A stretch of DNA of 64,000 nt, taken from Candidatus Nitronauta litoralis. Lineage in GTDB: Bacteria > Nitrospinota > Nitrospinia > Nitrospinales > Nitrospinaceae. The notes below the pieces were generated by a model that had not been told where the DNA came from, did not search any database, and was given only the letters and a program-made list of their open reading frames with translations. The DNA lies in assembly GCA_015698285.1 (NCBI GenBank), contig CP048685.1, positions 1,550,001 to 1,614,000 on the forward strand, in the 5' to 3' direction. Both the position numbers and the translations under genes were made by a program. Shown here piece after piece: positions 1 through 64,000 of this stretch. How positions within the stretch are numbered: the first letter of the stretch is position 1; the number at the start of each line of letters is the position of its first letter.

Positions 1-1585
1 GGCAAAGGCCACCATCCTCCAGTTTCACCGGAATCTTTCGGACCGCGAGATGGAGCGTGCCTGTGCGTTCGATATCGAGATCAAGTTTGCATTAGGGTTA
101 CGGCTGGACGAACGCCCGTTCGATCACTCTTCTCTCGGCGACTTCAGAAAACGCCTTTTAGAACATGAGAAGGAGAAGGAAGTCTTCGACAAACTCCTCG
201 ATAAACTGGTCAAGGAGGGATTGATCGGCCGGAATGAAATCCAGCGCATCGATGCGACGCACGTGATCGCGGATATCGCGCTTCCCACCATGACGGTGCT
301 GGTGAAGAAGGGGGTGCGGAACGTGCTGATCCCGCTGAAGAAGAAACATCCGAAACTATACCAATCACTTGGCAAAAAGATCACGGTGGAGGAGTACGAT
401 CACCGCAAGGTGGACCATGAAGTGGATGGTCGTCTGGATTTTGCGGCCAAGGAGAAGAAACTGGTGGAGGTGGTGACTGATGCCCGGACAGTGCTTCGCA
501 AGGCCGAGTCCGTTAAAGGTGACAAGAACCTTTCGAAATCCGTCGAAATGCTGAAACGTATATTGAGGGAACACATCACCGAAGATGAGAACAACCAGCC
601 TAAAGAGAAAGTGCGCAAGGAGAAGCCCGCCGACTTGCTGGTGTCACCGGTCGATCCCGATGCACGCTTCGGCGCGAAGTCGAAGACGAAGAAGTTCCAC
701 GGTTACAAGGCCAATATCACCGAGACCGTCAACAGCCGCTTCATCACCAGTGTGCAGGCAACACCGGGAAACAAGCGCGACGGATCGGTGACGGTGCAGT
801 CAATAGAAGAACAAAAGCCGCACCGTCTCAAGCCGGAGAAACTGATCGGCGACACGGCATACAGCGACGGAGGATATAGAAAAGCGCTCAAGGAACACGG
901 CACGGAACTGGTCGCGCCCCTGCGGATCATGAACAACATCACGCGAGCCGTGTATCCGAAGTCGATGTTCGATTATGACGCGAAGAAGAACACGCTGACG
1001 TGTCCTGCCGGTGTGACGATCAAGCAGAGTTTTCACGATTACCAGAAGGACGTACGGATGTTTCACTTTCCCCTGACAAAGTGCGGCCCATGCGAGCACC
1101 TGTCAAAATGCACAAAAGCAAAAGAGAAACGGCGTGTGGTGGGGATCGGTCCTGCGCACCAGGAACTGAGAGACGCGGAAGTTTATAACAAGACTGATCA
1201 GTTCAAGGAAGACATGAAACTCCGGCAGGCGATCGAGGGAAAACTGTCCGAGATGAAGCGGTATCACGGGCTGACGCGGGCCAGGTATCGGGGACTAAAC
1301 AAGATGAAGCTTCAATGTTACTTCACGGCGGTTGCGGTGAATATCAAACGATGGATCAAGTTGGAGATGGAGAAACTGAAAGTCCAGTCCGATCCCGCAC
1401 CGACGTGATCCCTATAATATAAAACTGGAGTCAGCTTATTAATATAAGAAGCAAACGAAGCAAAGGAGGTGAAACCGAGGGACTCAGGGAGAACAGGACA
1501 GGCCGAGGCTGAAATCATGTGCCCCGGCACACCCAAAACTCCCGATCACTCCACGCCAGGACTGCACTATCCGGGGTTTTCAGAC
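1..1585 (+). mobile_element. Right-hand part of an IS1182-like insertion sequence
   Basis: The transposase stop at 1408 is followed by about 175 bases with no other gene. RHS core coding sequence resumes near 1586. The GGGGTTTTCAGACGG just before that point is the best guess for the terminal inverted repeat, but the left end is outside the window, so the IR and the target duplication cannot be checked. The right border is good to about 10 bases at best. Confidence 0.5.
2..1408 (+). CDS. IS1182-type DDE transposase, 5' end outside the window
   Basis: Cut-and-paste transposase of an insertion sequence. The frame is open from base 2 without a stop, so the Met at 50 is internal and the true start lies left of the window. 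Counting from that Met, the likely catalytic triad is D68 (IDATH), D268 (GDTAY) and E396 in an E-x-K-L-S-E-M-K-x-Y-H-G stretch. A Cys-rich insert (CGPC, C near 350-360) and the C-terminal GLNKMKL/NIKRW pattern are typical of IS1182-family enzymes. No frameshift is visible, so it may be active. The gene lies directly upstream of a decapitated RHS gene, which suggests the element inserted into it. Confidence 0.88.
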   Translation, partial: AKATILQFHRNLSDREMERACAFDIEIKFALGLRLDERPFDHSSLGDFRKRLLEHEKEKEVFDKLLDKLVKEGLIGRNEIQRIDATHVIADIALPTMTVLVKKGVRNVLIPLKKKHPKLYQSLGKKITVEEYDHRKVDHEVDGRLDFAAKEKKLVEVVTDARTVLRKAESVKGDKNLSKSVEMLKRILREHITEDENNQPKEKVRKEKPADLLVSPVDPDARFGAKSKTKKFHGYKANITETVNSRFITSVQATPGNKRDGSVTVQSIEEQKPHRLKPEKLIGDTAYSDGGYRKALKEHGTELVAPLRIMNNITRAVYPKSMFDYDAKKNTLTCPAGVTIKQSFHDYQKDVRMFHFPLTKCGPCEHLSKCTKAKEKRRVVGIGPAHQELRDAEVYNKTDQFKEDMKLRQAIEGKLSEMKRYHGLTRARYRGLNKMKLQCYFTAVAVNIKRWIKLEMEKLKVQSDPAPT

Positions 1586-2019
1586 GGTATCATGTCCTAA
1601 ATGACCCAATTAATTCTACTGACCCATTAGGTCTTTTTCAAATGTGCCACAGAGATCTAATGATACCCTTTCCCTATGCAAGACATTGTTTTGTAAGATT
1701 TCAGGACGGGTCCACATTAAGCTATGATCCTACAGGGGTTGGTTCGGATCCAGACCCCAACCAGGATGGGTTGACTTGCACGGCACCAAAGGAGCCCGAA
1801 AAGGATGATTGTATTAAAAGGGCCATGGAAAATTGCCAAGGACCAAATTATAGCTTTACTAGGTTCAATTGCTGTCACTGTGCGGAGGAAGCCATGAAAG
1901 AATGTGGCACCTCAATTGGAATAAATGAATGGCCCAACTGGCCTATTAATCCTGGCCCCCAACCAGGTGAGCCTGGTTATAGTCCATTTCCAATATATGA
2001 CTCAAGTTTAGGAAATTGA
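1519..2019 (+). pseudogene. C-terminal tip of an RHS-repeat protein with a toxin-like domain (5' part lost)
   Basis: The frame contains the RHS core-end signature VLNDPINSTDPLGL (residues about 25-40), after which RHS proteins carry a variable C-terminal toxin. Everything upstream of the signature comes from IS flanking DNA, and no Shine-Dalgarno precedes the ATG at 1519, so this is a truncated gene. The tip of about 125 residues has RHCFVRFQDG and later FNCCHCAEEAMKECG. A His strand followed by a Cys helix is the order seen in permuted papain/NlpC-like enzymes, so a cysteine peptidase or amidase toxin is possible; this is inference. The downstream membrane protein starts one base after the stop, as expected for an immunity gene. 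RHS origin is fairly sure, enzyme class is not. Confidence 0.6.
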
Positions 2020-2020
2020 A

Positions 2021-2419
2021 ATGAAAATTTTGGAATCATCATGGTGGTTGGGTTTTATGTTAATTATTTTTTTTTTGATAATGGGTAACCTAGCCGCTAT
2101 TTTTAATGGATACCAATTCAACCGATTTGGATTGAATAGAGATTTTGTTCTAATTTTAGTGTGGATATTACCTGCTTTGGCTTCTTTCCTGGCCGTTTTT
2201 AAATCTAAAGGTGGAAACATCTTATTAGGCTTATCTTTTATACCAATAATTAGTTTTTCAGGTCCTACTGTGCATTTTATATTAGGGGAACTAGGCATAA
2301 TTATTGACTTGATTGGTTTGGAAGGGGTAAAGGTTGTTTTTCAAATGTATTTAATGCTTAGTTTATTAACTATAGGTATAGGGTCAACCTTAGGAAAATT
2401 ATTGAGAAAAAAGAATTAA
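2021..2419 (+). CDS. Small four-helix membrane protein, possible immunity protein of the RHS tip
   Basis: This 132-residue protein is very hydrophobic, with about four predicted transmembrane segments (near residues 9-29, 44-62, 66-90 and 106-125) and a basic C-terminus (LLRKKN). The ATG follows the RHS tip's stop by one base, so the two were translationally coupled. Toxin-immunity pairs downstream of RHS cores commonly have this arrangement, and membrane immunity proteins are known for effectors acting in the envelope. I recognise no family. The role is inferred from position only. The AT-rich composition matches the RHS tip and differs from the flanks, consistent with joint transfer. Confidence 0.6.
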   Translation: MKILESSWWLGFMLIIFFLIMGNLAAIFNGYQFNRFGLNRDFVLILVWILPALASFLAVFKSKGGNILLGLSFIPIISFSGPTVHFILGELGIIIDLIGLEGVKVVFQMYLMLSLLTIGIGSTLGKLLRKKN

Positions 2420-2430
2420 AATAAAATTTT

Positions 2431-2448
2431 TGGGTAAAGTTTTACCCA
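2431..2448 (+). terminator. Stem-loop after the membrane protein
   Basis: TGGGTAAA (2431-2438) pairs with TTTACCCA (2441-2448) directly downstream of the stop at 2419, preceded by an A/T-rich run. The downstream T-tract is weak, so this is a plausible but not classic intrinsic terminator. Confidence 0.45.
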
Positions 2449-2599
2449 TTATCAAGATCCGTGTTAAAGAATGGGTGGGCCTCATGTTGCTAGCAAATCA
2501 TTCTACTGGAAGTTGTTTTTTCTAAACAGGCTGGTGCTGTCTGTTAAGGGTACTGGTTTTCGCTTTAGTTAATGTCGTCCTTTGACGGATACGCATCAA

Positions 2600-3154
2600 T
2601 CACCCAAAATAATCCATCGGCACCTTGAATTTCAATGTGGCTCCCAGGAGGGACTGGTTCACGTAAAAATCGTGTTCTGCTGATAAACGCTCAAAAGTCC
2701 GCCAGTGCATTCCCCTGGGTTTTAATCCATTGCCGTTCAATATTCCAGGTTCCCATCCCAGCCGATCTCGAATCTTGTCTGCCCGCCCGGTTGCCCGATC
2801 CATTTCGTTCTCCATCTGACTGGTATAAAGCACTTGATTGCATTGTCTGCAGGCAAATATTCCTGCACTGTATAAAATGGCTACACGTCGCCTGCACCCC
2901 TGAACCGGACAGAGGAACCACGGTCGTTTTCCTCCATAATTGCAATGCGTCCAGTCCAGATATACCGGGTAACTTTCTTTCTTCCATTCGTCACCTGATT
3001 GCCGATGTTTATAATTAAGGATGACATGGTTGTCTTTCACATGAACCTCAATATTGTTTCTCACTTCCCCGCCTCTGGACCAGGTCACTCGAAAGTTCTG
3101 ATGGGCGGTTAACCAGCCCTCTCGGTGCCAAAGCCTGATATCAATCTGCAACAA
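2600..3154 (-). CDS. Conserved hypothetical zinc-ribbon protein (about 184 residues)
   Basis: It resembles a widespread bacterial family beginning IDxRxWHREG, with a central zinc-ribbon of CPVQGCRRRVAIL and CRQCNQVLYTSQ (four Cys in two knuckles, about residues 87-115) and a conserved KPRGMHWRTFERL block near 148. Function is unknown to me; the metal-binding core and basic charge suggest nucleic-acid contact. The only start in frame is TTG at 3154, because an in-frame stop lies just upstream, and no good Shine-Dalgarno is visible. The start is therefore uncertain. It is transcribed away from the RHS remnant. Confidence 0.7.
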   Translation of the reverse strand: MLQIDIRLWHREGWLTAHQNFRVTWSRGGEVRNNIEVHVKDNHVILNYKHRQSGDEWKKESYPVYLDWTHCNYGGKRPWFLCPVQGCRRRVAILYSAGIFACRQCNQVLYTSQMENEMDRATGRADKIRDRLGWEPGILNGNGLKPRGMHWRTFERLSAEHDFYVNQSLLGATLKFKVPMDYFG

Positions 3155-3246
3155 GTCATCGGTGGTATAAAGGAGTCAAAGTTTTATTTGACTATTAGAT
3201 TGAAGGTTGCTGAATATTTTTTAAGTCATGCTTCGATTAGCCTCAT

Positions 3247-3705
3247 TCAAATCTCGTGGGAGAATTCAATCTCCACGGCTTCGACCTGAAACTGGTCTTT
3301 TGAATTGAGTTGAATTTTTTCTTCAGACTGGGAATCCGAGCCGTTGCTCAAAAGCAATTTAACCGCACGCAAACTTTTATCGTGTTTCAAGCGATCCCAG
3401 ATTTCACGGTGTTGTTCATGGGGCAGCACAACAATATTGGAAATATGCCAGTCGCCGTATTCCTCGAGCACCTGGGCTCGACCAACGCAATTTTCTGAAT
3501 CGTATTTCAGTTCGGGATCATCCGTGGAATCTGCCAGGCGTACTGTTCCTCCTGCCTGAGACAGGGGTTGCACTCCCCCCAGGCTGACATTGTGATTTAC
3601 ACATTTTAAACGTCCGTCCAGGATGATCCGGTTTTCTACGTGGTCGGCGCTCACCTCGGTGGACTGCCGGATGCGTTGCACTTCAAGGCTTAATACGATG
3701 TTCAT
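3247..3705 (-). CDS. Hypothetical protein, 152 residues
   Basis: I do not recognise this protein. It is soluble and acidic, with alternating hydrophobic residues suggesting beta-strands (MNIVLSLEVQRIR, NRIILDGRL, WHISNIVVLP, VEAVEIEFS), and no signal peptide or membrane segment. It has a lone NCVG motif near 76-79 but no metal-binding pattern. The ATG at 3705 has GGGAGAAG a few bases upstream. The gene lies between two zinc-ribbon proteins on the same strand, with gaps of about 50-90 bases. Confidence 0.6.
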   Translation of the reverse strand: MNIVLSLEVQRIRQSTEVSADHVENRIILDGRLKCVNHNVSLGGVQPLSQAGGTVRLADSTDDPELKYDSENCVGRAQVLEEYGDWHISNIVVLPHEQHREIWDRLKHDKSLRAVKLLLSNGSDSQSEEKIQLNSKDQFQVEAVEIEFSHEI

Positions 3706-3756
3706 AAACTTCTCCCAAATACAATTCTTAGACTATCCCCGGCATCCAGATATTAA

Positions 3757-4032
3757 TCACTTGTCCTTTTGTTTTCCCAAAGTGCCTGGTAAAACCCGAT
3801 AAGCCAGGCGACCGCTCTCAACCATAGGCATTCCAAGTGAGGTGCCACATCCGCTACAATGGAGAGGTGGTAATTCGTTTTTGCTTCCCGCACTTTTTAA
3901 TCTTGCCAATTCCAAAGGCTCTACAACACGGTCCAGGTAAATGCGGATCAGTTTTCCTGAACCGGATTTTTTGTATCGCAGAACGCTGGCGGAGCAATGG
4001 CGGCAGATCAGGTTGAGAACTCGGCTTGGCAT
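3757..4032 (-). CDS. Small zinc-ribbon protein, 91 residues
   Basis: Two CxxC knuckles (CRHC near residues 10-13 and CSGC near 59-62) frame a basic middle part, the typical zinc-ribbon layout of about 50 residues. The C-terminus is lysine-rich. Function is unknown; RNA or protein binding is the usual role of such small ribbons. It is the first gene of a possible leftward group 4032-2600. The upstream side is a repeat-dense gap, so its promoter may lie in or next to repeats. Confidence 0.6.
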   Translation of the reverse strand: MPSRVLNLICRHCSASVLRYKKSGSGKLIRIYLDRVVEPLELARLKSAGSKNELPPLHCSGCGTSLGMPMVESGRLAYRVLPGTLGKQKDK

Positions 4033-4056
4033 AAAATAAGTATAAAGCCTTTTGCA

Positions 4057-4189
4057 GGAGATCTTTGCATAAAGGATAAATCAAAAGCAAAGGCGAGATT
4101 CTTCAGCCCTATGGGCTTCAGAATGACAGTTCGATGCCGAATTTGTCATCCTTAGCTTAGAGCCCGTCCTGAGCCTGTCGAAGGGAAGG
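4057..4189. repeat. Dispersed-repeat debris next to the MITE-like element
   Basis: GGAGATCTTTGCATAA at 4057-4072 is a one-mismatch direct copy of the terminal repeat at 4190. It is followed by GAGATTCTTCAGCCC...CAGAATGACA (about 4093-4128) and CCTGAGCCTGTCGAAGGG (about 4168-4185), both of which look like intergenic repeat cores seen in many bacterial genomes. No coding potential is visible in this stretch. Confidence 0.5.
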
Positions 4190-4257
4190 GGAGACCTTTG
4201 CATAACCTGAAATTCCAGGTGAGGTTCTTTGAAGACAAGGAGAAGGAAACGACTTTT

Positions 4258-4279
4258 CCCTCCCCTGTTTAGGGGAGGG
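4258..4279. repeat. GC-rich palindromic repeat, host copy 1
   Basis: CCCTCCCC, a six-base loop, then GGGGAGGG forms a perfect 8-bp stem, followed by GCGGGAGGGG. The architecture (C-run, TT/AA-type loop, G-run, spacer, further G-run) matches the six prophage copies listed further on, but with a different stem sequence. Confidence 0.6.
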
Positions 4280-4315
4280 TGCGGGAGGGGTATAGATTAC
4301 AACCCCCCCCCCGTA

Positions 4316-4339
4316 CCCCCTCCTTGATTAAGGAGGGGG
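4316..4339. repeat. GC-rich palindromic repeat, host copy 2
   Basis: CCCCCTCCTT and AAGGAGGGGG flank a four-base loop (GATT), a perfect 10-bp stem. A C-run with the sequence CCCCCGTACCCCC precedes it. It has the same element style as copy 1, in the opposite arrangement, and is nested inside the MITE-like element. Confidence 0.6.
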
Positions 4340-4516
4340 GCAGAGCAAAAAAGGCATTTTTCTTCTTGAGTTAGTTTTTTTCTGACTTACGCAAAGGTCT
4401 CCTTTTTAAAGGAGCTATTTCAACCCCTCATGCAATAAAGGTTTTTTCAGGAAATGCCGTATATATAAGGAAAGAAAATTTCCACTCAATCAAGAAAAGC
4501 TTACAGGAGCCTTGGC

Positions 4517-5584
4517 ATGGGTAATCCGCAAACAGCAAAATCCACAGAAGCCGAAGAAGAAATCCGTCAATCCATGGAAACCGTTCTAAAGGCCCGGTGT
4601 CAGGCATTTGGAGCGCCAGTGGCAATAGTCGGTACTCAATCGGCTGCTGTCCTTCTTCTAAACGTTTTGCAAAATGCTGATATTCCCTTGGCCGGTATTT
4701 ATGAAAAAAGCCCTCATCCTGCAGAGTTTCAAGGTCTGGAAGTCCGGCCCCTGGAAAGCTTGAGTGAAGTGGACCCCAAAACGGTTGTTGTCGTCGCATC
4801 CTCGGCCTCTTCAATTGAACTGGAAGATACACTCACCCGAATCAGCTCGGTATTTAAGGGCCAGTTGCTTTGCCTGGAGCATCTACTGGATTTGCCGGGT
4901 CTGTTCCAGGCTTTGGAAACTGCTCTGGACTACAAATACGGTTCTCATATTCTGGATGAATGGGCAAAACAAATGAACGAGGCGCCCAGTCACTGGCCGC
5001 ATATTCCGGATGGATTTTCTGTGGAAGGCAAAACGGTTCTGGAGTTTGGACCCTTCGAGGGCCATTTTTCTATGATGCTGATGTCGCAGAAACCAAAACG
5101 CGTCATCGGGCTTGAAGGCAGACCAGACAATTTCGCAAAGGTGGCATTATTGAAAGCTTATCTGGACTGGTCCAACTACACCTTGCGCTTTGGCGACATG
5201 CATTTGTTTCCGTCCCTGGTTCCAGAAGCGTTGGATGTGATTTTCTGCTCGGGCGTGCTTTACCATTCCGAGAAACCCTGGTGGTTCCTGAAATCCTGCA
5301 TGGAGAAATGCGACACGATTATTATTTCCGGTCACGTTTCTTCAGAGCATTCCAAAAAACCGCAACGTTTTCAAAAGGTGGGTCTGGAAAATGGGAATTT
5401 TGAATTCGAAGTGTTTGCAGAAGGTGGAGACAATCTCTCCGGCCTGTCCCAACACAGCCTCTGGTTTAAGGAAGAAGATTTAATATCGTTTGTGAATCAT
5501 CATGGATTTCAATATGAAAAGTATCGCGAGTGGGTGAATCCGCATGGCCTCTGGATTTGCAGCCTTCTTACTCGAAAACAGTAA
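4517..5584 (+). CDS. Two-domain SAM-dependent methyltransferase
   Basis: Residues about 20-115 form a Rossmann-like domain (VAIVGTQSAAVLLLNVL, then VVVVASSAS), like those attached to some sugar or small-molecule methyltransferases. Residues about 165-350 are a class I methyltransferase: motif I VLEFGPFEGHFS (about 174-185), an acidic residue after beta-2 (IGLEGR), and VIFCSGVLYHSEKPWWFL matching the post-I/motif IV region of Methyltransf_11-type enzymes. The substrate is unknown. The ATG at 4517 follows TTACAGGAGCC, a good ribosome site. It stands alone, convergent with the TPR pair. Confidence 0.75.
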   Translation: MGNPQTAKSTEAEEEIRQSMETVLKARCQAFGAPVAIVGTQSAAVLLLNVLQNADIPLAGIYEKSPHPAEFQGLEVRPLESLSEVDPKTVVVVASSASSIELEDTLTRISSVFKGQLLCLEHLLDLPGLFQALETALDYKYGSHILDEWAKQMNEAPSHWPHIPDGFSVEGKTVLEFGPFEGHFSMMLMSQKPKRVIGLEGRPDNFAKVALLKAYLDWSNYTLRFGDMHLFPSLVPEALDVIFCSGVLYHSEKPWWFLKSCMEKCDTIIISGHVSSEHSKKPQRFQKVGLENGNFEFEVFAEGGDNLSGLSQHSLWFKEEDLISFVNHHGFQYEKYREWVNPHGLWICSLLTRKQ

Positions 5585-5599
5585 CGGAAAACATTTTAT

Positions 5600-5938
5600 T
5601 TATTCTTTGGGGTTATCATATTTCCTTTTTAATTTTTTAACCAGGTTTGTCGCGGTCGACACTTTTCTCGCATCATTTTCCACCTGGAATAGCTTTAAAG
5701 CTTTAGCCGCATGATCCAGGGCCCGATCCCCTTCTTTCAATTCATCCAGCACCAATGCCAGGTTAAAATGTGTCGCCGGTTTTTCTGGATTGAATTCAAG
5801 GGATTTTGAAAACTCCTGTGCGGCACTCTCGAAATTTTTATCCTTTCGAAACTGCCAGGCGTTTCGAAAATGCGCCTCCGCAGGTTCGGAGGGTTCGGGT
5901 CGCTTGTATTGCTCAAATGGGTTTTGTGAGTCGCTCAT
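5600..5938 (-). CDS. Small TPR protein, 112 residues
   Basis: Residues about 21-95 form two to three tetratricopeptide helices (AWQFRKDKNFESAAQEFSKS, then PATHFNLALVLDELKEGDRA). It has no signal peptide or membrane segment, so it is a cytoplasmic protein-protein adaptor. Its ATG overlaps the stop of the upstream TPR membrane protein by one base (TAATG), so the two are co-translated and probably act together. Its partner proteins are not evident from the neighbourhood. Confidence 0.75.
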   Translation of the reverse strand: MSDSQNPFEQYKRPEPSEPAEAHFRNAWQFRKDKNFESAAQEFSKSLEFNPEKPATHFNLALVLDELKEGDRALDHAAKALKLFQVENDARKVSTATNLVKKLKRKYDNPKE

Positions 5939-6903
5939 TATTTTTCCTTTGTATCGCTTTTGGCGATGTCTTCAGTTCTGATTTTAAATTTTTCCAGATA
6001 CAACTTCTTCTGGTGGCGTGTTTTTCCCACCCAGTGTTCGTTGGCATTTGCCCGGTACAGGGCTTCTGCTTTTTCGACGTGCTCAATGGCCTTGGATATG
6101 TTTTTTTGCTTGAAATAAACAACGGACAAATTAAAGTGCGCCGCAGGATAATCCGGATCAGCTTCCAGCGCCGCTTTTCCTGCCAGCAATCCTCGTTTGA
6201 ACTCTTTTTGTTTAATGTAAACTGACGACAATTGCGTCCAGATAACAGGGTTTTTGGGGTCAAGGCGAGCCGCCTGTTTGAGCACGGCCAACGCATCCTT
6301 CAGGCTATTCTGACGTAAATATATTTTCCCAACCGTGAGATAGCCCAGACTTTCCTTGTCATCAAGTTTGATTGCGTACAATGATTTTTTCAAAGCCTCT
6401 TCAAATTGGGCATCCTGAAAAAGGGCAAGTCCGACTACGGCGTGTGCCAGTCCCCTGTTCTCATCAATCTTAAGGGCACGCTCCGCAAGCTTTTTAGCAG
6501 CAGGATAGCGCGCCCCCTTGACATGCAAACGTGCTGAAGCCAGAAGGAGTTCAATATTTTCCGGATCTGAATCCACCGCCGGACCCAACGCGTCCAACGC
6601 ATCTTTCAGAAGACCTTGATCGAGTAAAAGCTGTACCGATTCTGGAAGCGGGTTCTTTTGTACTTCCTCAACAACTTCAGGCTCCTCGTTCCCTTCGGGC
6701 CCACCCGCCTTGAAGTAATAGGAAGTCCCCGCAGCAATCACCGCAATAAATACAATTCCGGCAATCATTAATGCCTTGATGGTTTTTTTACTGAGCTTTT
6801 TCTCTTTGGCGGGAGGAGCGGCTTTGGGTTTGGCGGCGGCCGATTTTTTTCTCGGCGGGTTTTTTCCTGGAGCCTTCGCTTTTGAAGTATCGGCTTTACT
6901 CAT
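5938..6903 (-). CDS. Membrane-anchored TPR protein, 321 residues
   Basis: The Lys/Ala/Pro-rich cytoplasmic head (residues 1-43) is followed by one transmembrane segment (about 44-66, ALMIAGIVFIAVIAAGTSYYF). After a short acidic linker come about five or six TPR units (about 90-300), recognisable by repeated A-x-L..A.A..P...A spacing. With a positive N-terminus inside, the repeats face the periplasm. Such proteins scaffold envelope or secretion complexes. It is co-transcribed with the small TPR gene, which it overlaps. No catalytic domain is visible. Confidence 0.75.
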   Translation of the reverse strand: MSKADTSKAKAPGKNPPRKKSAAAKPKAAPPAKEKKLSKKTIKALMIAGIVFIAVIAAGTSYYFKAGGPEGNEEPEVVEEVQKNPLPESVQLLLDQGLLKDALDALGPAVDSDPENIELLLASARLHVKGARYPAAKKLAERALKIDENRGLAHAVVGLALFQDAQFEEALKKSLYAIKLDDKESLGYLTVGKIYLRQNSLKDALAVLKQAARLDPKNPVIWTQLSSVYIKQKEFKRGLLAGKAALEADPDYPAAHFNLSVVYFKQKNISKAIEHVEKAEALYRANANEHWVGKTRHQKKLYLEKFKIRTEDIAKSDTKEK

Positions 6904-7164
6904 AAGGCCTGGGCCCGAATGTAAAATTAAAAAAAGATTTGCTGGAATGCTTCATCTGTCAGAAATAAAAACCCAGAACCACCTGACATGATATATTGTG
7001 CCATATCTGAAAAATTCGGGCATTTCAGGACAATACCTGATTAAGTTCCAAGCGGCCAGAACCTTTTTTATTTTAAAGCCAGTTCAGGTTGTCTAATCAT
7101 TAAATAGTATTGCACCCTGAATTTATTGTAATTAGGGGTTTATTTTTTGTAAAGGCCAACCGGC

Positions 7165-7584
7165 ATGAAACAATTCACCCATCGGTTTACAACTCACACC
7201 GAACGGCGAGGACTTTACAACATCAACCGGGAAATTACGGACTGGGCTCAAAACCAGGGGTTGAATACAGGACTATTGACCGTTTTCGTCCAACACACAT
7301 CCGCATCGCTTATGATCCAGGAAAACGCAGACCCCGATGTACTGACGGATCTCAATGCATTTTTCGAACGGATCATTCCGGATGGAGATCCGCTTTATCT
7401 CCATTCAGCGGAAGGACCGGACGATATGCCAGCACATATTCGATCGGCATTGACTCAAACCCAGCTATCGATTCCATTGACTGATGGAAAGCTCGGACTG
7501 GGGACCTGGCAGGACATTTATTTGTTCGAGCATCGAACCTTTCCTCACACACGTTCAATCCTGCTGCATTTATTTGGGGATTAA
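7165..7584 (+). CDS. yjbQ: YjbQ/UPF0047 family protein
   Basis: The 139 residues match the whole UPF0047 (YjbQ) family, including VFVQHTSASLMIQEN (about 41-55), the HSAEGPDDMPAHIRS block (about 79-94) and the GTWQDIYLFEHR segment (about 112-123). Family members carry weak thiamine-phosphate synthase activity and bind a metal through conserved His; the in vivo role remains vague. The ATG at 7165 has AAAGG eight bases or so upstream. It is followed after one base by the flavoprotein fusion, so the two probably form an operon. Confidence 0.85.
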   Translation: MKQFTHRFTTHTERRGLYNINREITDWAQNQGLNTGLLTVFVQHTSASLMIQENADPDVLTDLNAFFERIIPDGDPLYLHSAEGPDDMPAHIRSALTQTQLSIPLTDGKLGLGTWQDIYLFEHRTFPHTRSILLHLFGD

Positions 7585-7585
7585 T

Positions 7586-9898
7586 ATGGAGACTTTGACA
7601 ACAGATGTAACAATTGTGGGTGCCGGGCCAGCGGGATGTTTCTTATCTGTGCTGCTGGCAAAAAGTGGCGTGAATGTTACGTTACTTGAACAACACAAAA
7701 CGTTTGACCGTGAGTTCCGTGGCAACGCCTTCCAGCCTTCAGTGCTGAGAATCCTTGACCAGATGGGATTGTCTCATCTGCTGGAAGAGCTGGACTATGA
7801 AAAGGTGAATGCCTTTGAGATACGGGATCAGAAAGGTCGCATGTTCACCCTGCCGATCCGTGACCTTCCTCCTCCTTTCAATTATGCGATCATTACGCCC
7901 CAGCCTCCGTTGCTGAAGCGTCTTGTCGAAGAGGCCGGCCGATATCCCAATTTTCGTTTCATCGCCGATTGCCCGGTACAAAGTGTGATGATGGAAGAGG
8001 GCGCCGTGGCAGGAGTGATGACCCTCCTGCAGGGAAAACCCTGCCTGGTGCAATCAAGACTGGTGGTGGCCGCAGACGGAAGATTTTCGGCCATCCGCAG
8101 GAACCTGGGTATCGAACTCGAACCTTCTCAGACCAGTTACGATTTTGTTTGGTTCGAGCTGCCGCGCTCTATTCCCTGGCAAAACGAACTGGGCCTTACC
8201 CTTGACGATCAAGGCATTCTCATAAACATTCCCAAAGAGCGTGGAACCAGCCAGGTCGGGTGGGTCATACCCAAAGGAGGGTTCGCTCGCATGAAGCAGG
8301 AAGGTCTTGCTGCTTTTTTGGAGAGAGTCAAGCGGGTCGACCCCGAACTTGGCAATGTTTTACCCGACCATTTAAAAAGGTTCGACCAGTGTTCACTACT
8401 GGATGTGAAAATTGGGGAAGCCACGGAATGGGTTCGCAACGGTTTACTTTTGATTGGCGACGCGGCCCACATTGCATCTCCTATTGGGGGGCAGGGCAAC
8501 AAACTCGCCATAGAAGATGCGGTATTGGTTCATCCTCTCATCCTGAAAGCATTAGAGCAGGAGGAACGGTATCTCAGCGCACGGAATTTCCGGGAATATG
8601 TTACCCAGCGACGGAAGGATATTAATACCATCCTCAATCTGCAAAAAGTGATGGGTCGCTGGATCATCGGTCAAAAAGGAGGCATAACGACCCGCCTTCG
8701 TCGATGGGTTTTAAAATTCCTGAACCGTTCCTTCCTGAAACAGATCATTGCAAAAAACCTGGCTATGGGACCACATTCCGTGAATGTAGATAGCTCCTTT
8801 CAGCAGGAAAAAGAAGATCCGGCGAATATTTTTCACCCGTTGAAAGTTAAACAAATCATTAAGGAAACAGCACGGGCCCGGACGATTATTCTGGAGATCC
8901 CGGAGTCGTTGAAATCTGTTTTTGAATACCAGCCCGGACAGTTCTTAACGTTACGTGTGTTAAACAAGGGAATCCTGGCGCGCAGGGCTTATTCTCTGAG
9001 TAGTGCCTCTGCTGTCGATAAAGAGTTGTCGATTACCGTTAAATGGATCGTCAACGGCAACGTATCAACCTATCTGGTCAAGGAATTGAAGGAAGGTGAC
9101 ACTCTTTGGGCCCAACCTCCGCGCGGAACCTTCGTTCACCGTCCTGATGTTGCAACGGCCCGGCATCATGTCATGTTCGCAGCAGGAAGTGGAATTGTGC
9201 CGATCTTTTCCATGCTGAAATCGGTCTTGGAAACGGAACCAGAAAGTCGCGTGACTTTGGTCTATGGCAACCACGACGAAGCGTCCATTATATATAAGAA
9301 AGAACTGGATGATTTGAATGAAAAAGAGGGAGACAGGTTTCGCCTCACACACCTGCTGCAAAGAATGGATGAAAACTATATAGAGAACAAACTGGAACAA
9401 ACGGAACAGGAATTTCCGGACAATGCCGAATATTACACTTGTGGACCTGAAGGCATGATGGATGAGGTGTTAAGACAGTTAAAAAAACGCAAAGTAAAAT
9501 CCAGCAGGATTCACTATGAAAAATTTGTCTCGCTTTATGGGGAAGAGGAAAGGCCCGGCACAGGCAAACTAATTACAGGTGTCGAAGTTGGAGAACCTTT
9601 GAGTGGCGGGGTGGTGATTCCTGAAACTTTAAAAGTGAAAATGAATGGAAAGGTAACAGAGGTCCCTATTCGTAAAGGCGAGACCTTGTTGCACGCCACT
9701 CTGCGAGCTGGAATTCCTGCGCCCTACTCTTGCGAATCCGGTGTGTGCGCCACATGCACTGGTCGACTGGATGAAGGACGGGTCAAAATGGAACACCACG
9801 ATGCGCTCACGGATCGGGACTTAAAACGTAAAAATATTCTGGCATGTCAGGCTGTGCAACTGACACAGTCGGCAAAAATTGATTTTGATGTTCTGTGA
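7586..9898 (+). CDS. Flavin monooxygenase-ferredoxin reductase-ferredoxin fusion, 770 residues
   Basis: Three redox modules occur in one chain. Residues about 5-360 are a PHBH-type FAD monooxygenase (GAGPAG at 12-17, IGDAAHIASPIGGQG near 290-305). Residues about 415-650 are an FNR-type reductase (YQPGQFLTLRV, RRAYSLSSA, GSGIVPIF, CGPEGMMDEV). Residues about 675-770 are a plant-type [2Fe-2S] domain with C716, C721, C724 and C754. Electrons from NAD(P)H could pass through FAD and the cluster. The substrate is not predictable; aromatic or isoprenoid-type compounds are usual for the first module. The frame extends upstream into yjbQ, but ATG 7586, two bases after that stop, begins exactly at the Rossmann strand. 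Confidence 0.85.
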   Translation: METLTTDVTIVGAGPAGCFLSVLLAKSGVNVTLLEQHKTFDREFRGNAFQPSVLRILDQMGLSHLLEELDYEKVNAFEIRDQKGRMFTLPIRDLPPPFNYAIITPQPPLLKRLVEEAGRYPNFRFIADCPVQSVMMEEGAVAGVMTLLQGKPCLVQSRLVVAADGRFSAIRRNLGIELEPSQTSYDFVWFELPRSIPWQNELGLTLDDQGILINIPKERGTSQVGWVIPKGGFARMKQEGLAAFLERVKRVDPELGNVLPDHLKRFDQCSLLDVKIGEATEWVRNGLLLIGDAAHIASPIGGQGNKLAIEDAVLVHPLILKALEQEERYLSARNFREYVTQRRKDINTILNLQKVMGRWIIGQKGGITTRLRRWVLKFLNRSFLKQIIAKNLAMGPHSVNVDSSFQQEKEDPANIFHPLKVKQIIKETARARTIILEIPESLKSVFEYQPGQFLTLRVLNKGILARRAYSLSSASAVDKELSITVKWIVNGNVSTYLVKELKEGDTLWAQPPRGTFVHRPDVATARHHVMFAAGSGIVPIFSMLKSVLETEPESRVTLVYGNHDEASIIYKKELDDLNEKEGDRFRLTHLLQRMDENYIENKLEQTEQEFPDNAEYYTCGPEGMMDEVLRQLKKRKVKSSRIHYEKFVSLYGEEERPGTGKLITGVEVGEPLSGGVVIPETLKVKMNGKVTEVPIRKGETLLHATLRAGIPAPYSCESGVCATCTGRLDEGRVKMEHHDALTDRDLKRKNILACQAVQLTQSAKIDFDVL

Positions 9899-9952
9899 TT
9901 TTTATTAACGCTGTAGTTTTTCGCTTTTCTCACCTGCCTCCAATTTCTGCTT

Positions 9953-9971
9953 TGTAGGAAAAATTCCTACA
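9953..9971. terminator. Stem-loop after the fusion gene
   Basis: TGTAGGAA (9953-9960) and TTCCTACA (9964-9971) form an 8-bp stem with a three-base loop, 55 bases after the flavoprotein stop and upstream of the cold-shock gene. The downstream T-run is missing, so termination efficiency is uncertain. Confidence 0.4.
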
Positions 9972-10121
9972 CGGCGCACTTCACACTCTCTGATAATAAG
10001 CAAAAAATACTCTATAAACCATTGTAATAAAAAGGCTTGAAAAAATGTGAGTTTCGGAGGTCCAAACTCTTTCGGCTTATGGTAGGATACAACTTATTTT
10101 TCTTTTTTCGGGGGGTGTCTT

Positions 10122-10322
10122 ATGGCCGTTGGAAAAGTGAAGTGGTTCAATGATCGAAAAGGATATGGATTCATCATCTCACCTGATGGTAAAGATGTGT
10201 TTGTCCATTTCTCGGAAATTCAGATGGACGGCTTCAAAACCCTAAAAGAGAACCAGGATGTGGAGTATGAAGAAGTGGTGGGGCAAAAAGGACCGCAGGC
10301 ATCAAAGGTAAAACCGGTTTAA
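10122..10322 (+). CDS. Cold-shock domain protein (CspA family)
   Basis: The 66 residues form a single cold-shock domain with RNP1 KGYGFI (about 13-18) and RNP2 VFVHF (about 26-30), the aromatic surface that binds single-stranded RNA and DNA. Members act as RNA chaperones and antiterminators. The start at 10122 follows CGGGGGGTGTCTT, and the length is standard. The 220-base upstream gap is long enough for a regulated 5' leader, which is common for this family. Confidence 0.93.
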
Positions 10323-10729
10323 ATAACTTCCATCCCTAAAAAAATATTCCAGCAAACCAGGAGTCTGGACTATCTCTCCTGTATCCCGATAATGGGGATA
10401 TGGTCTGGAGTTCTGTTTGCATTGAAGGGCCGATCACGTCTGGCTTTATCCTGAAGACGGTTTTACGGAACCTGGGTTCCGCGAACGAATTTTTTTTGGG
10501 AATGCTCCGTGTTGCCTGAACGTGGGGTAACAAAACGGATGATGATTCATTATATACGTGATGAACCCGCTGCCTTTGTTTGCCTGTTGTAGTAAAATCC
10601 ACAACAGGTTGAAAATATCCTGATTGTCATTTTTCTGTTGGATATGTTGTGGGGACTACCTGGAAACTGATAAGGCAAACTATGGCTCCTGAGAACCCAG
10701 TCAGGGTTTAGCCACCTCCTGAAGTTTTT
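10323..10729. other. Gene-free gap with stem-loops
   Basis: No convincing gene lies here; an 88-codon leftward frame lacks coding character. Two inverted repeats are visible: GGAAC/GTTCC around 10468-10482, and CCTGTTGT (10583-10590) pairing with ACAACAGG (10601-10608). They could terminate the cold-shock or lipoprotein transcripts, but neither has a clear T-tract. Confidence 0.4.
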
Positions 10730-11059
10730 TCACTTTTCCTTACCATCATCAAGTTTCAGAAGATTGCCTACAGCACAGGCGGTCGTTGCTAAAGTGTAGG
10801 CTCCCATCAGTTTGATGCTGGCATCTCCCTTATCCTTTTTCTTATCAGCAATCAAAGTCAGTTCTTCCACTAATTTAGAAAATCGTTCCTCGCTCATTTC
10901 TTTTTGAAGATTATCCGCTGCACAGGAAAGAACTTTGGGGTCTGTCACGCTGCCTTCGCGTGTGGCGGCATCGATAAACTTTTCTTCAGGACTGGAACAC
11001 CCTGACAGCATACAAAGACTGAGAAGAATCATTATCGGACGGGAGAATAACGGGCTCAT
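10730..11059 (-). CDS. Small lipoprotein, 109 residues
   Basis: An N-terminal signal with lipobox LSGC (Cys about residue 21) predicts lipid anchoring. The mature part starts SSPEEKFIDAATREG and contains two Cys (SCAADN, TACAVGN) that could form a disulfide in the periplasm. The gene lies 30 bases after the larger exported protein, on the same strand, so they likely share a transcript. I recognise no family. Confidence 0.7.
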   Translation of the reverse strand: MSPLFSRPIMILLSLCMLSGCSSPEEKFIDAATREGSVTDPKVLSCAADNLQKEMSEERFSKLVEELTLIADKKKDKGDASIKLMGAYTLATTACAVGNLLKLDDGKEK

Positions 11060-11089
11060 GAAGTAATCCTCAAAAAATAGTCAAAAACA

Positions 11090-11767
11090 TCACTGGTTGT
11101 TGATTTTCTGGATGGGAGCTTCAAAAATATCACCCTGCGCGTTCATCACGTATACCCTGTTTCCTTTATGATGCCATGCACGTGCCTGGAAGCCTGCCAT
11201 CGATCCATCTTCTATCGTTACCTCAAGACCTTCGGGCAAAAGTAATTTCTTTCCATCTTCATCTTTTATGTTTTCCAGAGTACACGGGGAAGGCGTGTCC
11301 TGCTCCATCCAGAATATATGGCAGGCTTTCCACACCGCATCCATTGTTTCATGGGCTTTCTGATTCCTGGATTCAACCTGATGCTCATTGAGGGAAGATG
11401 CATTGAAATGAGGTTCGAGCAAACGGTCGATCAGACGTATTCCCGATCCGGGTTCGCGATTGCATGTGTTGGCAATTTCCTGAAACAATCCCAGTTCATT
11501 GGCTATTGAATCATGCAGGTAGCTTGCATCATCCCTCGTCAATTGCCCCTTGTTAACCTGATGTTCGATCCGGGTCTGAATGTATTCGTGAATCCGGTTG
11601 GGTAAAACATCGGGATCCGGTCCTGCAAATAAACCTTGCTCAAAATTGAATGAATCCAGTACATCACGGCAAAAGGGATCCGCAAAGGCCGGGGAAGGTA
11701 CGGCCAATAGCATCCACATTATCAAGCCAGTTGCTCCCAGCTTGTTTTTTGATTGAAAATGCATCAT
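11090..11767 (-). CDS. Exported protein of unknown function, 225 residues
   Basis: A Sec signal peptide (residues 1-29, cleavage likely after PAFA) leads a mostly helical, soluble mature protein with four Cys (FCRD, TCNREPG, ACHIFW and PCTLENI), possibly disulfide-bonded. The C-terminal 50 residues look like a small beta-barrel or SH3-like fold (LEVTIEDGSMAGFQARAWHHKGNRVYV). It sits upstream of the lipoprotein gene. No known domain is recognised. Confidence 0.65.
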   Translation of the reverse strand: MMHFQSKNKLGATGLIMWMLLAVPSPAFADPFCRDVLDSFNFEQGLFAGPDPDVLPNRIHEYIQTRIEHQVNKGQLTRDDASYLHDSIANELGLFQEIANTCNREPGSGIRLIDRLLEPHFNASSLNEHQVESRNQKAHETMDAVWKACHIFWMEQDTPSPCTLENIKDEDGKKLLLPEGLEVTIEDGSMAGFQARAWHHKGNRVYVMNAQGDIFEAPIQKINNQ

Positions 11768-12166
11768 TTGAAACTGAGTAATTGAATTTAAAATTTTTCG
11801 GGCAAAGAAAATTGTCTCGAATCTCTAAATGACGACAATGAAATAAATTTTCAAAGCGAAAGCCGAAATAGAGGAACAGGGGCAATATCTGACTATTAGC
11901 CGAGTTTAGCAAATAATGAGGGCCGGATAATATGGGTAATCAAAACAACCCGATATATACGAAGAATAAAGAATACTCTCCTTGGGAGAACCAGGCAAGT
12001 GGGTCTTGACTTGAGGACTCGCCAAACGCCATAATGGCCTGCACAGCAGGCTTAAATTAAGGTATTTCACTGGCTTTCGAATCCGAAGCCGTACCCGGCC
12101 TGTGATATTTGGCAAGATGAATCCGGGCTCTTGTGCCCGAGACAATAGAAATCTGGAGGCAGGTTA
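11768..12166. other. Intergenic region between divergent genes
   Basis: This is an AT-rich gap between a leftward exported-protein gene and a rightward epimerase gene, and must hold two divergent promoters. I see no reliable ORF. The only clear site is the epimerase ribosome-binding sequence CTGGAGGCAGG ending near 12163. Confidence 0.4.
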
Positions 12167-13105
12167 ATGAATATCGCAATGACCGGGATCACGGGAATGG
12201 TCGGGTCCCACCTGATAAAAGTTTTGCATGGCGAAAACGCCGGAGAGGACAAGCCATTTGTGCGAGCTCTTATCCGCGATGGCTGTGTGCTGGAACATTT
12301 GAAACCTTATGAAGATGTCGATTATGTAATCGGCGACTTATCAGATAAGGAATCTTTAGCCAAGCTTGTGGAAGGAGCCGAAGTGCTGGTGCATCTGGCA
12401 CACTTTCCCGGGCCTGTACAATCTGCCGATGAACTCATCACCACCAATGTGAATGGCAGCATTGATCTTTTGGAAGCAGCCAAAAAGGCACGGGTAAAAC
12501 AGGTTATCTTCATGAGCGCCTGTTCAGTGTTTGGCAAGGTGTTGCCTACGGTAAACGAAAACAACCCACTGGATGAAAATCATCCGGTATGGCCCGGGTC
12601 TCTATATGGCTCTATTAAATCCTCAATTGAATCGTTCTGCCATTTTTACAACCGTGCGCGAGCTTTCGAAATGGTGATCCTCCGCCCTGTGACCATTTAT
12701 GGTGTCCGGCCCGAGATCAATAAATCTGAATGGTTCAACACCGTTGATTATCTTGCCACCAACTACAACGTCGACCTCAAGGGCAGTACCAAATATGTCG
12801 GGCTCGATGCAGTGGTGCAATGTCTCGACAAAGTCATCGGCAACAAGGAGGTGGCAGGCCAGACCATCCACCTCGTTGACGGTCACATCCACAACCTGGA
12901 CCTTGGCAAACTGATCTGCGAAATCGTCGATTCATTCGGTGAAGTCGAAGGGGTTCCTGGAGAAGAAGGTGTGCCGATGTCCAACCAGGCTGCGCGCGAT
13001 CTGGGAGTTGAATTTAATGGTCGCGAAGGCATCGTTGAGTACATCAAACTGATCCATAAACTTCAGATGGAATTTGGCGGAGAACGACAAATCCAATCCT
13101 GGTAA
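12167..13105 (+). CDS. NAD-dependent epimerase/dehydratase (extended SDR)
   Basis: The N-terminal nucleotide-binding motif TGITGMVGSH (residues 6-15) is the TGxxGxxG of extended short-chain dehydrogenases. The catalytic Y147-GSI-K151 and a preceding SACSVFG serine strand are present, followed by RPVTIYGVRPE. These enzymes act on sugar nucleotides or related substrates; which one is not clear. ATG 12167 follows GGAGG. The split TPP decarboxylase begins 36 bases downstream on the same strand, suggesting one pathway, for example making a decorated polymer or a phosphono/sulfo-headgroup. Confidence 0.8.
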   Translation: MNIAMTGITGMVGSHLIKVLHGENAGEDKPFVRALIRDGCVLEHLKPYEDVDYVIGDLSDKESLAKLVEGAEVLVHLAHFPGPVQSADELITTNVNGSIDLLEAAKKARVKQVIFMSACSVFGKVLPTVNENNPLDENHPVWPGSLYGSIKSSIESFCHFYNRARAFEMVILRPVTIYGVRPEINKSEWFNTVDYLATNYNVDLKGSTKYVGLDAVVQCLDKVIGNKEVAGQTIHLVDGHIHNLDLGKLICEIVDSFGEVEGVPGEEGVPMSNQAARDLGVEFNGREGIVEYIKLIHKLQMEFGGERQIQSW

Positions 13106-13141
13106 CCCTCTCACCCACACTATCCAAGACGTCTTACAAAA

Positions 13142-13654
13142 ATGCTGACATCACAAAGTTTTGCCGACCGGCTGGTTGCGGAAAAATTTGATTTTTTCGC
13201 CGGTGTTCCCTGCTCTCTTCTTTCCGGATTGATTTCGAACCTTGAAAGCAGGGACGACGTTTCCTACTACCCGGCGGTGCGCGAAGATGCTGCCGTGGGT
13301 TTGTGTGCCGGAGCCTACATGGCCGGGCGTGGACCGGTTCTCCTTATGCAGAATTCCGGGCTGGGTTACAGCCTGAATGCCTTCACTTCTCTCAACCTGA
13401 TTTACAACCTGCCGGTGCTGGTCGTGATGAGTTGGCGTGGGTTTGGCGGGAAGGACGCTCCGGAGCATATCATCATGGGGGACATCAATGAACCACTGCT
13501 CGAAACTTCCGGTATTCCGCACGCCGTTGTAGAACCTGGAGATGAACAGGGAGCCGAAGCCGCCTTTTCGCTTGCGCTGGACACCATCCGGAATAAAAAA
13601 ATCCCCTTCACCCTCTTGGTCAAAAAAGGTCTCTACAACGAAGGCCACCATTAA
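13142..13654 (+). CDS. Phosphonopyruvate/sulfopyruvate decarboxylase, alpha (N-terminal) subunit
   Basis: This is the PYR-half of a TPP-dependent decarboxylase: FFAGVPCSLLSGLI (about 18-32), the activating Glu in the VREDAAVGLCAG block (about 47-58), and MQNSGLGYSLNAFTSLN. GVPCS-type motifs are shared by phosphonopyruvate (Ppd) and sulfopyruvate (ComD) decarboxylases, which make phosphonoacetaldehyde or sulfoacetaldehyde. No PEP mutase lies nearby, so the substrate stays open. Its active site needs the second subunit encoded 56 bases downstream. Confidence 0.82.
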   Translation: MLTSQSFADRLVAEKFDFFAGVPCSLLSGLISNLESRDDVSYYPAVREDAAVGLCAGAYMAGRGPVLLMQNSGLGYSLNAFTSLNLIYNLPVLVVMSWRGFGGKDAPEHIIMGDINEPLLETSGIPHAVVEPGDEQGAEAAFSLALDTIRNKKIPFTLLVKKGLYNEGHH

Positions 13655-13710
13655 GATTCGAAGTAAGCGCAGCTCTTTTTCATCTACATTTTTTTAACAG
13701 GAAAAAATAA

Positions 13711-14268
13711 ATGACAGGCACGGAAGCACTCGAAATCATTGCTACATTTTTGAAAGATGAACCCGTTGTTCTGGCCAATGGTTACATCAGCCGTGAGTTT
13801 TTTAATGTGCAGGACCGGGAAGAAAATTTTTATATGATCGGTTCCATGGGGCTGGCTTCTTCCATCGGCTTGGGTGCGGCCCTGGCTCAACCCGAACGCC
13901 GTACCGTCATCGTGGATGGCGATGGCAACGTATTGATGTCCATGGGAACCCTTGCAATGATCGCCGCCGCCAAACCGAAAAACCTGGTACACCTTTGCAT
14001 CGACAACGAGGTGTACGAATCGACCGGCAAGCAACGTTCGCTATCAAATGAAATCGCATTGGAAAAAGTAGCTGCCGCAAACGGTTACCCCTACAGCCAG
14101 CGCGTCGACAATGCAGATGATTTAAAAGTTGAGATGGAAAAAGTGATGTCGCAGGAAGGTCCTTCCTTTTTGCTCGTCAAGGTGGCACCCAGCTTCGATT
14201 CCCAGCGCGGGCGCGTGACCCATACCCCGGAAGAAATCCGCGACCGATTCATGAGTGCCTATCGCTAA
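13711..14268 (+). CDS. Phosphonopyruvate/sulfopyruvate decarboxylase, beta (TPP-binding) subunit
   Basis: This is the PP-half: a GSMGLASSIGLGAALAQP block, then the diphosphate/Mg2+ motif GDGNVLMS (about 70-77) running to IDNEVYESTGKQ (about 94-105). Together with the upstream subunit it equals one full decarboxylase, as in ComDE-type split enzymes. A ribosome site (CAGGAAAAAA) precedes ATG 13711. The last gene of the epimerase group, it ends convergent with the leftward flagellar genes. Confidence 0.82.
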   Translation: MTGTEALEIIATFLKDEPVVLANGYISREFFNVQDREENFYMIGSMGLASSIGLGAALAQPERRTVIVDGDGNVLMSMGTLAMIAAAKPKNLVHLCIDNEVYESTGKQRSLSNEIALEKVAAANGYPYSQRVDNADDLKVEMEKVMSQEGPSFLLVKVAPSFDSQRGRVTHTPEEIRDRFMSAYR

Positions 14269-14394
14269 CGACAGAGGCGCCTGAAAATTGTTTCCTCAAT
14301 CCTGATTCCAGACAATAAGGTAAGATCTTTTAGATCTGCCCCAAACTAATATGCTGGCCCAAAAGAGTTTATACGGCAGGCCCACCGCAGAGTG

Positions 14395-14646
14395 CTAGAC
14401 GCGTAGATTGATGTGGTGTTGGGAAGGATTGTGATTCTGAAGTTGGGTCCGGCCCTCTTCTTTGGCAAGAGCTTCCGCATCGTTGGCGGGAGGGACCTGG
14501 CTGAGTTGAGCTTCGGGGGACACACCGTTTTGCCCCTGTTTGGTACGCGCAGTCGTCTGCTCCGCATTATCAGGTTCATCTGACGAACTGGTGAACGCCG
14601 TCCGGTTGACCGCATTGAAATTTATATTTACTGATGAAATATCCAT
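14395..14646 (-). CDS. Small hypothetical protein beside FlaG, 83 residues
   Basis: Polar and Gln/Asn/Ser-rich, without a signal or membrane segment. The N-terminus MDISSVNINFNAV resembles the hydrophobic start of FlaG-like and other flagellar export-linked small proteins, and the body is low complexity. It is the downstream neighbour of the FlaG-type gene, 110 bases apart. The frame is open and the ATG at 14646 is the only sensible start. An overlapping frame (14346-14615) looks like a shadow. Function is unknown. Confidence 0.5.
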   Translation of the reverse strand: MDISSVNINFNAVNRTAFTSSSDEPDNAEQTTARTKQGQNGVSPEAQLSQVPPANDAEALAKEEGRTQLQNHNPSQHHINLRV

Positions 14647-14755
14647 GAGAGGGTTCTACTTTCCGCCGACCAGTCCCGGGAAAAATACAGACCTCCACCC
14701 TGAGACCCGTCAGGTTTCTCCTGTTCAAAAAAGCGAAGCGGTTTTGGTATCCTTC

Positions 14756-15127
14756 TTAAATATTTTCGTTGAGAGATTCCACACTCTCCTGAACCGCTTG
14801 CCTTAACCGGACTTCCTCTTCCGCCGGAATCTGTTTGACCACCTTGTTGGTTTCCTGATCAGTGATCTTCAGGATGACCTCGTTATTATCTGTTACGTCA
14901 AAGCTCCGTTGCTGCCCCTGCGGAGTTTCAGAAGATGGAGGATTTGCCCCATCCAATGCCTGTCTGGCTTCCCTGGATAACGAAACCGTATCCTGATCTG
15001 GAGAAACAGCGCCACCTTCCGGCTGAGCCGCAGGTTTGGCCAACCCCTCACCCTTGGCTTTCGAAACAGACTTGGAAGGCTGGGGAGATTCGACCCGGCT
15101 GATACTATTTAATTGTTCTGAATCCAT
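14756..15127 (-). CDS. flaG: FlaG-family flagellar protein
   Basis: The C-terminal domain (about 75-120) reads NEVILKITDQETNKVVKQIPAEE, the hallmark of FlaG proteins, which affect flagellar filament length. The N-terminal half is a Pro/Ser/Gln-rich linker, as usual. I place the start at ATG 15127 (MDSEQLN), preceded by AAGGTG; the frame runs 20 codons further but without a ribosome site. No flagellin gene is in the window, so this is a detached flagellar locus or its edge. Confidence 0.72.
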   Translation of the reverse strand: MDSEQLNSISRVESPQPSKSVSKAKGEGLAKPAAQPEGGAVSPDQDTVSLSREARQALDGANPPSSETPQGQQRSFDVTDNNEVILKITDQETNKVVKQIPAEEEVRLRQAVQESVESLNENI

Positions 15128-15338
15128 CACATTCACCTTGGTTAAATAATTGTTCCATAAAAAATATATCTGGAAACAATTCACCAAATTTCTTTACGGC
15201 AGGTTTACATTAAAACTTAATACAAAAAAACAAAAAAATCAAAAATTGATTAAGTGATTTAAAGTAAAGGGTTTACCCTGGTTTTTTCTCGGTGGCGGGG
15301 CGGTTTGCGGGAGAGTTTGTTGGTAGGAAAGCGATCCA

Positions 15339-15367
15339 TTGACCCCTTAATAAGAGCGTGATAGATT
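15339..15367 (+). promoter_or_regulatory. Probable promoter of tRNA-Lys
   Basis: TTGACC (15339-15344), a 17-base spacer and TAGATT (15362-15367) fit a sigma-70 promoter placed about 20 bases ahead of the mature tRNA 5' end. Confidence 0.55.
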
Positions 15368-15387
15368 AAGCCCGATCAGCGCAATTG

Positions 15388-15460
15388 GGGCCGTTAGCTC
15401 AACTGGTAGAGCAACTGACTCTTAATCAGTAGGTCCACGGTTCGATCCCGTGACGGCCCA
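15388..15460 (+). tRNA. tRNA-Lys (anticodon CTT)
   Basis: All four stems are readable: acceptor GGGCCGT/ACGGCCC, D arm with AGCTCAACTGGTAGAGC, anticodon arm ACTGA-CTCTTAA-TCAGT giving CTT (Lys, AAG), and T arm with GGTTCGATCCC. The length is 73 bases with discriminator A and no encoded CCA. It is the last clear host gene before the prophage. No second copy of its 3' end appears further right, so it is not shown to be an attachment site. Confidence 0.97.
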
Positions 15461-15468
15461 CTTGAATT

Positions 15469-15502
15469 AAAAGGACTTATCGCTCCGGCGGTAGGTCCTT
15501 TT
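15469..15502 (+). terminator. Intrinsic terminator of tRNA-Lys
   Basis: AAAAGGAC (15469-15476) pairs with GTCCTTTT (15495-15502), an eight-base-pair stem running into a T-tract, nine bases after the tRNA. Confidence 0.8.
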
Positions 15503-15507
15503 TATTT

Positions 15508-15695
15508 GCGCTACGATGCGCGCTACGAATTGGTTAGTTCTTTATAGGCTTGCAGTTATTATTAGATTTATAGAAAAAGCGGGAAAAAGCGGGAAAGTCC
15601 GGGAAATATAGGGACTTAGAGGGCAGGAAAAAAAGTTTTATCTCGTTTTAATTGAAAAACAAAATCGGCAAAAAACAGGGTGTTTTTGCAGTTAT
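15508..15695. repeat. Cluster of short direct repeats, candidate left end of the prophage
   Basis: Three repeat pairs occur in this gene-free stretch: GCGCTACGA (15508-15516, 15520-15528); TTGCAGTTAT (15550-15559, 15686-15695); and tandem AAAAAGCGGG (15574-15583, 15584-15593). A third AAAAAGCGGG sits at 17717-17726, just ahead of the first early gene. Mu-type transposases bind repeated sites at the phage ends, and these phages begin with TG, so the border may lie near 15551. No matching inverted copy was found on the right, so this is a hypothesis. Confidence 0.35.
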
Positions 15696-15728
15696 ATCAA
15701 GATTTTTTTAGTGGGCAAAAAGTAGGGA

Positions 15729-16382
15729 TTATCTTAGATTTGCAAGGCAATAATTCTTCCCCTCCCAATCGCCCTTATGGTACAGGCGATCGCATTCTGA
15801 GATGACTGTAGAGTTTGCTCTGGACGATATACGCTTGTACTTATCCTTGTTTCGGATCTGCCTATGGTAGCACCCCTTAATTTTTATCCAGCGTGGAAGG
15901 CCCCAGAAACTCTTGCAATATTCAAGCTCAGAGCTGTTTCTGATGTTATGGCTGTACAGATCATTCTCAGCAGACTCCAGCTTTTTGCGACACTGCCAGA
16001 CGTGATTTGTCGTTCCATATTCTTCTTCGCAATATTCATCAATCCTCATATTATGATGTGTGCCGACCTTTAACCTGGCTTTAGCTGCGGCTTCAATTTC
16101 GGCTCGTTTCTCCTGGCGTTTCTTGGCCGCCTTATTCAGTTCCTTTTCATTTTCCGCAATAAGGTTGTTGATTTTTTCATCAACCAAATCCAAAGCGCTC
16201 TTCTCAGGTCTCGGCCTCTGGTATGTCCGCCTATGCTTCACGCTCTGCCGGTATTTCAAGGGAACCTTGGCGGCAGAATCCACATAATGCGTCTTGCCCT
16301 GGTCGTCTTTGTATTTAAAAAAATCGGCCCAGGCCACGCCTGGCATCAAAACAAAAATCAAAATAAAAAGAAAAAACCTCAT
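15729..16382 (-). CDS. DUF4124-domain exported protein A, 217 residues
   Basis: A signal peptide (1-19, cleavage after AWA) precedes a DUF4124 domain starting DFFKYKDDQGKTHYVD. Then come a Lys/Glu-rich coiled-coil (about 63-98) and a Cys-rich C-terminal part with several CxxxW and CxR motifs (about 115-215). DUF4124 proteins are periplasmic or outer-membrane-linked, of unknown function. The first 52 residues are almost identical to those of the next gene, so the pair is a recent tandem duplication that diverged downstream. ATG 16382 follows GAGGAGAAAACGAT. It probably belongs to the prophage's left arm as cargo, or is a host gene at its edge. Confidence 0.72.
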   Translation of the reverse strand: MRFFLFILIFVLMPGVAWADFFKYKDDQGKTHYVDSAAKVPLKYRQSVKHRRTYQRPRPEKSALDLVDEKINNLIAENEKELNKAAKKRQEKRAEIEAAAKARLKVGTHHNMRIDEYCEEEYGTTNHVWQCRKKLESAENDLYSHNIRNSSELEYCKSFWGLPRWIKIKGCYHRQIRNKDKYKRISSRANSTVISECDRLYHKGDWEGKNYCLANLR

Positions 16383-16405
16383 ATCGTTTTCTCCTCTAAA
16401 TATTG

Positions 16406-16753
16406 CTACCGCCGCTTGTTTCGGACCGATTCTTCAAGAGCTCGGCGGTCACGGTCTATTTGATCAATTTCACTTTCAAGACGTCTGATTTTCTTTTGTG
16501 ATTCGGCCTGCTTCCGTTTGTTCTCCGCGATCATATCATCGATTATTCCAACCACCTCAGCCTTGGAGGGTGTGGCTTTCTGCGGCCTGTCCGGTGTTAC
16601 CTTGTGCTTCACGCTCTGCCGGTATTTCAAAGGCACCTTGGCGGCAGAATCCACATAATGCGTTTTGCCCTGGTCATCTGTGTATTTAAAGAAATCAGCC
16701 CAGGCCACGCCTGGCAATAAAACAAAAATCAAAATACCAAGTAACAATCTCAT
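16406..16753 (-). CDS. DUF4124-domain exported protein B, 115 residues (tandem paralogue)
   Basis: It has the same signal peptide and DUF4124 start as protein A (DFFKYTDDQGKTHYVD), then a charged coiled-coil and no Cys-rich tail. I start it at ATG 16753, because GAGGAGAAAACGAT lies just upstream exactly as for protein A; the frame extends 16 codons further into the repressor gene region without a ribosome site. It starts 14 bases after the repressor stop, so it could be expressed from the lysogeny transcript and alter the lysogen's envelope. Confidence 0.7.
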   Translation of the reverse strand: MRLLLGILIFVLLPGVAWADFFKYTDDQGKTHYVDSAAKVPLKYRQSVKHKVTPDRPQKATPSKAEVVGIIDDMIAENKRKQAESQKKIRRLESEIDQIDRDRRALEESVRNKRR

Positions 16754-16766
16754 ATCGTTTTCTCCT

Positions 16767-17432
16767 CTAAATATCTCGTGCAAACCAGACAACCCGTCCA
16801 ATTATAGTGAGCAGCTCTACCTGGTCTCCAACCGCCGTGAAAGCCTTGTACGCTGGGTTGTCTCCCTGAATGATAAGGTCTCCTGTCGGCATTTTCTGGA
16901 TTCTTTTAACCTGTAAGTTACCATCAAAATTCAATACGTACAAACCGTCTGATCTATATTCTTGAACACCTCGGTTAACCAAAATCAAATCACCATCCAA
17001 AAGGGTGGGAGTCATTGAATCGCCATCAACTTTCACAAGTACAAGGCTTTTTGGATTCAATTCCCGGCTCGCAACCCAATCCCTTTTAAAAGAGAGATAG
17101 TCAACGATTTGCTCCGAATGGATCACGCTGCCATGCCCAGCGGAAACGCTAACGTCATACCGTGGGACCCTGATAAATTCAGATGATTCTCCAAGTTTGT
17201 AATTTTCTACACCCTCTTCAATTGCGTTCTGAGGGTCTTTCCCGGTGATTATCCACTCTGGACTGATACCGTATTTTTCGCCAATAACAAACGCCCACTT
17301 GGCAGGAAACATATCACGCTTTTTTGCACCATGCACACTTGACGGATGAATGCCCAAGGCCTCAGCCAGTTGGTTATATTTTGCAATAGGCGTTGCAGAA
17401 GTGACCCTCAACCAACACTCTTTAAACGTCAT
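16767..17432 (-). CDS. Phage repressor of the CI/LexA type with an S24 peptidase domain
   Basis: The N-terminal helix-turn-helix (about 13-60, YNQLAEALGIHPSSVHGAKKR) is of the CI-repressor type. The C-terminal S24 domain has Ser139 in GDSMTP and Lys176 in LQVKRIQ, the serine-lysine dyad for self-cleavage. It should therefore be inducible by RecA after DNA damage, unlike the classic Mu c repressor. I choose ATG 17432, with AAAGG seven bases before it; a TTG at 17465 would put the start inside the operator. It is transcribed divergently from the early operon. Confidence 0.85.
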   Translation of the reverse strand: MTFKECWLRVTSATPIAKYNQLAEALGIHPSSVHGAKKRDMFPAKWAFVIGEKYGISPEWIITGKDPQNAIEEGVENYKLGESSEFIRVPRYDVSVSAGHGSVIHSEQIVDYLSFKRDWVASRELNPKSLVLVKVDGDSMTPTLLDGDLILVNRGVQEYRSDGLYVLNFDGNLQVKRIQKMPTGDLIIQGDNPAYKAFTAVGDQVELLTIIGRVVWFARDI

Positions 17433-17449
17433 TTTATGGCCTTTGTTGC

Positions 17450-17478
17450 CCTCACACCTTTTCAAAGGAGGTGTGAGG
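17450..17478. promoter_or_regulatory. Palindromic operator at the repressor start (two half-sites)
   Basis: CCTCACACC (17450-17458) and its inverse GGTGTGAGG (17470-17478) form a 9-bp dyad with 11 bases between. It lies directly upstream of the repressor ATG at 17432, suggesting negative autoregulation. Confidence 0.65.
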
Positions 17479-17494
17479 CCTTTTTATTAAAAAA

Positions 17495-17503
17495 CCTCAC
17501 ACC
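17495..17503. promoter_or_regulatory. Third repressor half-site CCTCACACC
   Basis: This is an exact copy of the operator half-site, in the same orientation as the first, 17 bases beyond the palindrome. AT-rich DNA follows (TTTATATAAAG), which can hold the leftward promoter. Confidence 0.55.
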
Positions 17504-17574
17504 TTTTATATAAAGACTAAAGCCTTTATTTTTATATATTTACGGAATATTTTTTGCGTTTTCATATTTTTTTT

Positions 17575-17583
17575 GGTGTGAGG
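17575..17583. promoter_or_regulatory. Fourth repressor half-site GGTGTGAGG next to the early promoter
   Basis: This is an exact inverted copy of the operator half-site, ending 10 bases before the -35 box of the early promoter, so a bound repressor could block or shape polymerase binding. The four copies within 134 bases are the strongest cis signal in the region. Confidence 0.6.
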
Positions 17584-17593
17584 CTGTTTTTAA

Positions 17594-17622
17594 TTGACAA
17601 TAAATATGCTTTAGGCTATCTT
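17594..17622 (+). promoter_or_regulatory. Early lytic promoter
   Basis: A perfect -35 TTGACA (17594-17599) is followed after 17 bases by TATCTT (17617-17622). It faces the transposition genes and lies beside the operator copies. Confidence 0.65.
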
Positions 17623-17730
17623 TTTATTCGTTGCTTGACTTGATAAGCATTTTAACCCGACCCCCCACCCCCTTCAATATCTACTTTTGAAGCGAGTTCC
17701 GACAGGGGAATCAGGAAAAAAGCGGGAACG

Positions 17731-18156
17731 ATGGCAGAACAATTTGATCTCTTCAATCAAAAAAACCTTAACCCTATCGACGGTCTAAAAGAAGCGATGC
17801 GGGTGGCGATAAAAACTTCCGGCCTTAGCCGGGATCAGGTTGCAGACCTTATGAATGAGCTCGCAGAAAAATACGGAGTCCCAAGCAAGGAGGGAAACTC
17901 AAAAGGCATTACGGTCGACATTATCGAAAAATGGATTGCTCCCTCCGCCACAAACCTGGTCTCCATAAAGTTGATTCCCATCTTTTGCGAGGCAACTAAA
18001 AGCGTCGCTCCAATTGAAGTGCTGGCACAGGCCATAGGGGGCCAACTGATAACGGGGGATGACATCACCCTGTTAAAGCTCGCCCAGGTAGAGCAAAAAT
18101 CAAAAGAACTTCGGCACAGAAAAAGAATTCTTGAACTTCAACTCCAACAAAAATGA
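17731..18156 (+). CDS. First early protein, HTH-type DNA-binding protein, 141 residues
   Basis: Residues about 18-75 (DGLKEAMRVAIKTSGLSRDQVADLMNELAEKYG) look like a helix-turn-helix followed by a segment typical of phage regulators at this place, and the C-terminus is a basic coiled-coil (KSKELRHRKRILELQLQQK). It precedes the Ner-like gene and the transposase, the position of an early switch regulator in Mu-like phages. The next ATG overlaps its stop. GGGAACG precedes ATG 17731. Exact function is unknown. Confidence 0.68.
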   Translation: MAEQFDLFNQKNLNPIDGLKEAMRVAIKTSGLSRDQVADLMNELAEKYGVPSKEGNSKGITVDIIEKWIAPSATNLVSIKLIPIFCEATKSVAPIEVLAQAIGGQLITGDDITLLKLAQVEQKSKELRHRKRILELQLQQK

Positions 18157-18374
18157 ATCCCCAAAAAAAATACATCAAAGAAAAACGGGACGGTCTGCAA
18201 GTTTGGTTTCACCTCAAAAAACGCGGCTACAGCATGGCGGATGTTGGCCGCGCCACAGGCAAGACCAGGTCAGCGGTTCACCAGGTAATTTATGGAAAAA
18301 GAAACTCTAAAGAAATTCTTGATTTTATAGAGTCGATTGGCGTTCCAAAAAAACATCTGGGAGTAACAAGATGA
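18153..18374 (+). CDS. Ner-like HTH regulator, 73 residues
   Basis: A small basic protein with one helix-turn-helix (about 24-55, YSMADVGRATGKTRSAVHQVIYGKR), comparable in size and place to the Ner/Nlp regulators that damp early transcription in Mu-like phages. Its start overlaps the preceding stop (ATGA) and its stop overlaps the transposase start, so translation of all three is coupled. Confidence 0.7.
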   Translation: MNPQKKYIKEKRDGLQVWFHLKKRGYSMADVGRATGKTRSAVHQVIYGKRNSKEILDFIESIGVPKKHLGVTR

Positions 18375-20524
18375 ACGCTTATCTAACTGCGGTGCAGCTT
18401 TCTTCTTTGTTGGGCATTGCAAAAAGAACGCTCCTCGCTCGATCAATCGAGGGCTCATGGCCTTACGAATTGCGTGATGGAAATGGAGGGAGAACTCGCT
18501 ACTACAAACTCACAGACCTCCCCATTTCCGTCCAGTTGCAGATCAAGAAAGCCCAATCCTCCGGATGCGACGATCCGGACGCGCCAGGCGAGAGCCTCCC
18601 TGCGGTGGCGGCAACAAAAGAGCCAAGCCAGCTCGAACTCCTCCACGCCGCCGCAGGCGAGGCGCTCCTCCCTGAATGGGCAGAAAAAAAGGCCCGTGCC
18701 CGTTTCGACCTACTCCATCAATTCCACGAACACCGGGATCGAGCCAAGCCAAAGGGCGTTAAGAAAAAAGAAGCCGATCCGCAGTTCATAGCCATGTACA
18801 AAGCGGGTGCCTGGCCCCAATTAAAAGAAGAGCTGGGCGAGGTCTCCCTTAAAACAATTTTCGCATGGATGAAAATTTTAAAAGATGCCGGGAATGATTA
18901 CCGCGCCCTCGCTCCTAAACACGGCCAGCATTTAAAAAAGAAATCACTCCTCACCCCGGAAGAAGAAAAAGAACTTTTTCTCCAACTGGAACACGAAAAC
19001 AGAGTCCCTGTATCAGAAGCAATCCGCACCACAAAAGCAATCCTTCTTTCTAAGGGAATCGAATCGCCATCATCACCGGCGACCATGCGTCGTGCGGTGA
19101 ACCGTTACAAACAATATGCATTCGATATGTGGGTACATCTCCGCGAAGGTGAAAAAGCATTCATCGATAAAGTGCTCCCCTACATTGTGAGGGATGATTC
19201 CAAACTGGAAGTGGGAGACGTCCTGGTTGGTGATGGTCATTACTGTAATTTTTTTGTGACGCACCCGTTCACCGGCAAGCAGGTGAGGCCGCTGTTAATC
19301 CTCTTTTACGACTGGCGTTCACGGTCAATGGCCGGTTGGGCGTTTTCGGTTACGGAAAATACCCAGGTAATCTCCGCAGCACTCCGCAACTCAATCATCG
19401 GGCTCGGAAAAATCCCGAAGGTCGTTTACATAGACAACGGAAAAGCCTTCCGCTCCAAATTTTTTACAGATGAAGTCTGTCCGGATTTTCATCAGTCTGG
19501 TCTCGGCGGCCTCTATCAACGCCTCGGGATCAAATGCGTATTTGCCCAACCCTACAACGCACGTGCAAAAGTAGTGGAGCGTTTTTTCAGAGACTTCGAA
19601 AAGTTTGAACGCTATATCCCAACATTTTGCGGATCATCCATCAAGGATAAACCAGCCTCCCTCATGAGAAATGAGCATCTCATGAAGAAGCTTAATAAAC
19701 GAGCGCCGCTGGAGATCAGCCAGGTGAACCGGGCATTGCAAAGCTGGTGGAGTTTTGAGGCCAATCGTCCACATCCCACAATAAAAAACGCAACCAAGGC
19801 AGAAGTGTTTGAAGCAGGCCGGGGGAATGGTGTTGATCTCAATCAACTCCACTTCTTGATGATGGATGCCCAGGTAAAAAATTTAGGCCGCAACGGAATC
19901 CGAATGTTGAACGGGGACTACTGGAACGAAGCCTTATTCGGACTGCGTTGCAAAGTTACCGTTCGTTATGACTTCAATGACATTTCAAAAATATATGTAT
20001 GGGATGAAGAGGGGGAATACCTGGGCATTGCCGAGCGACAAAAGGCCATGCACCCGATGGCCGCGCATCTGGGCACTGCAAAAGATGTTGCAGAGTTGAA
20101 GCACAAAACCAAGCAGATCAAGTCCATCAAAAAGCAAACGCAGGACCTGATTAAAAAAGCGCACGATCTTACCGGTCGCACCGCAAACGATATGCCGTGG
20201 AACAACATCATCGAGATTGCGCCGTCAACAGTCAATGCGGTTGAAAAATTCGAGAAACAAATCGAGGGCGAAAAGATAGCCGCGCAAATTCCGCAGATCA
20301 CCAGTGATGAAATCGATCTTCTGCCAGAACCGGCGCCAGAGCCGGAACCGGAAAACGTAAGGCCATTGTTTGAAACCGAAGTCGAGCATTTCTGTTGGCT
20401 TCTGGAACGGGAGGAAATGAATGCCGATGATCGCGAATTTTTTGAAGAGTACAAAAAAACCGAGATGGGCAAAACCATCCTGCAGGGCCAGCCGGAACGC
20501 GCCAAAGGAGGAGCCAATGTTTAA
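18371..20524 (+). CDS. Mu A-type DDE transposase
   Basis: The 717 residues match MuA layout: an N-terminal Mu-type DNA-binding HTH (about 5-60, LTAVQLSSLLGIAKRTLLAR), further site-binding HTH domains (about 100-240), a retroviral-integrase-fold core with D288 (GDGHYC), D355 (YIDNGKAF) and E403 (KVVERFF), and a beta-barrel plus C-terminal tail that contacts the ATPase partner. D-x66-D spacing equals that of MuA. It catalyses integration and replicative transposition. All three catalytic residues are intact, so the prophage may still move. Confidence 0.93.
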   Translation: MNAYLTAVQLSSLLGIAKRTLLARSIEGSWPYELRDGNGGRTRYYKLTDLPISVQLQIKKAQSSGCDDPDAPGESLPAVAATKEPSQLELLHAAAGEALLPEWAEKKARARFDLLHQFHEHRDRAKPKGVKKKEADPQFIAMYKAGAWPQLKEELGEVSLKTIFAWMKILKDAGNDYRALAPKHGQHLKKKSLLTPEEEKELFLQLEHENRVPVSEAIRTTKAILLSKGIESPSSPATMRRAVNRYKQYAFDMWVHLREGEKAFIDKVLPYIVRDDSKLEVGDVLVGDGHYCNFFVTHPFTGKQVRPLLILFYDWRSRSMAGWAFSVTENTQVISAALRNSIIGLGKIPKVVYIDNGKAFRSKFFTDEVCPDFHQSGLGGLYQRLGIKCVFAQPYNARAKVVERFFRDFEKFERYIPTFCGSSIKDKPASLMRNEHLMKKLNKRAPLEISQVNRALQSWWSFEANRPHPTIKNATKAEVFEAGRGNGVDLNQLHFLMMDAQVKNLGRNGIRMLNGDYWNEALFGLRCKVTVRYDFNDISKIYVWDEEGEYLGIAERQKAMHPMAAHLGTAKDVAELKHKTKQIKSIKKQTQDLIKKAHDLTGRTANDMPWNNIIEIAPSTVNAVEKFEKQIEGEKIAAQIPQITSDEIDLLPEPAPEPEPENVRPLFETEVEHFCWLLEREEMNADDREFFEEYKKTEMGKTILQGQPERAKGGANV

Positions 20525-20526
20525 TT

Positions 20527-20961
20527 TTATTGGGAGGGTTTTTTCAGATCACGGAACGTTGGGTGTCCTTCGAGGGGCCAGAAGGAGCTTTCCCGATTTT
20601 CGATTTCTCGCCGGGCCTCGGCAGCCGCTCGAATCATGTTTCTGTAAGAAAGGCCCTCTTGGCATTTCTCTAAAACGGCGTAGAGCAGTTCCGCCGTTTC
20701 AATACCCATCTGAACCGAAGCAAAAACGAGGAGTAGCCTTTTCTCGCGATCATGTTTTAAAAGCATCTTCTTCTGGCGCGACGGGGTTGCGGAGGCAAAA
20801 ACAGAAACCTCTTTATGATGCTCACGTCGCCATCGATACCATTCATTTACACCGAACGTGGAAAGCGCGTCAGGCACATCCGCGTATTCATCGGCTGTTA
20901 AAAGCCGCCACATCTCTGTGGCTAAGATTGCGCAATCGTGTGCGTATTTTTCAAGGGACAT
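20527..20961 (-). CDS. Antisense-oriented hypothetical protein inserted between the transposase genes, 144 residues
   Basis: This is a helical protein with strong coding character (HDCAILATEMWRLLTADEYADVP, VNEWYRWRREHHKEV, RNMIRAAAEARREIENRE) and AGAGG ahead of ATG 20961. It is the only leftward gene in the early operon. A 12-base direct repeat (CCAATGTTTAAT at 20514-20525 and 21034-21045) flanks it, as if a cassette had been inserted at the start of the next gene. I recognise no family; a cargo gene expressed in the lysogen is one reading. Confidence 0.6.
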   Translation of the reverse strand: MSLEKYAHDCAILATEMWRLLTADEYADVPDALSTFGVNEWYRWRREHHKEVSVFASATPSRQKKMLLKHDREKRLLLVFASVQMGIETAELLYAVLEKCQEGLSYRNMIRAAAEARREIENRESSFWPLEGHPTFRDLKKPSQ

Positions 20962-21036
20962 GCTGCCTCTGCGGTGGAATTAAAGAAGGCCCAAATTTAT
21001 CACAGGTCGCCCCTTCGGGCAATGAGGGAGACACCA

Positions 21037-21408
21037 ATGTTTAATCTAAAAAAACGTCTCACCGATCCGGGGTACTGGTTATACGCCGCCCTCATCTATC
21101 TGCTCTTTTCTGTCGGATTATTAGTCGTCACCTTTCTGGACGCAAAAGCCGCCGAGCTCACACCAGTTAAAGCCAATACCCAATGCGGAACCCTGAACCA
21201 CGGCAACGGTCTGATCGAAAATTTGTATGACGAAAATCAGGACGGCACCCCGGACCGCTTCACACTGACAGGTCTGGATCGAACATCACAACCACGCCAG
21301 CACCCGCTCTTTTATGGGCAGGATGAAAATCAGGATGGTGAATGGACCGTGTGGATAGACAGAAAGGAAGACGGCATTAACGGGAATGAAGAAATTTATC
21401 AGCAATAA
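21037..21408 (+). CDS. Membrane-anchored protein with Asp-rich EF-hand-like loops, 123 residues
   Basis: One transmembrane or signal segment (about 12-34, LYAALIYLLFSVGLLVVTFL) is followed by a periplasmic part with two DENQDG loops (about 67-72 and 101-106) and DGINGNEE. These are calcium-binding-type loops such as occur in dockerin and EF-hand proteins. I start it at ATG 21037, with GAGGGAG upstream, although the frame extends further left. It sits between the A and B transposition genes, where its role is unclear. Confidence 0.62.
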   Translation: MFNLKKRLTDPGYWLYAALIYLLFSVGLLVVTFLDAKAAELTPVKANTQCGTLNHGNGLIENLYDENQDGTPDRFTLTGLDRTSQPRQHPLFYGQDENQDGEWTVWIDRKEDGINGNEEIYQQ

Positions 21409-21413
21409 AAAAA

Positions 21414-21444
21414 CCGCGCCAGAGGTAGACGGCCTCCAGCGCGG
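21414..21444 (+). terminator. GC-rich stem-loop in the early operon
   Basis: CCGCGC (21414-21419) pairs with GCGCGG (21439-21444), with an inner GAGG/CCTC stem. No T-tract follows, so it is as likely an RNA-stability or attenuation element upstream of the ATPase gene as a terminator. Confidence 0.45.
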
Positions 21445-21495
21445 CAATTCCAAAAAAAGCAAACATAAAAAAGAACGTAACCAGGAGTCTACTTT

Positions 21496-22200
21496 ATGAA
21501 TCAGGAAATGGTCAACACCAAAAACGTTCAGGATTTTTACAAGGGTTTAGAAATCCTGAAAAAAGGAACCGCTGGGCGCAAGGGAATGATGCTGGTTTCT
21601 GGCAAGCCCGGTACCGGCAAAACCTTTGCCTGTCAACGGCATGCAGTCGACTCCGGCGCGGCCTACGTCCGCTGCCGATATGTGGACACCCCACGCAACC
21701 TGCTCCACTCAATCGTTGCTGAGCTCGGCGAGGAACCACGCGGGTTCACCGGCAAGCTGTTCACCCAGGCTAAAGAGCACCTGCTGGAAAAACCCAGGCT
21801 CCTCATCCTGGATGAAGTCGATTACCTCGTAGCCAACAAAGGCATGATCGAAATCGTGCGCGATCTGAATGATGAATCGAACGCACCCATCATCATCACC
21901 GGTATGGAGCACATCGGTAAAAAGCTCCAGCGCTTCCCGCACCTGTATGACCGCATTCGCGCCGAGGTTGTGTTCCAGCTTTTCGAACCAAAAGAAATCA
22001 AAACCATTGCCTCCAAAATCTGCACAGCAACTTTGGATGATAGTGCCATTCATTACATCCACGAAAAGAGCGGAGGCAAGCTCCGCCTCACGATGGACCT
22101 GTTTGACCTGGCCGAACGCCTCGCCAAACAAAACCGATTGAAAGAAATAACACAGGAGCACCTTAAGTCCTCTTTTGAAAAGAAAAGGGTTCGATCATGA
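21496..22200 (+). CDS. Mu B-type AAA+ ATPase (transposition target-selection protein)
   Basis: Walker A GKPGTGKT (36-43), Walker B LLILDEVD (about 99-106) and a sensor-like IITGM strand mark an AAA+ ATPase of the MuB/IstB-like group. It has 234 residues, shorter than MuB and typical of B3-like phages. It binds target DNA and activates the A transposase. Its C-terminal winged-helix-like part (about 170-230) would form the lid. CCAGGAG precedes ATG 21496, and the stop overlaps the next start. Confidence 0.88.
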   Translation: MNQEMVNTKNVQDFYKGLEILKKGTAGRKGMMLVSGKPGTGKTFACQRHAVDSGAAYVRCRYVDTPRNLLHSIVAELGEEPRGFTGKLFTQAKEHLLEKPRLLILDEVDYLVANKGMIEIVRDLNDESNAPIIITGMEHIGKKLQRFPHLYDRIRAEVVFQLFEPKEIKTIASKICTATLDDSAIHYIHEKSGGKLRLTMDLFDLAERLAKQNRLKEITQEHLKSSFEKKRVRS

Positions 22201-22676
22201 AGTTCAACCAGGTAATCCAGGTTTTGATCGACAAGAAAACGCCCAGGATCACCCTGGCTGAACTGGCAGAGAAAACCGGCTTCACCGAAAAATATTGCAA
22301 GCGGGTGTTGAAGGAAGTCATGAATGCCGGTCTGGCCAGGTTCGATAATCGAGCGGAAAAAGAGTTCTATGTGATCGGCTCGCGCCAGAAGCTGAAAGGC
22401 TTATTAAAAACTCTTCAAAGGCCCAACAAAAACCGCGACAAAATCTGGCATGCCATTCGAATTTTAAAGCCGGTTTTTAATCGCAAGAGCTTAAGTGAGA
22501 TTTCCAGCGTCAACCCGCACACAGTTGACGACTATTTAAAAGTACTCGCGCATCACAAAATCATAGTGAAAGTGGACCGTGGCAGGCACGGCACCAACTG
22601 GCAGCTTATTAAAGACCTCGGGCCGCAGCGTCCGGTCCTTTCCGAGAAACCCAAAAAGAAAGAAGGCGTTAAATGA
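22197..22676 (+). CDS. Double winged-helix protein, 159 residues
   Basis: Two consecutive DNA-binding wings are visible: residues about 17-55 (ITLAELAEKTGFTEKYCKRVLKEVM) and about 95-145 (KSLSEISSVNPHTVDDYLKVLAHHKIIVKVDRG). It has a basic C-terminal tail and is probably a phage transcription or replication accessory factor. It is translationally coupled to the ATPase (ATGA overlap) and to the next small gene. The family is not recognised. Confidence 0.65.
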   Translation: MKFNQVIQVLIDKKTPRITLAELAEKTGFTEKYCKRVLKEVMNAGLARFDNRAEKEFYVIGSRQKLKGLLKTLQRPNKNRDKIWHAIRILKPVFNRKSLSEISSVNPHTVDDYLKVLAHHKIIVKVDRGRHGTNWQLIKDLGPQRPVLSEKPKKKEGVK

Positions 22677-22858
22677 AAATGCAATGCCAATGCAAAAACA
22701 AACATCCACTCCCCTGGTGGCGGCGGCTCATGAAGAAATTCGGATTCAAAAAGAAACCCAAAGTGATCGATGCCAAAGCACCCCGCCTCGATCTTGTTCA
22801 TGGCGGATCACCACACATCATCGTTTCAGAATATTCGCAAAGGAATTTTCCATTATGA
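22673..22858 (+). CDS. Small basic hypothetical protein, 61 residues
   Basis: Highly basic N-terminal half (CKNKHPLPWWRRLMKKFGFKKKPK) with two N-terminal Cys. It overlaps both neighbours by four bases (ATGA), which supports it as a real gene. No function is assignable. Confidence 0.5.
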   Translation: MKMQCQCKNKHPLPWWRRLMKKFGFKKKPKVIDAKAPRLDLVHGGSPHIIVSEYSQRNFPL

Positions 22859-23442
22859 GCAAATCAAAAAAGAAACCCGTCATTATCAAAGACATCGCCC
22901 AGGCAGAAGAGGCGGTGAAGCGCCTGCATCAAATTGGCCTGAAACGGGAGTATTGGTCGCAAATGGAAGCGCGCGATATCCAGAAGGTGAAGGATAAATG
23001 GGATGCCAGAAGGGCAGAAGGCGATGAACCGGCACTCATAAAAGAGCAAAAAGAACTGGAGGCCGCGCTTGAAACCTATGCCGGGGCCAGCCGTGCAAAG
23101 TGGGATGCCAAAAGCCTGAAACTCCGGTACGGCACACTCTCTTTTCACGCCGGTCAACCGGCAGTAAAAACCATCCGAAGTATCGCGAAAAATTTTGAAG
23201 TCGCGTTAGCTCGGTTGATCGCACTCCCCTGGAGCAAGCCTTATATCCGCACGGTTCAAGAGATTAACAAAGACGCAATACTGGATAGTCGAAAGGTTTG
23301 GGAGAAAAAGCCCGGTGGTATGCCTTTATACGATTCCCAACTGAAGGAGGCTGGCTTGAAAGTGGTTCAGGAAGAAAAATTCAGAGTGACCACCACCGCA
23401 GAAAAAGAAATCCGGGAACGCCTGGAGGCGAGAAAACAATGA
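22855..23442 (+). CDS. gam: Gam-like host-nuclease inhibitor
   Basis: A 195-residue protein with the Mu Gam pattern: long amphipathic helix with VKRLHQIGLKREYW near the N-terminus, coiled-coil, then a C-terminal half including LRYGTLSFHAG, the recognisable Gam core. Mu Gam binds DNA ends and shields them from RecBCD, and is related to Ku. I use ATG 22855, overlapping the previous stop; the frame is open further upstream but lies inside other genes. Confidence 0.82.
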   Translation: MSKSKKKPVIIKDIAQAEEAVKRLHQIGLKREYWSQMEARDIQKVKDKWDARRAEGDEPALIKEQKELEAALETYAGASRAKWDAKSLKLRYGTLSFHAGQPAVKTIRSIAKNFEVALARLIALPWSKPYIRTVQEINKDAILDSRKVWEKKPGGMPLYDSQLKEAGLKVVQEEKFRVTTTAEKEIRERLEARKQ

Positions 23443-23633
23443 TCCCTTGCCCAAAATGCTCAGAGGTCACCCCGCTGCGCGTTCATTTTCAGCCCAACAA
23501 CAAAGAGCTGGAGCTCGGGCTCCATTGTCCAGGGTGCAAGGCGTTATTCATCTATGAACTGGATGAAATTCTAATCCAGAAGAACATGACTGAATACCCG
23601 TTGAGGAAAGACGATGAATCCAAAACAGATTGA
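23439..23633 (+). CDS. Zinc-ribbon mini-protein, 64 residues
   Basis: Two CxxC pairs (CPKC at 4-7, CPGC at about 33-36) give a compact zinc-ribbon. It starts at ATG 23439, overlapping the gam stop, and ends 20 bases inside the next gene. It resembles the small Com-like zinc proteins of Mu-type phages in size only. Function is unknown. Confidence 0.6.
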   Translation: MIPCPKCSEVTPLRVHFQPNNKELELGLHCPGCKALFIYELDEILIQKNMTEYPLRKDDESKTD

Positions 23634-23979
23634 ACAGATGAATTTCAACGAAGGCGCGGTGTGGGACATGCTTCAGACCGCCCGAGGTAAATCCAATGCC
23701 ATCAGCCGCGAAGCCCTGGCAGAAGCGCTCAACATCAGCGACAGGAAGATACGCGAAATCGTGGCCGCGCTCATTGTCGATTGGGGAACGATCATAATTT
23801 CTGATTACCGCTCAGGCGGGTATTACCTGCCATCCTGTGAATCCGAAATTGAAACCTATATCCACAACCTGCACAGTCACGGCGTGTCCATCCTGAAACG
23901 CGAAGCCGCCATCAAAAAGATAGACCTGGCAGAACTCCTGGCCGAATACCAGATGGAACTGCCGCTGGAGGTGTCCTGA
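23614..23979 (+). CDS. Winged-helix phage protein, 121 residues
   Basis: Residues about 27-75 (AISREALAEALNISDRKIREIVAALIVDWG) form a winged helix with the wing strand TIIISDYRSGGYYLP, resembling phage replication-initiation or regulator modules. A C-terminal helix follows. GAGGAAAG precedes the ATG. It is coupled to the next gene by a TGATG overlap. Confidence 0.65.
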   Translation: MNPKQIEQMNFNEGAVWDMLQTARGKSNAISREALAEALNISDRKIREIVAALIVDWGTIIISDYRSGGYYLPSCESEIETYIHNLHSHGVSILKREAAIKKIDLAELLAEYQMELPLEVS

Positions 23980-24368
23980 TGGGAATGGAAGTCCGGGTTT
24001 ACCGCCCAAATAAAAACGGTGATTTGAAATTAAAAACGGTGATCACTCCAGATCAAATGTTCAAGTGCATGCTATCGCCGCAGGCCGCCGCCGAACTTAA
24101 TTACAGGATTAAGGGCAACAAAAAAACAAAAAAAAGAACAAAGCCAGTTCAAACCGAACCGCGCCAATTCAAGTACGTGCATTTCAACCCTACAACCATA
24201 GGGAAACCCTGGAGAGCGCAAGGCCACAGGAAAGAAGAAATTAAAAAAAACGGAGCGCTTAGAACCGTTCATAAAACAATCAACTTGGGGGCTTTCACCA
24301 CGCAATATGCTGCCGCTCAGGCTGTTGCCAATCATAAAGGCTGTAAAGTGGAGGATCTTCGCAAATGA
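23979..24368 (+). CDS. AP2-like DNA-binding protein, 129 residues
   Basis: A basic middle region is followed by GKPWRAQGHRKEEI...INLGAFTTQYAAAQAVANHKG (about 72-122), which matches the AP2/ERF core: a tryptophan strand, an LGxFxT strand and an AAxAxxxH helix. AP2 domains occur in phage homing endonucleases and regulators; no nuclease domain is attached here. The N-terminal 50 residues are unassigned. Confidence 0.6.
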   Translation: MGMEVRVYRPNKNGDLKLKTVITPDQMFKCMLSPQAAAELNYRIKGNKKTKKRTKPVQTEPRQFKYVHFNPTTIGKPWRAQGHRKEEIKKNGALRTVHKTINLGAFTTQYAAAQAVANHKGCKVEDLRK

Positions 24369-25093
24369 TCCTCCGTTGCCCAACCTGCGGCACCACCGCC
24401 TCTTTTGAGACCTGGGGAAATCAGGATGTGCAGGGATGCCTGAAATTGTTCTCCGAATTTCCAAAGCCCACGCCTCATAGCGCAGTGCATTACCTCACGT
24501 TATTCCGCCCGGCAAAAACAGTGCTCACGTGGAAGAAGGCCGGAAAGGTGCTTAAAGAACTTTTAGAAATGATCGATTCCAAAACAATCAAAATACCCGG
24601 TGAGCCCGAGATCGGCATCACCCCGGCCACCTGGGCAAAGGCGATGGACAGCATGGTCCTGAACGATTCCAAAATCAAACGACCACTCACGAATCATAAC
24701 TACTTAAAGAAAGTAGCCTACAGCATGGCCGATGAAGTAGATCAAAATCCCCCTTGTAAAGGGGGAAAGCGAAGCCAGGGGGATTATTCCAATCAGCCGG
24801 AGCAAGAGGAGTCTGATCTGCCAACGCCGGACGATTATGATTTCTTTCAGCTTTGGATTGAAAAATGCGCCGATGAAATCCCCGCAGAATCCGTCTCAAA
24901 ATACTTTCTGCCGCTGGAACTTGCCAAACTCACAGATATGGAAATGACCATCAAGGCACCCAACGATTTGATGCGGAAATTGCTCAACGCAAATTTTAAA
25001 GAGCAAATGGAAGACGCTATGAAAAAACTGGACGGTCCAGCCCGAACACTCCGCATCCTGGCCGATCCAAAAGGAGGCACACCATATGCTTAA
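24365..25093 (+). CDS. Phage hypothetical protein interrupted in frame by a palindromic repeat, 242 residues
   Basis: Starts with a CPTCG knuckle (5-9). A helical domain of about 110 residues follows, then a repeat-derived insert (NPPCKGGKRSQGDY, about 128-141) and a second helical domain (about 155-235). The halves on either side look like normal coding sequence, so the insert sits in a tolerant linker. I do not recognise the family; this position in B3-like phages often holds replication or recombination accessory proteins. Confidence 0.6.
   Translation: MILRCPTCGTTASFETWGNQDVQGCLKLFSEFPKPTPHSAVHYLTLFRPAKTVLTWKKAGKVLKELLEMIDSKTIKIPGEPEIGITPATWAKAMDSMVLNDSKIKRPLTNHNYLKKVAYSMADEVDQNPPCKGGKRSQGDYSNQPEQEESDLPTPDDYDFFQLWIEKCADEIPAESVSKYFLPLELAKLTDMEMTIKAPNDLMRKLLNANFKEQMEDAMKKLDGPARTLRILADPKGGTPYA
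24745..24786. repeat. Palindromic repeat A, in frame inside a gene
   Basis: CCCCCTTGTAAAGGGGG (24749-24765), spacer AAAGCGAAGCCA, then GGGGGATTA. The outer AATCCCCC and GGGGGATT also pair. It adds about 14 codons to the host gene without breaking the frame. Confidence 0.8.
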
Positions 25094-25520
25094 TATTTCT
25101 TTCGGATACACGTGGCATGCGGTTGTGATGGATGCCAAAACCTGCACCCTCCGGGATTGGAAAGACAGCCACGCTAAAAAGTTCATCAAAGGCAGTTTGG
25201 TGGCCGGTCTCACCAAAGGGTACTTCGCCAATGGCAAAAAGTTTGGAATCGTCCAGGTGAAAGATTGCTACCGGGTGAATACCTCAGAATTAGCAGATGA
25301 AGACTACGTCAATGAAGGTTTCGAGTTTTATGATCGCTACCCTTTCTTGATTCCACCGTGCTCCCCCTTCGCCAAATTTGAAAACCAGCAACAGGCCTTC
25401 GATGATTGGCGGGAGCAGGAACTCGATATGTGGCGGCTTGATTTCAATGTTTTTGAAATTGAACCCTCCATTTTGGTCGAAGTGATTGAAATGACCCGAA
25501 AAGGGGGACTCCTGAAATGA
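25086..25520 (+). CDS. Hypothetical phage protein, 144 residues
   Basis: A soluble mixed alpha/beta protein with no metal motif or membrane segment. Features: LTKGYFANGKKFGIVQVKDCYRV (about 43-65) and an acidic region (YVNEGFEFYDRYPFLIPPCSPF, about 76-97). The ATG lies eight bases before the upstream stop, and the stop overlaps the next start, so it is an operon member. The family is unknown to me. Confidence 0.55.
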   Translation: MLNISFGYTWHAVVMDAKTCTLRDWKDSHAKKFIKGSLVAGLTKGYFANGKKFGIVQVKDCYRVNTSELADEDYVNEGFEFYDRYPFLIPPCSPFAKFENQQQAFDDWREQELDMWRLDFNVFEIEPSILVEVIEMTRKGGLLK

Positions 25521-25855
25521 CCCAGCTCACCAAAATTGCAACGCTCGATCTCGGCGGGTATCCAGCTTATGTGTATTACACCGGGTGGTGCCATCGAATC
25601 TTTATCGATGAACGTGTCGAGCATCCCAACATCCAGTTTCTGGCGGCAGGCGGGGAACTACCCGCAGTTTTGGAAGTGGAAACCCTGGCCGACCGGCTGG
25701 AAAAATTCAACCAGGGTAGAGAAGAATTTAAAGCACCGCCCTGCCCGGAATGCGGTGCCGAGGTTGAGGTAGAGCCCTTCGAAATCCAGGATCAGCACAA
25801 ATGCACCAAATGCGATTGGTATGTGTTCATCAGAAAACCAGAGGAGCTGCCGTAA
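25517..25855 (+). CDS. Hypothetical phage protein with C-terminal zinc ribbon, 112 residues
   Basis: The C-terminal 45 residues contain CPECG (about 75-79) and CTKCDW (about 97-102), a zinc ribbon. The N-terminal half is a small beta-rich domain (IATLDLGGYPAYVYYTGWCHRIFIDE). It is coupled to both neighbours by start/stop overlaps. Function is unknown. Confidence 0.58.
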   Translation: MTQLTKIATLDLGGYPAYVYYTGWCHRIFIDERVEHPNIQFLAAGGELPAVLEVETLADRLEKFNQGREEFKAPPCPECGAEVEVEPFEIQDQHKCTKCDWYVFIRKPEELP

Positions 25856-26313
25856 TGCCATCCCAAGCCATGCTGGCCAAAATCCATATAGCCAAAAAGG
25901 AATTGAATCTCGATGACACCGAATACCGCGAGTTGCTCTTTGGCGAAACCGAGAAAACCTCTGCAAAAGATTTGACGGATGCCGAAGCCTCAAAAGTGAT
26001 CCAGGCATTCGAAAGTCTGGGTTGGGTTGGTTCGGCTCCCCCTTCTCCGAAGGGGGCGGGGGGGGCTTCTTCCTCCAGCGGTTTAAAAAACCGCTTCTCC
26101 AATCTCGATGGCCGACCAGGCATGGCCACCGCCAAACAACTGAGAATGATCGAGGCGATATGGATGAAGCACCCTGGAATACAAATCAAAACAGGAGAGG
26201 CGTTACGCAGATTTTTAAAGAACAAATTCAATCTCGACGGGCTCCGTTTTATCGAACGCGACCAGGTCGGGAAGATCAAAACAGCAATCGAATCGATAAG
26301 GAGATACCAATGA
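25855..26313 (+). CDS. GemA-like regulator (Mu gp16/DUF1018 family), carrying a palindromic-repeat insert
   Basis: The N-terminal part (AKIHIAKKELNLDDTEYRELL, about 8-28) and the C-terminal part (TAKQLRMIEAIWMKH...LRFIERDQVGKIKTAIE) match the Mu gp16/GemA family, which affects host gene expression and DNA supercoiling. Between them, at about 62-75, lies APPSPKGAGGASSSSG, encoded by a palindromic repeat. I start at ATG 25855, which overlaps the previous stop; the frame is open further upstream. Confidence 0.78.
   Translation: MPSQAMLAKIHIAKKELNLDDTEYRELLFGETEKTSAKDLTDAEASKVIQAFESLGWVGSAPPSPKGAGGASSSSGLKNRFSNLDGRPGMATAKQLRMIEAIWMKHPGIQIKTGEALRRFLKNKFNLDGLRFIERDQVGKIKTAIESIRRYQ
26036..26074. 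repeat. Palindromic repeat E, in frame inside the GemA-like gene
   Basis: CCCCCTT-CTCCG-AAGGGGG (26038-26056) plus a G-run and CTTCTTCC tail. It is a second subtype with loop CTCCG instead of GT/A, nearly identical to copy F at 28119. Confidence 0.8.
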
Positions 26314-26609
26314 ATCAAATTGAATTTGCTGAATTAACAAAAGAAGAAACTGTTTTAATGGAAAAAATTTTAAAGAGGGCAGAACCACTTTTCGAAAATA
26401 AAATAAACCCTGAAGAAATAACCACCCACATCGGAATGAATTTAAGGGCAGTTCATGCAGTATGCCCTCTCGATTTTAGGAAGCTTCACGGGTTCAATGA
26501 TTTTAGTTTTGCACACGACATCATCATGATTGACATGAAGCTAAATAAGGAAACGGGAGAGCTTGAGGAATTCTTTCTCCCACGTTGCGCAAAACCACAA
26601 TCCAACTAA
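26310..26609 (+). CDS. Mu-like phage early protein (DUF6874-like), 99 residues
   Basis: The order of a helical start (LTKEETVLMEKILKRAEPLF), a VCPLDFRKL motif, FSFAHDIIMIDMKLNKETGELE and FLPRCA matches a small family found just after GemA in B3-like phages, remembered here as DUF6874. Function is unknown. ATG 26310 follows AAGGAGAT, and the upstream gene's stop overlaps. Confidence 0.62.
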   Translation: MNQIEFAELTKEETVLMEKILKRAEPLFENKINPEEITTHIGMNLRAVHAVCPLDFRKLHGFNDFSFAHDIIMIDMKLNKETGELEEFFLPRCAKPQSN

Positions 26610-26610
26610 C

Positions 26611-26679
26611 GCCGTGAGGCGGGGAATACCAACTCCCCCAGGGAACCGTGCAAACCAAACCAACACTCCGCCTCACGGC
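26611..26679 (+). other. Long stem-loop between early genes
   Basis: GCCGTGAGGCGG (26611-26622) is perfectly complementary to CCGCCTCACGGC (26668-26679). Within the 45-base loop GGGGA/TCCCC can pair. It begins just after a stop codon and ends about 20 bases before the next gene, so it may be a processed RNA element, an attenuator or an mRNA stabiliser. No T-tract follows. Confidence 0.55.
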
Positions 26680-26697
26680 ATTTGAATAAGAGAAACC

Positions 26698-26922
26698 ATG
26701 AATCAAGACAAATGCCTCAACCCGGATTGTGAATATCCGGTCTTAAACCCCTACATTCCATTTTGCTCCACTTGTTATTTTTTAACAGAGGATGGGGAAA
26801 TAAAAAAATTACTGAACCGCATGGCGACCTACAGACGGCTCTACGGTACGTGGCCGAAAGATTTTGATGAGCGCGTTCAAAAATCAATCGATTCTATCAA
26901 TCAAACGTTGGGAAAAAATTAA
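26698..26922 (+). CDS. Small Cys-rich hypothetical protein, 74 residues
   Basis: CLNPDCEYPVL and PFCSTCYF (four Cys within the first 27 residues) make a zinc-knuckle head, followed by two helices (IKKLLNRMATYRRLYG, ERVQKSIDSINQTL). AGAGAAACC precedes ATG 26698. It is the first gene after the long stem-loop. Function is unknown. Confidence 0.55.
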   Translation: MNQDKCLNPDCEYPVLNPYIPFCSTCYFLTEDGEIKKLLNRMATYRRLYGTWPKDFDERVQKSIDSINQTLGKN

Positions 26923-26923
26923 T

Positions 26924-27148
26924 ATGAAACTGGCCAAATTAGGCAATGCAGTAATTGATGCAAGCCGAATTGAATCTGCTTTTATTTGTGATCAGACAAA
27001 ACCACCATACACCCAGGTTCGTGTGGTGATGCATTCCCGAGCAGAACATTTTTTCCCGGTTAAGGATGACAGCGAAGCCTGGGAATTGATTGAAGAATTA
27101 ATGGATGTAAAAGAAGACGAAAGAGAGGAACTCAATGAAATGGTTTGA
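26924..27148 (+). CDS. Small hypothetical protein, 74 residues
   Basis: Starts MKLAKLGNAVIDASRIESAF and continues with strand-rich ICDQ...TQVRVVMHSR and an acidic helical tail. I place the start at ATG 26924, two bases after the previous stop, rather than at a frame extension inside that gene. The pattern resembles phage proteins that display a value with a beta-hairpin, but no family is recognised. Confidence 0.52.
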   Translation: MKLAKLGNAVIDASRIESAFICDQTKPPYTQVRVVMHSRAEHFFPVKDDSEAWELIEELMDVKEDEREELNEMV

Positions 27149-27575
27149 AAAGTTAGTGTCAGGCCGCAGGCCGGATTTGATCGTAGAAATTGAGGGGAAG
27201 GTATACATGAAGCGCTGGTGGGTAATTCCTCGCAACCGATTCCTCAATATCTTCCTGCATAAATTCGTGCATTCAGATGAACCAGTACTGCACGATCACC
27301 CGTGGCCCTCAATTTCCTATTACCTCAAAGGCCGCCTGGCTGAAACCTTTCCGGATGGTGGCCGCCTGTGCCAACAGGGGAAATTCTACTACCGCTCCGC
27401 GTCACAACTTCACTACTTAACAAAAGTAGATCAGCAATCCGTATGGACCCTGTTTTTCACCGGGCCCAAACTTCGGGAATGGGGTTTCAGAACAGATAAA
27501 GGTTGGATCCCTCATTTCCTTTTCACCAATCGGCCAGGAGCCAATGAACAAAGAGAATACAAGAGGGCATCGTGA
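27135..27575 (+). CDS. Cupin-like phage protein, 146 residues
   Basis: A double-stranded beta-helix type pattern is visible: VYMKRWWVIPRN, HSDEPVLHDHPWPSISYYLKGRLAE (about 48-71), FYYRSASQLHYLTK and VWTLFFTGPKLREWGF (about 104-119). Three His (HDH and HYL) could bind a metal. Proteins of this kind occur in phage genomes without known role. Its start lies inside the end of the preceding gene, and its stop overlaps the next start. Confidence 0.62.
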   Translation: MKWFEKLVSGRRPDLIVEIEGKVYMKRWWVIPRNRFLNIFLHKFVHSDEPVLHDHPWPSISYYLKGRLAETFPDGGRLCQQGKFYYRSASQLHYLTKVDQQSVWTLFFTGPKLREWGFRTDKGWIPHFLFTNRPGANEQREYKRAS

Positions 27576-28480
27576 GCAACACCAAAATAGAGTGGGCCAC
27601 CAAAGTCTGGAACCCGGTCACCGGCTGCACAAAGGTTTCTGATGGATGCAAGTACTGTTACGCAGAAAGGCAATGGCCGCGCCTGGCCGGAAACAAGAAA
27701 ACCCTGTACCACGGCAGAAATTTCACAGACGTTGAATGCCACGAGCAGCTATTGCAACAGCCTTTCAAGTGGAAAAGTCCCGAGCGGATTTTTGTCAACT
27801 CAATGTCTGATCTCTTTCATGATGCAGTGCCGGATAATTTCATAAAGAAGGTTTTAAATGTGGTCGACGGCAATCCGCGACACACTTTCATCGTTCTCAC
27901 CAAAAGGCCTGAACGTACGCAGGAATTCTTTGCAAATTTTTATGATTTCCGACCAGGTAGTGATTTGACGTTGAGAAAAAATCTATGGCTCGGTGTTTCG
28001 GTTGAGGACCAAAAAACAGCAGACGAACGCATTCCCGTTCTTTTAGAAACACCCGCCGCCAAACGGATCATCTCTTACGAACCAGCACTCGGCCCCGTAA
28101 ATTTTGAAAAGTTTTTAGTCCCCCCTTCTCCGAAGGGGGCGGAGGGGGCTTCTTCCTTAGACTGGATCATCGCCGGGGGAGAGTCCGGCCCTAAAGCCCG
28201 GCCATCACACCCGCAATGGTTTCGGGATGTGCGCGATCAATGCGCCAAAGCAAACGTTCCTTTTTTCTTCAAGCAGTGGGGAGAGTGGGCTCCTCAAGAT
28301 GATTGGAATAAGGGGCGTGATGATTACTGGAAGATCACAAAACACGGGGCAGTGCCACGCTACCGGTCGCACTTGCTCAATGAAAAGGATGGCGCGGTGG
28401 ATTTTGTCGGCAAAAAAAAGGCAGGTCACCTGCTAGACGGCAAAGAATATTTCCAATTCCCGGAGGGAGGCGCTCAATGA
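27572..28480 (+). CDS. DUF5131/phage gp37-gp68 family protein with a repeat insert
   Basis: Begins with the signature IEWATKVWNPVTGCTKVSDGCKYCYAE (three Cys at about 19, 26 and 29, of the iron-sulfur type), then FVNSMSDLFHD, the HTFIVLTKRPER strand and WIIAGGESGPKARP, all diagnostic of the phage Gp37/Gp68 (DUF5131) family. The fold is thought to be TIM-barrel-like. A palindromic repeat adds VPPSPKGAEGASS at about 183-195. GTG 27572 is the start, overlapping the previous stop. The reaction is unknown. Confidence 0.85.
   Translation: MSNTKIEWATKVWNPVTGCTKVSDGCKYCYAERQWPRLAGNKKTLYHGRNFTDVECHEQLLQQPFKWKSPERIFVNSMSDLFHDAVPDNFIKKVLNVVDGNPRHTFIVLTKRPERTQEFFANFYDFRPGSDLTLRKNLWLGVSVEDQKTADERIPVLLETPAAKRIISYEPALGPVNFEKFLVPPSPKGAEGASSLDWIIAGGESGPKARPSHPQWFRDVRDQCAKANVPFFFKQWGEWAPQDDWNKGRDDYWKITKHGAVPRYRSHLLNEKDGAVDFVGKKKAGHLLDGKEYFQFPEGGAQ
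28119..28157. repeat. Palindromic repeat F, in frame inside the DUF5131 gene
   Basis: CCCCCTT-CTCCG-AAGGGGG (28121-28139) with tail GGAGGGGGCTTCTTCC. It differs from copy E (26036) at very few positions, so one may be a recent copy of the other. Confidence 0.8.
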
Positions 28481-28710
28481 TCACACACGTGGCAGTCATC
28501 ATTGACGGGGAAGTGGTTTCGATGCCAAAGCCCGCAAGGCATCACGAAATTCTGCATAAGTTTCCACGCGCCAATCACAACCAGGGGCCGCAAGGCTTTA
28601 TTGACGATAAGGAAGGATTCGTGGGCAGGCGTAGAGCCGCCACCCTGGCTATGGAAGCGGACCAAATTGAAGAGATCAACCGACCTCTCTACTCAGAGGA
28701 CTTGTGGTGA
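28477..28710 (+). CDS. Small hypothetical phage protein, 77 residues
   Basis: ITHVAVIIDGEVVSMPKPARHHEI and QGFIDDKEGFVGRRRAATLAME resemble short phage proteins that describe an updated or modified ligand, with conserved Pro-Arg-His and GR-R-AA motifs, but I can name no family securely. Overlaps the DUF5131 stop by four bases. Tryptophan at the end. Confidence 0.55.
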   Translation: MITHVAVIIDGEVVSMPKPARHHEILHKFPRANHNQGPQGFIDDKEGFVGRRRAATLAMEADQIEEINRPLYSEDLW

Positions 28711-28750
28711 TTAAAATAAATCTTGAAAAAAATCGCGAAGGAGGCACTAC

Positions 28751-29884
28751 GTGATCTATCAACCCACATCCACATTACCGGCGAACCTTTCTGGCCAGCA
28801 ATTGGCAGGGCCGTTCAACCTCATGGGTTCTATTTTAAACGCCGCAGAAAACACACCGTCAAATATCACCTTTGTTGGTGAGCGCTGCAACCTGGTCCTG
28901 GCCAGCGATCCTGATCCAACGATTATTTCCGGCCTCAAAACAGCAAACCCCAACTGCATCGTGCTGTGGTTCGTTTCCCCCTACTTCGCTACCGGCGATG
29001 ATTTGTGGAACGCCAGCACTCAGGAACTTCAAGATGCTCTGGTCGCAAAATACGGGTTGCACGACCCGCAGGATCAACCCATCACCTACGGCGGTCCCAC
29101 ATACCCAGGCCTGGCTTTGGGTCAGGCACTTCCTTTAATGGACGTGCGTAATGCCGCCTGGCAGGATTATTTCGCCGCGCAAATGGCGAAGTACGTGCCC
29201 ATTGTCGGGTTTGATGGAGTGTTTCTCGACACGATGACAGAAGATATACCGGCATGGGCGCTGGCCGCTGGCCCAACCTTCCCGAAAGGCTACACTGCCA
29301 ATGGCTGGAAGTATGGCTCCTATGAGTTCCTGGCTAAAATTCAGGACGCAATGGCGGCCATCGGTAAAGTGGTTTATTTTAATGGCATTTCAAAAGGCTC
29401 AACCGCCACCACGTCTTTCCTGAATAAGGGCATGCTGGAAATGGTCGAAGGTGGCGCGGTGGAAGCCTATAGCATCGGGTCCGATTTTTATTCCACCGAT
29501 ACGCTCAAACAACATTTTTTTCAAGAAACTGTAATGAGGGATTTGAGCCAGGCGTTATTGCTCAATAAAAAAATAGTGATCGAGGCCTACGTCGATACCT
29601 GGTCAGTAAAGAAAAGCCTGTATTTTCTCGGCGGTATTTCCCTGGTTCAAAACGGGAACCTGTTTCCGTATCTCACAGAAAACGGCTCAGCGGGAACCTT
29701 CGTCTATCTCGATGAATGGGGCATGAACCTGGGCGATCCGGTCGGAGCTTTTACGATAAACGGAGACGGTACCTACCAACGCCAGTTCACCAATGGCCTG
29801 GTAGTCGTCAACCCAACCGCCAACACCATCACCCGGCAGGTGGCGCTTGCCCCATTCTCCGGCAACTTCTTTTTAAACTCTTGA
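28751..29884 (+). CDS. Glycoside-hydrolase-like TIM-barrel protein (GHL15/GH114-like), 377 residues
   Basis: Central strands NCIVLWFVSPYF (about 70-81), VGFDGVFLDTM (about 151-161, with the acidic DG-x-FLD pattern of glycoside hydrolases) and VVYFNGISKG fit a TIM barrel of the GHL15 or endo-alpha-1,4-polygalactosaminidase type. No signal peptide is seen. GTG 28751 follows GGAGG by about nine bases. It lies in the early operon, an odd place. No other lysozyme-like gene is seen in the prophage, so it might act in host wall breakdown or adsorption. Its substrate is unknown. Confidence 0.65.
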   Translation: MIYQPTSTLPANLSGQQLAGPFNLMGSILNAAENTPSNITFVGERCNLVLASDPDPTIISGLKTANPNCIVLWFVSPYFATGDDLWNASTQELQDALVAKYGLHDPQDQPITYGGPTYPGLALGQALPLMDVRNAAWQDYFAAQMAKYVPIVGFDGVFLDTMTEDIPAWALAAGPTFPKGYTANGWKYGSYEFLAKIQDAMAAIGKVVYFNGISKGSTATTSFLNKGMLEMVEGGAVEAYSIGSDFYSTDTLKQHFFQETVMRDLSQALLLNKKIVIEAYVDTWSVKKSLYFLGGISLVQNGNLFPYLTENGSAGTFVYLDEWGMNLGDPVGAFTINGDGTYQRQFTNGLVVVNPTANTITRQVALAPFSGNFFLNS

Positions 29885-29885
29885 T

Positions 29886-29918
29886 CCTCCCCCTTGTAAA
29901 GGGGGCTGGGGGGATTAT
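29886..29918. repeat. Palindromic repeat B, intergenic
   Basis: CCCCCTTGTAAAGGGGG (29889-29905) followed by CTGGGGGGATTATTA, filling the gap between the glycoside-hydrolase-like and helicase genes. Same subtype as A and C. Confidence 0.8.
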
Positions 29919-29942
29919 TAAAAAAACGAAAGGCATTAAAAA

Positions 29943-31286
29943 GTGATACCGAACCAACAATTGGAACTGGATTTCAACGGCCTCAAACTTATCCGGTGCG
30001 GTCGCTACCCCAATTTTAAGGATCGCCCGGACTGGCAGATCGAAGGACTATGGGCACATGCCGGTGTGGGTATGGTGACTGCCCAGGAAAAAGCAGGCAA
30101 GACCTGGTTGATGTTAACCATTGCGCTTTGTATAGCTTCAGGCACACCTTTCCTTGGGCGGTTCCCGGTTCGCCAGGGGCCAGTCATCGTCTACACACCC
30201 GAGGGCGACCGGAAAGACCTTCAGGATAGAATCGATCAACTATCCAGACGCATGGGTATTGAGTTGGCAGGGTTGGATTTTTTTACGGCAGAAATGAACG
30301 GACTCTGCATCGATTCCCCCGCCCATCAGGAAACCATCATGAATGCGATTCAGGGTGTGGGCGCAAGCCTGGTTATATTCGATCCACTGCGGGATTGTAT
30401 GGAGGGTCAACTTTCCAATAACGATGATGCCACCGTGGTCACCAAATTTTGTCTGCAAATTCAACAGGAACACAACTGCGGAGTGATGATTTCCCACCAC
30501 GAAAATTCAGACGGGAAAATGATGGGAGCCAAAGCCTGGTCCGCCTTTGCCGATTCACTCTGGCACCTGCGTGTCGCGGATGGTGATCAAACCATCTTGT
30601 CAAATATCCAGCGAAAAGAGAAAACAGTAGAAGATTTACAAATAGCCAGAGTCAAAATGGATGACGATATCGGTCTTGAAATTGTCGGAAACAGCCAGCC
30701 ATCCAAAACCCTGGACGACCATATTCTGGACCTGCTCACGAAACTCCCTAAGGGGTCATCCATGACCGTCACAAATATCCGGGAAAATTTACGTAGAAAC
30801 AACATTTCTGCCCCCAACGAAAAGGTGTCCACCTCCGTGGGTCGGTTGAAATTCCACAAGGAAATTGTGCTGACACCGCCTTACGGGTACCGTTTGGCAA
30901 CCCCGGAAGATTTTGCTCAAAAATCGGGCGAAAAGCCGTCCGTCCGTGAGGGGGTCCCTGAAAATCAGACGGACGGGACGGGAGTTAATGTTAAAAATGA
31001 GGGTAAAAACTCGTCCCGTCCGTCCAAATCCCAGTGGCCGGGTGACGGACGGACGGGTTTTGAGGGTCAAAATGGTCCGGAACCCGTCCAGGCCACCCCT
31101 CCTGCCACCACCGGCCTTCCAGACCTCCAAAAGGCCCATGAGGGGGCGGACTATATATATGGAAACAACTCGCAAAATACTCCCCCTTGTAAAGGGGGTT
31201 GGGGGGATTATTCCGAAAATGCCCTCAAAAACCGCCTTTATGAGGCAGGGTTCGACCACACCGATATTGAAGGAATGTCCGAGTGA
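29943..31286 (+). CDS. RecA-fold ATPase/replicative helicase-like protein, 447 residues
   Basis: Walker A QEKAGKTW (about 48-55) and Walker B SLVIFDPL (about 140-148), with MISHHENSDG and a C-terminal HTH-like part (about 255-310), match the RepA/DnaB-like AAA_25 hexameric ATPases. The tail after about 330 is low-complexity, rich in Arg-Pro-Ser repeats encoded by ACGGACGGG-type DNA, and includes a palindromic-repeat peptide (NTPPCKGGWGDY). Mu itself uses host DnaB, so an encoded helicase is notable. GTG 29943 is the start. The stop overlaps the next start. Confidence 0.75.
   Translation: MIPNQQLELDFNGLKLIRCGRYPNFKDRPDWQIEGLWAHAGVGMVTAQEKAGKTWLMLTIALCIASGTPFLGRFPVRQGPVIVYTPEGDRKDLQDRIDQLSRRMGIELAGLDFFTAEMNGLCIDSPAHQETIMNAIQGVGASLVIFDPLRDCMEGQLSNNDDATVVTKFCLQIQQEHNCGVMISHHENSDGKMMGAKAWSAFADSLWHLRVADGDQTILSNIQRKEKTVEDLQIARVKMDDDIGLEIVGNSQPSKTLDDHILDLLTKLPKGSSMTVTNIRENLRRNNISAPNEKVSTSVGRLKFHKEIVLTPPYGYRLATPEDFAQKSGEKPSVREGVPENQTDGTGVNVKNEGKNSSRPSKSQWPGDGRTGFEGQNGPEPVQATPPATTGLPDLQKAHEGADYIYGNNSQNTPPCKGGWGDYSENALKNRLYEAGFDHTDIEGMSE
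30940..31100 (+). repeat. Inverted-repeat-rich coding segment (GACGGACGG motifs)
   Basis: At least five copies of CGTCCGTC/GACGGACG in both orientations occur within about 160 bases of the helicase gene's linker. They can form several hairpins. The encoded stretch is a low-complexity Arg/Pro/Ser/Gly linker. Confidence 0.6.
31181..31212. repeat. Palindromic repeat C, in frame inside the helicase-like gene
   Basis: CCCCCTTGTAAAGGGGG (31182-31198) followed by TTGGGGGGATTATT. It encodes PPCKGGWGDY near the C-terminus. Confidence 0.8.
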
Positions 31287-31606
31287 GATTTGAACCGTGG
31301 ATGAAGGAAATTGAAATTAATGACCTCCCCGAGGTCTATCAAGGGTTGGCCGAGAAAATCGGTCTGGAGCACACCCTGATCGTCATGCGCACTTTTGATG
31401 GCGAGCAGAAGTATTTCCGTCGTGTCAAAACCAGCATGACCCACGTGCGGGACCGCGTCATGTTCAGAAATTGGAACGGATACAACGAGAGTGATCTGGC
31501 AGAAGAGTTCGACCTCACTACAAGAATGGTGCAGATCATTTTGGGAAAATTTATGGTAAAAGAATGTAGGTCGAATCCAAGGCAGGAGAGTTTGTATGAT
31601 GAATAA
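31283..31606 (+). CDS. mor: Mor-type middle-operon transcription activator
   Basis: LPEVYQGLAEKIGLEHTLIVMRTFDGEQKYF (about 14-44) is the dimerisation part and WNGYNESDLAEEFDLTTRMVQIIL (about 65-88) the helix-turn-helix of the Mor/C family. Mor activates the middle promoter of Mu. It is the penultimate gene before the long leader and late genes. GTG 31283 is the start, overlapping the helicase stop. It has 107 residues, somewhat shorter than Mu Mor. Confidence 0.8.
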   Translation: MRFEPWMKEIEINDLPEVYQGLAEKIGLEHTLIVMRTFDGEQKYFRRVKTSMTHVRDRVMFRNWNGYNESDLAEEFDLTTRMVQIILGKFMVKECRSNPRQESLYDE

Positions 31607-31838
31607 AGAAAACGAAATAACAGGACCATTCATAAAAAAAATAGAAAGTAAAAAAAGAAATTATCGAGATTTCGAGGGATTGAATATTAAGATGCGCGCA
31701 ATATCAAAATCCTTTGTTGGTTTTACTTCTGTCTGCGCTGTCAATCCCAGAGTGATTTCAAAATTTATTTCTACCTATCAAAGCCTCACCCCTGCGCAAA
31801 AAGCCGCCCTGGCTTTAGAGGATAAAGAAAACAACTAA
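31596..31838 (+). CDS. Hypothetical basic protein, 80 residues
   Basis: Basic, with IKKIESKKRNYRDFEG and a helical C-terminus (FISTYQSLTPAQKAALALEDKE). It overlaps the mor end by 11 bases. No recognised family; it may assist Mor or be the last middle gene. A long structured region follows. Confidence 0.5.
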   Translation: MMNKENEITGPFIKKIESKKRNYRDFEGLNIKMRAISKSFVGFTSVCAVNPRVISKFISTYQSLTPAQKAALALEDKENN

Positions 31839-31860
31839 TCCCCTTCACGTATACCCCGTC

Positions 31861-31922
31861 GTTCTTCCGCGAAATATTTCGTAGAACCCCTTCACCAGAC
31901 TATTCCCGTCTAACAAGATAAT
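31861..31922 (+). promoter_or_regulatory. Possible Mor-activated promoter: dyad plus -10 box
   Basis: A perfect 12-base palindrome CGAAATATTTCG (31870-31881), flanked by GTTCT and AGAAC, sits about 50 bases upstream of the expected start of transcription for the -10 box GATAAT (31917-31922). No -35 TTGACA is present at the right distance. Mor-dependent promoters likewise lack a good -35 and carry a dyad there. The spacing is about one helical turn further than in Mu, so this is tentative. Confidence 0.45.
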
Positions 31923-31951
31923 CTGCGTTCACTTTTGATTTGGAGCGCGGG

Positions 31952-32176
31952 TATGAACGGGAACCAACTAATCCACCCCAGCGAAGACTTTGCGAAAACC
32001 CTTCCCACGCCGTGGGCCGTTGCGCTGTGCGCTTCGGCCTGCGGTCCTACCCGACCGAACAAAGCAAGGCCGCTGAAACTCAGGTGAACATATGAATCAT
32101 GTGTAACTAACACACCAAGGCCCGAAAGGGCGAGGCCGTGAAGCGCGTGGAGGACCGGGGTTTCCCCGGTCCTCCC
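31952..32176 (+). ncRNA. Candidate structured leader RNA before the late operon
   Basis: Stacked hairpins are visible: CCCAC/GTGGG (32004-32016); GGCCG-TT-GCGC...GCGC-TT-CGGCC (32015-32039, with a symmetrical U-U bulge); CGGTC/GACCG after it; TGTGT/ACACA (about 32100-32114); GCCC-GAAA-GGGC, a GNRA tetraloop (about 32120-32131); and a perfect 12-bp stem GGAGGACCGGGG/CCCCGGTCCTCC (32149-32175). Density and precision of pairing exceed what coding or random DNA gives. A 44-codon frame beginning ATG 31952 overlaps it. No T-tract follows the last stem. Confidence 0.55.
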
Positions 32177-32205
32177 TTGATAAACCAGAAAAGGAATTTT
32201 CCTCT

Positions 32206-32577
32206 ATGAAATTTTTAATAACAATTCTGATCAGTCTGGTGCTTGCCGGGTGCTCGACATTTTCAACCGTGCCTACCGAGGCAATGTCCGCCGCGAAATT
32301 GGAAATGGTTCATGTAGATGGCCAGAAAGAAACCAGCCTGAACTACTCCAACCCTAAGAGTGTGGGGGGTGAATTCACAGGCCACGCCTGGGTGAAGATC
32401 GATCCGGTCACTGGAAAGGTGGATATGGGCGTTAAGGGCGGAGCCCAGGGCGGAACCGACGTTGATCTGTCTCACGCAGTCGAACACGCCAGGGTTCAGT
32501 CCGAGACCATTAGAGACGGCCTCAAAACCATGCGGGGTTTGGCGGAAAAATTTCCGGGATTGGCGGGGGGATTATGA
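32206..32577 (+). CDS. Phage lipoprotein, 123 residues
   Basis: Signal peptide with lipobox LAGC (Cys about 16). The mature part is polar with a Gly-rich centre (VKGGAQGGTDVD) and a C-terminal helix. A lysis-related (outer-membrane spanin-like) or host-surface (superinfection exclusion) role would fit its place at the head of the late operon, but no catalytic motif is present. The AAGGAATTTTCCT palindrome overlaps its ribosome site, so translation could be controlled by structure. Confidence 0.65.
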   Translation: MKFLITILISLVLAGCSTFSTVPTEAMSAAKLEMVHVDGQKETSLNYSNPKSVGGEFTGHAWVKIDPVTGKVDMGVKGGAQGGTDVDLSHAVEHARVQSETIRDGLKTMRGLAEKFPGLAGGL

Positions 32578-32900
32578 GTCTTGAACTTTGGCAGGTGATC
32601 TCGTTTGTGCTGGCCGCTCTGCTCAGCGGCCTGGGGTTCATGGTGCGGCAGGCGTTCAATCAATTGAAAAATGATGTCGATTCTCTGCGCGGCGAAATCC
32701 GGTCTATTTATGTTGAGCAAAGCGAAGGACGCGAAAAAATGTATCGGGAATTCGTGGCGAAAGAAGACCACCACATCTACATCGGAAAAATGGAGGGTCT
32801 ATTCTCTACCGTTTTTCGCGACCTCAAAAACCTGACGGCAACGTTGAATCAAACCATCGGGCAGTTGAATTATTCAAGGGAACAAAAGCGAAATGATTAA
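32574..32900 (+). CDS. Phage membrane protein, possible holin/DUF2730-like, 108 residues
   Basis: One transmembrane segment (about 6-26, WQVISFVLAALLSGLGFMV) followed by a long charged coiled-coil (about 30-100). This layout is that of the DUF2730-like proteins placed before the terminase in Mu-type phages and also of some type III holins. It overlaps the lipoprotein stop by four bases. Name and role are inferred. Confidence 0.65.
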   Translation: MSLELWQVISFVLAALLSGLGFMVRQAFNQLKNDVDSLRGEIRSIYVEQSEGREKMYREFVAKEDHHIYIGKMEGLFSTVFRDLKNLTATLNQTIGQLNYSREQKRND

Positions 32901-33195
32901 TCCAGGCATGGCAGAAGTGATTCGAGGGCAGGTGCTGGAACTGCTGTCAACAGATTTTGACGGCAAATTGTCATCCAGGGTTTTATTGCTGATGCTCAAT
33001 CAGGCGGGGCACTCCCTCACCAAGGCGGATGTGTCATCAATCCTTCGGTATCTCGCAGGCGCAGGCAAAGAACTGATCGATTTTAAAAAGCACGATAACG
33101 AAACCTGGTACGCAATGCTCCTGCCAAAAGGCCGGGACCTGTTGGAAGGCCGAATCGAAGTGACAGGCGTTATGTGCCCTTACTGCGGGGACTGA
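32893..33195 (+). CDS. Phage helical protein, 100 residues (gp26-like position)
   Basis: Helical protein (EVIRGQVLELLSTDF, LSSRVLLLMLNQAGHSLTKADVSSILRYLAG) with winged-helix-like features and a C-terminal CPYCGD knuckle. It lies at the place of the gp26-type proteins preceding the small terminase in Mu-like phages. The start overlaps the previous stop. No detailed function is known. Confidence 0.6.
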   Translation: MINPGMAEVIRGQVLELLSTDFDGKLSSRVLLLMLNQAGHSLTKADVSSILRYLAGAGKELIDFKKHDNETWYAMLLPKGRDLLEGRIEVTGVMCPYCGD

Positions 33196-33197
33196 TC

Positions 33198-33764
33198 GTG
33201 CCCAACCGAGCGCATTCAAAAGTCGACAAATTGCCGGATGAAATTCGCGACCAGGTTCAAGAGCTTCTGGTGAAAGGTGCCACCATCGCCGAGGTGGTCG
33301 ACCACCTGCAAGACCTCGCGCACAAAGGCGAAATCAAGCCCAGTGACGTTTGTTCCAAGTCTTCTGTCGGTCGCTATTCAAAAGGGTATCTACGCTCCCT
33401 TGAACGGATCAAAGTGGCAACCAAACAATCAGAGGCAATCTGCAAAGCGGCGGGTGAAAAGGGAATGGAGATGGAGCAGGCCGCTGTCTATCTCGTTATT
33501 AACGAGCTTATGCGAGTGATCATGCCGGATGAAGGAGAACTGGATCCGGAGATTGTTGCCAAAGCTGGAACTGCCATTGCAAAGCTTCAGACCTCTGGGG
33601 CAACTCGTGAACGGGTCAAAATCCTGATCAATAAAGAACGTGAACGCCTTGCGCAGGAAACGGCAAAAGCTGTGGACAAAACCATGAAACAAAAAGGATT
33701 GAGTCCGGAAGTTGCTAAATCAATCCGGGAGCAAATTTTAGGAGTGCCAAATGCAGGTGGCTGA
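33198..33764 (+). CDS. Small terminase subunit-like protein (DUF3486, Mu gp27)
   Basis: The 188 residues match DUF3486: KVDKLPDEIRDQVQELLVKGATIAEVVDHL (about 8-37), the SVGRYSKGY segment (about 56-64) and a long helical C-terminus. Small terminase binds the packaging site on DNA. I choose GTG 33198, two bases after the previous stop, instead of ATG 33174. It overlaps the large terminase start by 14 bases. Confidence 0.8.
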   Translation: MPNRAHSKVDKLPDEIRDQVQELLVKGATIAEVVDHLQDLAHKGEIKPSDVCSKSSVGRYSKGYLRSLERIKVATKQSEAICKAAGEKGMEMEQAAVYLVINELMRVIMPDEGELDPEIVAKAGTAIAKLQTSGATRERVKILINKERERLAQETAKAVDKTMKQKGLSPEVAKSIREQILGVPNAGG

Positions 33765-35247
33765 TCAACCCACAGAAGACAGGCGAGCCGGTGTGTTGTT
33801 GGGCTACCAGCAACGTTGGGTTGCTGACCGCTCTCCAGTGAAGGCTTGTGAAAAGTCCCGGCGTGTTGGTCTTACCTGGGCAGAAGCCGCTGATTCAACT
33901 CTGGATGCCGCAGAGGCCGAGGGGCAGGACACCTGGTACATCGGATACAACAAGGAAATGGCGCAGGAATTTGTATTGGACTGTGCCGAATGGGCAAGGC
34001 ACTACCATCTCGCCGCTGGTGAAATGGAGGAGTTCGTTTTTGAAGATGGTGACCGCAGCATTAAGGCCTTCCAGATAGTGTTCGCTTCCGGAAATCGAGT
34101 AACTGCACTTTCATCACGTCCGAACAACCTGCGTGGCAAGCAAGGCAAAGTCATTATCGATGAGGCTGCATTCCATGATGATTTGCCAGGACTTTTAAAA
34201 GCCGCAATGGCTTTGCTTATGTGGGGCGGCAGGGTTTCAATAATTTCTACCCATGATGGTGATGACAATTACTTTAACGAAATCCTGAAAGAATCCCGCC
34301 TGGGGAAACTCCCTTACAGCGTCCATCGCATCACGCTCGATGATGCTTTGAAAGATGGTCTGTATAAAGCCATCTGCCAAAAGACGGGCAAACAATGGTC
34401 GAAGGAAGCAGAGACCGAATGGCGTGAGGAGCTGATCGCTTTTTACGGCGATGATGCAGATGAAGAGTTGCACGTTATCCCCTCCAAAGGAACCGGTATT
34501 TATTTTTCCCGCGCACTTCTTGAATCCAACATGAGTGATGAATACCCCGTACTCACCTGGGTATGTAAAGAAGGGTTTGAGCAGGAACCGGATCACGTCC
34601 GTGAGCGCGAGTGTGATGATTGGCTGGTGGCCAATGTTCTGCCTGAGCTTCAGAAAATCGAGCCCTGGGAAAAGTGCTGGCTGGGTAAAGACTTCGGGCG
34701 GTCCGGCGATCTTTCCATCCAATGGCCTTTGATCGAAAACAAAAACCTCACCTACCGTGTTCCATTTTTGATCGAGTTGTCCAACGTGCCTTTTAAACAA
34801 CAGGAGCAAATCCTTTTTTATGTATGCGACTACTTTCGGGATAAGGCGCGGCTTATGGGTATCGCGCTGGACTCCCGAGGTAACGGGGAATACCTGGGTG
34901 AAGTCGCCATGCAACGGTATGGCAAGAACCGCGTAGAGCAGGTGAAGCTGACCATTCAGATTTATGGCGAATGGATGCCCAAGTACAAGGATGTCTATGT
35001 CGAGAAGTCCTGGACCATTCCAAAAGATGCCGACGTGGTGGACGATCACCGGCAGGTCAAGATGGAAAAGGGAATTGCAAAGGTTCCTGATACCGGGCGC
35101 ACCAAATCAAAGAAAGGTCTGCAACGTCACGGAGACAGCGCGATTGCAGGCATGCTGGCCGCTTACGCCCGTGAAACTTTGGAATGTGATGAGTTTGACT
35201 ATGAAACAGTCAACAAGCGCGAATTTGAAATCAAAGGTGCGTACTGA
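33751..35247 (+). CDS. Large terminase subunit (Mu gp28-type)
   Basis: The ATPase part carries a Walker A-like KSRRVGLTW (about 34-42) and Walker B VIIDEAAF (about 132-139). The RNase H-fold nuclease part has GKDFGRSGD (about 311-319), ALDSRGNG (about 370-377) and a final RHGDSAIAG (about 456-464), supplying the acidic residues. Length of 498 residues and gene order equal Mu gp28. It packages phage DNA with flanking host DNA by a headful mechanism in Mu-like phages. Confidence 0.9.
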   Translation: MQVADQPTEDRRAGVLLGYQQRWVADRSPVKACEKSRRVGLTWAEAADSTLDAAEAEGQDTWYIGYNKEMAQEFVLDCAEWARHYHLAAGEMEEFVFEDGDRSIKAFQIVFASGNRVTALSSRPNNLRGKQGKVIIDEAAFHDDLPGLLKAAMALLMWGGRVSIISTHDGDDNYFNEILKESRLGKLPYSVHRITLDDALKDGLYKAICQKTGKQWSKEAETEWREELIAFYGDDADEELHVIPSKGTGIYFSRALLESNMSDEYPVLTWVCKEGFEQEPDHVRERECDDWLVANVLPELQKIEPWEKCWLGKDFGRSGDLSIQWPLIENKNLTYRVPFLIELSNVPFKQQEQILFYVCDYFRDKARLMGIALDSRGNGEYLGEVAMQRYGKNRVEQVKLTIQIYGEWMPKYKDVYVEKSWTIPKDADVVDDHRQVKMEKGIAKVPDTGRTKSKKGLQRHGDSAIAGMLAAYARETLECDEFDYETVNKREFEIKGAY

Positions 35248-36845
35248 TGATATCCCTGTTTGATCAATTCAATCGAGAAATTAAGCCGGAGAAAAAACCG
35301 GAACAAGATATCGTATCGACTGCCACCATCTACGATAACGAACCCGGATTTCAATCAGCAGGACTGACCCCATTAAGGCTGGGCAATATATTGCGCGAAG
35401 CAACTCTTGGTGAGCCGCTTCGTGCGATGGAGCTGTTTGAGGAATTTGAGGAAAAAGACACGCACCTGTTGAGTGTTCTTTCAAAAAGGCGTGGCAGAAT
35501 CTCAGGGCTCAATTACAAAGTTGAACCCGCATCACAGGATAAAAAGGATCTTGAGATTGCAGAATTTATTCTCGAAGTCATTGAGGGTCTCCCTGATTTT
35601 GAGGACAACATAAAAGACATCACAGATGCCATTGGCAAAGGGTATGCCGGTCTCGAATTGTGCTGGGACCTTCAGGGGTCTCGGCATGTTGTTAAAAATA
35701 TGATCCGGGTTGAGCCCAGGCGGTTCATGTGGCGCAAGCTATCGAATCCTCCACGTCTCCTTACTGATTCCGATTCTGTTGAAGGGGTCGAATTAAAGCC
35801 CTTCAAGTTTTTATTCCACGTTCACAAAACAAAATCAGGCCATGCGACCCGGCAGGGTTTACTGCGAGTTTGTAGCTGGATGTACCTGTTTAAAAATTTC
35901 GGTGTGCGCGATTGGGTGAAATTCGCCGAAGGCTATGGGATGCCCATGCGTATCGGCAAGTATCCATCAGGCGCAAAGAAAGATGAAAAGGATCAGTTGA
36001 TTGCGGCTCTTAGGTATCTGGCTTCGGACGCTGCCGCGATCATCCCGGAAGGCGCGGCTATCGAACTCATAGAGGCAACACAAAAAGCTGGCAGCGATCC
36101 GTACAAGCCTCTTGCTGATTTTGCTAATGCAGAAATTTCAAAAGCAGTACTCGGTCAAACCCTCACCACCGAGCAGGGCGATAAAGGTTCCCGGTCGCTG
36201 GGCACCGTTCATGAAAACACTGAAGATGATTTGCAAAAAGACGACTGTGAACAGGTTTCAAAATCCATTCGCCGCGATTTTATCCGGCCCCTGGTCGGGT
36301 TCAATTTTGGCTGGGATGTCCCCCTGCCCTGGATTCATTTTGAGTATGAGAGTGAAGAGGACCTGCTGGCAGAAGCGCAGCGCTATAAGACGCATCTTGA
36401 AAGTGGTGTTGAAATTCCAGCAAATCATTATTACGAGAAATTTAAAATCCCGAAACCGGAAAAGGGTGAAGAGGTTTTGGGCGGTCGGTCACCAGTTGAG
36501 CAGGGCCGCAAGGAAGAACCGGAAGAAGAGGCTCAGGAGGATGCCGAAGAAAGCGCATCAAAGGAGCAATTCTATTCCGCAACAGAACAGCCTGAAACCG
36601 ATGACAACCTTCAGGGTTTCCTCGACCGGCTTTTAAAAGAAGCAGGGCAGGAATCGCTCATTGACCCTGTGCAGGATTTGCTTTTGTCCTCCAAATCCCT
36701 GGAAGAGTTTCGCGATGGGCTTCTCGATTTGTATACAGAAATTCCTGTGGATCAAATGGGTGCGGTCATTCAGAAAGCTTTTGAGTCATCGGAATTGCTT
36801 GGGCGGTTTGAGTCGCTTCCGGATGATGAAAAGGAGGATGCCTGA
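35247..36845 (+). CDS. Portal protein (DUF935, Mu gp29)
   Basis: The 532 residues have the DUF935 pattern: ELFEEFEEKDTHLLSVLSKRR (about 60-80), FLFHVHKTKSGHATRQGLLRVCSWMYLFKNF (about 190-220), GKYPSGAKKDEKDQL, and LGQTLTTEQGDKGSRSLGTVHE (about 300-321). The C-terminus is acidic. It forms the dodecameric DNA gate. The start shares one base with the terminase stop, and the stop shares one base with the next start. Confidence 0.88.
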   Translation: MISLFDQFNREIKPEKKPEQDIVSTATIYDNEPGFQSAGLTPLRLGNILREATLGEPLRAMELFEEFEEKDTHLLSVLSKRRGRISGLNYKVEPASQDKKDLEIAEFILEVIEGLPDFEDNIKDITDAIGKGYAGLELCWDLQGSRHVVKNMIRVEPRRFMWRKLSNPPRLLTDSDSVEGVELKPFKFLFHVHKTKSGHATRQGLLRVCSWMYLFKNFGVRDWVKFAEGYGMPMRIGKYPSGAKKDEKDQLIAALRYLASDAAAIIPEGAAIELIEATQKAGSDPYKPLADFANAEISKAVLGQTLTTEQGDKGSRSLGTVHENTEDDLQKDDCEQVSKSIRRDFIRPLVGFNFGWDVPLPWIHFEYESEEDLLAEAQRYKTHLESGVEIPANHYYEKFKIPKPEKGEEVLGGRSPVEQGRKEEPEEEAQEDAEESASKEQFYSATEQPETDDNLQGFLDRLLKEAGQESLIDPVQDLLLSSKSLEEFRDGLLDLYTEIPVDQMGAVIQKAFESSELLGRFESLPDDEKEDA

Positions 36846-38062
36846 TGCCCTTGCAGTTCACCCAGCTTCCCTTTGAAGAAGCCATCCGGTTCATGCGCGA
36901 TAAGGTCCGCCTGCCAACTCGCGACTGGCGTGGTATTGAGCGCGGTATGCATTCCCGCGCCTTTGTGGTGGCAGGGGCCATGAAAAGTGAATTGCTTGCT
37001 GATTTCCATGAAGAGGTAACTAAAGCCATAGCGAATGGAACAACGGTGGCCGACTTTAAAAAGCAGTTCAATTCCATCGTTCAAAAACACGGTTGGACTT
37101 ACCAGGGAAAACCGGGATGGCGGGCTGCTTTGATCTACAACACCAACATGCGCACCGCCCACGCGGCAGGTGCAGAAGCGCAGATGCAACGCACTAAAGC
37201 GCGAAGGCCCTATGCCCGATACATCGCCGGACTTTCAGTTGAGCCCAGGCCGGAACATCTTGAATGGCACAACACCGTTTTGCCGCTCGATCACCCCTGG
37301 TGGCACACCCACACCCCGCCCAATGATTGGGGCTGCAAGTGCAAAAAAGTTTCGGTGTCAAAACGTGAAGCGGAACGCGATGGCTTGCAAATTTTAGACG
37401 ACGCGCCAAGAAACGGGACCTACAAATGGAAAGATCCCCGCACCGGTAAAGAGCACACCTTCCCCAGCGGCATCGGCAAATTTTGGGACTACAATCCAGG
37501 TCGCGCCGCCTGGGGACAGGTAGAAACAAAACGCCTGGCAGATGGCGCCGCTACAGCGAAATGGAAATCATTGGATGATCGCGGTCCAGATGATTGGGAT
37601 CGGTCAGCCGTGGTGCCGGTAGATGCTGTGAAAAAAAGCGAAGGCCCTCACGCAAAAAAAACGGGAGACGTGCGAACTCTTTTGAGGGATGCAGTGGGCG
37701 GTGATGACGTGACATTTAAGGACCCTTACGGGGATTTTGTAAATGTCAACCAGGGAATAGCGGATCACATCCTGGAAGCACCGGATAAGCGTGTTGATGG
37801 ACGCGAGAGGTTTTTCCCCATGATTCAGGAAACCATAGAAGATCCGTATGAAATCTGGGTGCAGTTTGCGCGCAACGAATCAACCGGAAAAGTCGAACTC
37901 AGAAAACGCTACGCAAAAATGGTCCATTTGGATAAGAAGCGGACTCTCGGATTGATCGCCCAAGTTCACAATGGAAAGTGGATCGGGTTTGATTTTTTTC
38001 GCGGGTCAAAGTCTGCGATGAAACGATTAAGGGCGGGAATGTTGATCTGGGGGAGGGAATGA
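36845..38062 (+). CDS. gpF-type head morphogenesis protein fused to a PBECR2-like nuclease domain
   Basis: Residues about 1-215 match the SPP1 gp7/Mu gpF head-morphogenesis domain, ending HPWWHTHTPPNDWGCKC. Residues about 270-400 resemble the phage Barnase-EndoU-ColicinE5/D-RelE-like nuclease 2 (PBECR2) domain: FKDPYGDFVNVNQGIADHIL with H308, FFPMIQETIEDPYEIW, then LRKRYAKMV and WIGFDFFRGSKSAMKRLRAG. PBECR domains are proposed effector nucleases injected with the phage. The assignment of the tail is from memory of the pattern. Confidence 0.8.
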   Translation: MPLQFTQLPFEEAIRFMRDKVRLPTRDWRGIERGMHSRAFVVAGAMKSELLADFHEEVTKAIANGTTVADFKKQFNSIVQKHGWTYQGKPGWRAALIYNTNMRTAHAAGAEAQMQRTKARRPYARYIAGLSVEPRPEHLEWHNTVLPLDHPWWHTHTPPNDWGCKCKKVSVSKREAERDGLQILDDAPRNGTYKWKDPRTGKEHTFPSGIGKFWDYNPGRAAWGQVETKRLADGAATAKWKSLDDRGPDDWDRSAVVPVDAVKKSEGPHAKKTGDVRTLLRDAVGGDDVTFKDPYGDFVNVNQGIADHILEAPDKRVDGRERFFPMIQETIEDPYEIWVQFARNESTGKVELRKRYAKMVHLDKKRTLGLIAQVHNGKWIGFDFFRGSKSAMKRLRAGMLIWGRE

Positions 38063-38220
38063 TGGCTCTGACTATGAACTGCCGGGACAGCCACGTCACA
38101 TACCGGAGTGATTGGGTCACGGCCCCACTCTGTATGGGTTGGGCTTGCGCTCTACATCCGGGTCGCCACTCCCGAACCTCTGTAGCCATTTTAACGCCGG
38201 GGACAAAAGATGGCAAGTGA
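38059..38220 (+). CDS. Possible small gene between gpF and gpG, 53 residues
   Basis: The frame starts ATGATG at 38059, overlapping the gpF stop, and ends inside the gpG start at 38218-38220, exactly bridging an otherwise empty 147-base gap in a dense operon. GGGAGGGA precedes it. The peptide (MNCRDSHVTYRSDWVTAPLCMGWACALHPGR region) has several Cys and Trp but no family match, so it could also be a chance frame. Confidence 0.4.
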   Translation: MMALTMNCRDSHVTYRSDWVTAPLCMGWACALHPGRHSRTSVAILTPGTKDGK

Positions 38221-38773
38221 GTCTGAATTTATTGACGTTGTGGTCGATGACAACGGCCTGAATGAAAAGCTGGAACGGCTTCACGCCAGACTTTTAAACC
38301 TGACTCCAGTCATGCAGGAGTTCGGGGAAATCGGCCTGGCTTCGATCACCAAAAACTTTGAGGTTGGTGGCAGGTATTCCGAAGCGGGTTCATGGCGCGG
38401 CGGCGATAAAAAATGGAAACCACTCTCTATTGTCACCCTGCTTGGTGGTGAAGCGTTTGGTGAAAAAGGCAAAGGAAAATTCAGAAAGAAAAAAGACGGT
38501 TCTTTGACCAAGCGTGGTCAGAAAAGACTGGATGGAAAAAAAATCCTGATCGGTCAGGGCAACCTTTTGAATTCGATCAGCTCAAAGGCCGACATTGATT
38601 CGGTTCAATGGGGAACCAACATGATCTACGCAGCTATCCACAATTTTGGAGGTAAGGCAGGACGCGGGAAAAAGGTCGACATTCCCGCAAGACCTTACCT
38701 GGTGTTGCAGGATCAGGACCTCGATGAAATGACCGCAGTACTGGACGATTACCTGACAGGAGATTTTCAATAA
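38210..38773 (+). CDS. Virion morphogenesis/tail completion protein (Mu gpG-like)
   Basis: Features FGEIGLASITKNFEVGGRYSEAGSW and IHNFGGKAGRGKKVDIPARPYLVL, together with RLDGKKILIGQGNLLNSI, are diagnostic of phage virion morphogenesis proteins (gpG family). It has 187 residues. It follows the head-morphogenesis gene as in Mu. Its stop shares one base with the protease start. Confidence 0.82.
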   Translation: MASESEFIDVVVDDNGLNEKLERLHARLLNLTPVMQEFGEIGLASITKNFEVGGRYSEAGSWRGGDKKWKPLSIVTLLGGEAFGEKGKGKFRKKKDGSLTKRGQKRLDGKKILIGQGNLLNSISSKADIDSVQWGTNMIYAAIHNFGGKAGRGKKVDIPARPYLVLQDQDLDEMTAVLDDYLTGDFQ

Positions 38774-39798
38774 TGGATGAACTATACGCTCTTAAAATTT
38801 CTCAACTGGGTTCAAAGGCTCCTGAATTTATCCAGATCGCACCCCTCGGAATATTGCAGGATGGACAGGGCCGGAAGTTTGAAATAACTCCGGAAGTCGT
38901 TCAGAAAATTATTGATGTTTACAGCAATCGTGAAAATGATCTCGTTATCGATTACGAACACCAGACCCTGGACGGGGTCATTGCTCCAGCCGCTGGATGG
39001 ATCAAGGAACTGGAGGATCGAGGAGAACAAGGGCTTTGGGCAAAGGTGGAATGGAATGCGCGTGGAAAGGGTTTTATTGAAGCTAAAGAGTACAAGTATT
39101 TATCGCCTGTGCTCCTGGTTAAAAAACAGCCAGGTGGAATTGGAATTCCCCAGCGTTTGCATTCCGCCGCGCTGACAAACAATCCGGCAATCGATGGCAT
39201 GGTGCCGTTGATTAACAAAAGTCAATTGAAGGAGAAACAAAAAATGGAGCTTGCAAAATTGATAACCCTTTTGGGTATTTCAAGTGTCTCGACTGAACAG
39301 CAGGTTTTGGATCACCTTTCTGCAATGAAGGCAGAAAATGAAAAAAAAGAAGGTAGCAAAGTGGTCATTGAAACCATCCCAATGAACCTTGCTTCGGCTT
39401 TGGACCTAAACGAAGGCGCGACCATCTCCGAAGCTGAAGCGACTGTATTGGCGCTCAAGCAAAAATTGGAAACGGGTGAAAGTGCCCGTGTCGAAAAGTT
39501 GGCCGACGAAATCGCCGCGATGAAAGCGGATAAGGCAGTTGAGGCCGCCATGAAGGAAGGCAAGGTTACTGCCGCCCAAAAAGAATGGGCGCAGGAGTAC
39601 GCCAGGCGCGATCTTTCGGGGTTTGAGCTGTTTGCATCCAAGGCCACGCCTGTTGTTCCTACCGACCCAGCTCCTTCAGGTGATGAAATCACCACCGGTC
39701 AAAAGCTGGATGAAACCACAATCGCCCTGGCCGAAATTTTTGGAAACTCCCAGGAAGACCTGGTGACGTTCGGAGGCGTTGAGGCTCCGGCCAACTAA
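38773..39798 (+). CDS. Phage head protease with C-terminal scaffold (Mu gpI-like)
   Basis: The N-terminal protease part (about 1-150) has FEITPEVVQKIIDVY, LVIDYEHQTL and APAAGWIKEL, then the SPVLL and LHSAALTNNPAIDG signature of Mu-like I proteins. Residues from about 158 are a charged, helical scaffold region with coiled-coil. An internal in-frame start with a strong ribosome site lies at 39244 (next entry). It processes the capsid shell during head maturation. Confidence 0.85.
   Translation: MDELYALKISQLGSKAPEFIQIAPLGILQDGQGRKFEITPEVVQKIIDVYSNRENDLVIDYEHQTLDGVIAPAAGWIKELEDRGEQGLWAKVEWNARGKGFIEAKEYKYLSPVLLVKKQPGGIGIPQRLHSAALTNNPAIDGMVPLINKSQLKEKQKMELAKLITLLGISSVSTEQQVLDHLSAMKAENEKKEGSKVVIETIPMNLASALDLNEGATISEAEATVLALKQKLETGESARVEKLADEIAAMKADKAVEAAMKEGKVTAAQKEWAQEYARRDLSGFELFASKATPVVPTDPAPSGDEITTGQKLDETTIALAEIFGNSQEDLVTFGGVEAPAN
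39244..39798 (+). CDS. In-frame internal scaffold protein (Mu gpZ-like)
   Basis: AAGGAG at 39229-39234 stands nine bases before ATG 39244, which is codon 158 of the protease gene. The product would be 184 residues, helical and acidic (AEATVLALKQKLETGESARVEKLADEIAAMKAD region), the usual make-up of a phage scaffold. In Mu the scaffold is likewise the C-terminal part of the protease gene. Shown by sequence signals only. Confidence 0.6.
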   Translation: MELAKLITLLGISSVSTEQQVLDHLSAMKAENEKKEGSKVVIETIPMNLASALDLNEGATISEAEATVLALKQKLETGESARVEKLADEIAAMKADKAVEAAMKEGKVTAAQKEWAQEYARRDLSGFELFASKATPVVPTDPAPSGDEITTGQKLDETTIALAEIFGNSQEDLVTFGGVEAPAN

Positions 39799-39869
39799 AA
39801 ACAAAACCTGAATTTTTTCAAAAAGCAGACCCCGTATTTTTTGAATAAACACAGAAAAGGAGAAACCGA

Positions 39870-40442
39870 ATGACGGCATTAACAGAAGATCGCAATACCC
39901 CGCGCCGGGAAGGGGTTATCTACAATGACCCAGTTAAAGGAGGGGTGACCCTTTTTGGTGGGTCCATGTATTCCCTTGATGCCAATGGCCTTGCCGTGCC
40001 CGCATCTGATACTGCAGGGCTCAGTAACGTCAGGGGGATCGTTCAAGAGCGGGTTGATAACTCAGCCGGTGGGGATGGGGATAAAACCGTCGATGGCCGT
40101 GAAGGAGTATTTCAGCTCACATCATCCTCCCTGGTCAATGCAGACATTGGAAAGGCCATGTATGTGTCAGATGACCAGACGGTAACAAAAGCATCTACGA
40201 CCCATCAGGTGATGGCTGGTGTGCTGGTCGCAAAAGATAGTGCAACGAAGGCGTGGATTGCTATTGGCGTCCATGCTCGGGTAGCAAAGGCGGTCGCGTT
40301 TGTCACGCAGGACGATGCAGACGCCCAGGGGGCGACCTACGTTCAGGTCGATGCTAACACCGTGGCTGATTTGGCCAATGCCAACAAGGCGGCAATCAAC
40401 GCCATCATTGCCGTCCTGCAAAGCGCAAAGTTGATCGGCTAG
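39870..40442 (+). CDS. Capsid decoration/stabilisation-like protein, 190 residues
   Basis: Beta-rich protein with Gly/Val/Thr content: EGVIYNDPVKGGVTLFGGSMYSLDANGLAVPASDT and GVLVAKDSATKAWIAIG, resembling DUF2190/decoration-type proteins that sit between protease and major capsid genes. A C-terminal part (DVDANTVADLANANKAA region) is helical. AAAGGAGAAACC precedes the ATG. The role is inferred from place and fold type. Confidence 0.65.
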   Translation: MTALTEDRNTPRREGVIYNDPVKGGVTLFGGSMYSLDANGLAVPASDTAGLSNVRGIVQERVDNSAGGDGDKTVDGREGVFQLTSSSLVNADIGKAMYVSDDQTVTKASTTHQVMAGVLVAKDSATKAWIAIGVHARVAKAVAFVTQDDADAQGATYVQVDANTVADLANANKAAINAIIAVLQSAKLIG

Positions 40443-40483
40443 TCAGGCTGATTCAAAAATAAAAAAATAAGGAGAAACACAAC

Positions 40484-41392
40484 ATGCTTGTCAACGCGTC
40501 AGTGATTCAGGGGTTGTTCACCAACCTCAAAACAACTTTTAACAAAGCATTTGCGGCAGTTGAGCCTGTTTGGCCAAAAATAGCAATGGAGGTGCCTTCT
40601 ACCGGTGCATCCAACGATTATTCCTGGCTGTCAATGTTTCCAAAAATGCGTGAGTGGATTGGCGAAAAATATGTCAAGGCTCTTGAGGCATTCAATTACC
40701 AGCTTGTGAATCGTGATTTTGAGGCAACGGTCGAGGTGAAACGTAAACATATTGAAGATGATCAGATTGGCATCTATTCGCCATTGGCCAAGGATGCGGC
40801 CCACTCCGCAAAGACCTGGCCAGATGAGCTGATATTTGAAGTGGTTAATGGGGCTTTTGCCAGTCTTTGTTTTGATGGCCAGTATTTTATTGATACCGAT
40901 CACCCCGTTGGAGACGGAGTTGTCTCGAATAAAATCACGGTGAAGCTGAAAGCGGGAACGCTGGCCGAAGCGCAGGCCTCTTTCGGGGCAGCTAAAACCA
41001 AAATGCGTGAATTTAAAGATGATGAGGGTCGACCACTTGGATTGCGCCCAAATGTATTGCTGGTGCCGCCTGCACTGGAGGACACCGCAAACCTACTTAT
41101 GGACAGCGAACGACTCCAGGACGGCAAGCAAAACCCTTACAGGAATTCTGCTGAGGTGGTTGTGGGTGATTATCTGACTGATCCAGATGCCTGGTTTTTG
41201 CTGGACACCACGCGCCCTGTAAAACCCTTTATCTTTCAGCCAAGGAAGAGGCCTGTCTTTGTTTCCCAGGTCAACATGGAAAGCGATGATGTGTTCATGA
41301 AAGCTGTTTACAAATACGGTGCAGAATCAAGGGGTAATGCCGGGTACGGATTCTGGCAATTAGCGGTCGGGTCAGACGGTTCTACGGGTTAA
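40484..41392 (+). CDS. Major head subunit (Mu gpT-like)
   Basis: The 302 residues match gpT: the N-terminal VIQGLFTNLKTTFNKAFA, WLSMFPKMREWIGEKYVKAL (about 48-67), a DDQIGIYSPLAKDAAHSAKTWPDELIFEVV block and a C-terminal ESRGNAGYGFWQLAVGSDG. HK97-fold shell protein. AAGGAGAAACACAAC gives a strong ribosome site, as expected for a high-copy protein. A terminator-type hairpin follows. Confidence 0.9.
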   Translation: MLVNASVIQGLFTNLKTTFNKAFAAVEPVWPKIAMEVPSTGASNDYSWLSMFPKMREWIGEKYVKALEAFNYQLVNRDFEATVEVKRKHIEDDQIGIYSPLAKDAAHSAKTWPDELIFEVVNGAFASLCFDGQYFIDTDHPVGDGVVSNKITVKLKAGTLAEAQASFGAAKTKMREFKDDEGRPLGLRPNVLLVPPALEDTANLLMDSERLQDGKQNPYRNSAEVVVGDYLTDPDAWFLLDTTRPVKPFIFQPRKRPVFVSQVNMESDDVFMKAVYKYGAESRGNAGYGFWQLAVGSDGSTG

Positions 41393-41423
41393 GTCTTAAT
41401 CCTTAGCTTTAGAGGTCGAATTT

Positions 41424-41456
41424 ATGCCGGGGTTATCTAACCGTTAACCCCGGCAT
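41424..41456 (+). terminator. Strong hairpin after the major capsid gene
   Basis: ATGCCGGGGTTA (41424-41435) pairs perfectly with TAACCCCGGCAT (41445-41456), a 12-bp stem with a nine-base loop, followed by TTATAAAAAT. It would partly end transcription and raise the ratio of capsid mRNA. Confidence 0.7.
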
Positions 41457-41487
41457 TTATAAAAATAAACAAAATGGAGTATCCACA

Positions 41488-41859
41488 ATGCCTTTAAAAA
41501 TTACATGCCAGAAAGATGGTTTCTGCCGTGGTGGTCAAAAACATTACCGGGCCGAGACAATCTGGCCGGATGAAACATTCAATGAAGAACAGCGTCAACA
41601 GCTCATGGAGGAGCCTCTGCTGCACGTTGTTGTTCTGGAAAGTCCGGAGCCAGAGGAAAATGAAAGTGGTTCCAACGGCGGAAAAAAGGATAACAGCGGC
41701 TCTTCTTCTGAATTGCTAAAACCACCCTACACAGAAGAGCAGCTCAAGGGTATCGATTGGTCTGATCTAACCAAAATGCTGGGTGATGAATATAGGCCGG
41801 GCATGAACAAGGAAACCGTTATCAAAATGTTGTTGGAGAAAAAAGGGGCGGTTTCTTAA
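41488..41859 (+). CDS. HI1506-related phage protein, 123 residues
   Basis: N-terminal LKITCQKDGFCRGGQKHY (about 3-20) followed by TIWPDETFNEEQRQQLMEEPLLHVV is the pattern of the HI1506-related proteins in Mu-like prophages. A Ser/Gly-rich linker then leads to a C-terminal helical part (TKMLGDEYRPGMNKETVIKMLLEKK). Function is unknown; probably a minor head or connector factor. The next ATG follows the stop directly. Confidence 0.65.
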   Translation: MPLKITCQKDGFCRGGQKHYRAETIWPDETFNEEQRQQLMEEPLLHVVVLESPEPEENESGSNGGKKDNSGSSSELLKPPYTEEQLKGIDWSDLTKMLGDEYRPGMNKETVIKMLLEKKGAVS

Positions 41860-42291
41860 ATGCCTTACTGCGCCCAAACCGACATCGAGCAGATGCTGCC
41901 GCCTGATGAGCTGATCCAGCTCACAGACGACAGTGGGCTCGGTGTTGCCAACACCACGGTGATCGCCGCCGCGATCAACAAAGCTGATGAACTGATCGAC
42001 AGCTACGTTGGCAAGGTCAAGACGGTACCGCTATCGCCTGTGCCGGGCATCATTAAAAATCTTTCTGTGACCCTTTCGATCTGGTTTCTTCATGAACGCA
42101 GAGGGCTTGATGATGAAGTTCGGCGCAGAGCTTTTGAGGATGCCGAAAAGCGGCTGGATTCGATATCTAAAGGAAAGATCACCCTGGGCGAAGAGGAAGC
42201 AACCGCTCCCGATGAAACCACGGAAGGAGATTCGGTAATTTATCAGGCACCTGAAAGAAATTTCACGAATGAAACGATGAAGGATTTTTGA
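41860..42291 (+). CDS. Head-tail connector protein (DUF1320, Mu gp36)
   Basis: YCAQTDIEQMLPPDELIQLTDD at the start and the helical core (INKADELIDSYVGKV, LSVTLSIWFLHERRG) with LDSISKGKITLG are the DUF1320 signature. It is a head completion/connector subunit. It begins immediately after the preceding stop (TAAATG). Confidence 0.85.
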   Translation: MPYCAQTDIEQMLPPDELIQLTDDSGLGVANTTVIAAAINKADELIDSYVGKVKTVPLSPVPGIIKNLSVTLSIWFLHERRGLDDEVRRRAFEDAEKRLDSISKGKITLGEEEATAPDETTEGDSVIYQAPERNFTNETMKDF

Positions 42292-42292
42292 A

Positions 42293-42736
42293 ATGTCAGC
42301 GGAAATCGAAGACATAGAGGATTTGGTATTGGCCGCCGTCAACGCGGCACCGCTCAACACTTATTGCAAGGTGTTCGAGCGTTATGACGGTCAGTTCAAT
42401 GTTGACGATGTGAACAAGATCAAATCCAGACTTCCCGCAGTCTTTGTTGCGTGGACCGGTGACCGCTTTGATGAGCAAACACCCTTCACCACCTACATGG
42501 ACAATGCCAACGTGTCTGTGGTGGTGGCCGCTTCCAACCTGCGCGATGATCACGCTTCAAAACTTGGCAATACCGGGGCGTTCAAAATGTTGGGGGATGT
42601 TAAAGACTTGCTCCACAAAAAACAGCTCGGCATCACAGGTTCTTATCCGCTGATTCTCACGCGTCGGGTGCCGTTGATCGATATACCAGGTCTTGCGGTA
42701 TTCGGCCTGGATTTCAACCTTAAATTTCTGGATTAA
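42293..42736 (+). CDS. Mu gp37-type protein (DUF1834)
   Basis: IEDLVLAAVNAAPL (about 7-20), LPAVFVAWTGDRFDEQT, VSVVVAASNLRDD and DIPGLAVFGLDFNL match DUF1834/gp37, a tail-terminator-like protein between connector and tail tube genes. ATG follows one base after the previous stop. Length of 147 residues is normal. Confidence 0.78.
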   Translation: MSAEIEDIEDLVLAAVNAAPLNTYCKVFERYDGQFNVDDVNKIKSRLPAVFVAWTGDRFDEQTPFTTYMDNANVSVVVAASNLRDDHASKLGNTGAFKMLGDVKDLLHKKQLGITGSYPLILTRRVPLIDIPGLAVFGLDFNLKFLD

Positions 42737-42738
42737 AA

Positions 42739-42984
42739 ATGGAAAACAAAATGATCATGACCCAGCGATCAGGCGGGGTGACCATAAAAAAGGCGAAGCC
42801 TAAACAGGACCCGCCCAACGAAAAGCCAACCGAGCGGCCTTACACCCGCGCCGAACTTGAGAAGATGAGCATGAAACAACTTCGAGAAATCGGCACACCC
42901 CTTGGCGCGTGGGACACATCAGCTAAAGAGTTGATCGAAGAAATCCTGGTCGCTCAGGAGAAAGGAAAAACCAATGGCTCTTAA
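42739..42984 (+). CDS. Small Rho-N/SAP-like helical protein, 81 residues
   Basis: A basic, Pro-rich N-terminal stretch leads to YTRAELEKMSMKQLREIGTPLGAWDTSAKELIEEILVAQ (about 34-72), which resembles the Rho N-terminal (SAP-like) helical fold found in small phage structural-region proteins. Function is unknown. The stop overlaps the tail-tube start by 11 bases. Confidence 0.6.
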   Translation: MENKMIMTQRSGGVTIKKAKPKQDPPNEKPTERPYTRAELEKMSMKQLREIGTPLGAWDTSAKELIEEILVAQEKGKTNGS

Positions 42985-43936
42985 AAAAGTTTCACTGGTC
43001 CTTGCTAAACAGGAAGTGACCTACGGCACAGACCCCGTTCCCGTTCCAGGCGCCAATGCCATTCTGGTGAGTAGCCCAGAGGTGAAGGTCGATGGTGAAA
43101 GGCTGGTGCGCGAGTTTGACAGTGCCACCCTGGGTGCATTAGGCCATGTGATTGGCATCAAAAGTGCCACAGTCACCTTCTCGACAGAGCTTAAAGGTAG
43201 TGGCACGGCCAATGCCGGTGGCGCGGGCGATGTTCCAGAAATCGATCCGTTGCTTCAGGCGTGCGGATTTGCTCTCACGGCCACCGCTGAATCCGGAGGT
43301 GGCGTTGGAGATGGCGACCTTACCTATGACCCGGTTTCAACCAATCGAAAATCCGTCACACTTTATATTTACCTGGGCGATGTGCTCCACAAAATTACCG
43401 GCGCTTATGGGAATTTCAGCCTCGATCTGAATGCTGGTAAACACGGCGTGATCAATTGGGAGTTTCAGGGTCTCTATATCAAGCCGACCGATGCGGCGAT
43501 CCCAGGGGGAGCTGCGTACAACGCCCAGGCTCCGTGGCCGTACCTTTCTGCCAATCTCACCCTCGGTGCGTACAGTCCAATATTCGAAGGTTTGTCAATC
43601 GACATCGGAAACTCGCTGTCCGTCCGAAAAGATGCCAATTCCGGATCCGGTGTGGTCGGTGTCTCCATCACCGAACGCGACGTCAGTGGTTCCCTGAACC
43701 CGGAGTCAGTGCCAGAGGCAACGCATCCATTCTGGACCGATTGGGAAAATGCAAACTCTAAAGCATTGTCCACTCTCATTGGTGGCATTGACGGCAACAA
43801 GATCACCATCACCGCGCCCAAGGTCCTACTCAATGAAATCAACTGGGGGGATCGTGACGAAACCCGCATTTACGAAACGCCCATCACCCTGGCGCGAAAC
43901 TCCGGGGATGATGAAATCAAAATAAAATTCCATTAG
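42974..43936 (+). CDS. Phage tail tube protein
   Basis: Starts KKVSLVLAKQEVTYGTDPVPV, a tail-tube N-terminus found in siphophages, then VKVDGERLVREFDSATLGALGHVIG, FSTELKGSGTA and the barrel strand SGVVGVSITERDVSGSLNPE. It has 320 residues. No contractile sheath gene accompanies it, so the virion is siphovirus-like, as in B3 rather than Mu. A palindromic repeat lies just beyond the stop. Confidence 0.8.
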   Translation: MALKKVSLVLAKQEVTYGTDPVPVPGANAILVSSPEVKVDGERLVREFDSATLGALGHVIGIKSATVTFSTELKGSGTANAGGAGDVPEIDPLLQACGFALTATAESGGGVGDGDLTYDPVSTNRKSVTLYIYLGDVLHKITGAYGNFSLDLNAGKHGVINWEFQGLYIKPTDAAIPGGAAYNAQAPWPYLSANLTLGAYSPIFEGLSIDIGNSLSVRKDANSGSGVVGVSITERDVSGSLNPESVPEATHPFWTDWENANSKALSTLIGGIDGNKITITAPKVLLNEINWGDRDETRIYETPITLARNSGDDEIKIKFH

Positions 43937-43943
43937 CCCCTTT

Positions 43944-43978
43944 CTCCCCCTTGTAAAGGGGGCCGAGGGGCTTCTTCC
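43944..43978. repeat. Palindromic repeat D, intergenic, mixed subtype
   Basis: CCCCCTTGTAAAGGGGG (43946-43962) has the left arm and loop of copies A-C, but the tail (CCGAGGGGCTTCTTCC) is that of copies E and F. It therefore links the two subtypes into one family. Confidence 0.8.
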
Positions 43979-44005
43979 AAAACATATAGAAAGGCAAATT
44001 GAAAT

Positions 44006-44401
44006 ATGAAACCCGTATTAATGGATAAAGAGATTCACTACGTTCCAGAATGCGATCGCAATTTACCAACCGAGGATCAAACCATTTTTCTTTTGAAACC
44101 CCTGTCTGCAAAAGACGCGGCATCCATGCAGGACAACGTTACCCAAACCAAACTTGGCGGAAATGATGGGGATACCGTGATGTTGATGCAGTCCGGTACC
44201 CAGGCGTTGAACGCCTTAAAAAAAGGTCTCGCCGGATGGGAAAATTTCAAAGACGCACACGGCAAAGAAATTGAGTTTCGGCACAACAATGGAGCGCCTC
44301 GACCTGAAATGTTTGATTTGATCCCCGCAAAAGTCAGGCAGGAACTTGCCAACGTGATCATAGAAGGGTGTGACATTTCGGGGGAAACGGAAAAAAACTG
44401 A
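44006..44401 (+). CDS. Tail assembly chaperone, zero-frame product (gpG-like)
   Basis: A 131-residue helical protein (LSAKDAASMQDNV, LNALKKGLAGWENFKDAHG) with a C-terminal EMFDLIPAKVRQELANVIIEGCDISGETEKN. It lies between the tail tube and tape-measure genes, the standard position of the lambda G/GT-type chaperone. The last codons GAA AAA AAC TGA contain a -1 slippery site. The protein binds the tape measure protein to guide tail growth. Confidence 0.78.
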   Translation: MKPVLMDKEIHYVPECDRNLPTEDQTIFLLKPLSAKDAASMQDNVTQTKLGGNDGDTVMLMQSGTQALNALKKGLAGWENFKDAHGKEIEFRHNNGAPRPEMFDLIPAKVRQELANVIIEGCDISGETEKN

Positions 44402-44730
44402 GGTTGGTGGCAGAGGGTAGCCTTGCCGGGTTGGATTGCGCCACCTGCCACCACAAAGACTGTGACGGGGGCAAAGGCTTGTGCCCGCCTTATGAATACA
44501 ACGGGGAACCGATAACAGGTTGCCCGTTAAATTATGCCACGGCAGAAACCAGGATGATGATGCGGTATTTCAAGCACTATCAAAATGGTTTCCTGCCGAC
44601 ACAAGGCGGGATCACCGACCAACCAAATATCCTGATGCGGGCGTTTGAAATTTTAGATTCAATCGTCGCCGAGCACAGGGAAGAAGAAGCCGAACGGGAA
44701 AGACAAAGAGCAAAACGAAATGGCAGATAA
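44398..44730 (+). CDS. -1 frameshift extension of the tail assembly chaperone (gpGT-like)
   Basis: This frame has no good start: it opens at 44398 directly after A AAA AAC (44392-44398), and its first Met-type codons are TTG/GTG without a ribosome site. A -1 slip on A AAA AAC gives a fusion of 131 plus 110 residues (about 241). The added part has CATCHHKDCDGGKGLCPP (a Cys/His cluster, possibly metal-binding) and a basic C-terminal tail. Its stop lies 11 bases inside the tape-measure gene. Confidence 0.72.
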   Translation: MRLVAEGSLAGLDCATCHHKDCDGGKGLCPPYEYNGEPITGCPLNYATAETRMMMRYFKHYQNGFLPTQGGITDQPNILMRAFEILDSIVAEHREEEAERERQRAKRNGR

Positions 44731-47713
44731 AGCAGCAGAGCTCAGTATCATCATGCGGGCAAAGGATCAGGCCACTAAAATCATTCGGCCAATCCAAAAG
44801 CAGCTATTGCGCCTCCGTGCTTTTGCTAGAGACAATGCTGCTGAAATTGCCCGAGTCGGTAAAGCGGCTCTGGCCACCAGTGCCGCCGCTGGGGTGCTGT
44901 TCACCGCTGGGATCGTTCAGGCTGCAAACTTCCAGCAGTCGATGGCGGATGTTAATGCCATTGTCAACGCCACGCCCGGAGACCTTCAAAAAATATCCGC
45001 CTCCGCTCGTGAGATGGGTGCCACCACCGCTTTTGCGGCCAGTGAAGCGGCAACAGCTCAATTTCTTCTCGCTCAATCCGGACAAAAGACCGGTGAAATC
45101 ATTGAAACCCTGCCAGCGGTTATTGCCCTGGCCTCTGCACAAAGTCTGGATCTTGCTTTTGCCACAACGGTGGTCACCGATGCGCTTGGACAGTTTCAAT
45201 TGCAGGCGGATCAATCCGCTCGTGTGTCCAACGTTCTGGCCGCAGCTACTTCCAATTCCAAAACCAATTTAAGCCAGTTGCAATTGGCTATGAGGCAATC
45301 TGCTCCCATTGCGGCATCCCTTGGACTTTCCATTGAGCAAACGGTTGGTGCTTTGGCAGGGTTTGCCCAGGGCGGTACCAAAGGCGAACAGGCAGGCACG
45401 AAATTACGCACCGTCATTTCCAGGCTTATTGCGCCTGCCGGTGAAGCTGCGGAAATTTTAGAGAAGAACGGGATCTCCGCATTTAACGCCCAGGGAGAAT
45501 TTCTTTCCTTTGTCGACATCCTGAAACAGTTTGAAGCGGCCAATTTGAGCGCGGCGGATATTGTCCGGGTCTTTGGTGAAGAGGGAGGCCCTGGCCTTGT
45601 CACCTTGTTATCAGTTGGATCCGCAGAAGTGGATCGGCTCACCAACGCCATCACCGGCACCAATGAAGCGGCCCGGCAGGCCAAGGCCCGTCTGGATTCA
45701 TTAGCGGGGGATTTTAAAATTCTCAAATCTGCAGTGGAAGAAGCCTTGATTTCTATTGGAGAGTTTCTCCTTCCTGTTTTGCGCGGTTTGGTAACTATCG
45801 TCAACAAAGTGGTTGATATTTTCAATTCGCTTCCAAAACCCATTCAACAATTCATTGTTGTAGTCGGTCTGGCTGTCACGGCTGCCACAGCCCTGGTCGC
45901 CGTAGGTGCATTGTTGTTTGCTGTCCTGTCTCCGCTCATTGCGGCTTTTGGTGGTATTGCGGCGGCGGTAACAGGGCTCGGGATAACATTAATAGCCCTT
46001 ACGGGTTTCTTCGCCGCTTTTATTGATGTGGTGATTGGCCTGGGAAATAACTTAACCGGTATGGGCACCAAGACAGATGATGTGACCGATGCCCTGAATA
46101 AAATGAACAAGAAGGTTGCCGATACCCGAGAGGAATCAAAAAACCTAAGGGAAGAAATCGAAAAGGTTAAACAACAAAATGAAGAACTAAAAAAGACCCA
46201 GGACAAATTGAACAGTCCGGAGCACCTCGAAGCGGTTAAAAAAATCAAAGGGCAATTAGCCGAAGAGCAGAAAACAGTTGAAGAATTAAAAAAGGAACTG
46301 GAAAAGGTCAAAGAAGTGCGTGAGGGCCTTTTGGAAGTGACCGAAGCGGAAACCAAGGCGATTGAAAAAAATACGGATGCCGTCAAACAGGCGGTGGTTG
46401 AAGAAAAACGATTGGCCGCTGAAAAAGAAAGATTGAAAGAAAAAATGGAGGCCGAGAAAAAAGCCGCGCAGGAACTCGACCGGGCCTTTTCTACCCTGGG
46501 CATTCAAAACCTCACCAAGGAAGCGGAGGATTTAAACAAAGCCTTCGAAACGATTCAGCAGTCCGGCACCGTTTCAGGAGAAGACACCGAGCGTGCCTAT
46601 GAGGCTCTTCAGTTGCGACTGGAAGAATTGACCGATACCTCTAACGTTTACCGCGATGGGCTCCAGCAAGAGTTGGACGTGCTGCAACGCCGCCGTGCCA
46701 TTGTGGCCGATGCGCTTCAAGGCGAAATCGCCGCCCGTCAGGCGGTTGAGCAAATGTTGCAAAGAAATGTCGAGGCGCAGGAGCGGTCTGTACAAAAAAT
46801 AAAAGAATTCAAAAATCAAATAAATCAAATTGCTGTAGGTCGTGAAGATATTTTATTCGAGGTCAGTATTAAGGGGTTAGATAATCCTGAAAAGCTACAG
46901 GCAAGGATACAAAAAGTTGCAAGGGATGCCAGCGTAATAAATGCAGGTGGAGATGATATTAGTAAAAAGGTTTCATCGTTTCAAAAATTAATTGATATGA
47001 ATGCGACATTCATTCGGCAATCTGAGGCCGGGTCTCAGAACGAAAAGGCGGCTCTTGCTATTGATCTCCAGCTACGAAACCAACAGCAAAACTTAATACA
47101 GAAGCAGACTAAATCAGAAGAACAAAACCAACAAAACCTACAGAGCCAATCAGACCAGCTATTAACCGTAAAAGACAACGCAATCGCTGCCCTGGAGCCT
47201 TTGCAACAGATTGATGAGGCCATAAAAAATCTAAAGCTTGAGATCGACACCAAGTCCCTGGATGAAGCCGTGAAAAAAGCCCAGAAGACTCGGGAAAAAT
47301 TTGAATCCACGTTTGGGAAGCCTATCACTCAGATTGTTAAGGTTGTTGAGCAGACCGGCAAAGCGTCCAAAGAAGCGGTTAAAAAAACCGACGCGTCTAA
47401 AAGTGACGGTGCTTCTGGAGGTGGTAAAAGTTCAGGCGGTTCCGGTGAAGCTGAAGCCAGCTTTGCTGTGGGTGTTCGAAACGTGCCGCGCAATATGCTG
47501 GCGCAACTCCATAAAGGGGAGGCCGTTCTAAACAGAGATACGGCCAGAAACTTCAGGGCCGGTGCTTTTAAAGGGGCAGGGGCATCCTTCGGTGATATCA
47601 ATATCAATCTCCCTCCTGGTGCAACCATTGACCGCAACACTGTGCGCCGTTTCATTATTCCGGAACTAAAAAAAGCGGGATTGAAAAACGCCTTTGGACC
47701 GGGGAGGAAATAA
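44720..47713 (+). CDS. Tail tape measure protein, 997 residues
   Basis: N-terminal domain (about 60-350) matches phage tape measure proteins of the TP901/TIGR01760 type: FQQSMADVNAIVNATPGDLQKI, TAFAASEAATA, LAAATSNSKTNLSQL, AGTKLRTVISRL and ALLFAVLSPLIAAFGGI (transmembrane block, about 375-445). A long charged coiled-coil (about 460-800) and a Gly/Ser-rich end follow. The length sets the tail length. It begins 11 bases before the chaperone extension ends. Confidence 0.9.
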   Translation: MADKAAELSIIMRAKDQATKIIRPIQKQLLRLRAFARDNAAEIARVGKAALATSAAAGVLFTAGIVQAANFQQSMADVNAIVNATPGDLQKISASAREMGATTAFAASEAATAQFLLAQSGQKTGEIIETLPAVIALASAQSLDLAFATTVVTDALGQFQLQADQSARVSNVLAAATSNSKTNLSQLQLAMRQSAPIAASLGLSIEQTVGALAGFAQGGTKGEQAGTKLRTVISRLIAPAGEAAEILEKNGISAFNAQGEFLSFVDILKQFEAANLSAADIVRVFGEEGGPGLVTLLSVGSAEVDRLTNAITGTNEAARQAKARLDSLAGDFKILKSAVEEALISIGEFLLPVLRGLVTIVNKVVDIFNSLPKPIQQFIVVVGLAVTAATALVAVGALLFAVLSPLIAAFGGIAAAVTGLGITLIALTGFFAAFIDVVIGLGNNLTGMGTKTDDVTDALNKMNKKVADTREESKNLREEIEKVKQQNEELKKTQDKLNSPEHLEAVKKIKGQLAEEQKTVEELKKELEKVKEVREGLLEVTEAETKAIEKNTDAVKQAVVEEKRLAAEKERLKEKMEAEKKAAQELDRAFSTLGIQNLTKEAEDLNKAFETIQQSGTVSGEDTERAYEALQLRLEELTDTSNVYRDGLQQELDVLQRRRAIVADALQGEIAARQAVEQMLQRNVEAQERSVQKIKEFKNQINQIAVGREDILFEVSIKGLDNPEKLQARIQKVARDASVINAGGDDISKKVSSFQKLIDMNATFIRQSEAGSQNEKAALAIDLQLRNQQQNLIQKQTKSEEQNQQNLQSQSDQLLTVKDNAIAALEPLQQIDEAIKNLKLEIDTKSLDEAVKKAQKTREKFESTFGKPITQIVKVVEQTGKASKEAVKKTDASKSDGASGGGKSSGGSGEAEASFAVGVRNVPRNMLAQLHKGEAVLNRDTARNFRAGAFKGAGASFGDININLPPGATIDRNTVRRFIIPELKKAGLKNAFGPGRK

Positions 47714-48087
47714 TGTCATTCGGTCTTTATTATCCAAACAAGGCGGGGTTCACCACAAAATGGGAGCCGCAATTCCCTCCGGATGTTCCACTCCAGATGG
47801 GAAAGGATCAGCCTGAGCAAGTGACCTCTGTTCTTTCCGGTGGCGAAATCATTGTGCAAAACAAGGGCGCTGCCCGGCGCACCTGGTCTTTGCCGTTCAC
47901 CCTCATGAGTGATGCCGACCGCGCATCCCTGGAAACGTTCTGGGATACGGTGGGCAAAAGTTTTAAATCGTTCGAAATGGATGATGGCACCGGAACACTT
48001 TTCACGGTTCGCATCATGAATGCTCTCGAATTCGAAAAATTCCAGGTCAATAACTGGTCGACCACACTGGAGCTTCGGGAAGAATGA
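47713..48087 (+). CDS. Distal tail-type protein, 124 residues
   Basis: A short beta-rich protein (FTTKWEPQFPPDVPLQ, IIVQNKGAARRTWSLPFTLMSDADRASLETFWDTVG) with the layout of small distal tail or tail-tip adaptors that link tape measure and hub genes. Its start shares a base with the tape measure stop and its stop overlaps the tip gene by four bases. The family is recognised only by type. Confidence 0.6.
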   Translation: MSFGLYYPNKAGFTTKWEPQFPPDVPLQMGKDQPEQVTSVLSGGEIIVQNKGAARRTWSLPFTLMSDADRASLETFWDTVGKSFKSFEMDDGTGTLFTVRIMNALEFEKFQVNNWSTTLELREE

Positions 48088-51000
48088 GAACTTTTTCCAG
48101 CGGTGTGACCGCAGAAAAAAATAAAAGCGCCAATGAACCGGTATCGGTTTTAAAAATGGTGTGGCCTGTGGTGAATGGCAACCCTGCCATTACTCTGTAC
48201 TTTTCAGATCGGACCATGACCATCGGTGTCACCACCTGCATTGCCAACGTTATCAATTGGGCGGAGGTCGATCACCTGTTGACCCAGGGCGAAAGCGCCG
48301 GACGTTCCATTGCCGATAGCCAGGTGGAGCTTTCGAACGCTGCACTTGATTATGGTTCCGGTGTTGAACGCTTTTCAGAACTCATTGGACGCTACCCGTT
48401 GGAAGCCGCAACCGCTACTTTGTATCAGTGGTTTGGTGGAGCAAGCCTGGATGAAAGCGACCTCACTCCGCTCCTGGTTGCCGAGTGTGAGCCAGTGGAA
48501 TGGAATGAGCAATCTATCGTGATCGATATGACGCTCATCAGTTCCCTTTATGGTGAAGAGGTCATTTGCCGAAAGATCACAACCAACGAATACCCGAACG
48601 CGCCGGAATCTTCAATCGGACAGCGTATGCCCATCATCATCGGTACAGTTCCCGGTGTTAAAGCCATTCCCGTACGCAAGGCCAACCGTACAGAAGTCTC
48701 TTCGATTGCAAAGCCGGGAGACACAACACTTGACGTGCGCGACACGTCCAAGTTTCCCAGTGCAGGATCCTTGCTGTTGGGTGAAGATGCGATCACATTC
48801 ACGGGGAAGACAGCCACACAGTTCACCGGATGCTCCGGGATCAACACCCTGCATTTTGCCGATGAAGAGGTGATCGAGAATATCTCAGACTTTCGCTGTT
48901 TGTGTTTCGACAAGAACCATCCCATTTCAGCTATCACTCAGGTGCGGGTTGGGGAGGATCCTGACAATTCCGCAACGATTGATCTGCCCAATGGCGAAGT
49001 GGTTTTTTCAAAGACACCCAGAAAAAGAATCGGAGTCGATACCCGGTTCCAATTGATTCGATTTGATGCGGTAGAAGCCGGAACAACCGCCTTGAATCCG
49101 GCCAATGCCCTCACGCTGGACGATAAGGGCGTATACGCCACGCTAAACAAAACAGCGCACAGGCTTTGGCTCAGGCAGACGGATGCAATGGGTGCCCTGG
49201 GTGAAATGGGGAAAACCGAATTAAGGGTTGAGCACTTTGCCGAGGAAAAATACAACCCGGATTTTGTGAAGGTGATCGTAAACGGTCAGGTGATCGGGAA
49301 CCTTTCAAAGCCGGGTGATGATGACAAAGCCGATGTCCAGGGAACGGCAGATGAAATCGTTTCTGTCATTGATAATCTGGATTTTCCGATCAACGTGCCA
49401 ACTCCGACCATCAGTGCCAGTACCGACGCGACTAGGACGGAACAACAATTCGGCCAGGGCGGCACTAGTGGGCAGCGCCTTAAAACAACCAATGTGACAG
49501 ATCCTATGGCCGTCAACAGCATCCCGATAACATTTGGGGCTGTTTCATCGGGAGTAATAAAAGCAGAGTATTCAGTCTCGATTGGGCTTTATGACCTGAC
49601 AATTATTGAAAACGTATTCCCACAGGTCCACCTAGGCGGGCGTCCTGTCGCGATTTGGACACAACCTGTATTTAATTTGCCATATGTGTTTGAATACGTA
49701 ACATCTTTTACTATTGATGGCCCGAACCAACCAGCGTCTATGAACTTTACGATGGTTAATGGGCCAGCATCCGCCAAAATTGACATTATTAATGTTTCAA
49801 GAACCCTTCACTATAACGCCACTGTTTGGGCTTCACAGTCCGCGCAGAATACAAATCGGCAGGGCGGAATCAACGATGTCAACATTAACGCTAACCTGAA
49901 TGTTTCGACCGAAAAATCCACGAATGGAATTGTCGATCTGTTCGATATCACTTCGATCATCAATAATGACTGGAACGCCTTCACCAACATGCTGGTTGAG
50001 TTTGAATTCACCGGATCGTCAAGTGATCGAAATGTTTTCGTTATCGGAGCGGAACTCGCTCAGGAATTCCACACGGCACGGTATCAGGCCACTGACCAGG
50101 TCTTTGTCGATTGCGTGGGATTGATCGATGATGGCGCAGGCACGGTGACCGGCACACCCAATGCTGTCATTGAAACGGTGCCGGATTTTTTAAAGTGGTC
50201 CGTGATTGTGGCAAAGGGTCTGCCAGCATCCACCATCCACACCGCATCTTTTGACGCTGCCGCTACTAAATTCACGAACGCTATTGCCGGAGGTTATAAG
50301 GTCGCCGGAGTAATCGACGGGGAAACCACGTTCGATGATCTGTGGGCTCAATGTGAATTTGAAGCGCGGTGCCAGTTCTTCTTTGATGCCGAAGGAAAAG
50401 CACGTCTCATTTTCCGCCCAAAAAACAACAGCGCGGAGGTTGATGGCGAAGAGGTATTAACCGTCACTCAGGGCATGGTGAAGCTTGCCGATAATGGCGT
50501 TGATATGGTGAAGTTCACCCGCACACCCAAGACGGAACTGGCCAATACAATCGATCTAAAGTATGCGCGGGATTATTTTAAGAATGCCTGGTCAAAAGAT
50601 GTGTCTCTGACTGATGCGGTTTCTGTTGGCCTTTACGGAAAAAAGGAAAAGCACCCAACGAATGAATGGGAGTTGTGGTTTTGCCGGTCTGCGGAGCAAG
50701 CGCAGAACGTCGGGGAATTCTGGATGTCGCAACTCAGTGCGCCGAGCACCTTGGTTGAGATCGGGGTTTCGTTAAAACAAATGGAGCTGGAGCGTGCGGA
50801 CATTGTGAAATTCGATCACCCATTGGGAAACCTTTCCAGTATTTTTTCAGAAGTTCTTCCCGGCCAGCATATCGTGGGCTCCGGACGCGATCAGGTTCAG
50901 GATCATGTCATGCTGGCTCTTCGCCTATTCCCGGTAGCGTTTTTGCGCGAAAATCTTTCCGAATCTATCGGAATTTCAGAATCACTCATCGTTAATATCG

Positions 51001-51290
51001 GGTTCTTGTTCACACTCACGGACAACACAGAAATTTTGGAGACCCTGCTCACGTCTTTTAAAAATGAATTGAGCGATAGCGCTGAAGCTCAGGATGTGAT
51101 TGAAGTTTTGATCGATGCTGTCAATTCAGACAGCGCTGAGGTGGCTGATCTTTTCAAAAGCTTCCATTTTACAGGCGGTGCGGATTTTATAAATTCAACA
51201 GAAAAAGTAAGAGCTTCAGACGGTACAGGCTGGGGAACGCAGAAATGGGGGAATAGCTACTATGGTGGATCGGAGGTGCTTGTCGCATGA
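48084..51290 (+). CDS. Tail tip/baseplate hub protein, 1068 residues
   Basis: The largest late gene after tape measure. Residues about 25-180 resemble a hub domain (NVINWAEVDHLLTQGESAGRSIADSQVELSN). The middle (about 500-700) is beta-rich. The 700-1000 part has long helices and beta strands of a tip assembly, and the C-terminus ends in a beta-type motif (ADFINSTEKVRASDGTGWGTQKWGNSYYGG). It likely contacts the host and passes DNA. Domain details are inferred from size and place. Confidence 0.68.
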   Translation: MRTFSSGVTAEKNKSANEPVSVLKMVWPVVNGNPAITLYFSDRTMTIGVTTCIANVINWAEVDHLLTQGESAGRSIADSQVELSNAALDYGSGVERFSELIGRYPLEAATATLYQWFGGASLDESDLTPLLVAECEPVEWNEQSIVIDMTLISSLYGEEVICRKITTNEYPNAPESSIGQRMPIIIGTVPGVKAIPVRKANRTEVSSIAKPGDTTLDVRDTSKFPSAGSLLLGEDAITFTGKTATQFTGCSGINTLHFADEEVIENISDFRCLCFDKNHPISAITQVRVGEDPDNSATIDLPNGEVVFSKTPRKRIGVDTRFQLIRFDAVEAGTTALNPANALTLDDKGVYATLNKTAHRLWLRQTDAMGALGEMGKTELRVEHFAEEKYNPDFVKVIVNGQVIGNLSKPGDDDKADVQGTADEIVSVIDNLDFPINVPTPTISASTDATRTEQQFGQGGTSGQRLKTTNVTDPMAVNSIPITFGAVSSGVIKAEYSVSIGLYDLTIIENVFPQVHLGGRPVAIWTQPVFNLPYVFEYVTSFTIDGPNQPASMNFTMVNGPASAKIDIINVSRTLHYNATVWASQSAQNTNRQGGINDVNINANLNVSTEKSTNGIVDLFDITSIINNDWNAFTNMLVEFEFTGSSSDRNVFVIGAELAQEFHTARYQATDQVFVDCVGLIDDGAGTVTGTPNAVIETVPDFLKWSVIVAKGLPASTIHTASFDAAATKFTNAIAGGYKVAGVIDGETTFDDLWAQCEFEARCQFFFDAEGKARLIFRPKNNSAEVDGEEVLTVTQGMVKLADNGVDMVKFTRTPKTELANTIDLKYARDYFKNAWSKDVSLTDAVSVGLYGKKEKHPTNEWELWFCRSAEQAQNVGEFWMSQLSAPSTLVEIGVSLKQMELERADIVKFDHPLGNLSSIFSEVLPGQHIVGSGRDQVQDHVMLALRLFPVAFLRENLSESIGISESLIVNIGFLFTLTDNTEILETLLTSFKNELSDSAEAQDVIEVLIDAVNSDSAEVADLFKSFHFTGGADFINSTEKVRASDGTGWGTQKWGNSYYGGSEVLVA

Positions 51291-51448
51291 AAAACAATTC
51301 GGATATTATTCGCCCGGTTCAACTTCAAAAAGTCATTGCTACTCTTTTAGATGAGAATGGGAACGTAAAGGAAAAATCTGAAATTTTAAAAGATCAATCC
51401 GGGAAAGTGGTGTCGAGTAAAACCATAAAGCATGGGAGAAAGAAATGA
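51287..51448 (+). CDS. Small phage protein, 53 residues
   Basis: ATG 51287 overlaps the tip gene stop (ATGA), and its own stop overlaps the next ATG at 51445. Both overlaps and the GC use match genuine operon genes. The peptide is basic and polar (IRPVQLQKVIATLLDENGNV, KTIKHGRKK). No family is recognised. Confidence 0.6.
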   Translation: MKNNSDIIRPVQLQKVIATLLDENGNVKEKSEILKDQSGKVVSSKTIKHGRKK

Positions 51449-51798
51449 TTACAAATGTCGGGCTTGATCACATTGCGGATCAGATGTCTGCGAAGGCGGC
51501 AGCCGCAATGTCCCACATGGCAATAGGAGTGGGAACAACAGCAGCGGCGGCGGGTGATACCGCCCTTGAAAACGAGAGCGCCCGCGTCGCGTTTGATTCA
51601 AAAACAAGAACCGGTGCAAGGGTTGATTATATCGCTACATTCGGCGCGGGTGTTGGCACCGGTGCGATTACAGAGGCCGGTGTGTTGAACGCAGGAGCCT
51701 CTGGTGATTTGTTAACCCGCCACGTGTTTCCTGTTAAAAACAAGGGAGCCAACGACACGCTCATCATTGAAGTTCAAAATACTTACCAGAGGGTGTAA
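51445..51798 (+). CDS. Tail-fibre-associated hypothetical protein, 117 residues
   Basis: Ala/Gly-rich with strand patterns (MAIGVGTTAAAAGDTALENESARVAF, TFGAGVGTGAITEAGVLNAG). This resembles the small conserved proteins found before fibre genes in many phages. It ends exactly on the next ATG. Exact role unknown. Confidence 0.6.
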   Translation: MITNVGLDHIADQMSAKAAAAMSHMAIGVGTTAAAAGDTALENESARVAFDSKTRTGARVDYIATFGAGVGTGAITEAGVLNAGASGDLLTRHVFPVKNKGANDTLIIEVQNTYQRV

Positions 51799-52262
51799 TG
51801 GCAGAAACCAGCACAGACCTTTTGGGGCTGATACAACCAGCGGAAGATGATGCCGCCTGGAAGGACAAGGTTGACCCCTGGGCCGATAAGATTGATGAAA
51901 TCGCCCGGCAGTATATTCCTTTTTATATCGCTGGTGAGGCGGTAGACGAAGAGATCATCCTGAATGGTTTCAAATTCAACCATGATGTTGATATCTCCGG
52001 GGTCAGTATGTTTGCGCGATCCGGGCCAACAGGCAGTGCGCTTCAGCTCGATTTTCTTAAAGACGATGCTGAACAATCCAAGCTGGTCACCATCAATGCT
52101 GGCAGTGTTCATAGTTTCAGTGCTGTTACTGGCCTTGAATATCTTCAAACACCCAGCGTTGAAGAGCTGGGTTTGAAAATAAAAAATGTAGGGTCTACCA
52201 ATCCGGGTGCGGAAATCTGGGGATTGATCCATTACAACGTGAAGCCCATTCCAACACCTTAA
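51798..52262 (+). CDS. Structural-region hypothetical protein, 154 residues
   Basis: Contains LLGLIQPAEDDAAWKDKVDPWADKIDEIARQYIPFYIAG, then beta strands (NGFKFNHDVDISGVSMFARSG) typical of fibre or tip accessory proteins. It is translationally coupled to the previous gene. The family is not identified. Confidence 0.58.
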   Translation: MAETSTDLLGLIQPAEDDAAWKDKVDPWADKIDEIARQYIPFYIAGEAVDEEIILNGFKFNHDVDISGVSMFARSGPTGSALQLDFLKDDAEQSKLVTINAGSVHSFSAVTGLEYLQTPSVEELGLKIKNVGSTNPGAEIWGLIHYNVKPIPTP

Positions 52263-52288
52263 TCATATTCAATTTATTTGGTGAAAAT

Positions 52289-52483
52289 ATGGAATCAAGG
52301 TTCAAACGCCCCTGGGATAAAACTTGGCCGAGGCGAATGCTTTTGGTGGTTATTTTTATTCCTATGGTGTTTTGGGCTTTTTTTAAAGAAATGGTATTGG
52401 CCATTTCACATGCCTTGAGACAGATCAAAGAAGCGGTTTTAAGTTTATGGAAAGAAGAGGATTTAGATGACAATCAATTATAA
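52289..52483 (+). CDS. Small single-pass membrane protein, 64 residues
   Basis: A basic head, one transmembrane segment (about 18-38, LLVVIFIPMVFWAFFKEMVLAI) and an acidic tail (LWKEEDLDDNQL). A late-region small membrane protein could be a holin or antiholin; no proof exists. Its end overlaps the next gene by 17 bases. Confidence 0.5.
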   Translation: MESRFKRPWDKTWPRRMLLVVIFIPMVFWAFFKEMVLAISHALRQIKEAVLSLWKEEDLDDNQL

Positions 52484-53558
52484 AGGTGATGCGGTACGCG
52501 CCATCTCTACGCTCGGATTGGGCGGTGTCGACATTACCAAATGGCCGATAACGGATGCAGAAGTGGCCGCTCTAAAATCCAATATTGGCTATGCGCTTGC
52601 CTTAACTTCCGGCCTTTCTGCGCTCGGTCAACTTAGCCTGGTCGACGGCATCGTCAATCCCTTCAGCACTGAAAGTGAAATCGACCTGGGAGCATCGTCC
52701 AATCAGGTCTATAACGCCACCAGTGATTTATACGCTCCCAAAAAAAGCGTCTTCCCAGGCACCGAAGTCACGTCCAACCCCATTGATACTGATTCAGGCA
52801 CGTGGGCAGATTACACCATGCGTATACTCGTCCCGGCCTCCCAGATTTCTGCTGATGGGACTTTTATAAAAGTACGGTTCGAAGCTTCGGCAACTGAAGG
52901 TTTGAAAATCGACAACGCCTCCATTGTTGAGCGTAGTTCCGGGGCGGACGGTGTTGGTGTTCCGACCGAGCTTTTATTTTCTGCCGCGTCTGGATTCGAT
53001 ATAGCCGCTGGTGCTCAAATTGAAAGTGATGCTCTTGAGTTTTCTCTGGATTCGACCAAGGATTATCTGATTTGCGTCGATGTCTCGAACGATACAGCAA
53101 AAGATTTGAGTCGGGGAAATGCTGGAGGAAATTTATCCCGTTATTACAAAGCAGCTACCAACTCATACAACACCCAGACGCTGGCCGGAGCCACTTTTAA
53201 CAGTGGCACTTCTTCCTTTGTTAACAGGATCACCGTGGGCTTATCTGAAAATATGATCGTGCAGTCCAACGCGATCACCGCCAACGCTGTGCCAACTGAG
53301 GCGCATTTAAGTTTTGTATTGATTGCTCCTGGTGCAGTGCCTGATACGGATATCAAAGGGTATGTATCGCGAGATGGTGGCACCACCTTCACACAGGTAC
53401 CGCTCTCCAGCCAGGCGGTTGGATTTCCCTGGAATGTGGTCCATTTCGGTGGAGTAGATATATCAGGCCAGCCCAGCGGATCATCCATGAAATGGAAATT
53501 TGAATCCGCAAATAACACGGATTTGAATTTTGAAAACGTCACTCTTCTTTGGAACTAA
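52467..53558 (+). CDS. Tail fibre-type protein, 363 residues
   Basis: A short N-terminal helix region (about 1-60) followed by beta-strand repeats and Thr/Ser/Asn-rich segments (RYYKAATNSYNTQTLAGATFNSGTSSFVNR, GYVSRDGGTTFTQVP), the composition of receptor-binding fibres and adhesion domains. Position near the late operon end fits. No known domain is recognised. It starts within the preceding gene's end. Confidence 0.6.
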   Translation: MTINYKGDAVRAISTLGLGGVDITKWPITDAEVAALKSNIGYALALTSGLSALGQLSLVDGIVNPFSTESEIDLGASSNQVYNATSDLYAPKKSVFPGTEVTSNPIDTDSGTWADYTMRILVPASQISADGTFIKVRFEASATEGLKIDNASIVERSSGADGVGVPTELLFSAASGFDIAAGAQIESDALEFSLDSTKDYLICVDVSNDTAKDLSRGNAGGNLSRYYKAATNSYNTQTLAGATFNSGTSSFVNRITVGLSENMIVQSNAITANAVPTEAHLSFVLIAPGAVPDTDIKGYVSRDGGTTFTQVPLSSQAVGFPWNVVHFGGVDISGQPSGSSMKWKFESANNTDLNFENVTLLWN

Positions 53559-53562
53559 AATT

Positions 53563-53904
53563 ATGACTCAATTTCGGATTCAGCAGGACTCACCAAACCC
53601 TGTAACCAACATTAAAAGAGAAGCGGGCAGGCGAATTGTCGAAGTGGCCGGATCGATCACCAAGCAGATCAACCTCCAGGCGCGGTTTTCCATCCTTCAG
53701 TTAAAGGAAATGCGTGGAACCATAACGCCACCGGAATCTGCCGAGCTGGATAAGATTGTAAATGTCTGGGATTGGGTGCAGGAAATGCGGGATGCCAGCA
53801 AGACGTTGGAGGTTTCCAAACCAGCCGATTTTAAGGACAAGAAACACTGGCCGAAACCACCGGCCCAGGCCGAACGGCCAGAAAAAGCACAAAAGAAAAA
53901 ATAA
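53563..53904 (+). CDS. Short helical protein after the fibre gene, 113 residues
   Basis: Basic, helical (IKREAGRRIVEVAGSITKQINLQARFSILQLKEMRG) with a Lys/Pro/Ala-rich end. I place the start at ATG 53563, four bases beyond the fibre stop; the frame is open 11 codons further left. It could be a fibre-assembly helper, as helical proteins follow fibres in many phages. Unrecognised. Confidence 0.52.
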   Translation: MTQFRIQQDSPNPVTNIKREAGRRIVEVAGSITKQINLQARFSILQLKEMRGTITPPESAELDKIVNVWDWVQEMRDASKTLEVSKPADFKDKKHWPKPPAQAERPEKAQKKK

Positions 53905-53912
53905 GGAGCAGG

Positions 53913-53932
53913 CCGGGTGCTGGAACACCCGG
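53913..53932 (+). terminator. Hairpin after the fibre-helper gene
   Basis: CCGGGTG (53913-53919) and CACCCGG (53926-53932) form a 7-bp stem directly after the stop of the last late gene. There is no T-run, so it is a weak terminator candidate. Confidence 0.4.
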
Positions 53933-54017
53933 ACCGACCTGTGTGGACCAGGCCACGGATAAACCGCTACTCCCATCATAGAACCGGAGCAGTTTACCAC
54001 GTGGAGCTTGAATAAAA

Positions 54018-54776
54018 ATGAAGTCGTTTTTTGGTTGGGTTGGGGGCAAGAGTCAACTTGCTCCGAAAATCGTAAAGGAATTTCCGAAGCATCACACCTA
54101 CGTCGAAGTGTTTGGCGGCGCGGGTTGGGTGCTTTTTCAAAAAGACCAGGCGCAGAGTAAAGTTGAGGTCTATAACGATATCAACGGGGACCTGGTCAAT
54201 TTGATGACCGTGGCCAAGCACCGGCCATCGGCGCTTTCCGAATCCATGCGGAACCTTCTATTTTCCCGCCAAATGATGAAGCGATGCCTTGAACCAGGTG
54301 ATCACCTCGGCGAGGTGGATCGCGCCTCCCGGTTTCTGTATCTGATAAAAAATTCCTTTGGTGCCAAGCTTGGAGCCGGTTGGGCAATGAGCCGCAAGAG
54401 TCCGCCTCGAACTTTGATCAATGGGGAGTTGGTGCAACAGGTGAGTGAACGATTAAAGAAAGTCTACATCGACCACCAGGGCTTTGGGAAGCTCATTCCA
54501 TTATGGGATTCAAAGCAGACTCTGTTCTATCTGGACCCGCCTTACAGTGGGGATCTGGGAAAGCATTACCAGCATCAGATGGCCCTCGAGGACCATGAAA
54601 AGTTGAGGAGAATTCTGGGGAAGGCAAAAGGGAAGTGGATCCTCAGCTACGATGCTTCCCCTGCCATCCGCAAGCTTTACAAAGGCTACCGCATGAAAAC
54701 CCTCGACATCAAATACAGCCTCAACAACAAAACCACCAAACAAACCCGACAGGAGCTTTTGATCTCAAACTGCTAG
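54018..54776 (+). CDS. Dam-type DNA adenine methyltransferase (D12 class)
   Basis: Motif I FGGAGWVLFQK (about 35-45) and motif IV DPPY (D173-Y176) are in alpha-class order, with FGWVGGKSQL near the N-terminus, as in Dam/D12 enzymes that methylate N6 of adenine. The length of 252 residues is normal. No cognate nuclease adjoins it, so it is an orphan phage methylase that can protect phage DNA from restriction. Probably the last secure prophage gene. Confidence 0.9.
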   Translation: MKSFFGWVGGKSQLAPKIVKEFPKHHTYVEVFGGAGWVLFQKDQAQSKVEVYNDINGDLVNLMTVAKHRPSALSESMRNLLFSRQMMKRCLEPGDHLGEVDRASRFLYLIKNSFGAKLGAGWAMSRKSPPRTLINGELVQQVSERLKKVYIDHQGFGKLIPLWDSKQTLFYLDPPYSGDLGKHYQHQMALEDHEKLRRILGKAKGKWILSYDASPAIRKLYKGYRMKTLDIKYSLNNKTTKQTRQELLISNC

Positions 54777-54825
54777 AATATTGGGGTATAATTTTTGAAA
54801 CGATATTCTTATGCAGGGAGATTTT

Positions 54826-55287
54826 ATGGTTGAAGGATTGGCTCTTGGAATAGCAATAATTGGTGCTGGCCTAGGGATTTTAAACACTTGGAAGGTTTAT
54901 GACAGGGACAGGATTAAAATCAAAGTACTACCAATGTCAATTCTGATAGTAAATCCAGGCCATATTGATGAACGGCCACGATTGGGGATAAAAATTATCA
55001 ACGTAGGTCTTGTGTCTGCAACAATAACCAGTGTGGGTTTGAAAATGAAGGATGGGGCAAATATGGTTTTTATGGAGCCTCAAATAACCAATGGTAAACG
55101 GTTGCCTCTCACTCTTGAGCCTAGAAGTTCAATTACGGTTTCTACTGATCAAGACCCTGAACTTAAAGATTTTAGATATAAAAATGTTATTTCAGCATTC
55201 GCCCAAACTGAGTGCGAGAACACTTTCACTGGTAAGAGCAAGGCCCTAAAACAAGTAATTTCCCGAGCTAAAAGTGCGCATGGTTAA
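54826..55287 (+). CDS. Membrane-anchored hypothetical protein, 153 residues
   Basis: One N-terminal transmembrane segment (about 3-22, EGLALGIAIIGAGLGIL) then a soluble, beta-rich domain (RIKIKVLPMSILIV, RLGIKIINVGLVSATITSVGLKMKDG, SSITVSTDQDPELK). I start at ATG 54826, because AGGGAG sits six bases ahead; ATG 54811 lacks such a site. Low GC sets it apart from the prophage. It lies 26 bases before the HEPN-like gene, suggesting a linked pair. Confidence 0.6.
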   Translation: MVEGLALGIAIIGAGLGILNTWKVYDRDRIKIKVLPMSILIVNPGHIDERPRLGIKIINVGLVSATITSVGLKMKDGANMVFMEPQITNGKRLPLTLEPRSSITVSTDQDPELKDFRYKNVISAFAQTECENTFTGKSKALKQVISRAKSAHG

Positions 55288-55313
55288 TAGATCTTAACAA
55301 ACGAGGGAATGGA

Positions 55314-56123
55314 ATGACTAAAAATTTAGGTGATGAAATATATTCAATAATTTCAGATACAAGAAAGAAAATTTTAAGCGTCGGAATACAGGTTCAATTA
55401 TCCTATACGTCCTTTCAATTTATGAAAAATGAATTAGAAAAAACTGGGCAAGAGAGATTTGACCTTCAATACCCTATTGGGCAAGAGCTTAATGGAGAGC
55501 CAACATTAACTAAAAGCAATTTTAGTAAGGAAGAAATTCTCTTTCAGTACGATATGCTTTCAAACACTCAACTAGCTATCGGAGGGATCTATTCGTTTGT
55601 GGCTTTTATGGAAACCATGTTTTCAGATCTAATTACAGCCATAGTTTTAAAGTATCCAGAAAAATTACCAGGGAATAAAAAAATTGATTTGTCTGATGTT
55701 CTAAAATGCGAAAATATAAAAAGCCTTCATATCGTCGCAGTTCAGAAGCTAATGCATGAATTGACATACAAGTCTCCAAAGGATTTTGCAGAATCAATTA
55801 AAAATATTATTGATATAAGTTTATTAAAAGTAATTGAATATCAAAAATATATTGAGATAAAGGCGACCAGGGACATTCTGATCCACAACCAAGGAATTGC
55901 AAATGAGATATATTGTTCTAAGGCTGAATCACTTTCGCGGGCTAAAGCTGGGGAGATCCTGCATATTGATAATTATTATTTCCTGTCTTGTTATGAAACC
56001 TGTTTGCAGCTTACCGAATATTTAAGGGATCATTTTCATAAGAAATGGCATAGCCTTGTCCTAGAGAATGAAATAATGGAACGTAAGAAGAAATTAAGTG
56101 ACCCCACATACCCGCCCTCTTAG
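55314..56123 (+). CDS. HEPN-like protein, 269 residues
   Basis: An all-helical protein whose C-terminal half carries TRDILIHNQG, the R-x4-H motif (R186-H191) of HEPN RNases, with a preceding helix LLKVIEYQKYIEIK. HEPN proteins are often toxins or abortive-infection effectors acting on RNA. N-terminal helices (about 1-120) may sense or regulate. ATG 55314 follows GAGGGA. AT-rich DNA shows recent transfer. The HEPN call rests on one motif plus helix pattern. Confidence 0.5.
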   Translation: MTKNLGDEIYSIISDTRKKILSVGIQVQLSYTSFQFMKNELEKTGQERFDLQYPIGQELNGEPTLTKSNFSKEEILFQYDMLSNTQLAIGGIYSFVAFMETMFSDLITAIVLKYPEKLPGNKKIDLSDVLKCENIKSLHIVAVQKLMHELTYKSPKDFAESIKNIIDISLLKVIEYQKYIEIKATRDILIHNQGIANEIYCSKAESLSRAKAGEILHIDNYYFLSCYETCLQLTEYLRDHFHKKWHSLVLENEIMERKKKLSDPTYPPS

Positions 56124-56664
56124 CAAGGACTGTGCCATTCTCAAATCCTATTTTTCGAAAAATCTCGTTCTATCTGTCAAAAAATCCCGGAGTAATTGCA
56201 ACGTTATATTCTTTCTGTTAGAGAATTTAGCTTCTATTGAAAATTTGGAGTTCCATAAGGGTGGTGGGACTTGGGTATGAATTTTTCTTTTAGAAGTTTT
56301 TTTCCCCTGCCAAAGCTTTGGTTCTTTTATAGATGGCTTTAATGGAGCTTATGTTTTAGCAATCAATTCTGGAAAAGTATAAGAGCGTTTTGGAAATAAC
56401 TCCTCAAATATTTGTCAATATTTATAAAGTATTGGAAATCCTCCCAAAAAAATAGAAAATTCAATTAATTTCGGATTTCTGAATTTGCTAATTGACTTGC
56501 TAACAACGATATAGTGTAATCCGGAAATATATTGGGTTTCATTGAATTAATCTCTAATTAAGTCATTTCTTGAAAAAATAAAATAAAACTTAGATCGTAT
56601 TAATTGACGGGGAACCAATTCTTTTCCAAAGCAAATCATAGATTGGTCACTTGCTGGAGTTTCA
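56124..56664. other. AT-rich gene-poor gap between prophage cargo and restriction genes
   Basis: No reliable gene is found in these 540 bases; a 60-codon frame at 56098-56280 lacks any coding sign. Strong AT bias and short runs (TTTTTTTCCCCTGCC near 56298) are seen. The last is loosely like GGCAGGAAAAAAAG near 15623 inverted, a weak hint of the prophage right end. The restriction-gene promoter must also lie here. Confidence 0.35.
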
Positions 56665-56667
56665 TTG

Positions 56668-59600
56668 ATGACCGAAAAGTTCTTTGAACGCCCGATTCTA
56701 AACTCACCATACGAATACCCCTCTCGTCACTGGGAACTGGGTGATGATGGTCAACCGACTCAAAAAATTATAGAAGGTCGTCGTAGCGCAGAATTCATCA
56801 CTCCCATCCCAAAGCCTCGAAAACGTAAAAGTTCAACCAAACAATCGGACTTGCCATTTGATGAAGGCAAAGGGCTTTCAACAGAAGATCAAAAATACGA
56901 CCCTAATCCGCTAATAAACGATCTACGCAGGCAACTCGATAAATGGCGAAAGATTCCGGATCCGAGTAACTGGCAAGTCACGCCCGAAACTGCTCGACTG
57001 CTTCAGCATTGGCGGCACCACAAATTTAGCGATATCCGTCCATTCTTTTGCCAGGTAGAGGCCATCGAAACCGTCATTTGGCTAAACGAAGTCGCACCGC
57101 AATCCGGAAAAACAGGCAAAGCTTTTATTGAACATCTGGCCAACGCAAATAATGACGCCAACCCGGAACTGATGCGCCTCGCTTTGAAACTGGCAACGGG
57201 TGCAGGGAAGACAACTGTCATGGCCATGCTCATAGCCTGGCAGACAGTCAACGCGGTAAGGAGACCTCAAAGCCAAAAGTTTACCCGTGGTTTTTTAATT
57301 GTTGCCCCGGGCCTGACCATCAAAGATCGTCTGCGAGTTCTCCAGTCAAATGATCCCGATAGCTACTACGCCAGTCGTGAACTGGTTCCGAATGATATGT
57401 TGCCAGACCTGGATCGCGCCAAGATTGTTATTACCAACTACCATGCCTTTAAGTTGGGAGAAAGAATCGATATCTCTAAAGGCGGACGCTCTCTCTTGCA
57501 AGGTCGTGGTGAAGAGCTGAACACACTCGAAACCGAAGGCCAGATGTTGCAACGGGTGATGCCAGACCTGATGGGAATGAAGAACATCATGGTCCTGAAT
57601 GATGAGGCTCACCATTGCTACCGTGAGAAACCTAAAAAAGAGGATGAAGACCCGCTCAAAGGAGATGAAAAAAAAGAAGCCGAAAAAAATAAAGAGGCTG
57701 CCCGGATTTGGATTAAAGGCCTGGAGATGGTTAACCGAAACCTGGGCGTATCAAGAGTAATGGATTTATCTGCCACACCGTTCTTCCTGAGCGGCTCGGG
57801 TTATGCAGAAGGGACGTTGTTTCCCTGGACGATGAGTGACTTCTCGCTAATGGACGCCATCGAGTGCGGAATAGTGAAACTACCGCGTGTTCCAGTGGCA
57901 GACAATATTCCCAGCAGAGAAATGCCGATGTTCCGCAATCTCTGGGAACACATCAAATCTGATATGCCTAAAAAAGGCAGAGGAAAAGGAGCCGTTCTTG
58001 ACCCCCTGAAATTACCAACCCCACTGAAAACAGCGCTGGAAGCTCTCTACGGTCATTATGAAAAAACCTTCGACTTATGGCAAAAAGCTAATATTAAAGT
58101 TCCACCCTGCTTTATTGTCGTCTGTAATAATACGGCAACGTCTAAACTGGTTTACGACTACATTTCAGGGTTCCACCGGGAAAACGAAGATGGCACATCA
58201 ACTCTTGAGAATGGTCGTCTGAGACTATTTCAAAATTTTGACCAAAATGGAAACCCGATTGCGAAACCCAATACGCTGTTAATCGATAGCGAACAACTTG
58301 AGTCTGGCGATGCCCTTGATAAAAACTTTCGCGCCATGGCATCCGATGAAATCGATCGTTTCCGTCGGGATATCATTGAACGTACGGGAGACCGACAAAA
58401 AGCAGAAAAAATAACCGATCAGGAATTACTAAGAGAAGTCATGAACACCGTTGGTAAGGAGGGAAGGCTCGGCGGCCAGATCCGTTGTGTCGTTTCCGTT
58501 TCCATGCTTACTGAAGGTTGGGATGCCAGCACGGTGACTCATGTCCTCGGAGTTCGCGCTTTTGGCACTCAGCTTCTATGTGAACAGGTTATTGGCCGGG
58601 CTTTACGTCGCCAATCCTATGATCTCAATGATGAAAACCTGTTCGATGTCGAATACGCCGATGTGCTGGGGATTCCCTTCGACTTCACAGCAAAACCTGT
58701 TATTGCTCCTCCACAACCACCACGGGAGACCATCCATGTCAGCGCCGTGCGCCCGGAGCGCGATGCGCTCGAAATCAGGTTTCCACGTGTGGCGGGTTAC
58801 AGGGTCGAGCTTCCAGAAGAACGACTGACTGCAAAGTTCAATGATGATTCTGTCATGGAACTGACACCGGAACTGGTAGGACCAACCGTCACAAAAAATT
58901 TGGGGATTATTGGTGAAGGGGTTGATCTCAACCTTGTTCACACCGGAGATCTACGCCGTTCCACCATTCTTTTCAACCTCACCCAGCGGTTGCTCTACAC
59001 ACAATGGCGGGACCCGGATGAGGACCCCAAACTTCATTTATTTGGACAGTTAAAAAGGATCACTAAAGAATGGCTCGACAATTGCCTGGAATGCAAGGGC
59101 AGCACATATCCGGCTCAACTAATGTATCAGGAGCTGGCAGATATGGCTTGCGAAAACATCACCGCCGCCATCACCCGTTCATTGGTAGGGGAACGCCCCG
59201 TTAAGGCAATACTGGATCCCTACAATCAAACCGGTTCCACTCAACATGTGAATTTCAACACCTCAAAGACTCACCGGTGGGAAACGGATTCACGCCACTG
59301 TCATATCAACTGGGTCATTTTGGATAGTGATTGGGAAGGGGAATTCTGCCGAGTAGCCGAATCCCATCCGCAGGTCAAAGCCTACGTTAAAAATCACAAT
59401 CTGGGACTGGAAGTGCCTTACCGTTTTGGCTCGACTTTGCGCACTTACATTCCAGATTTCATCGTCCTGATAGATGACGGCCACGGTGAAAACGATCTCC
59501 TGCACTTGGTTGTTGAAATAAAAGGTTACCGTCGTGAAGATGCCAAGGCAAAGAAATCGACTATGGAAACCTATTGGGTGCCCGGCGTGAACAACAATGG

Positions 59601-59727
59601 CAGTTACGGACGCTGGTCTTTTGCCGAATTCACCGAGGTCTACCAGATCGAATCCGACTTTGAAGAAAAAGTAGAATCAGAATTTAACAAGATGATTGAT
59701 TCAGTCATTTCCCAGCCTGTGAAATAA
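56668..59727 (+). CDS. Type III-like restriction helicase-nuclease subunit (BPTD_3080-type)
   Basis: The 1019 residues begin TEKFFERPILNSPYEYPSRHWEL, the start of BPTD_3080-family restriction enzymes. Superfamily 2 motifs follow: Walker A ATGAGKTT (176-183), DEAH (312-315), DLSATPFF, and motif VI QVIGRALRR (about 646-654). Near the C-terminus YIPDFIVLIDDG...LHLVVEIKGY (about 928-954) forms the PD-ExK nuclease core. It cuts DNA after translocation together with the methylase encoded next. ATG 56668 with GGAG upstream is chosen over a TTG one codon earlier. Confidence 0.88.
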   Translation: MTEKFFERPILNSPYEYPSRHWELGDDGQPTQKIIEGRRSAEFITPIPKPRKRKSSTKQSDLPFDEGKGLSTEDQKYDPNPLINDLRRQLDKWRKIPDPSNWQVTPETARLLQHWRHHKFSDIRPFFCQVEAIETVIWLNEVAPQSGKTGKAFIEHLANANNDANPELMRLALKLATGAGKTTVMAMLIAWQTVNAVRRPQSQKFTRGFLIVAPGLTIKDRLRVLQSNDPDSYYASRELVPNDMLPDLDRAKIVITNYHAFKLGERIDISKGGRSLLQGRGEELNTLETEGQMLQRVMPDLMGMKNIMVLNDEAHHCYREKPKKEDEDPLKGDEKKEAEKNKEAARIWIKGLEMVNRNLGVSRVMDLSATPFFLSGSGYAEGTLFPWTMSDFSLMDAIECGIVKLPRVPVADNIPSREMPMFRNLWEHIKSDMPKKGRGKGAVLDPLKLPTPLKTALEALYGHYEKTFDLWQKANIKVPPCFIVVCNNTATSKLVYDYISGFHRENEDGTSTLENGRLRLFQNFDQNGNPIAKPNTLLIDSEQLESGDALDKNFRAMASDEIDRFRRDIIERTGDRQKAEKITDQELLREVMNTVGKEGRLGGQIRCVVSVSMLTEGWDASTVTHVLGVRAFGTQLLCEQVIGRALRRQSYDLNDENLFDVEYADVLGIPFDFTAKPVIAPPQPPRETIHVSAVRPERDALEIRFPRVAGYRVELPEERLTAKFNDDSVMELTPELVGPTVTKNLGIIGEGVDLNLVHTGDLRRSTILFNLTQRLLYTQWRDPDEDPKLHLFGQLKRITKEWLDNCLECKGSTYPAQLMYQELADMACENITAAITRSLVGERPVKAILDPYNQTGSTQHVNFNTSKTHRWETDSRHCHINWVILDSDWEGEFCRVAESHPQVKAYVKNHNLGLEVPYRFGSTLRTYIPDFIVLIDDGHGENDLLHLVVEIKGYRREDAKAKKSTMETYWVPGVNNNGSYGRWSFAEFTEVYQIESDFEEKVESEFNKMIDSVISQPVK

Positions 59728-59736
59728 GGAAACGTC

Positions 59737-62571
59737 ATGGCTAGTAAGGGCAAGAAAGCTAAAAGTACTCGAAAGTCCAAAAGTAAAAAAAAGGTGGAGA
59801 CCCTCACCCATGAGGAGGCGTCGCGCAAGAACATCCCCACTGCTGAATACCATTCAGTCCTGCATAAGGAAGAGAAAGACCCGATCCGCGTGGCCTATGA
59901 ACGCCGCAATAAAGATCTGGACCCACAACTGGTCTGGCGTGGGAAAGATGAACAGGACTGGTCCGATCTAGTGGTGCAGGCACCGCCTGTTTATATTCAG
60001 GAAAAAGTGCACCCCAAGGTACTTATCGACGACCTGCTGCGCCAGACCGAGCAGAAAGAAGCCGAGAAAGAAGCCAGTGCAACCGGATTTCAAGCCGGAT
60101 TCGCCGATTTTTATAATGACTTTAATGGACTTCCGGACGACCATGCCAAAACCGAATTTTACCAACACGATGCCAACTGGTCCAACCGCATAATTCTGGG
60201 CGACAGCCTGCAGGTCATGGCTTCACTTGCAGAGCGCGAGGGCCTGCGCGGCAAGGTGCAGTGTATTTACCTCGATCCACCTTACGGAATTAAGTTCAAT
60301 TCCAACTTTCAATGGTCCACAACCAGTCGTGATGTTAAGGATGGAAATACAGGTCATATCACCCGTGAGCCGGAGCAGGTTAAAGCCTTCCGTGATACCT
60401 GGCGCGACGGCATTCACTCTTACCTGACTTATCTGCGAGACCGGTTGACAGTGGTGCGGGACTTGTTATCTGATTCTGGTTCAATTTTCGTCCAAATTGG
60501 CGATGAGAATGTTCATCGTGTACGCGCAATGATGGATGAGGTTTTTGGGGAAGAAAATTTTGTCGCACAAATTGGATTTCAAAAGACAGGCGGTTTGGCA
60601 GGAAATTATTTGGAATCGACACAGGATTATATTATTTGGTACGGCAAAAATAAAAGGAATTTGAAGTTTAGACAACTTTTTGCGGATCGAAAAGCAGGGC
60701 ATACATCACTTGATCGTTACGACCAACACGAAAGTGATTTATTTAATGAAGAATCCGTTAGTAAGGCGAAGACCGAAGTTCGAGTCCTTAGGCGGTTTCA
60801 GCTTGCACCGCTATATTCCGATGGTGAATCGAGTTCTGGAAGTCACCCAATTGTTTTTCAAGGCACGGAATACAAAATCAGAAGTGGAACACATTGGAAA
60901 ACACGCCCTGAGGGGAATATACGTCTTTGCAAATCAAATCGTATTAGGAGGATGGGAAAAACCATTCGTTACAAGCGCTTCATTGGAGACTTTAGCGTAC
61001 TTCCAATGACAGAGCGATGGGACTCAATGCAATTGGGAATTCAAAGAACTTATATAGTTCAAACCGCAGGCGAAGTTATCAAACGCTGTCTCTTGATGAC
61101 CACCGATCCAGGGGATTTGGTGCTTGATCCTACCTGTGGCTCCGGGACAACAGCTTATGTGGCTGAGCAATGGGGACGGCGGTGGATCACGATTGATACT
61201 TCTCGTGTTGCCCTTGCCCTTGCCCGCGCTCGCATAATGGGCGCCCGATACTCCTACTATTTATTGGCGGACAGTAAAGAAGGGCAGGAAAAGGAAGCCA
61301 AAGTTACTCAGACGGAGCCGTCCACGGCTTCTACCACAGGTAACATCCGCCATGGTTTGGTGTATGAGCGTGTTCCCCACATCACCTTAAAATCCATAGC
61401 TAACAATGCCGAAATCGATGTGATATGGGAAAAGTTTCAGGAATCTCTTGAGCCTCTGCGGGAAAAACTCAACTCAGCATTAAAAGAGAAATGGGAAGAG
61501 TGGGAAATCCCTCGCGAAGCCGATGAGGGGTGGTCAAAGAAAGCAAAAGACCTTCACGCCCAATGGTGGAAACAACGCATCGCCCGACAGAAGGAAATCG
61601 ATGCTTCCATTGCTGCTAAGGCGGAAAATGAATATCTTTATGACAAGCCATACGAGGACAATAAGAAAGTTCGTGTTGCCGGACCCTTCTCCGTTGAAAG
61701 TTTATCTCCCCACCGCGTACTGGGTGTCGATGAAAACGATGAGCTGATCGACGGTGTCGCGGAATCCAAAGACGGTTATGGGGAAGGGCAGGATTTCCCC
61801 AGTATGATTCTGGAAAACCTCAAGACCGCCGGTGTCCAGCAAGCCCACAAGGAAGACAAAATCAATTTTAATTCACTCACCCCCTGGCCGGGCGACCTGA
61901 TCTGCGCCGAGGGCAGATATTTTGAAGGCGGCAAGGAAACGGGCGCTGAAAAACGTGCTGCCATTTTCATTGGGCCAGAATTTGGAACTGTTTCCCGGCC
62001 TGATCTGGTTTCTGCCGCGCGGGAAGCGGGTGACGCCGACTTTGATGTGCTCATCACCTGCGCCTTCAGTTACGACGCGCACTCCACGGAATTCAACAAG
62101 CTGGGCCGTATTCCTGTTCTTAAGGCACGGATGAACGCCGACCTCCACATGGCTGACGACCTTAAGAACACGGGCAAGGGCAACCTGTTTGTCATCTTTG
62201 GTGAGCCAGACATCGATATTCTGGATGCTGAGGACGACCAGATTCAAATCAAGGTCAATGGGGTGGACGTGTTTCATCCAAACACCGGCGAAATCCGCAG
62301 CGATGGAGCGGAGGGCATCGCCTGCTGGTTTATTGATACTGACTACAATGAAGAAAGCTTCTTTGTCCGCCATGCCTATTTCCTTGGGGCGAACGATCCT
62401 TACAAGTCACTAAAAACCACACTCAAGGCAGAAATAAACGAAGAAGCCTGGGCCACCCTCCACAGCGACACTTCCCGCCCGTTTGACAAACCCAAATCCG
62501 GCCGCATCGCTGTCAAAGTCATCAACCACCTCGGCGACGAAGTAATGAAGGTGTTTAGGGTAAATGACTGA
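59737..62571 (+). CDS. Type III-like adenine-specific DNA methyltransferase
   Basis: The 944 residues have motif IV DPPYGIKF (D180-Y183) before motif I DPTCGSGTT (464-472), the order of beta-class N6-adenine or N4-cytosine methylases used by Type III systems. Between them lies a target-recognition region (about 200-450), which has unusually AT-rich DNA (about 60500-60800) and so may have been swapped. A helical C-terminal part (about 530-944) is extra long. It starts nine bases after the restriction gene. Confidence 0.88.
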   Translation: MASKGKKAKSTRKSKSKKKVETLTHEEASRKNIPTAEYHSVLHKEEKDPIRVAYERRNKDLDPQLVWRGKDEQDWSDLVVQAPPVYIQEKVHPKVLIDDLLRQTEQKEAEKEASATGFQAGFADFYNDFNGLPDDHAKTEFYQHDANWSNRIILGDSLQVMASLAEREGLRGKVQCIYLDPPYGIKFNSNFQWSTTSRDVKDGNTGHITREPEQVKAFRDTWRDGIHSYLTYLRDRLTVVRDLLSDSGSIFVQIGDENVHRVRAMMDEVFGEENFVAQIGFQKTGGLAGNYLESTQDYIIWYGKNKRNLKFRQLFADRKAGHTSLDRYDQHESDLFNEESVSKAKTEVRVLRRFQLAPLYSDGESSSGSHPIVFQGTEYKIRSGTHWKTRPEGNIRLCKSNRIRRMGKTIRYKRFIGDFSVLPMTERWDSMQLGIQRTYIVQTAGEVIKRCLLMTTDPGDLVLDPTCGSGTTAYVAEQWGRRWITIDTSRVALALARARIMGARYSYYLLADSKEGQEKEAKVTQTEPSTASTTGNIRHGLVYERVPHITLKSIANNAEIDVIWEKFQESLEPLREKLNSALKEKWEEWEIPREADEGWSKKAKDLHAQWWKQRIARQKEIDASIAAKAENEYLYDKPYEDNKKVRVAGPFSVESLSPHRVLGVDENDELIDGVAESKDGYGEGQDFPSMILENLKTAGVQQAHKEDKINFNSLTPWPGDLICAEGRYFEGGKETGAEKRAAIFIGPEFGTVSRPDLVSAAREAGDADFDVLITCAFSYDAHSTEFNKLGRIPVLKARMNADLHMADDLKNTGKGNLFVIFGEPDIDILDAEDDQIQIKVNGVDVFHPNTGEIRSDGAEGIACWFIDTDYNEESFFVRHAYFLGANDPYKSLKTTLKAEINEEAWATLHSDTSRPFDKPKSGRIAVKVINHLGDEVMKVFRVND

Positions 62572-62656
62572 GTATTCAGCTCTTAATAATTTACTGTGTT
62601 TAAGTTAATATGGGAAATGGTTTTGGATAATAACACTTTCATCGATTGAGGATTCA

Positions 62657-63757
62657 GTGAGCAAAGAAAATCTAAACCCTAATCTTGAAGAGGAAATTGA
62701 AGGCCTGGGAGCAGATGAAGATGCTTCTTTGGGTGATTACCCTATTGATACCCTGTTGATAAGAACTGAAACCCGTACGGTTCATGATGTTCTACGAAGA
62801 ATCGAAAAAGAAACTTTTGTTATGGATCCAGACTTTCAAAGAGATTTTATTTGGCCAGATGATAAGCAAAGTAAGCTTATAGAATCTGTACTTATGAGGA
62901 TTCCACTACCAGTTTTTTACCTCGCAGAAGATGACAAAGGTCGAAATGTAGTGGTGGATGGATTGCAACGACTCTCTACGTTTCAATATTTCGTAAAAGA
63001 CAAATTAAAACTAAAATTGCCAAATCAGAGAGAATTGAATAAGAAATTATTCAGTGAGCTATCCCCTAAGTTGCAAAACCGGGTGGAGGACTGCAATTTG
63101 GTTCTTTATATTATTGATTCTAAAGTGCCAGAGCAGGCTCGATTAGATATATTTGAACGGGTAAATGGTGGGGTTCCTCTCACTCGCCAACAAATGCGGA
63201 ACTGCTTATTTATGGGGAAGGCCACTCGACTTTTAAAGACCGAAGCAAAAGCAAAATTATTTTCTGAAGCAACTGGAGGAAGCCTCCGAGCCTCAACAAT
63301 GAGAGATCGAGAGTTTGTAAATCGGTTTTGCGCGTTTAAAATTTTCCCTTTCGGTGAATATAAAGGAGAAATGGACGAATTTTTGGCGCAGGCATTAAGA
63401 AAGATGAATAGTTTGTCAGATGAGCAGTTGAAAGAGTTTTCTAATCAATTTCGAACTAGCCTAGTAAATAATTATAAAGTATTCGGTCGCTATGCATTCA
63501 GGAAACATTACGATGGCAGCGGGGGGCAGCGCAACGTAATCAACGCTTCCATATGGGATGTAATGACCACGGGTCTTTCCGACTATCCTGAAGATATTGT
63601 AGAAAAGCGTAAAGAGAAGTTAAAGGCAGCTTTTTTTAAGCTAATGGAGGATGCTGAATTTATTAAGTCAATTACCTATGGAACCAACAGCGTAAAAGCC
63701 GTCAAGTGCCGATTTGAAATGGCTGGTGAAATGATTGGAGAGGTGTTCGGTGCTTAA
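62657..63757 (+). CDS. DUF262 (ParB/GmrS-like nuclease-fold) protein
   Basis: N-terminal DFQRDFIWPDDKQSKLIESVLMRIPLPVFY (about 56-85) and VVVDGLQRLSTF (about 99-110) form the DUF262 signature, whose DGxQR motif binds a nucleotide in GmrSD-type modification-dependent systems. The C-terminal half is helical (DUF1524 absent). GTG 62657 follows GAGG. It is 366 residues long and overlaps the next gene's start, so both are co-translated. Confidence 0.85.
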   Translation: MSKENLNPNLEEEIEGLGADEDASLGDYPIDTLLIRTETRTVHDVLRRIEKETFVMDPDFQRDFIWPDDKQSKLIESVLMRIPLPVFYLAEDDKGRNVVVDGLQRLSTFQYFVKDKLKLKLPNQRELNKKLFSELSPKLQNRVEDCNLVLYIIDSKVPEQARLDIFERVNGGVPLTRQQMRNCLFMGKATRLLKTEAKAKLFSEATGGSLRASTMRDREFVNRFCAFKIFPFGEYKGEMDEFLAQALRKMNSLSDEQLKEFSNQFRTSLVNNYKVFGRYAFRKHYDGSGGQRNVINASIWDVMTTGLSDYPEDIVEKRKEKLKAAFFKLMEDAEFIKSITYGTNSVKAVKCRFEMAGEMIGEVFGA

Positions 63758-64000
63758 TCAGTTAACCCTAAAAACATTTAAGTGTTTCGAGTTACTTAAG
63801 CTCCCCCTAAGGCCTTTGACAATCCTATCCGGCTCAAATGCATGCGGAAAATCATCTGTTCTGCAGGGTTTAGTTTTACTTTACCAAACCATGCGTGAAC
63901 ATGAGTGGTCCAAATATCTCCTGCTAAATGGTGATTCAATTCAATTAGGCACCGTTTCAGATGTAGTAGATGAAGTCCATAGTAGACGTAGTTTTGAGAT
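63750..64000 (+). CDS. ABC/OLD-like ATPase, truncated by the window end
   Basis: Starts with GTG 63750 (GGAGAG upstream), overlapping the DUF262 stop. The first 83 residues read LTLKTFKCFELLKLPLRPLT then Walker A GSNACGKS (28-35), as in OLD, RecF and SMC-type ATPases that act in DNA processing. A DUF262 protein coupled to such an ATPase is a known defence pairing. The rest, including any nuclease domain, lies outside the window. Confidence 0.8.
   Translation, partial: MLNQLTLKTFKCFELLKLPLRPLTILSGSNACGKSSVLQGLVLLYQTMREHEWSKYLLLNGDSIQLGTVSDVVDEVHSRRSFE

Follow-up and report, generated by a model that had tools for sequence, protein, structure and literature searches.

The window analysed here, a 64-kb stretch of DNA within a 3.92-Mb single-contig genome, contains a Mu-like prophage that encodes a transposase, a Mor/C-family activator, gp27, and gpT. 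Genes for protease I and a terminase are also present, and the host is most likely a member of the Nitrospinota. The Mor gene is followed by a hairpin-rich stretch of 225 bases (31952-32176), with the Mu-type structural genes directly downstream (Table 1). The first of these late genes, preceded by an AAAGGAA Shine-Dalgarno sequence at 32190-32196, encodes a protein that matched no family and, used as a query, retrieved no relative among viral contigs or phages. Elsewhere in the prophage, a hypothetical glycosyl hydrolase (GHL15, PF14885) is encoded in the early/middle part at 28751-29884, and the Mu F-like head protein (36845-38062) carries its nuclease-like PBECR2 domain (PF18810) at the C-terminus.

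Table 1. Genes, RNA structures, and putative promoter elements of the prophage, in window coordinates.
Feature	Position	Strand	Remarks
CI/S24 repressor gene	16767-17465		
Mu transposase gene	18371-20524		
Mor/C-family transcription activator gene	31283..31606	+	Pfam PF08765 Mor, 37.7 bits, above cut-off; phrog_532 late transcriptional activator
Putative activator site, two TTCNNNGAA units 13 bp apart	31865..31886	+	Inner dyad centred at 31875.5; read from the sequence
Putative -10 (TAATCT) of late promoter	31919..31924	+	No -35; fixed 43.5-bp distance from dyad centre
44-codon open frame	31953..32087	+	GGAG Shine-Dalgarno 7 nt upstream of ATG
Symmetrical hairpin GGCCG-UU-GCGC-UGU-GCGC-UU-CGGCC	32015..32039	+	UU/UU internal loop; pair probability 0.93-0.94
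Alternative multi-branch fold	32027..32148	+	Closed by GCGCUUC..GGCC / GGCC..GAAGCGC; sub-region z -3.36
Hairpin ACAUAUG-AAU-CAUGUGU	32088..32104	+	Pair probability about 0.9
GAAA-capped hairpin GCCC-GAAA-GGGC	32120..32131	+	Pair probability about 0.9
Perfect 12-bp hairpin GGAGGACCGGGG-UUU-CCCCGGUCCUCC	32149..32175	+	UUU loop; no U-tract after the stem
First late-operon gene, putative lipoprotein	32206..32577	+	Signal peptide with lipobox LAGC, read from the sequence
gp27 gene	33174		
Terminase gene	33751		
Mu F gene with PBECR2 domain	36845		

The initial annotation had singled out a perfect 12-bp stem, a stem with a UU internal loop, and a GAAA-capped stem in this stretch, and all three are present in the sequence at the positions listed in Table 1. 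Ten of the 12 pairs in the perfect stem are G-C, and the hairpin ends 14 nt 5' of the Shine-Dalgarno sequence of the first late gene. With loops of 3-10, no perfect stem in the 64 kb is longer, and one hairpin, at 41424-41456, equals it. That second perfect 12-bp hairpin (ATGCCGGGGTTA..TAACCCCGGCAT) directly follows the major head gene gpT, has no clear U-tract, and is separated from the next gene by about 30 nt. The 225-base stretch has two alternative folds, which differ by at most about 3 kcal/mol.

As a whole, the stretch folds with a z of -3.6, and none of 200 shuffles was as good. When the same DNA is tiled into about 284 windows, it ranks about third, so the earlier impression that it differs from its surroundings comes close but does not strictly hold. 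Segment 31978-32147, which leaves out the 12-bp hairpin, reached a z of only -1.95, so that this single hairpin supplies much of the excess, although the sub-region 32027-32148 gives -3.36. Folding is also good on the minus strand (z -2.9), as is bound to be the case with inverted repeats. For a wider comparison, we used loci with a Mor gene and set the first gap after Mor against the other gaps of the same loci, which were called by a simple open-frame rule and are in some cases not truly non-coding; values below -3 occurred in 8 of 29 first gaps and 16 of 96 other gaps (P=0.15). On this basis we rejected the idea of a special degree of structure in the Mor-to-late slot of Mu-like phages. Since strong hairpins are common between the genes of these phages, the claim that this stretch is exceptional loses weight: the structural part by itself does not stand out among phage intergenic regions, and the hairpin-rich feature is probably fairly ordinary.

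Upstream of the hairpins lies a composite module consisting of a GAA..TTC dyad followed by TA(A/G)TCT 43.5 bp from the dyad centre. In the window and in a sibling locus, L210, the dyad forms part of two TTCN(1-3)GAA units spaced 13 bp apart. The module occurs once in the window, at 31871-31924; across about 2.1 Mb of loci, with both strands searched, it recurs only at the homologous slot of L021, L026, and L210 and, on the minus strand, once in L104. Because the pattern was drawn up from sequences already in view, this recurrence is no more than suggestive. No sigma-70 two-hexamer (-35/-10) site was recognised within 31000-33000. A dyad and -10 had been placed after the hairpins in the initial annotation; the likely pair probably lies upstream of them instead, at 31865-31924. 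A phage-encoded Mor/C-family activator, as expected for a Mu-type promoter, is present; the putative dyad and putative -10, for which no -35 was recognised, are common to the siblings. The module is likely a Mor-activated late promoter, and we infer both its use and a transcript start near 31931. Flanking the inferred promoter, at 31829-31841 and 31962-31974, are two nearly identical 13-nt direct repeats (AAACAACTAATCC / AACCAACTAATCC), which may be due to chance.

The arrangement resembles the middle and late promoters of Mu (Pm and Plys, served by Mor and C) in that a Mor-family gene precedes the late operon and a putative dyad is followed by a putative -10 that lacks a -35. The dyad of Mu Pm is centred at -43.5 (PMC4287176), whereas a centre at that position was not seen here: with TAATCT as the -10, it falls at about -55.5, about 12 bp further upstream. 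The present dyad also differs from those of Pm and Plys in carrying the repeated TTCN(1-3)GAA, and is followed by about 275 nt of hairpin-rich leader. This inferred leader, taken as a whole, has a fold z of -3.58.

Sibling loci were gathered by related terminases. Our search of the phylum yielded three prophage relatives in two genomes; their identities match those of L021, L026, and L025, which are prophages of Nitrospinaceae MAGs, and the assignment of the host to the Nitrospinota derives from this match. L021 and L026 share a non-coding slot before the late genes with 82-85% identity over 3241-3360, a level matching that of good coding genes, and the slot folds well in both (z -3.45 and -3.57). 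The third sibling, L210, was found by motif; its leader is weakly structured (z -1.54), and the 9-bp closing stem predicted for L021 and L026 is not kept there. The promoter-like module (GAA..TTC dyad, CGCGCGCG, TARTCTG) is located at 3237-3291 in L021, 3155-3209 in L026, and 4933-4987 in L210, and a conserved hairpin loop, GGGACTCGCAACC, precedes the late genes in all three. These leaders share with the window the gene slot, the dyad/-10 module, and hairpins before the first late gene, but have no significant sequence similarity to its hairpin region. A structural model built from L021 and L026 (R1) fits both well and does not fit the window; elsewhere it gave weak stray matches. The closest Mor (45%) is encoded by L110, where the corresponding gap has a z of -3.5 over its whole length and -1.04 over its last 225 nt. 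An alignment of the window with L110 (p 0.01-0.03) was set aside, as by our reading it lies in a short L110 open frame. At about 3560-3660, L110 contains a short unannotated frame, ending IVFHAIGWALGAWICN, that appears to encode a small membrane protein where the late operon begins.

Searches for relatives of the hairpin region itself were negative. No Rfam family exceeded its gathering threshold in the stretch, and nothing credible emerged at a relaxed threshold; over the window, the sole Rfam match was a tRNA at 15388. A tRNA or tmRNA identity was discarded, with only a tRNA-Lys found and that lying elsewhere. We detected no other copy in the same genome or in relatives, no relative in phage data, none among viral contigs by exact motif, and only short coding matches in plasmids. 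A single-sequence structural model matched only itself across 70 loci and 77 genomes of the phylum. Short DNA matches in genomes G077 and G041 were inspected and judged to be chance, and the likeness of GUGAAGCGCGUGGA to GUGAAAGCGCGCUGGA of L021 is not significant. The open-access literature, with few subscription papers covered, yielded nothing relevant on structured leaders of late transcripts in Mu-like phages, or on phages of this type in Nitrospina.

Given the likely Mor-activated promoter upstream, the hairpins probably belong to the 5' leader of the late mRNA. We give about an even chance to the reading that the stretch is a structured 5' untranslated leader of the prophage's late (structural-gene) transcript, which fits best because the shared promoter-like module adjoins it upstream and the first late gene lies directly downstream. 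Also in its favour are the fold z, the nearby Mor gene, the conserved and well-folding slot of L021 and L026, the missing U-tract, and a 44-codon frame that looks non-coding. Counting against it are the failure to find a homologue, the common occurrence of structured gaps, the weak folding of L210, the sibling model that misses the window, the displaced dyad, and the post hoc module. Of the functions offered in the initial annotation, a leader riboregulator before the late operon fits best, with its regulatory role putative, and an antitermination RNA gained no positive support.

Under the leader reading, the Mor-type activator encoded just upstream would bind the dyad, late transcription would begin at the inferred start, and the leader would fold into local hairpins, the last being the 12-bp stem before the ribosome site. 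These hairpins, chiefly the last, could form a cis-acting 5' barrier that guards the long late transcript against 5'-end-dependent decay and prevents upstream RNA from base-pairing to the ribosome site. Such a protective or stabilising role, suggested by position alone, is tentative and on balance somewhat unlikely. The ompA leader is an example of a 5' stabilising stem-loop. The hairpin in the window likewise lies in an untranslated leader close before the ribosome site, but it is not at the extreme 5' end, and its stabilising effect is putative.

Behind a protective or insulating leader, we rank as rivals a terminator, a switching leader, a small RNA, and a small gene. According to the first, early/middle transcription would stop short of the late operon at the 12-bp hairpin, an intrinsic-type terminator or attenuator, and the remainder would be spacer. 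Like intrinsic (Rho-independent) terminators, the hairpin lies between transcription units and has a short loop on a strong, GC-rich stem; it comes after the Mor gene, as do clear terminators in L023 and L028, and the major head gene is followed by a comparable long, U-poor hairpin (41424-41456). However, no U-tract lies directly 3' of the stem (tail CTTGATAAACCAGA); elsewhere in the window, the hairpin at 17450-17478 does have such a tract, in contrast to the tail CTTGATAAACC here, and our terminator scan did not call the 12-bp hairpin. Moreover, it sits downstream of the inferred promoter and only 30 nt before the next start codon, which implies that the late promoter is upstream and that late RNA crosses the hairpin. 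A terminator is unlikely.

A regulated leader, in which two competing folds switch late expression and are possibly set by translation of the 44-codon frame, draws on the small energy difference between the folds, on the frame, which is preceded by a Shine-Dalgarno sequence and itself overlaps one arm, and on the ability of CGGUCCU (32042-32048), as read from the sequence, to pair with AGGACCG of the last hairpin. Near-equal folds are nevertheless common in GC-rich RNA, the local 12-bp stem should outcompete upstream pairing, and no homologue was found, so we consider this reading quite improbable. The more specific version, an undescribed bistable leader RNA that gates late transcription or translation with the translated leader frame picking the fold, is more doubtful still.

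The compact multi-hairpin fold and strong 3' hairpin would suit an independent small RNA with its gene between the operons. This earlier suggestion found no positive support: the stretch has no recognised sigma-70 promoter of its own, no U-tract or canonical terminator, no second copy in the genome or phylum, and no Rfam match, making a small RNA very improbable. Least likely of all is that the 44-codon frame encodes a short protein and that the folding is a by-product of GC content; a GGAG precedes the ATG, but the frame has no family or convincing relative, and its codon score of -0.13 per codon, noisy at this length, falls in the off-frame range, below the 5th percentile of real genes. The alternative raised initially, that the frame is a gene, finds no support in a comparison with the codon usage of the prophage genes; it is probably not one, although a leader peptide is possible. 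A phrog_23800 match to a 51-codon frame (E 0.0077) was discarded as low-complexity, since it matches unrelated places too.

A functional leader would mean that transposable phages in a little-studied phylum of nitrite oxidisers control or protect their late mRNA by means of a structured leader. The shared dyad/-10 module, in turn, offers a testable late promoter for these phages.
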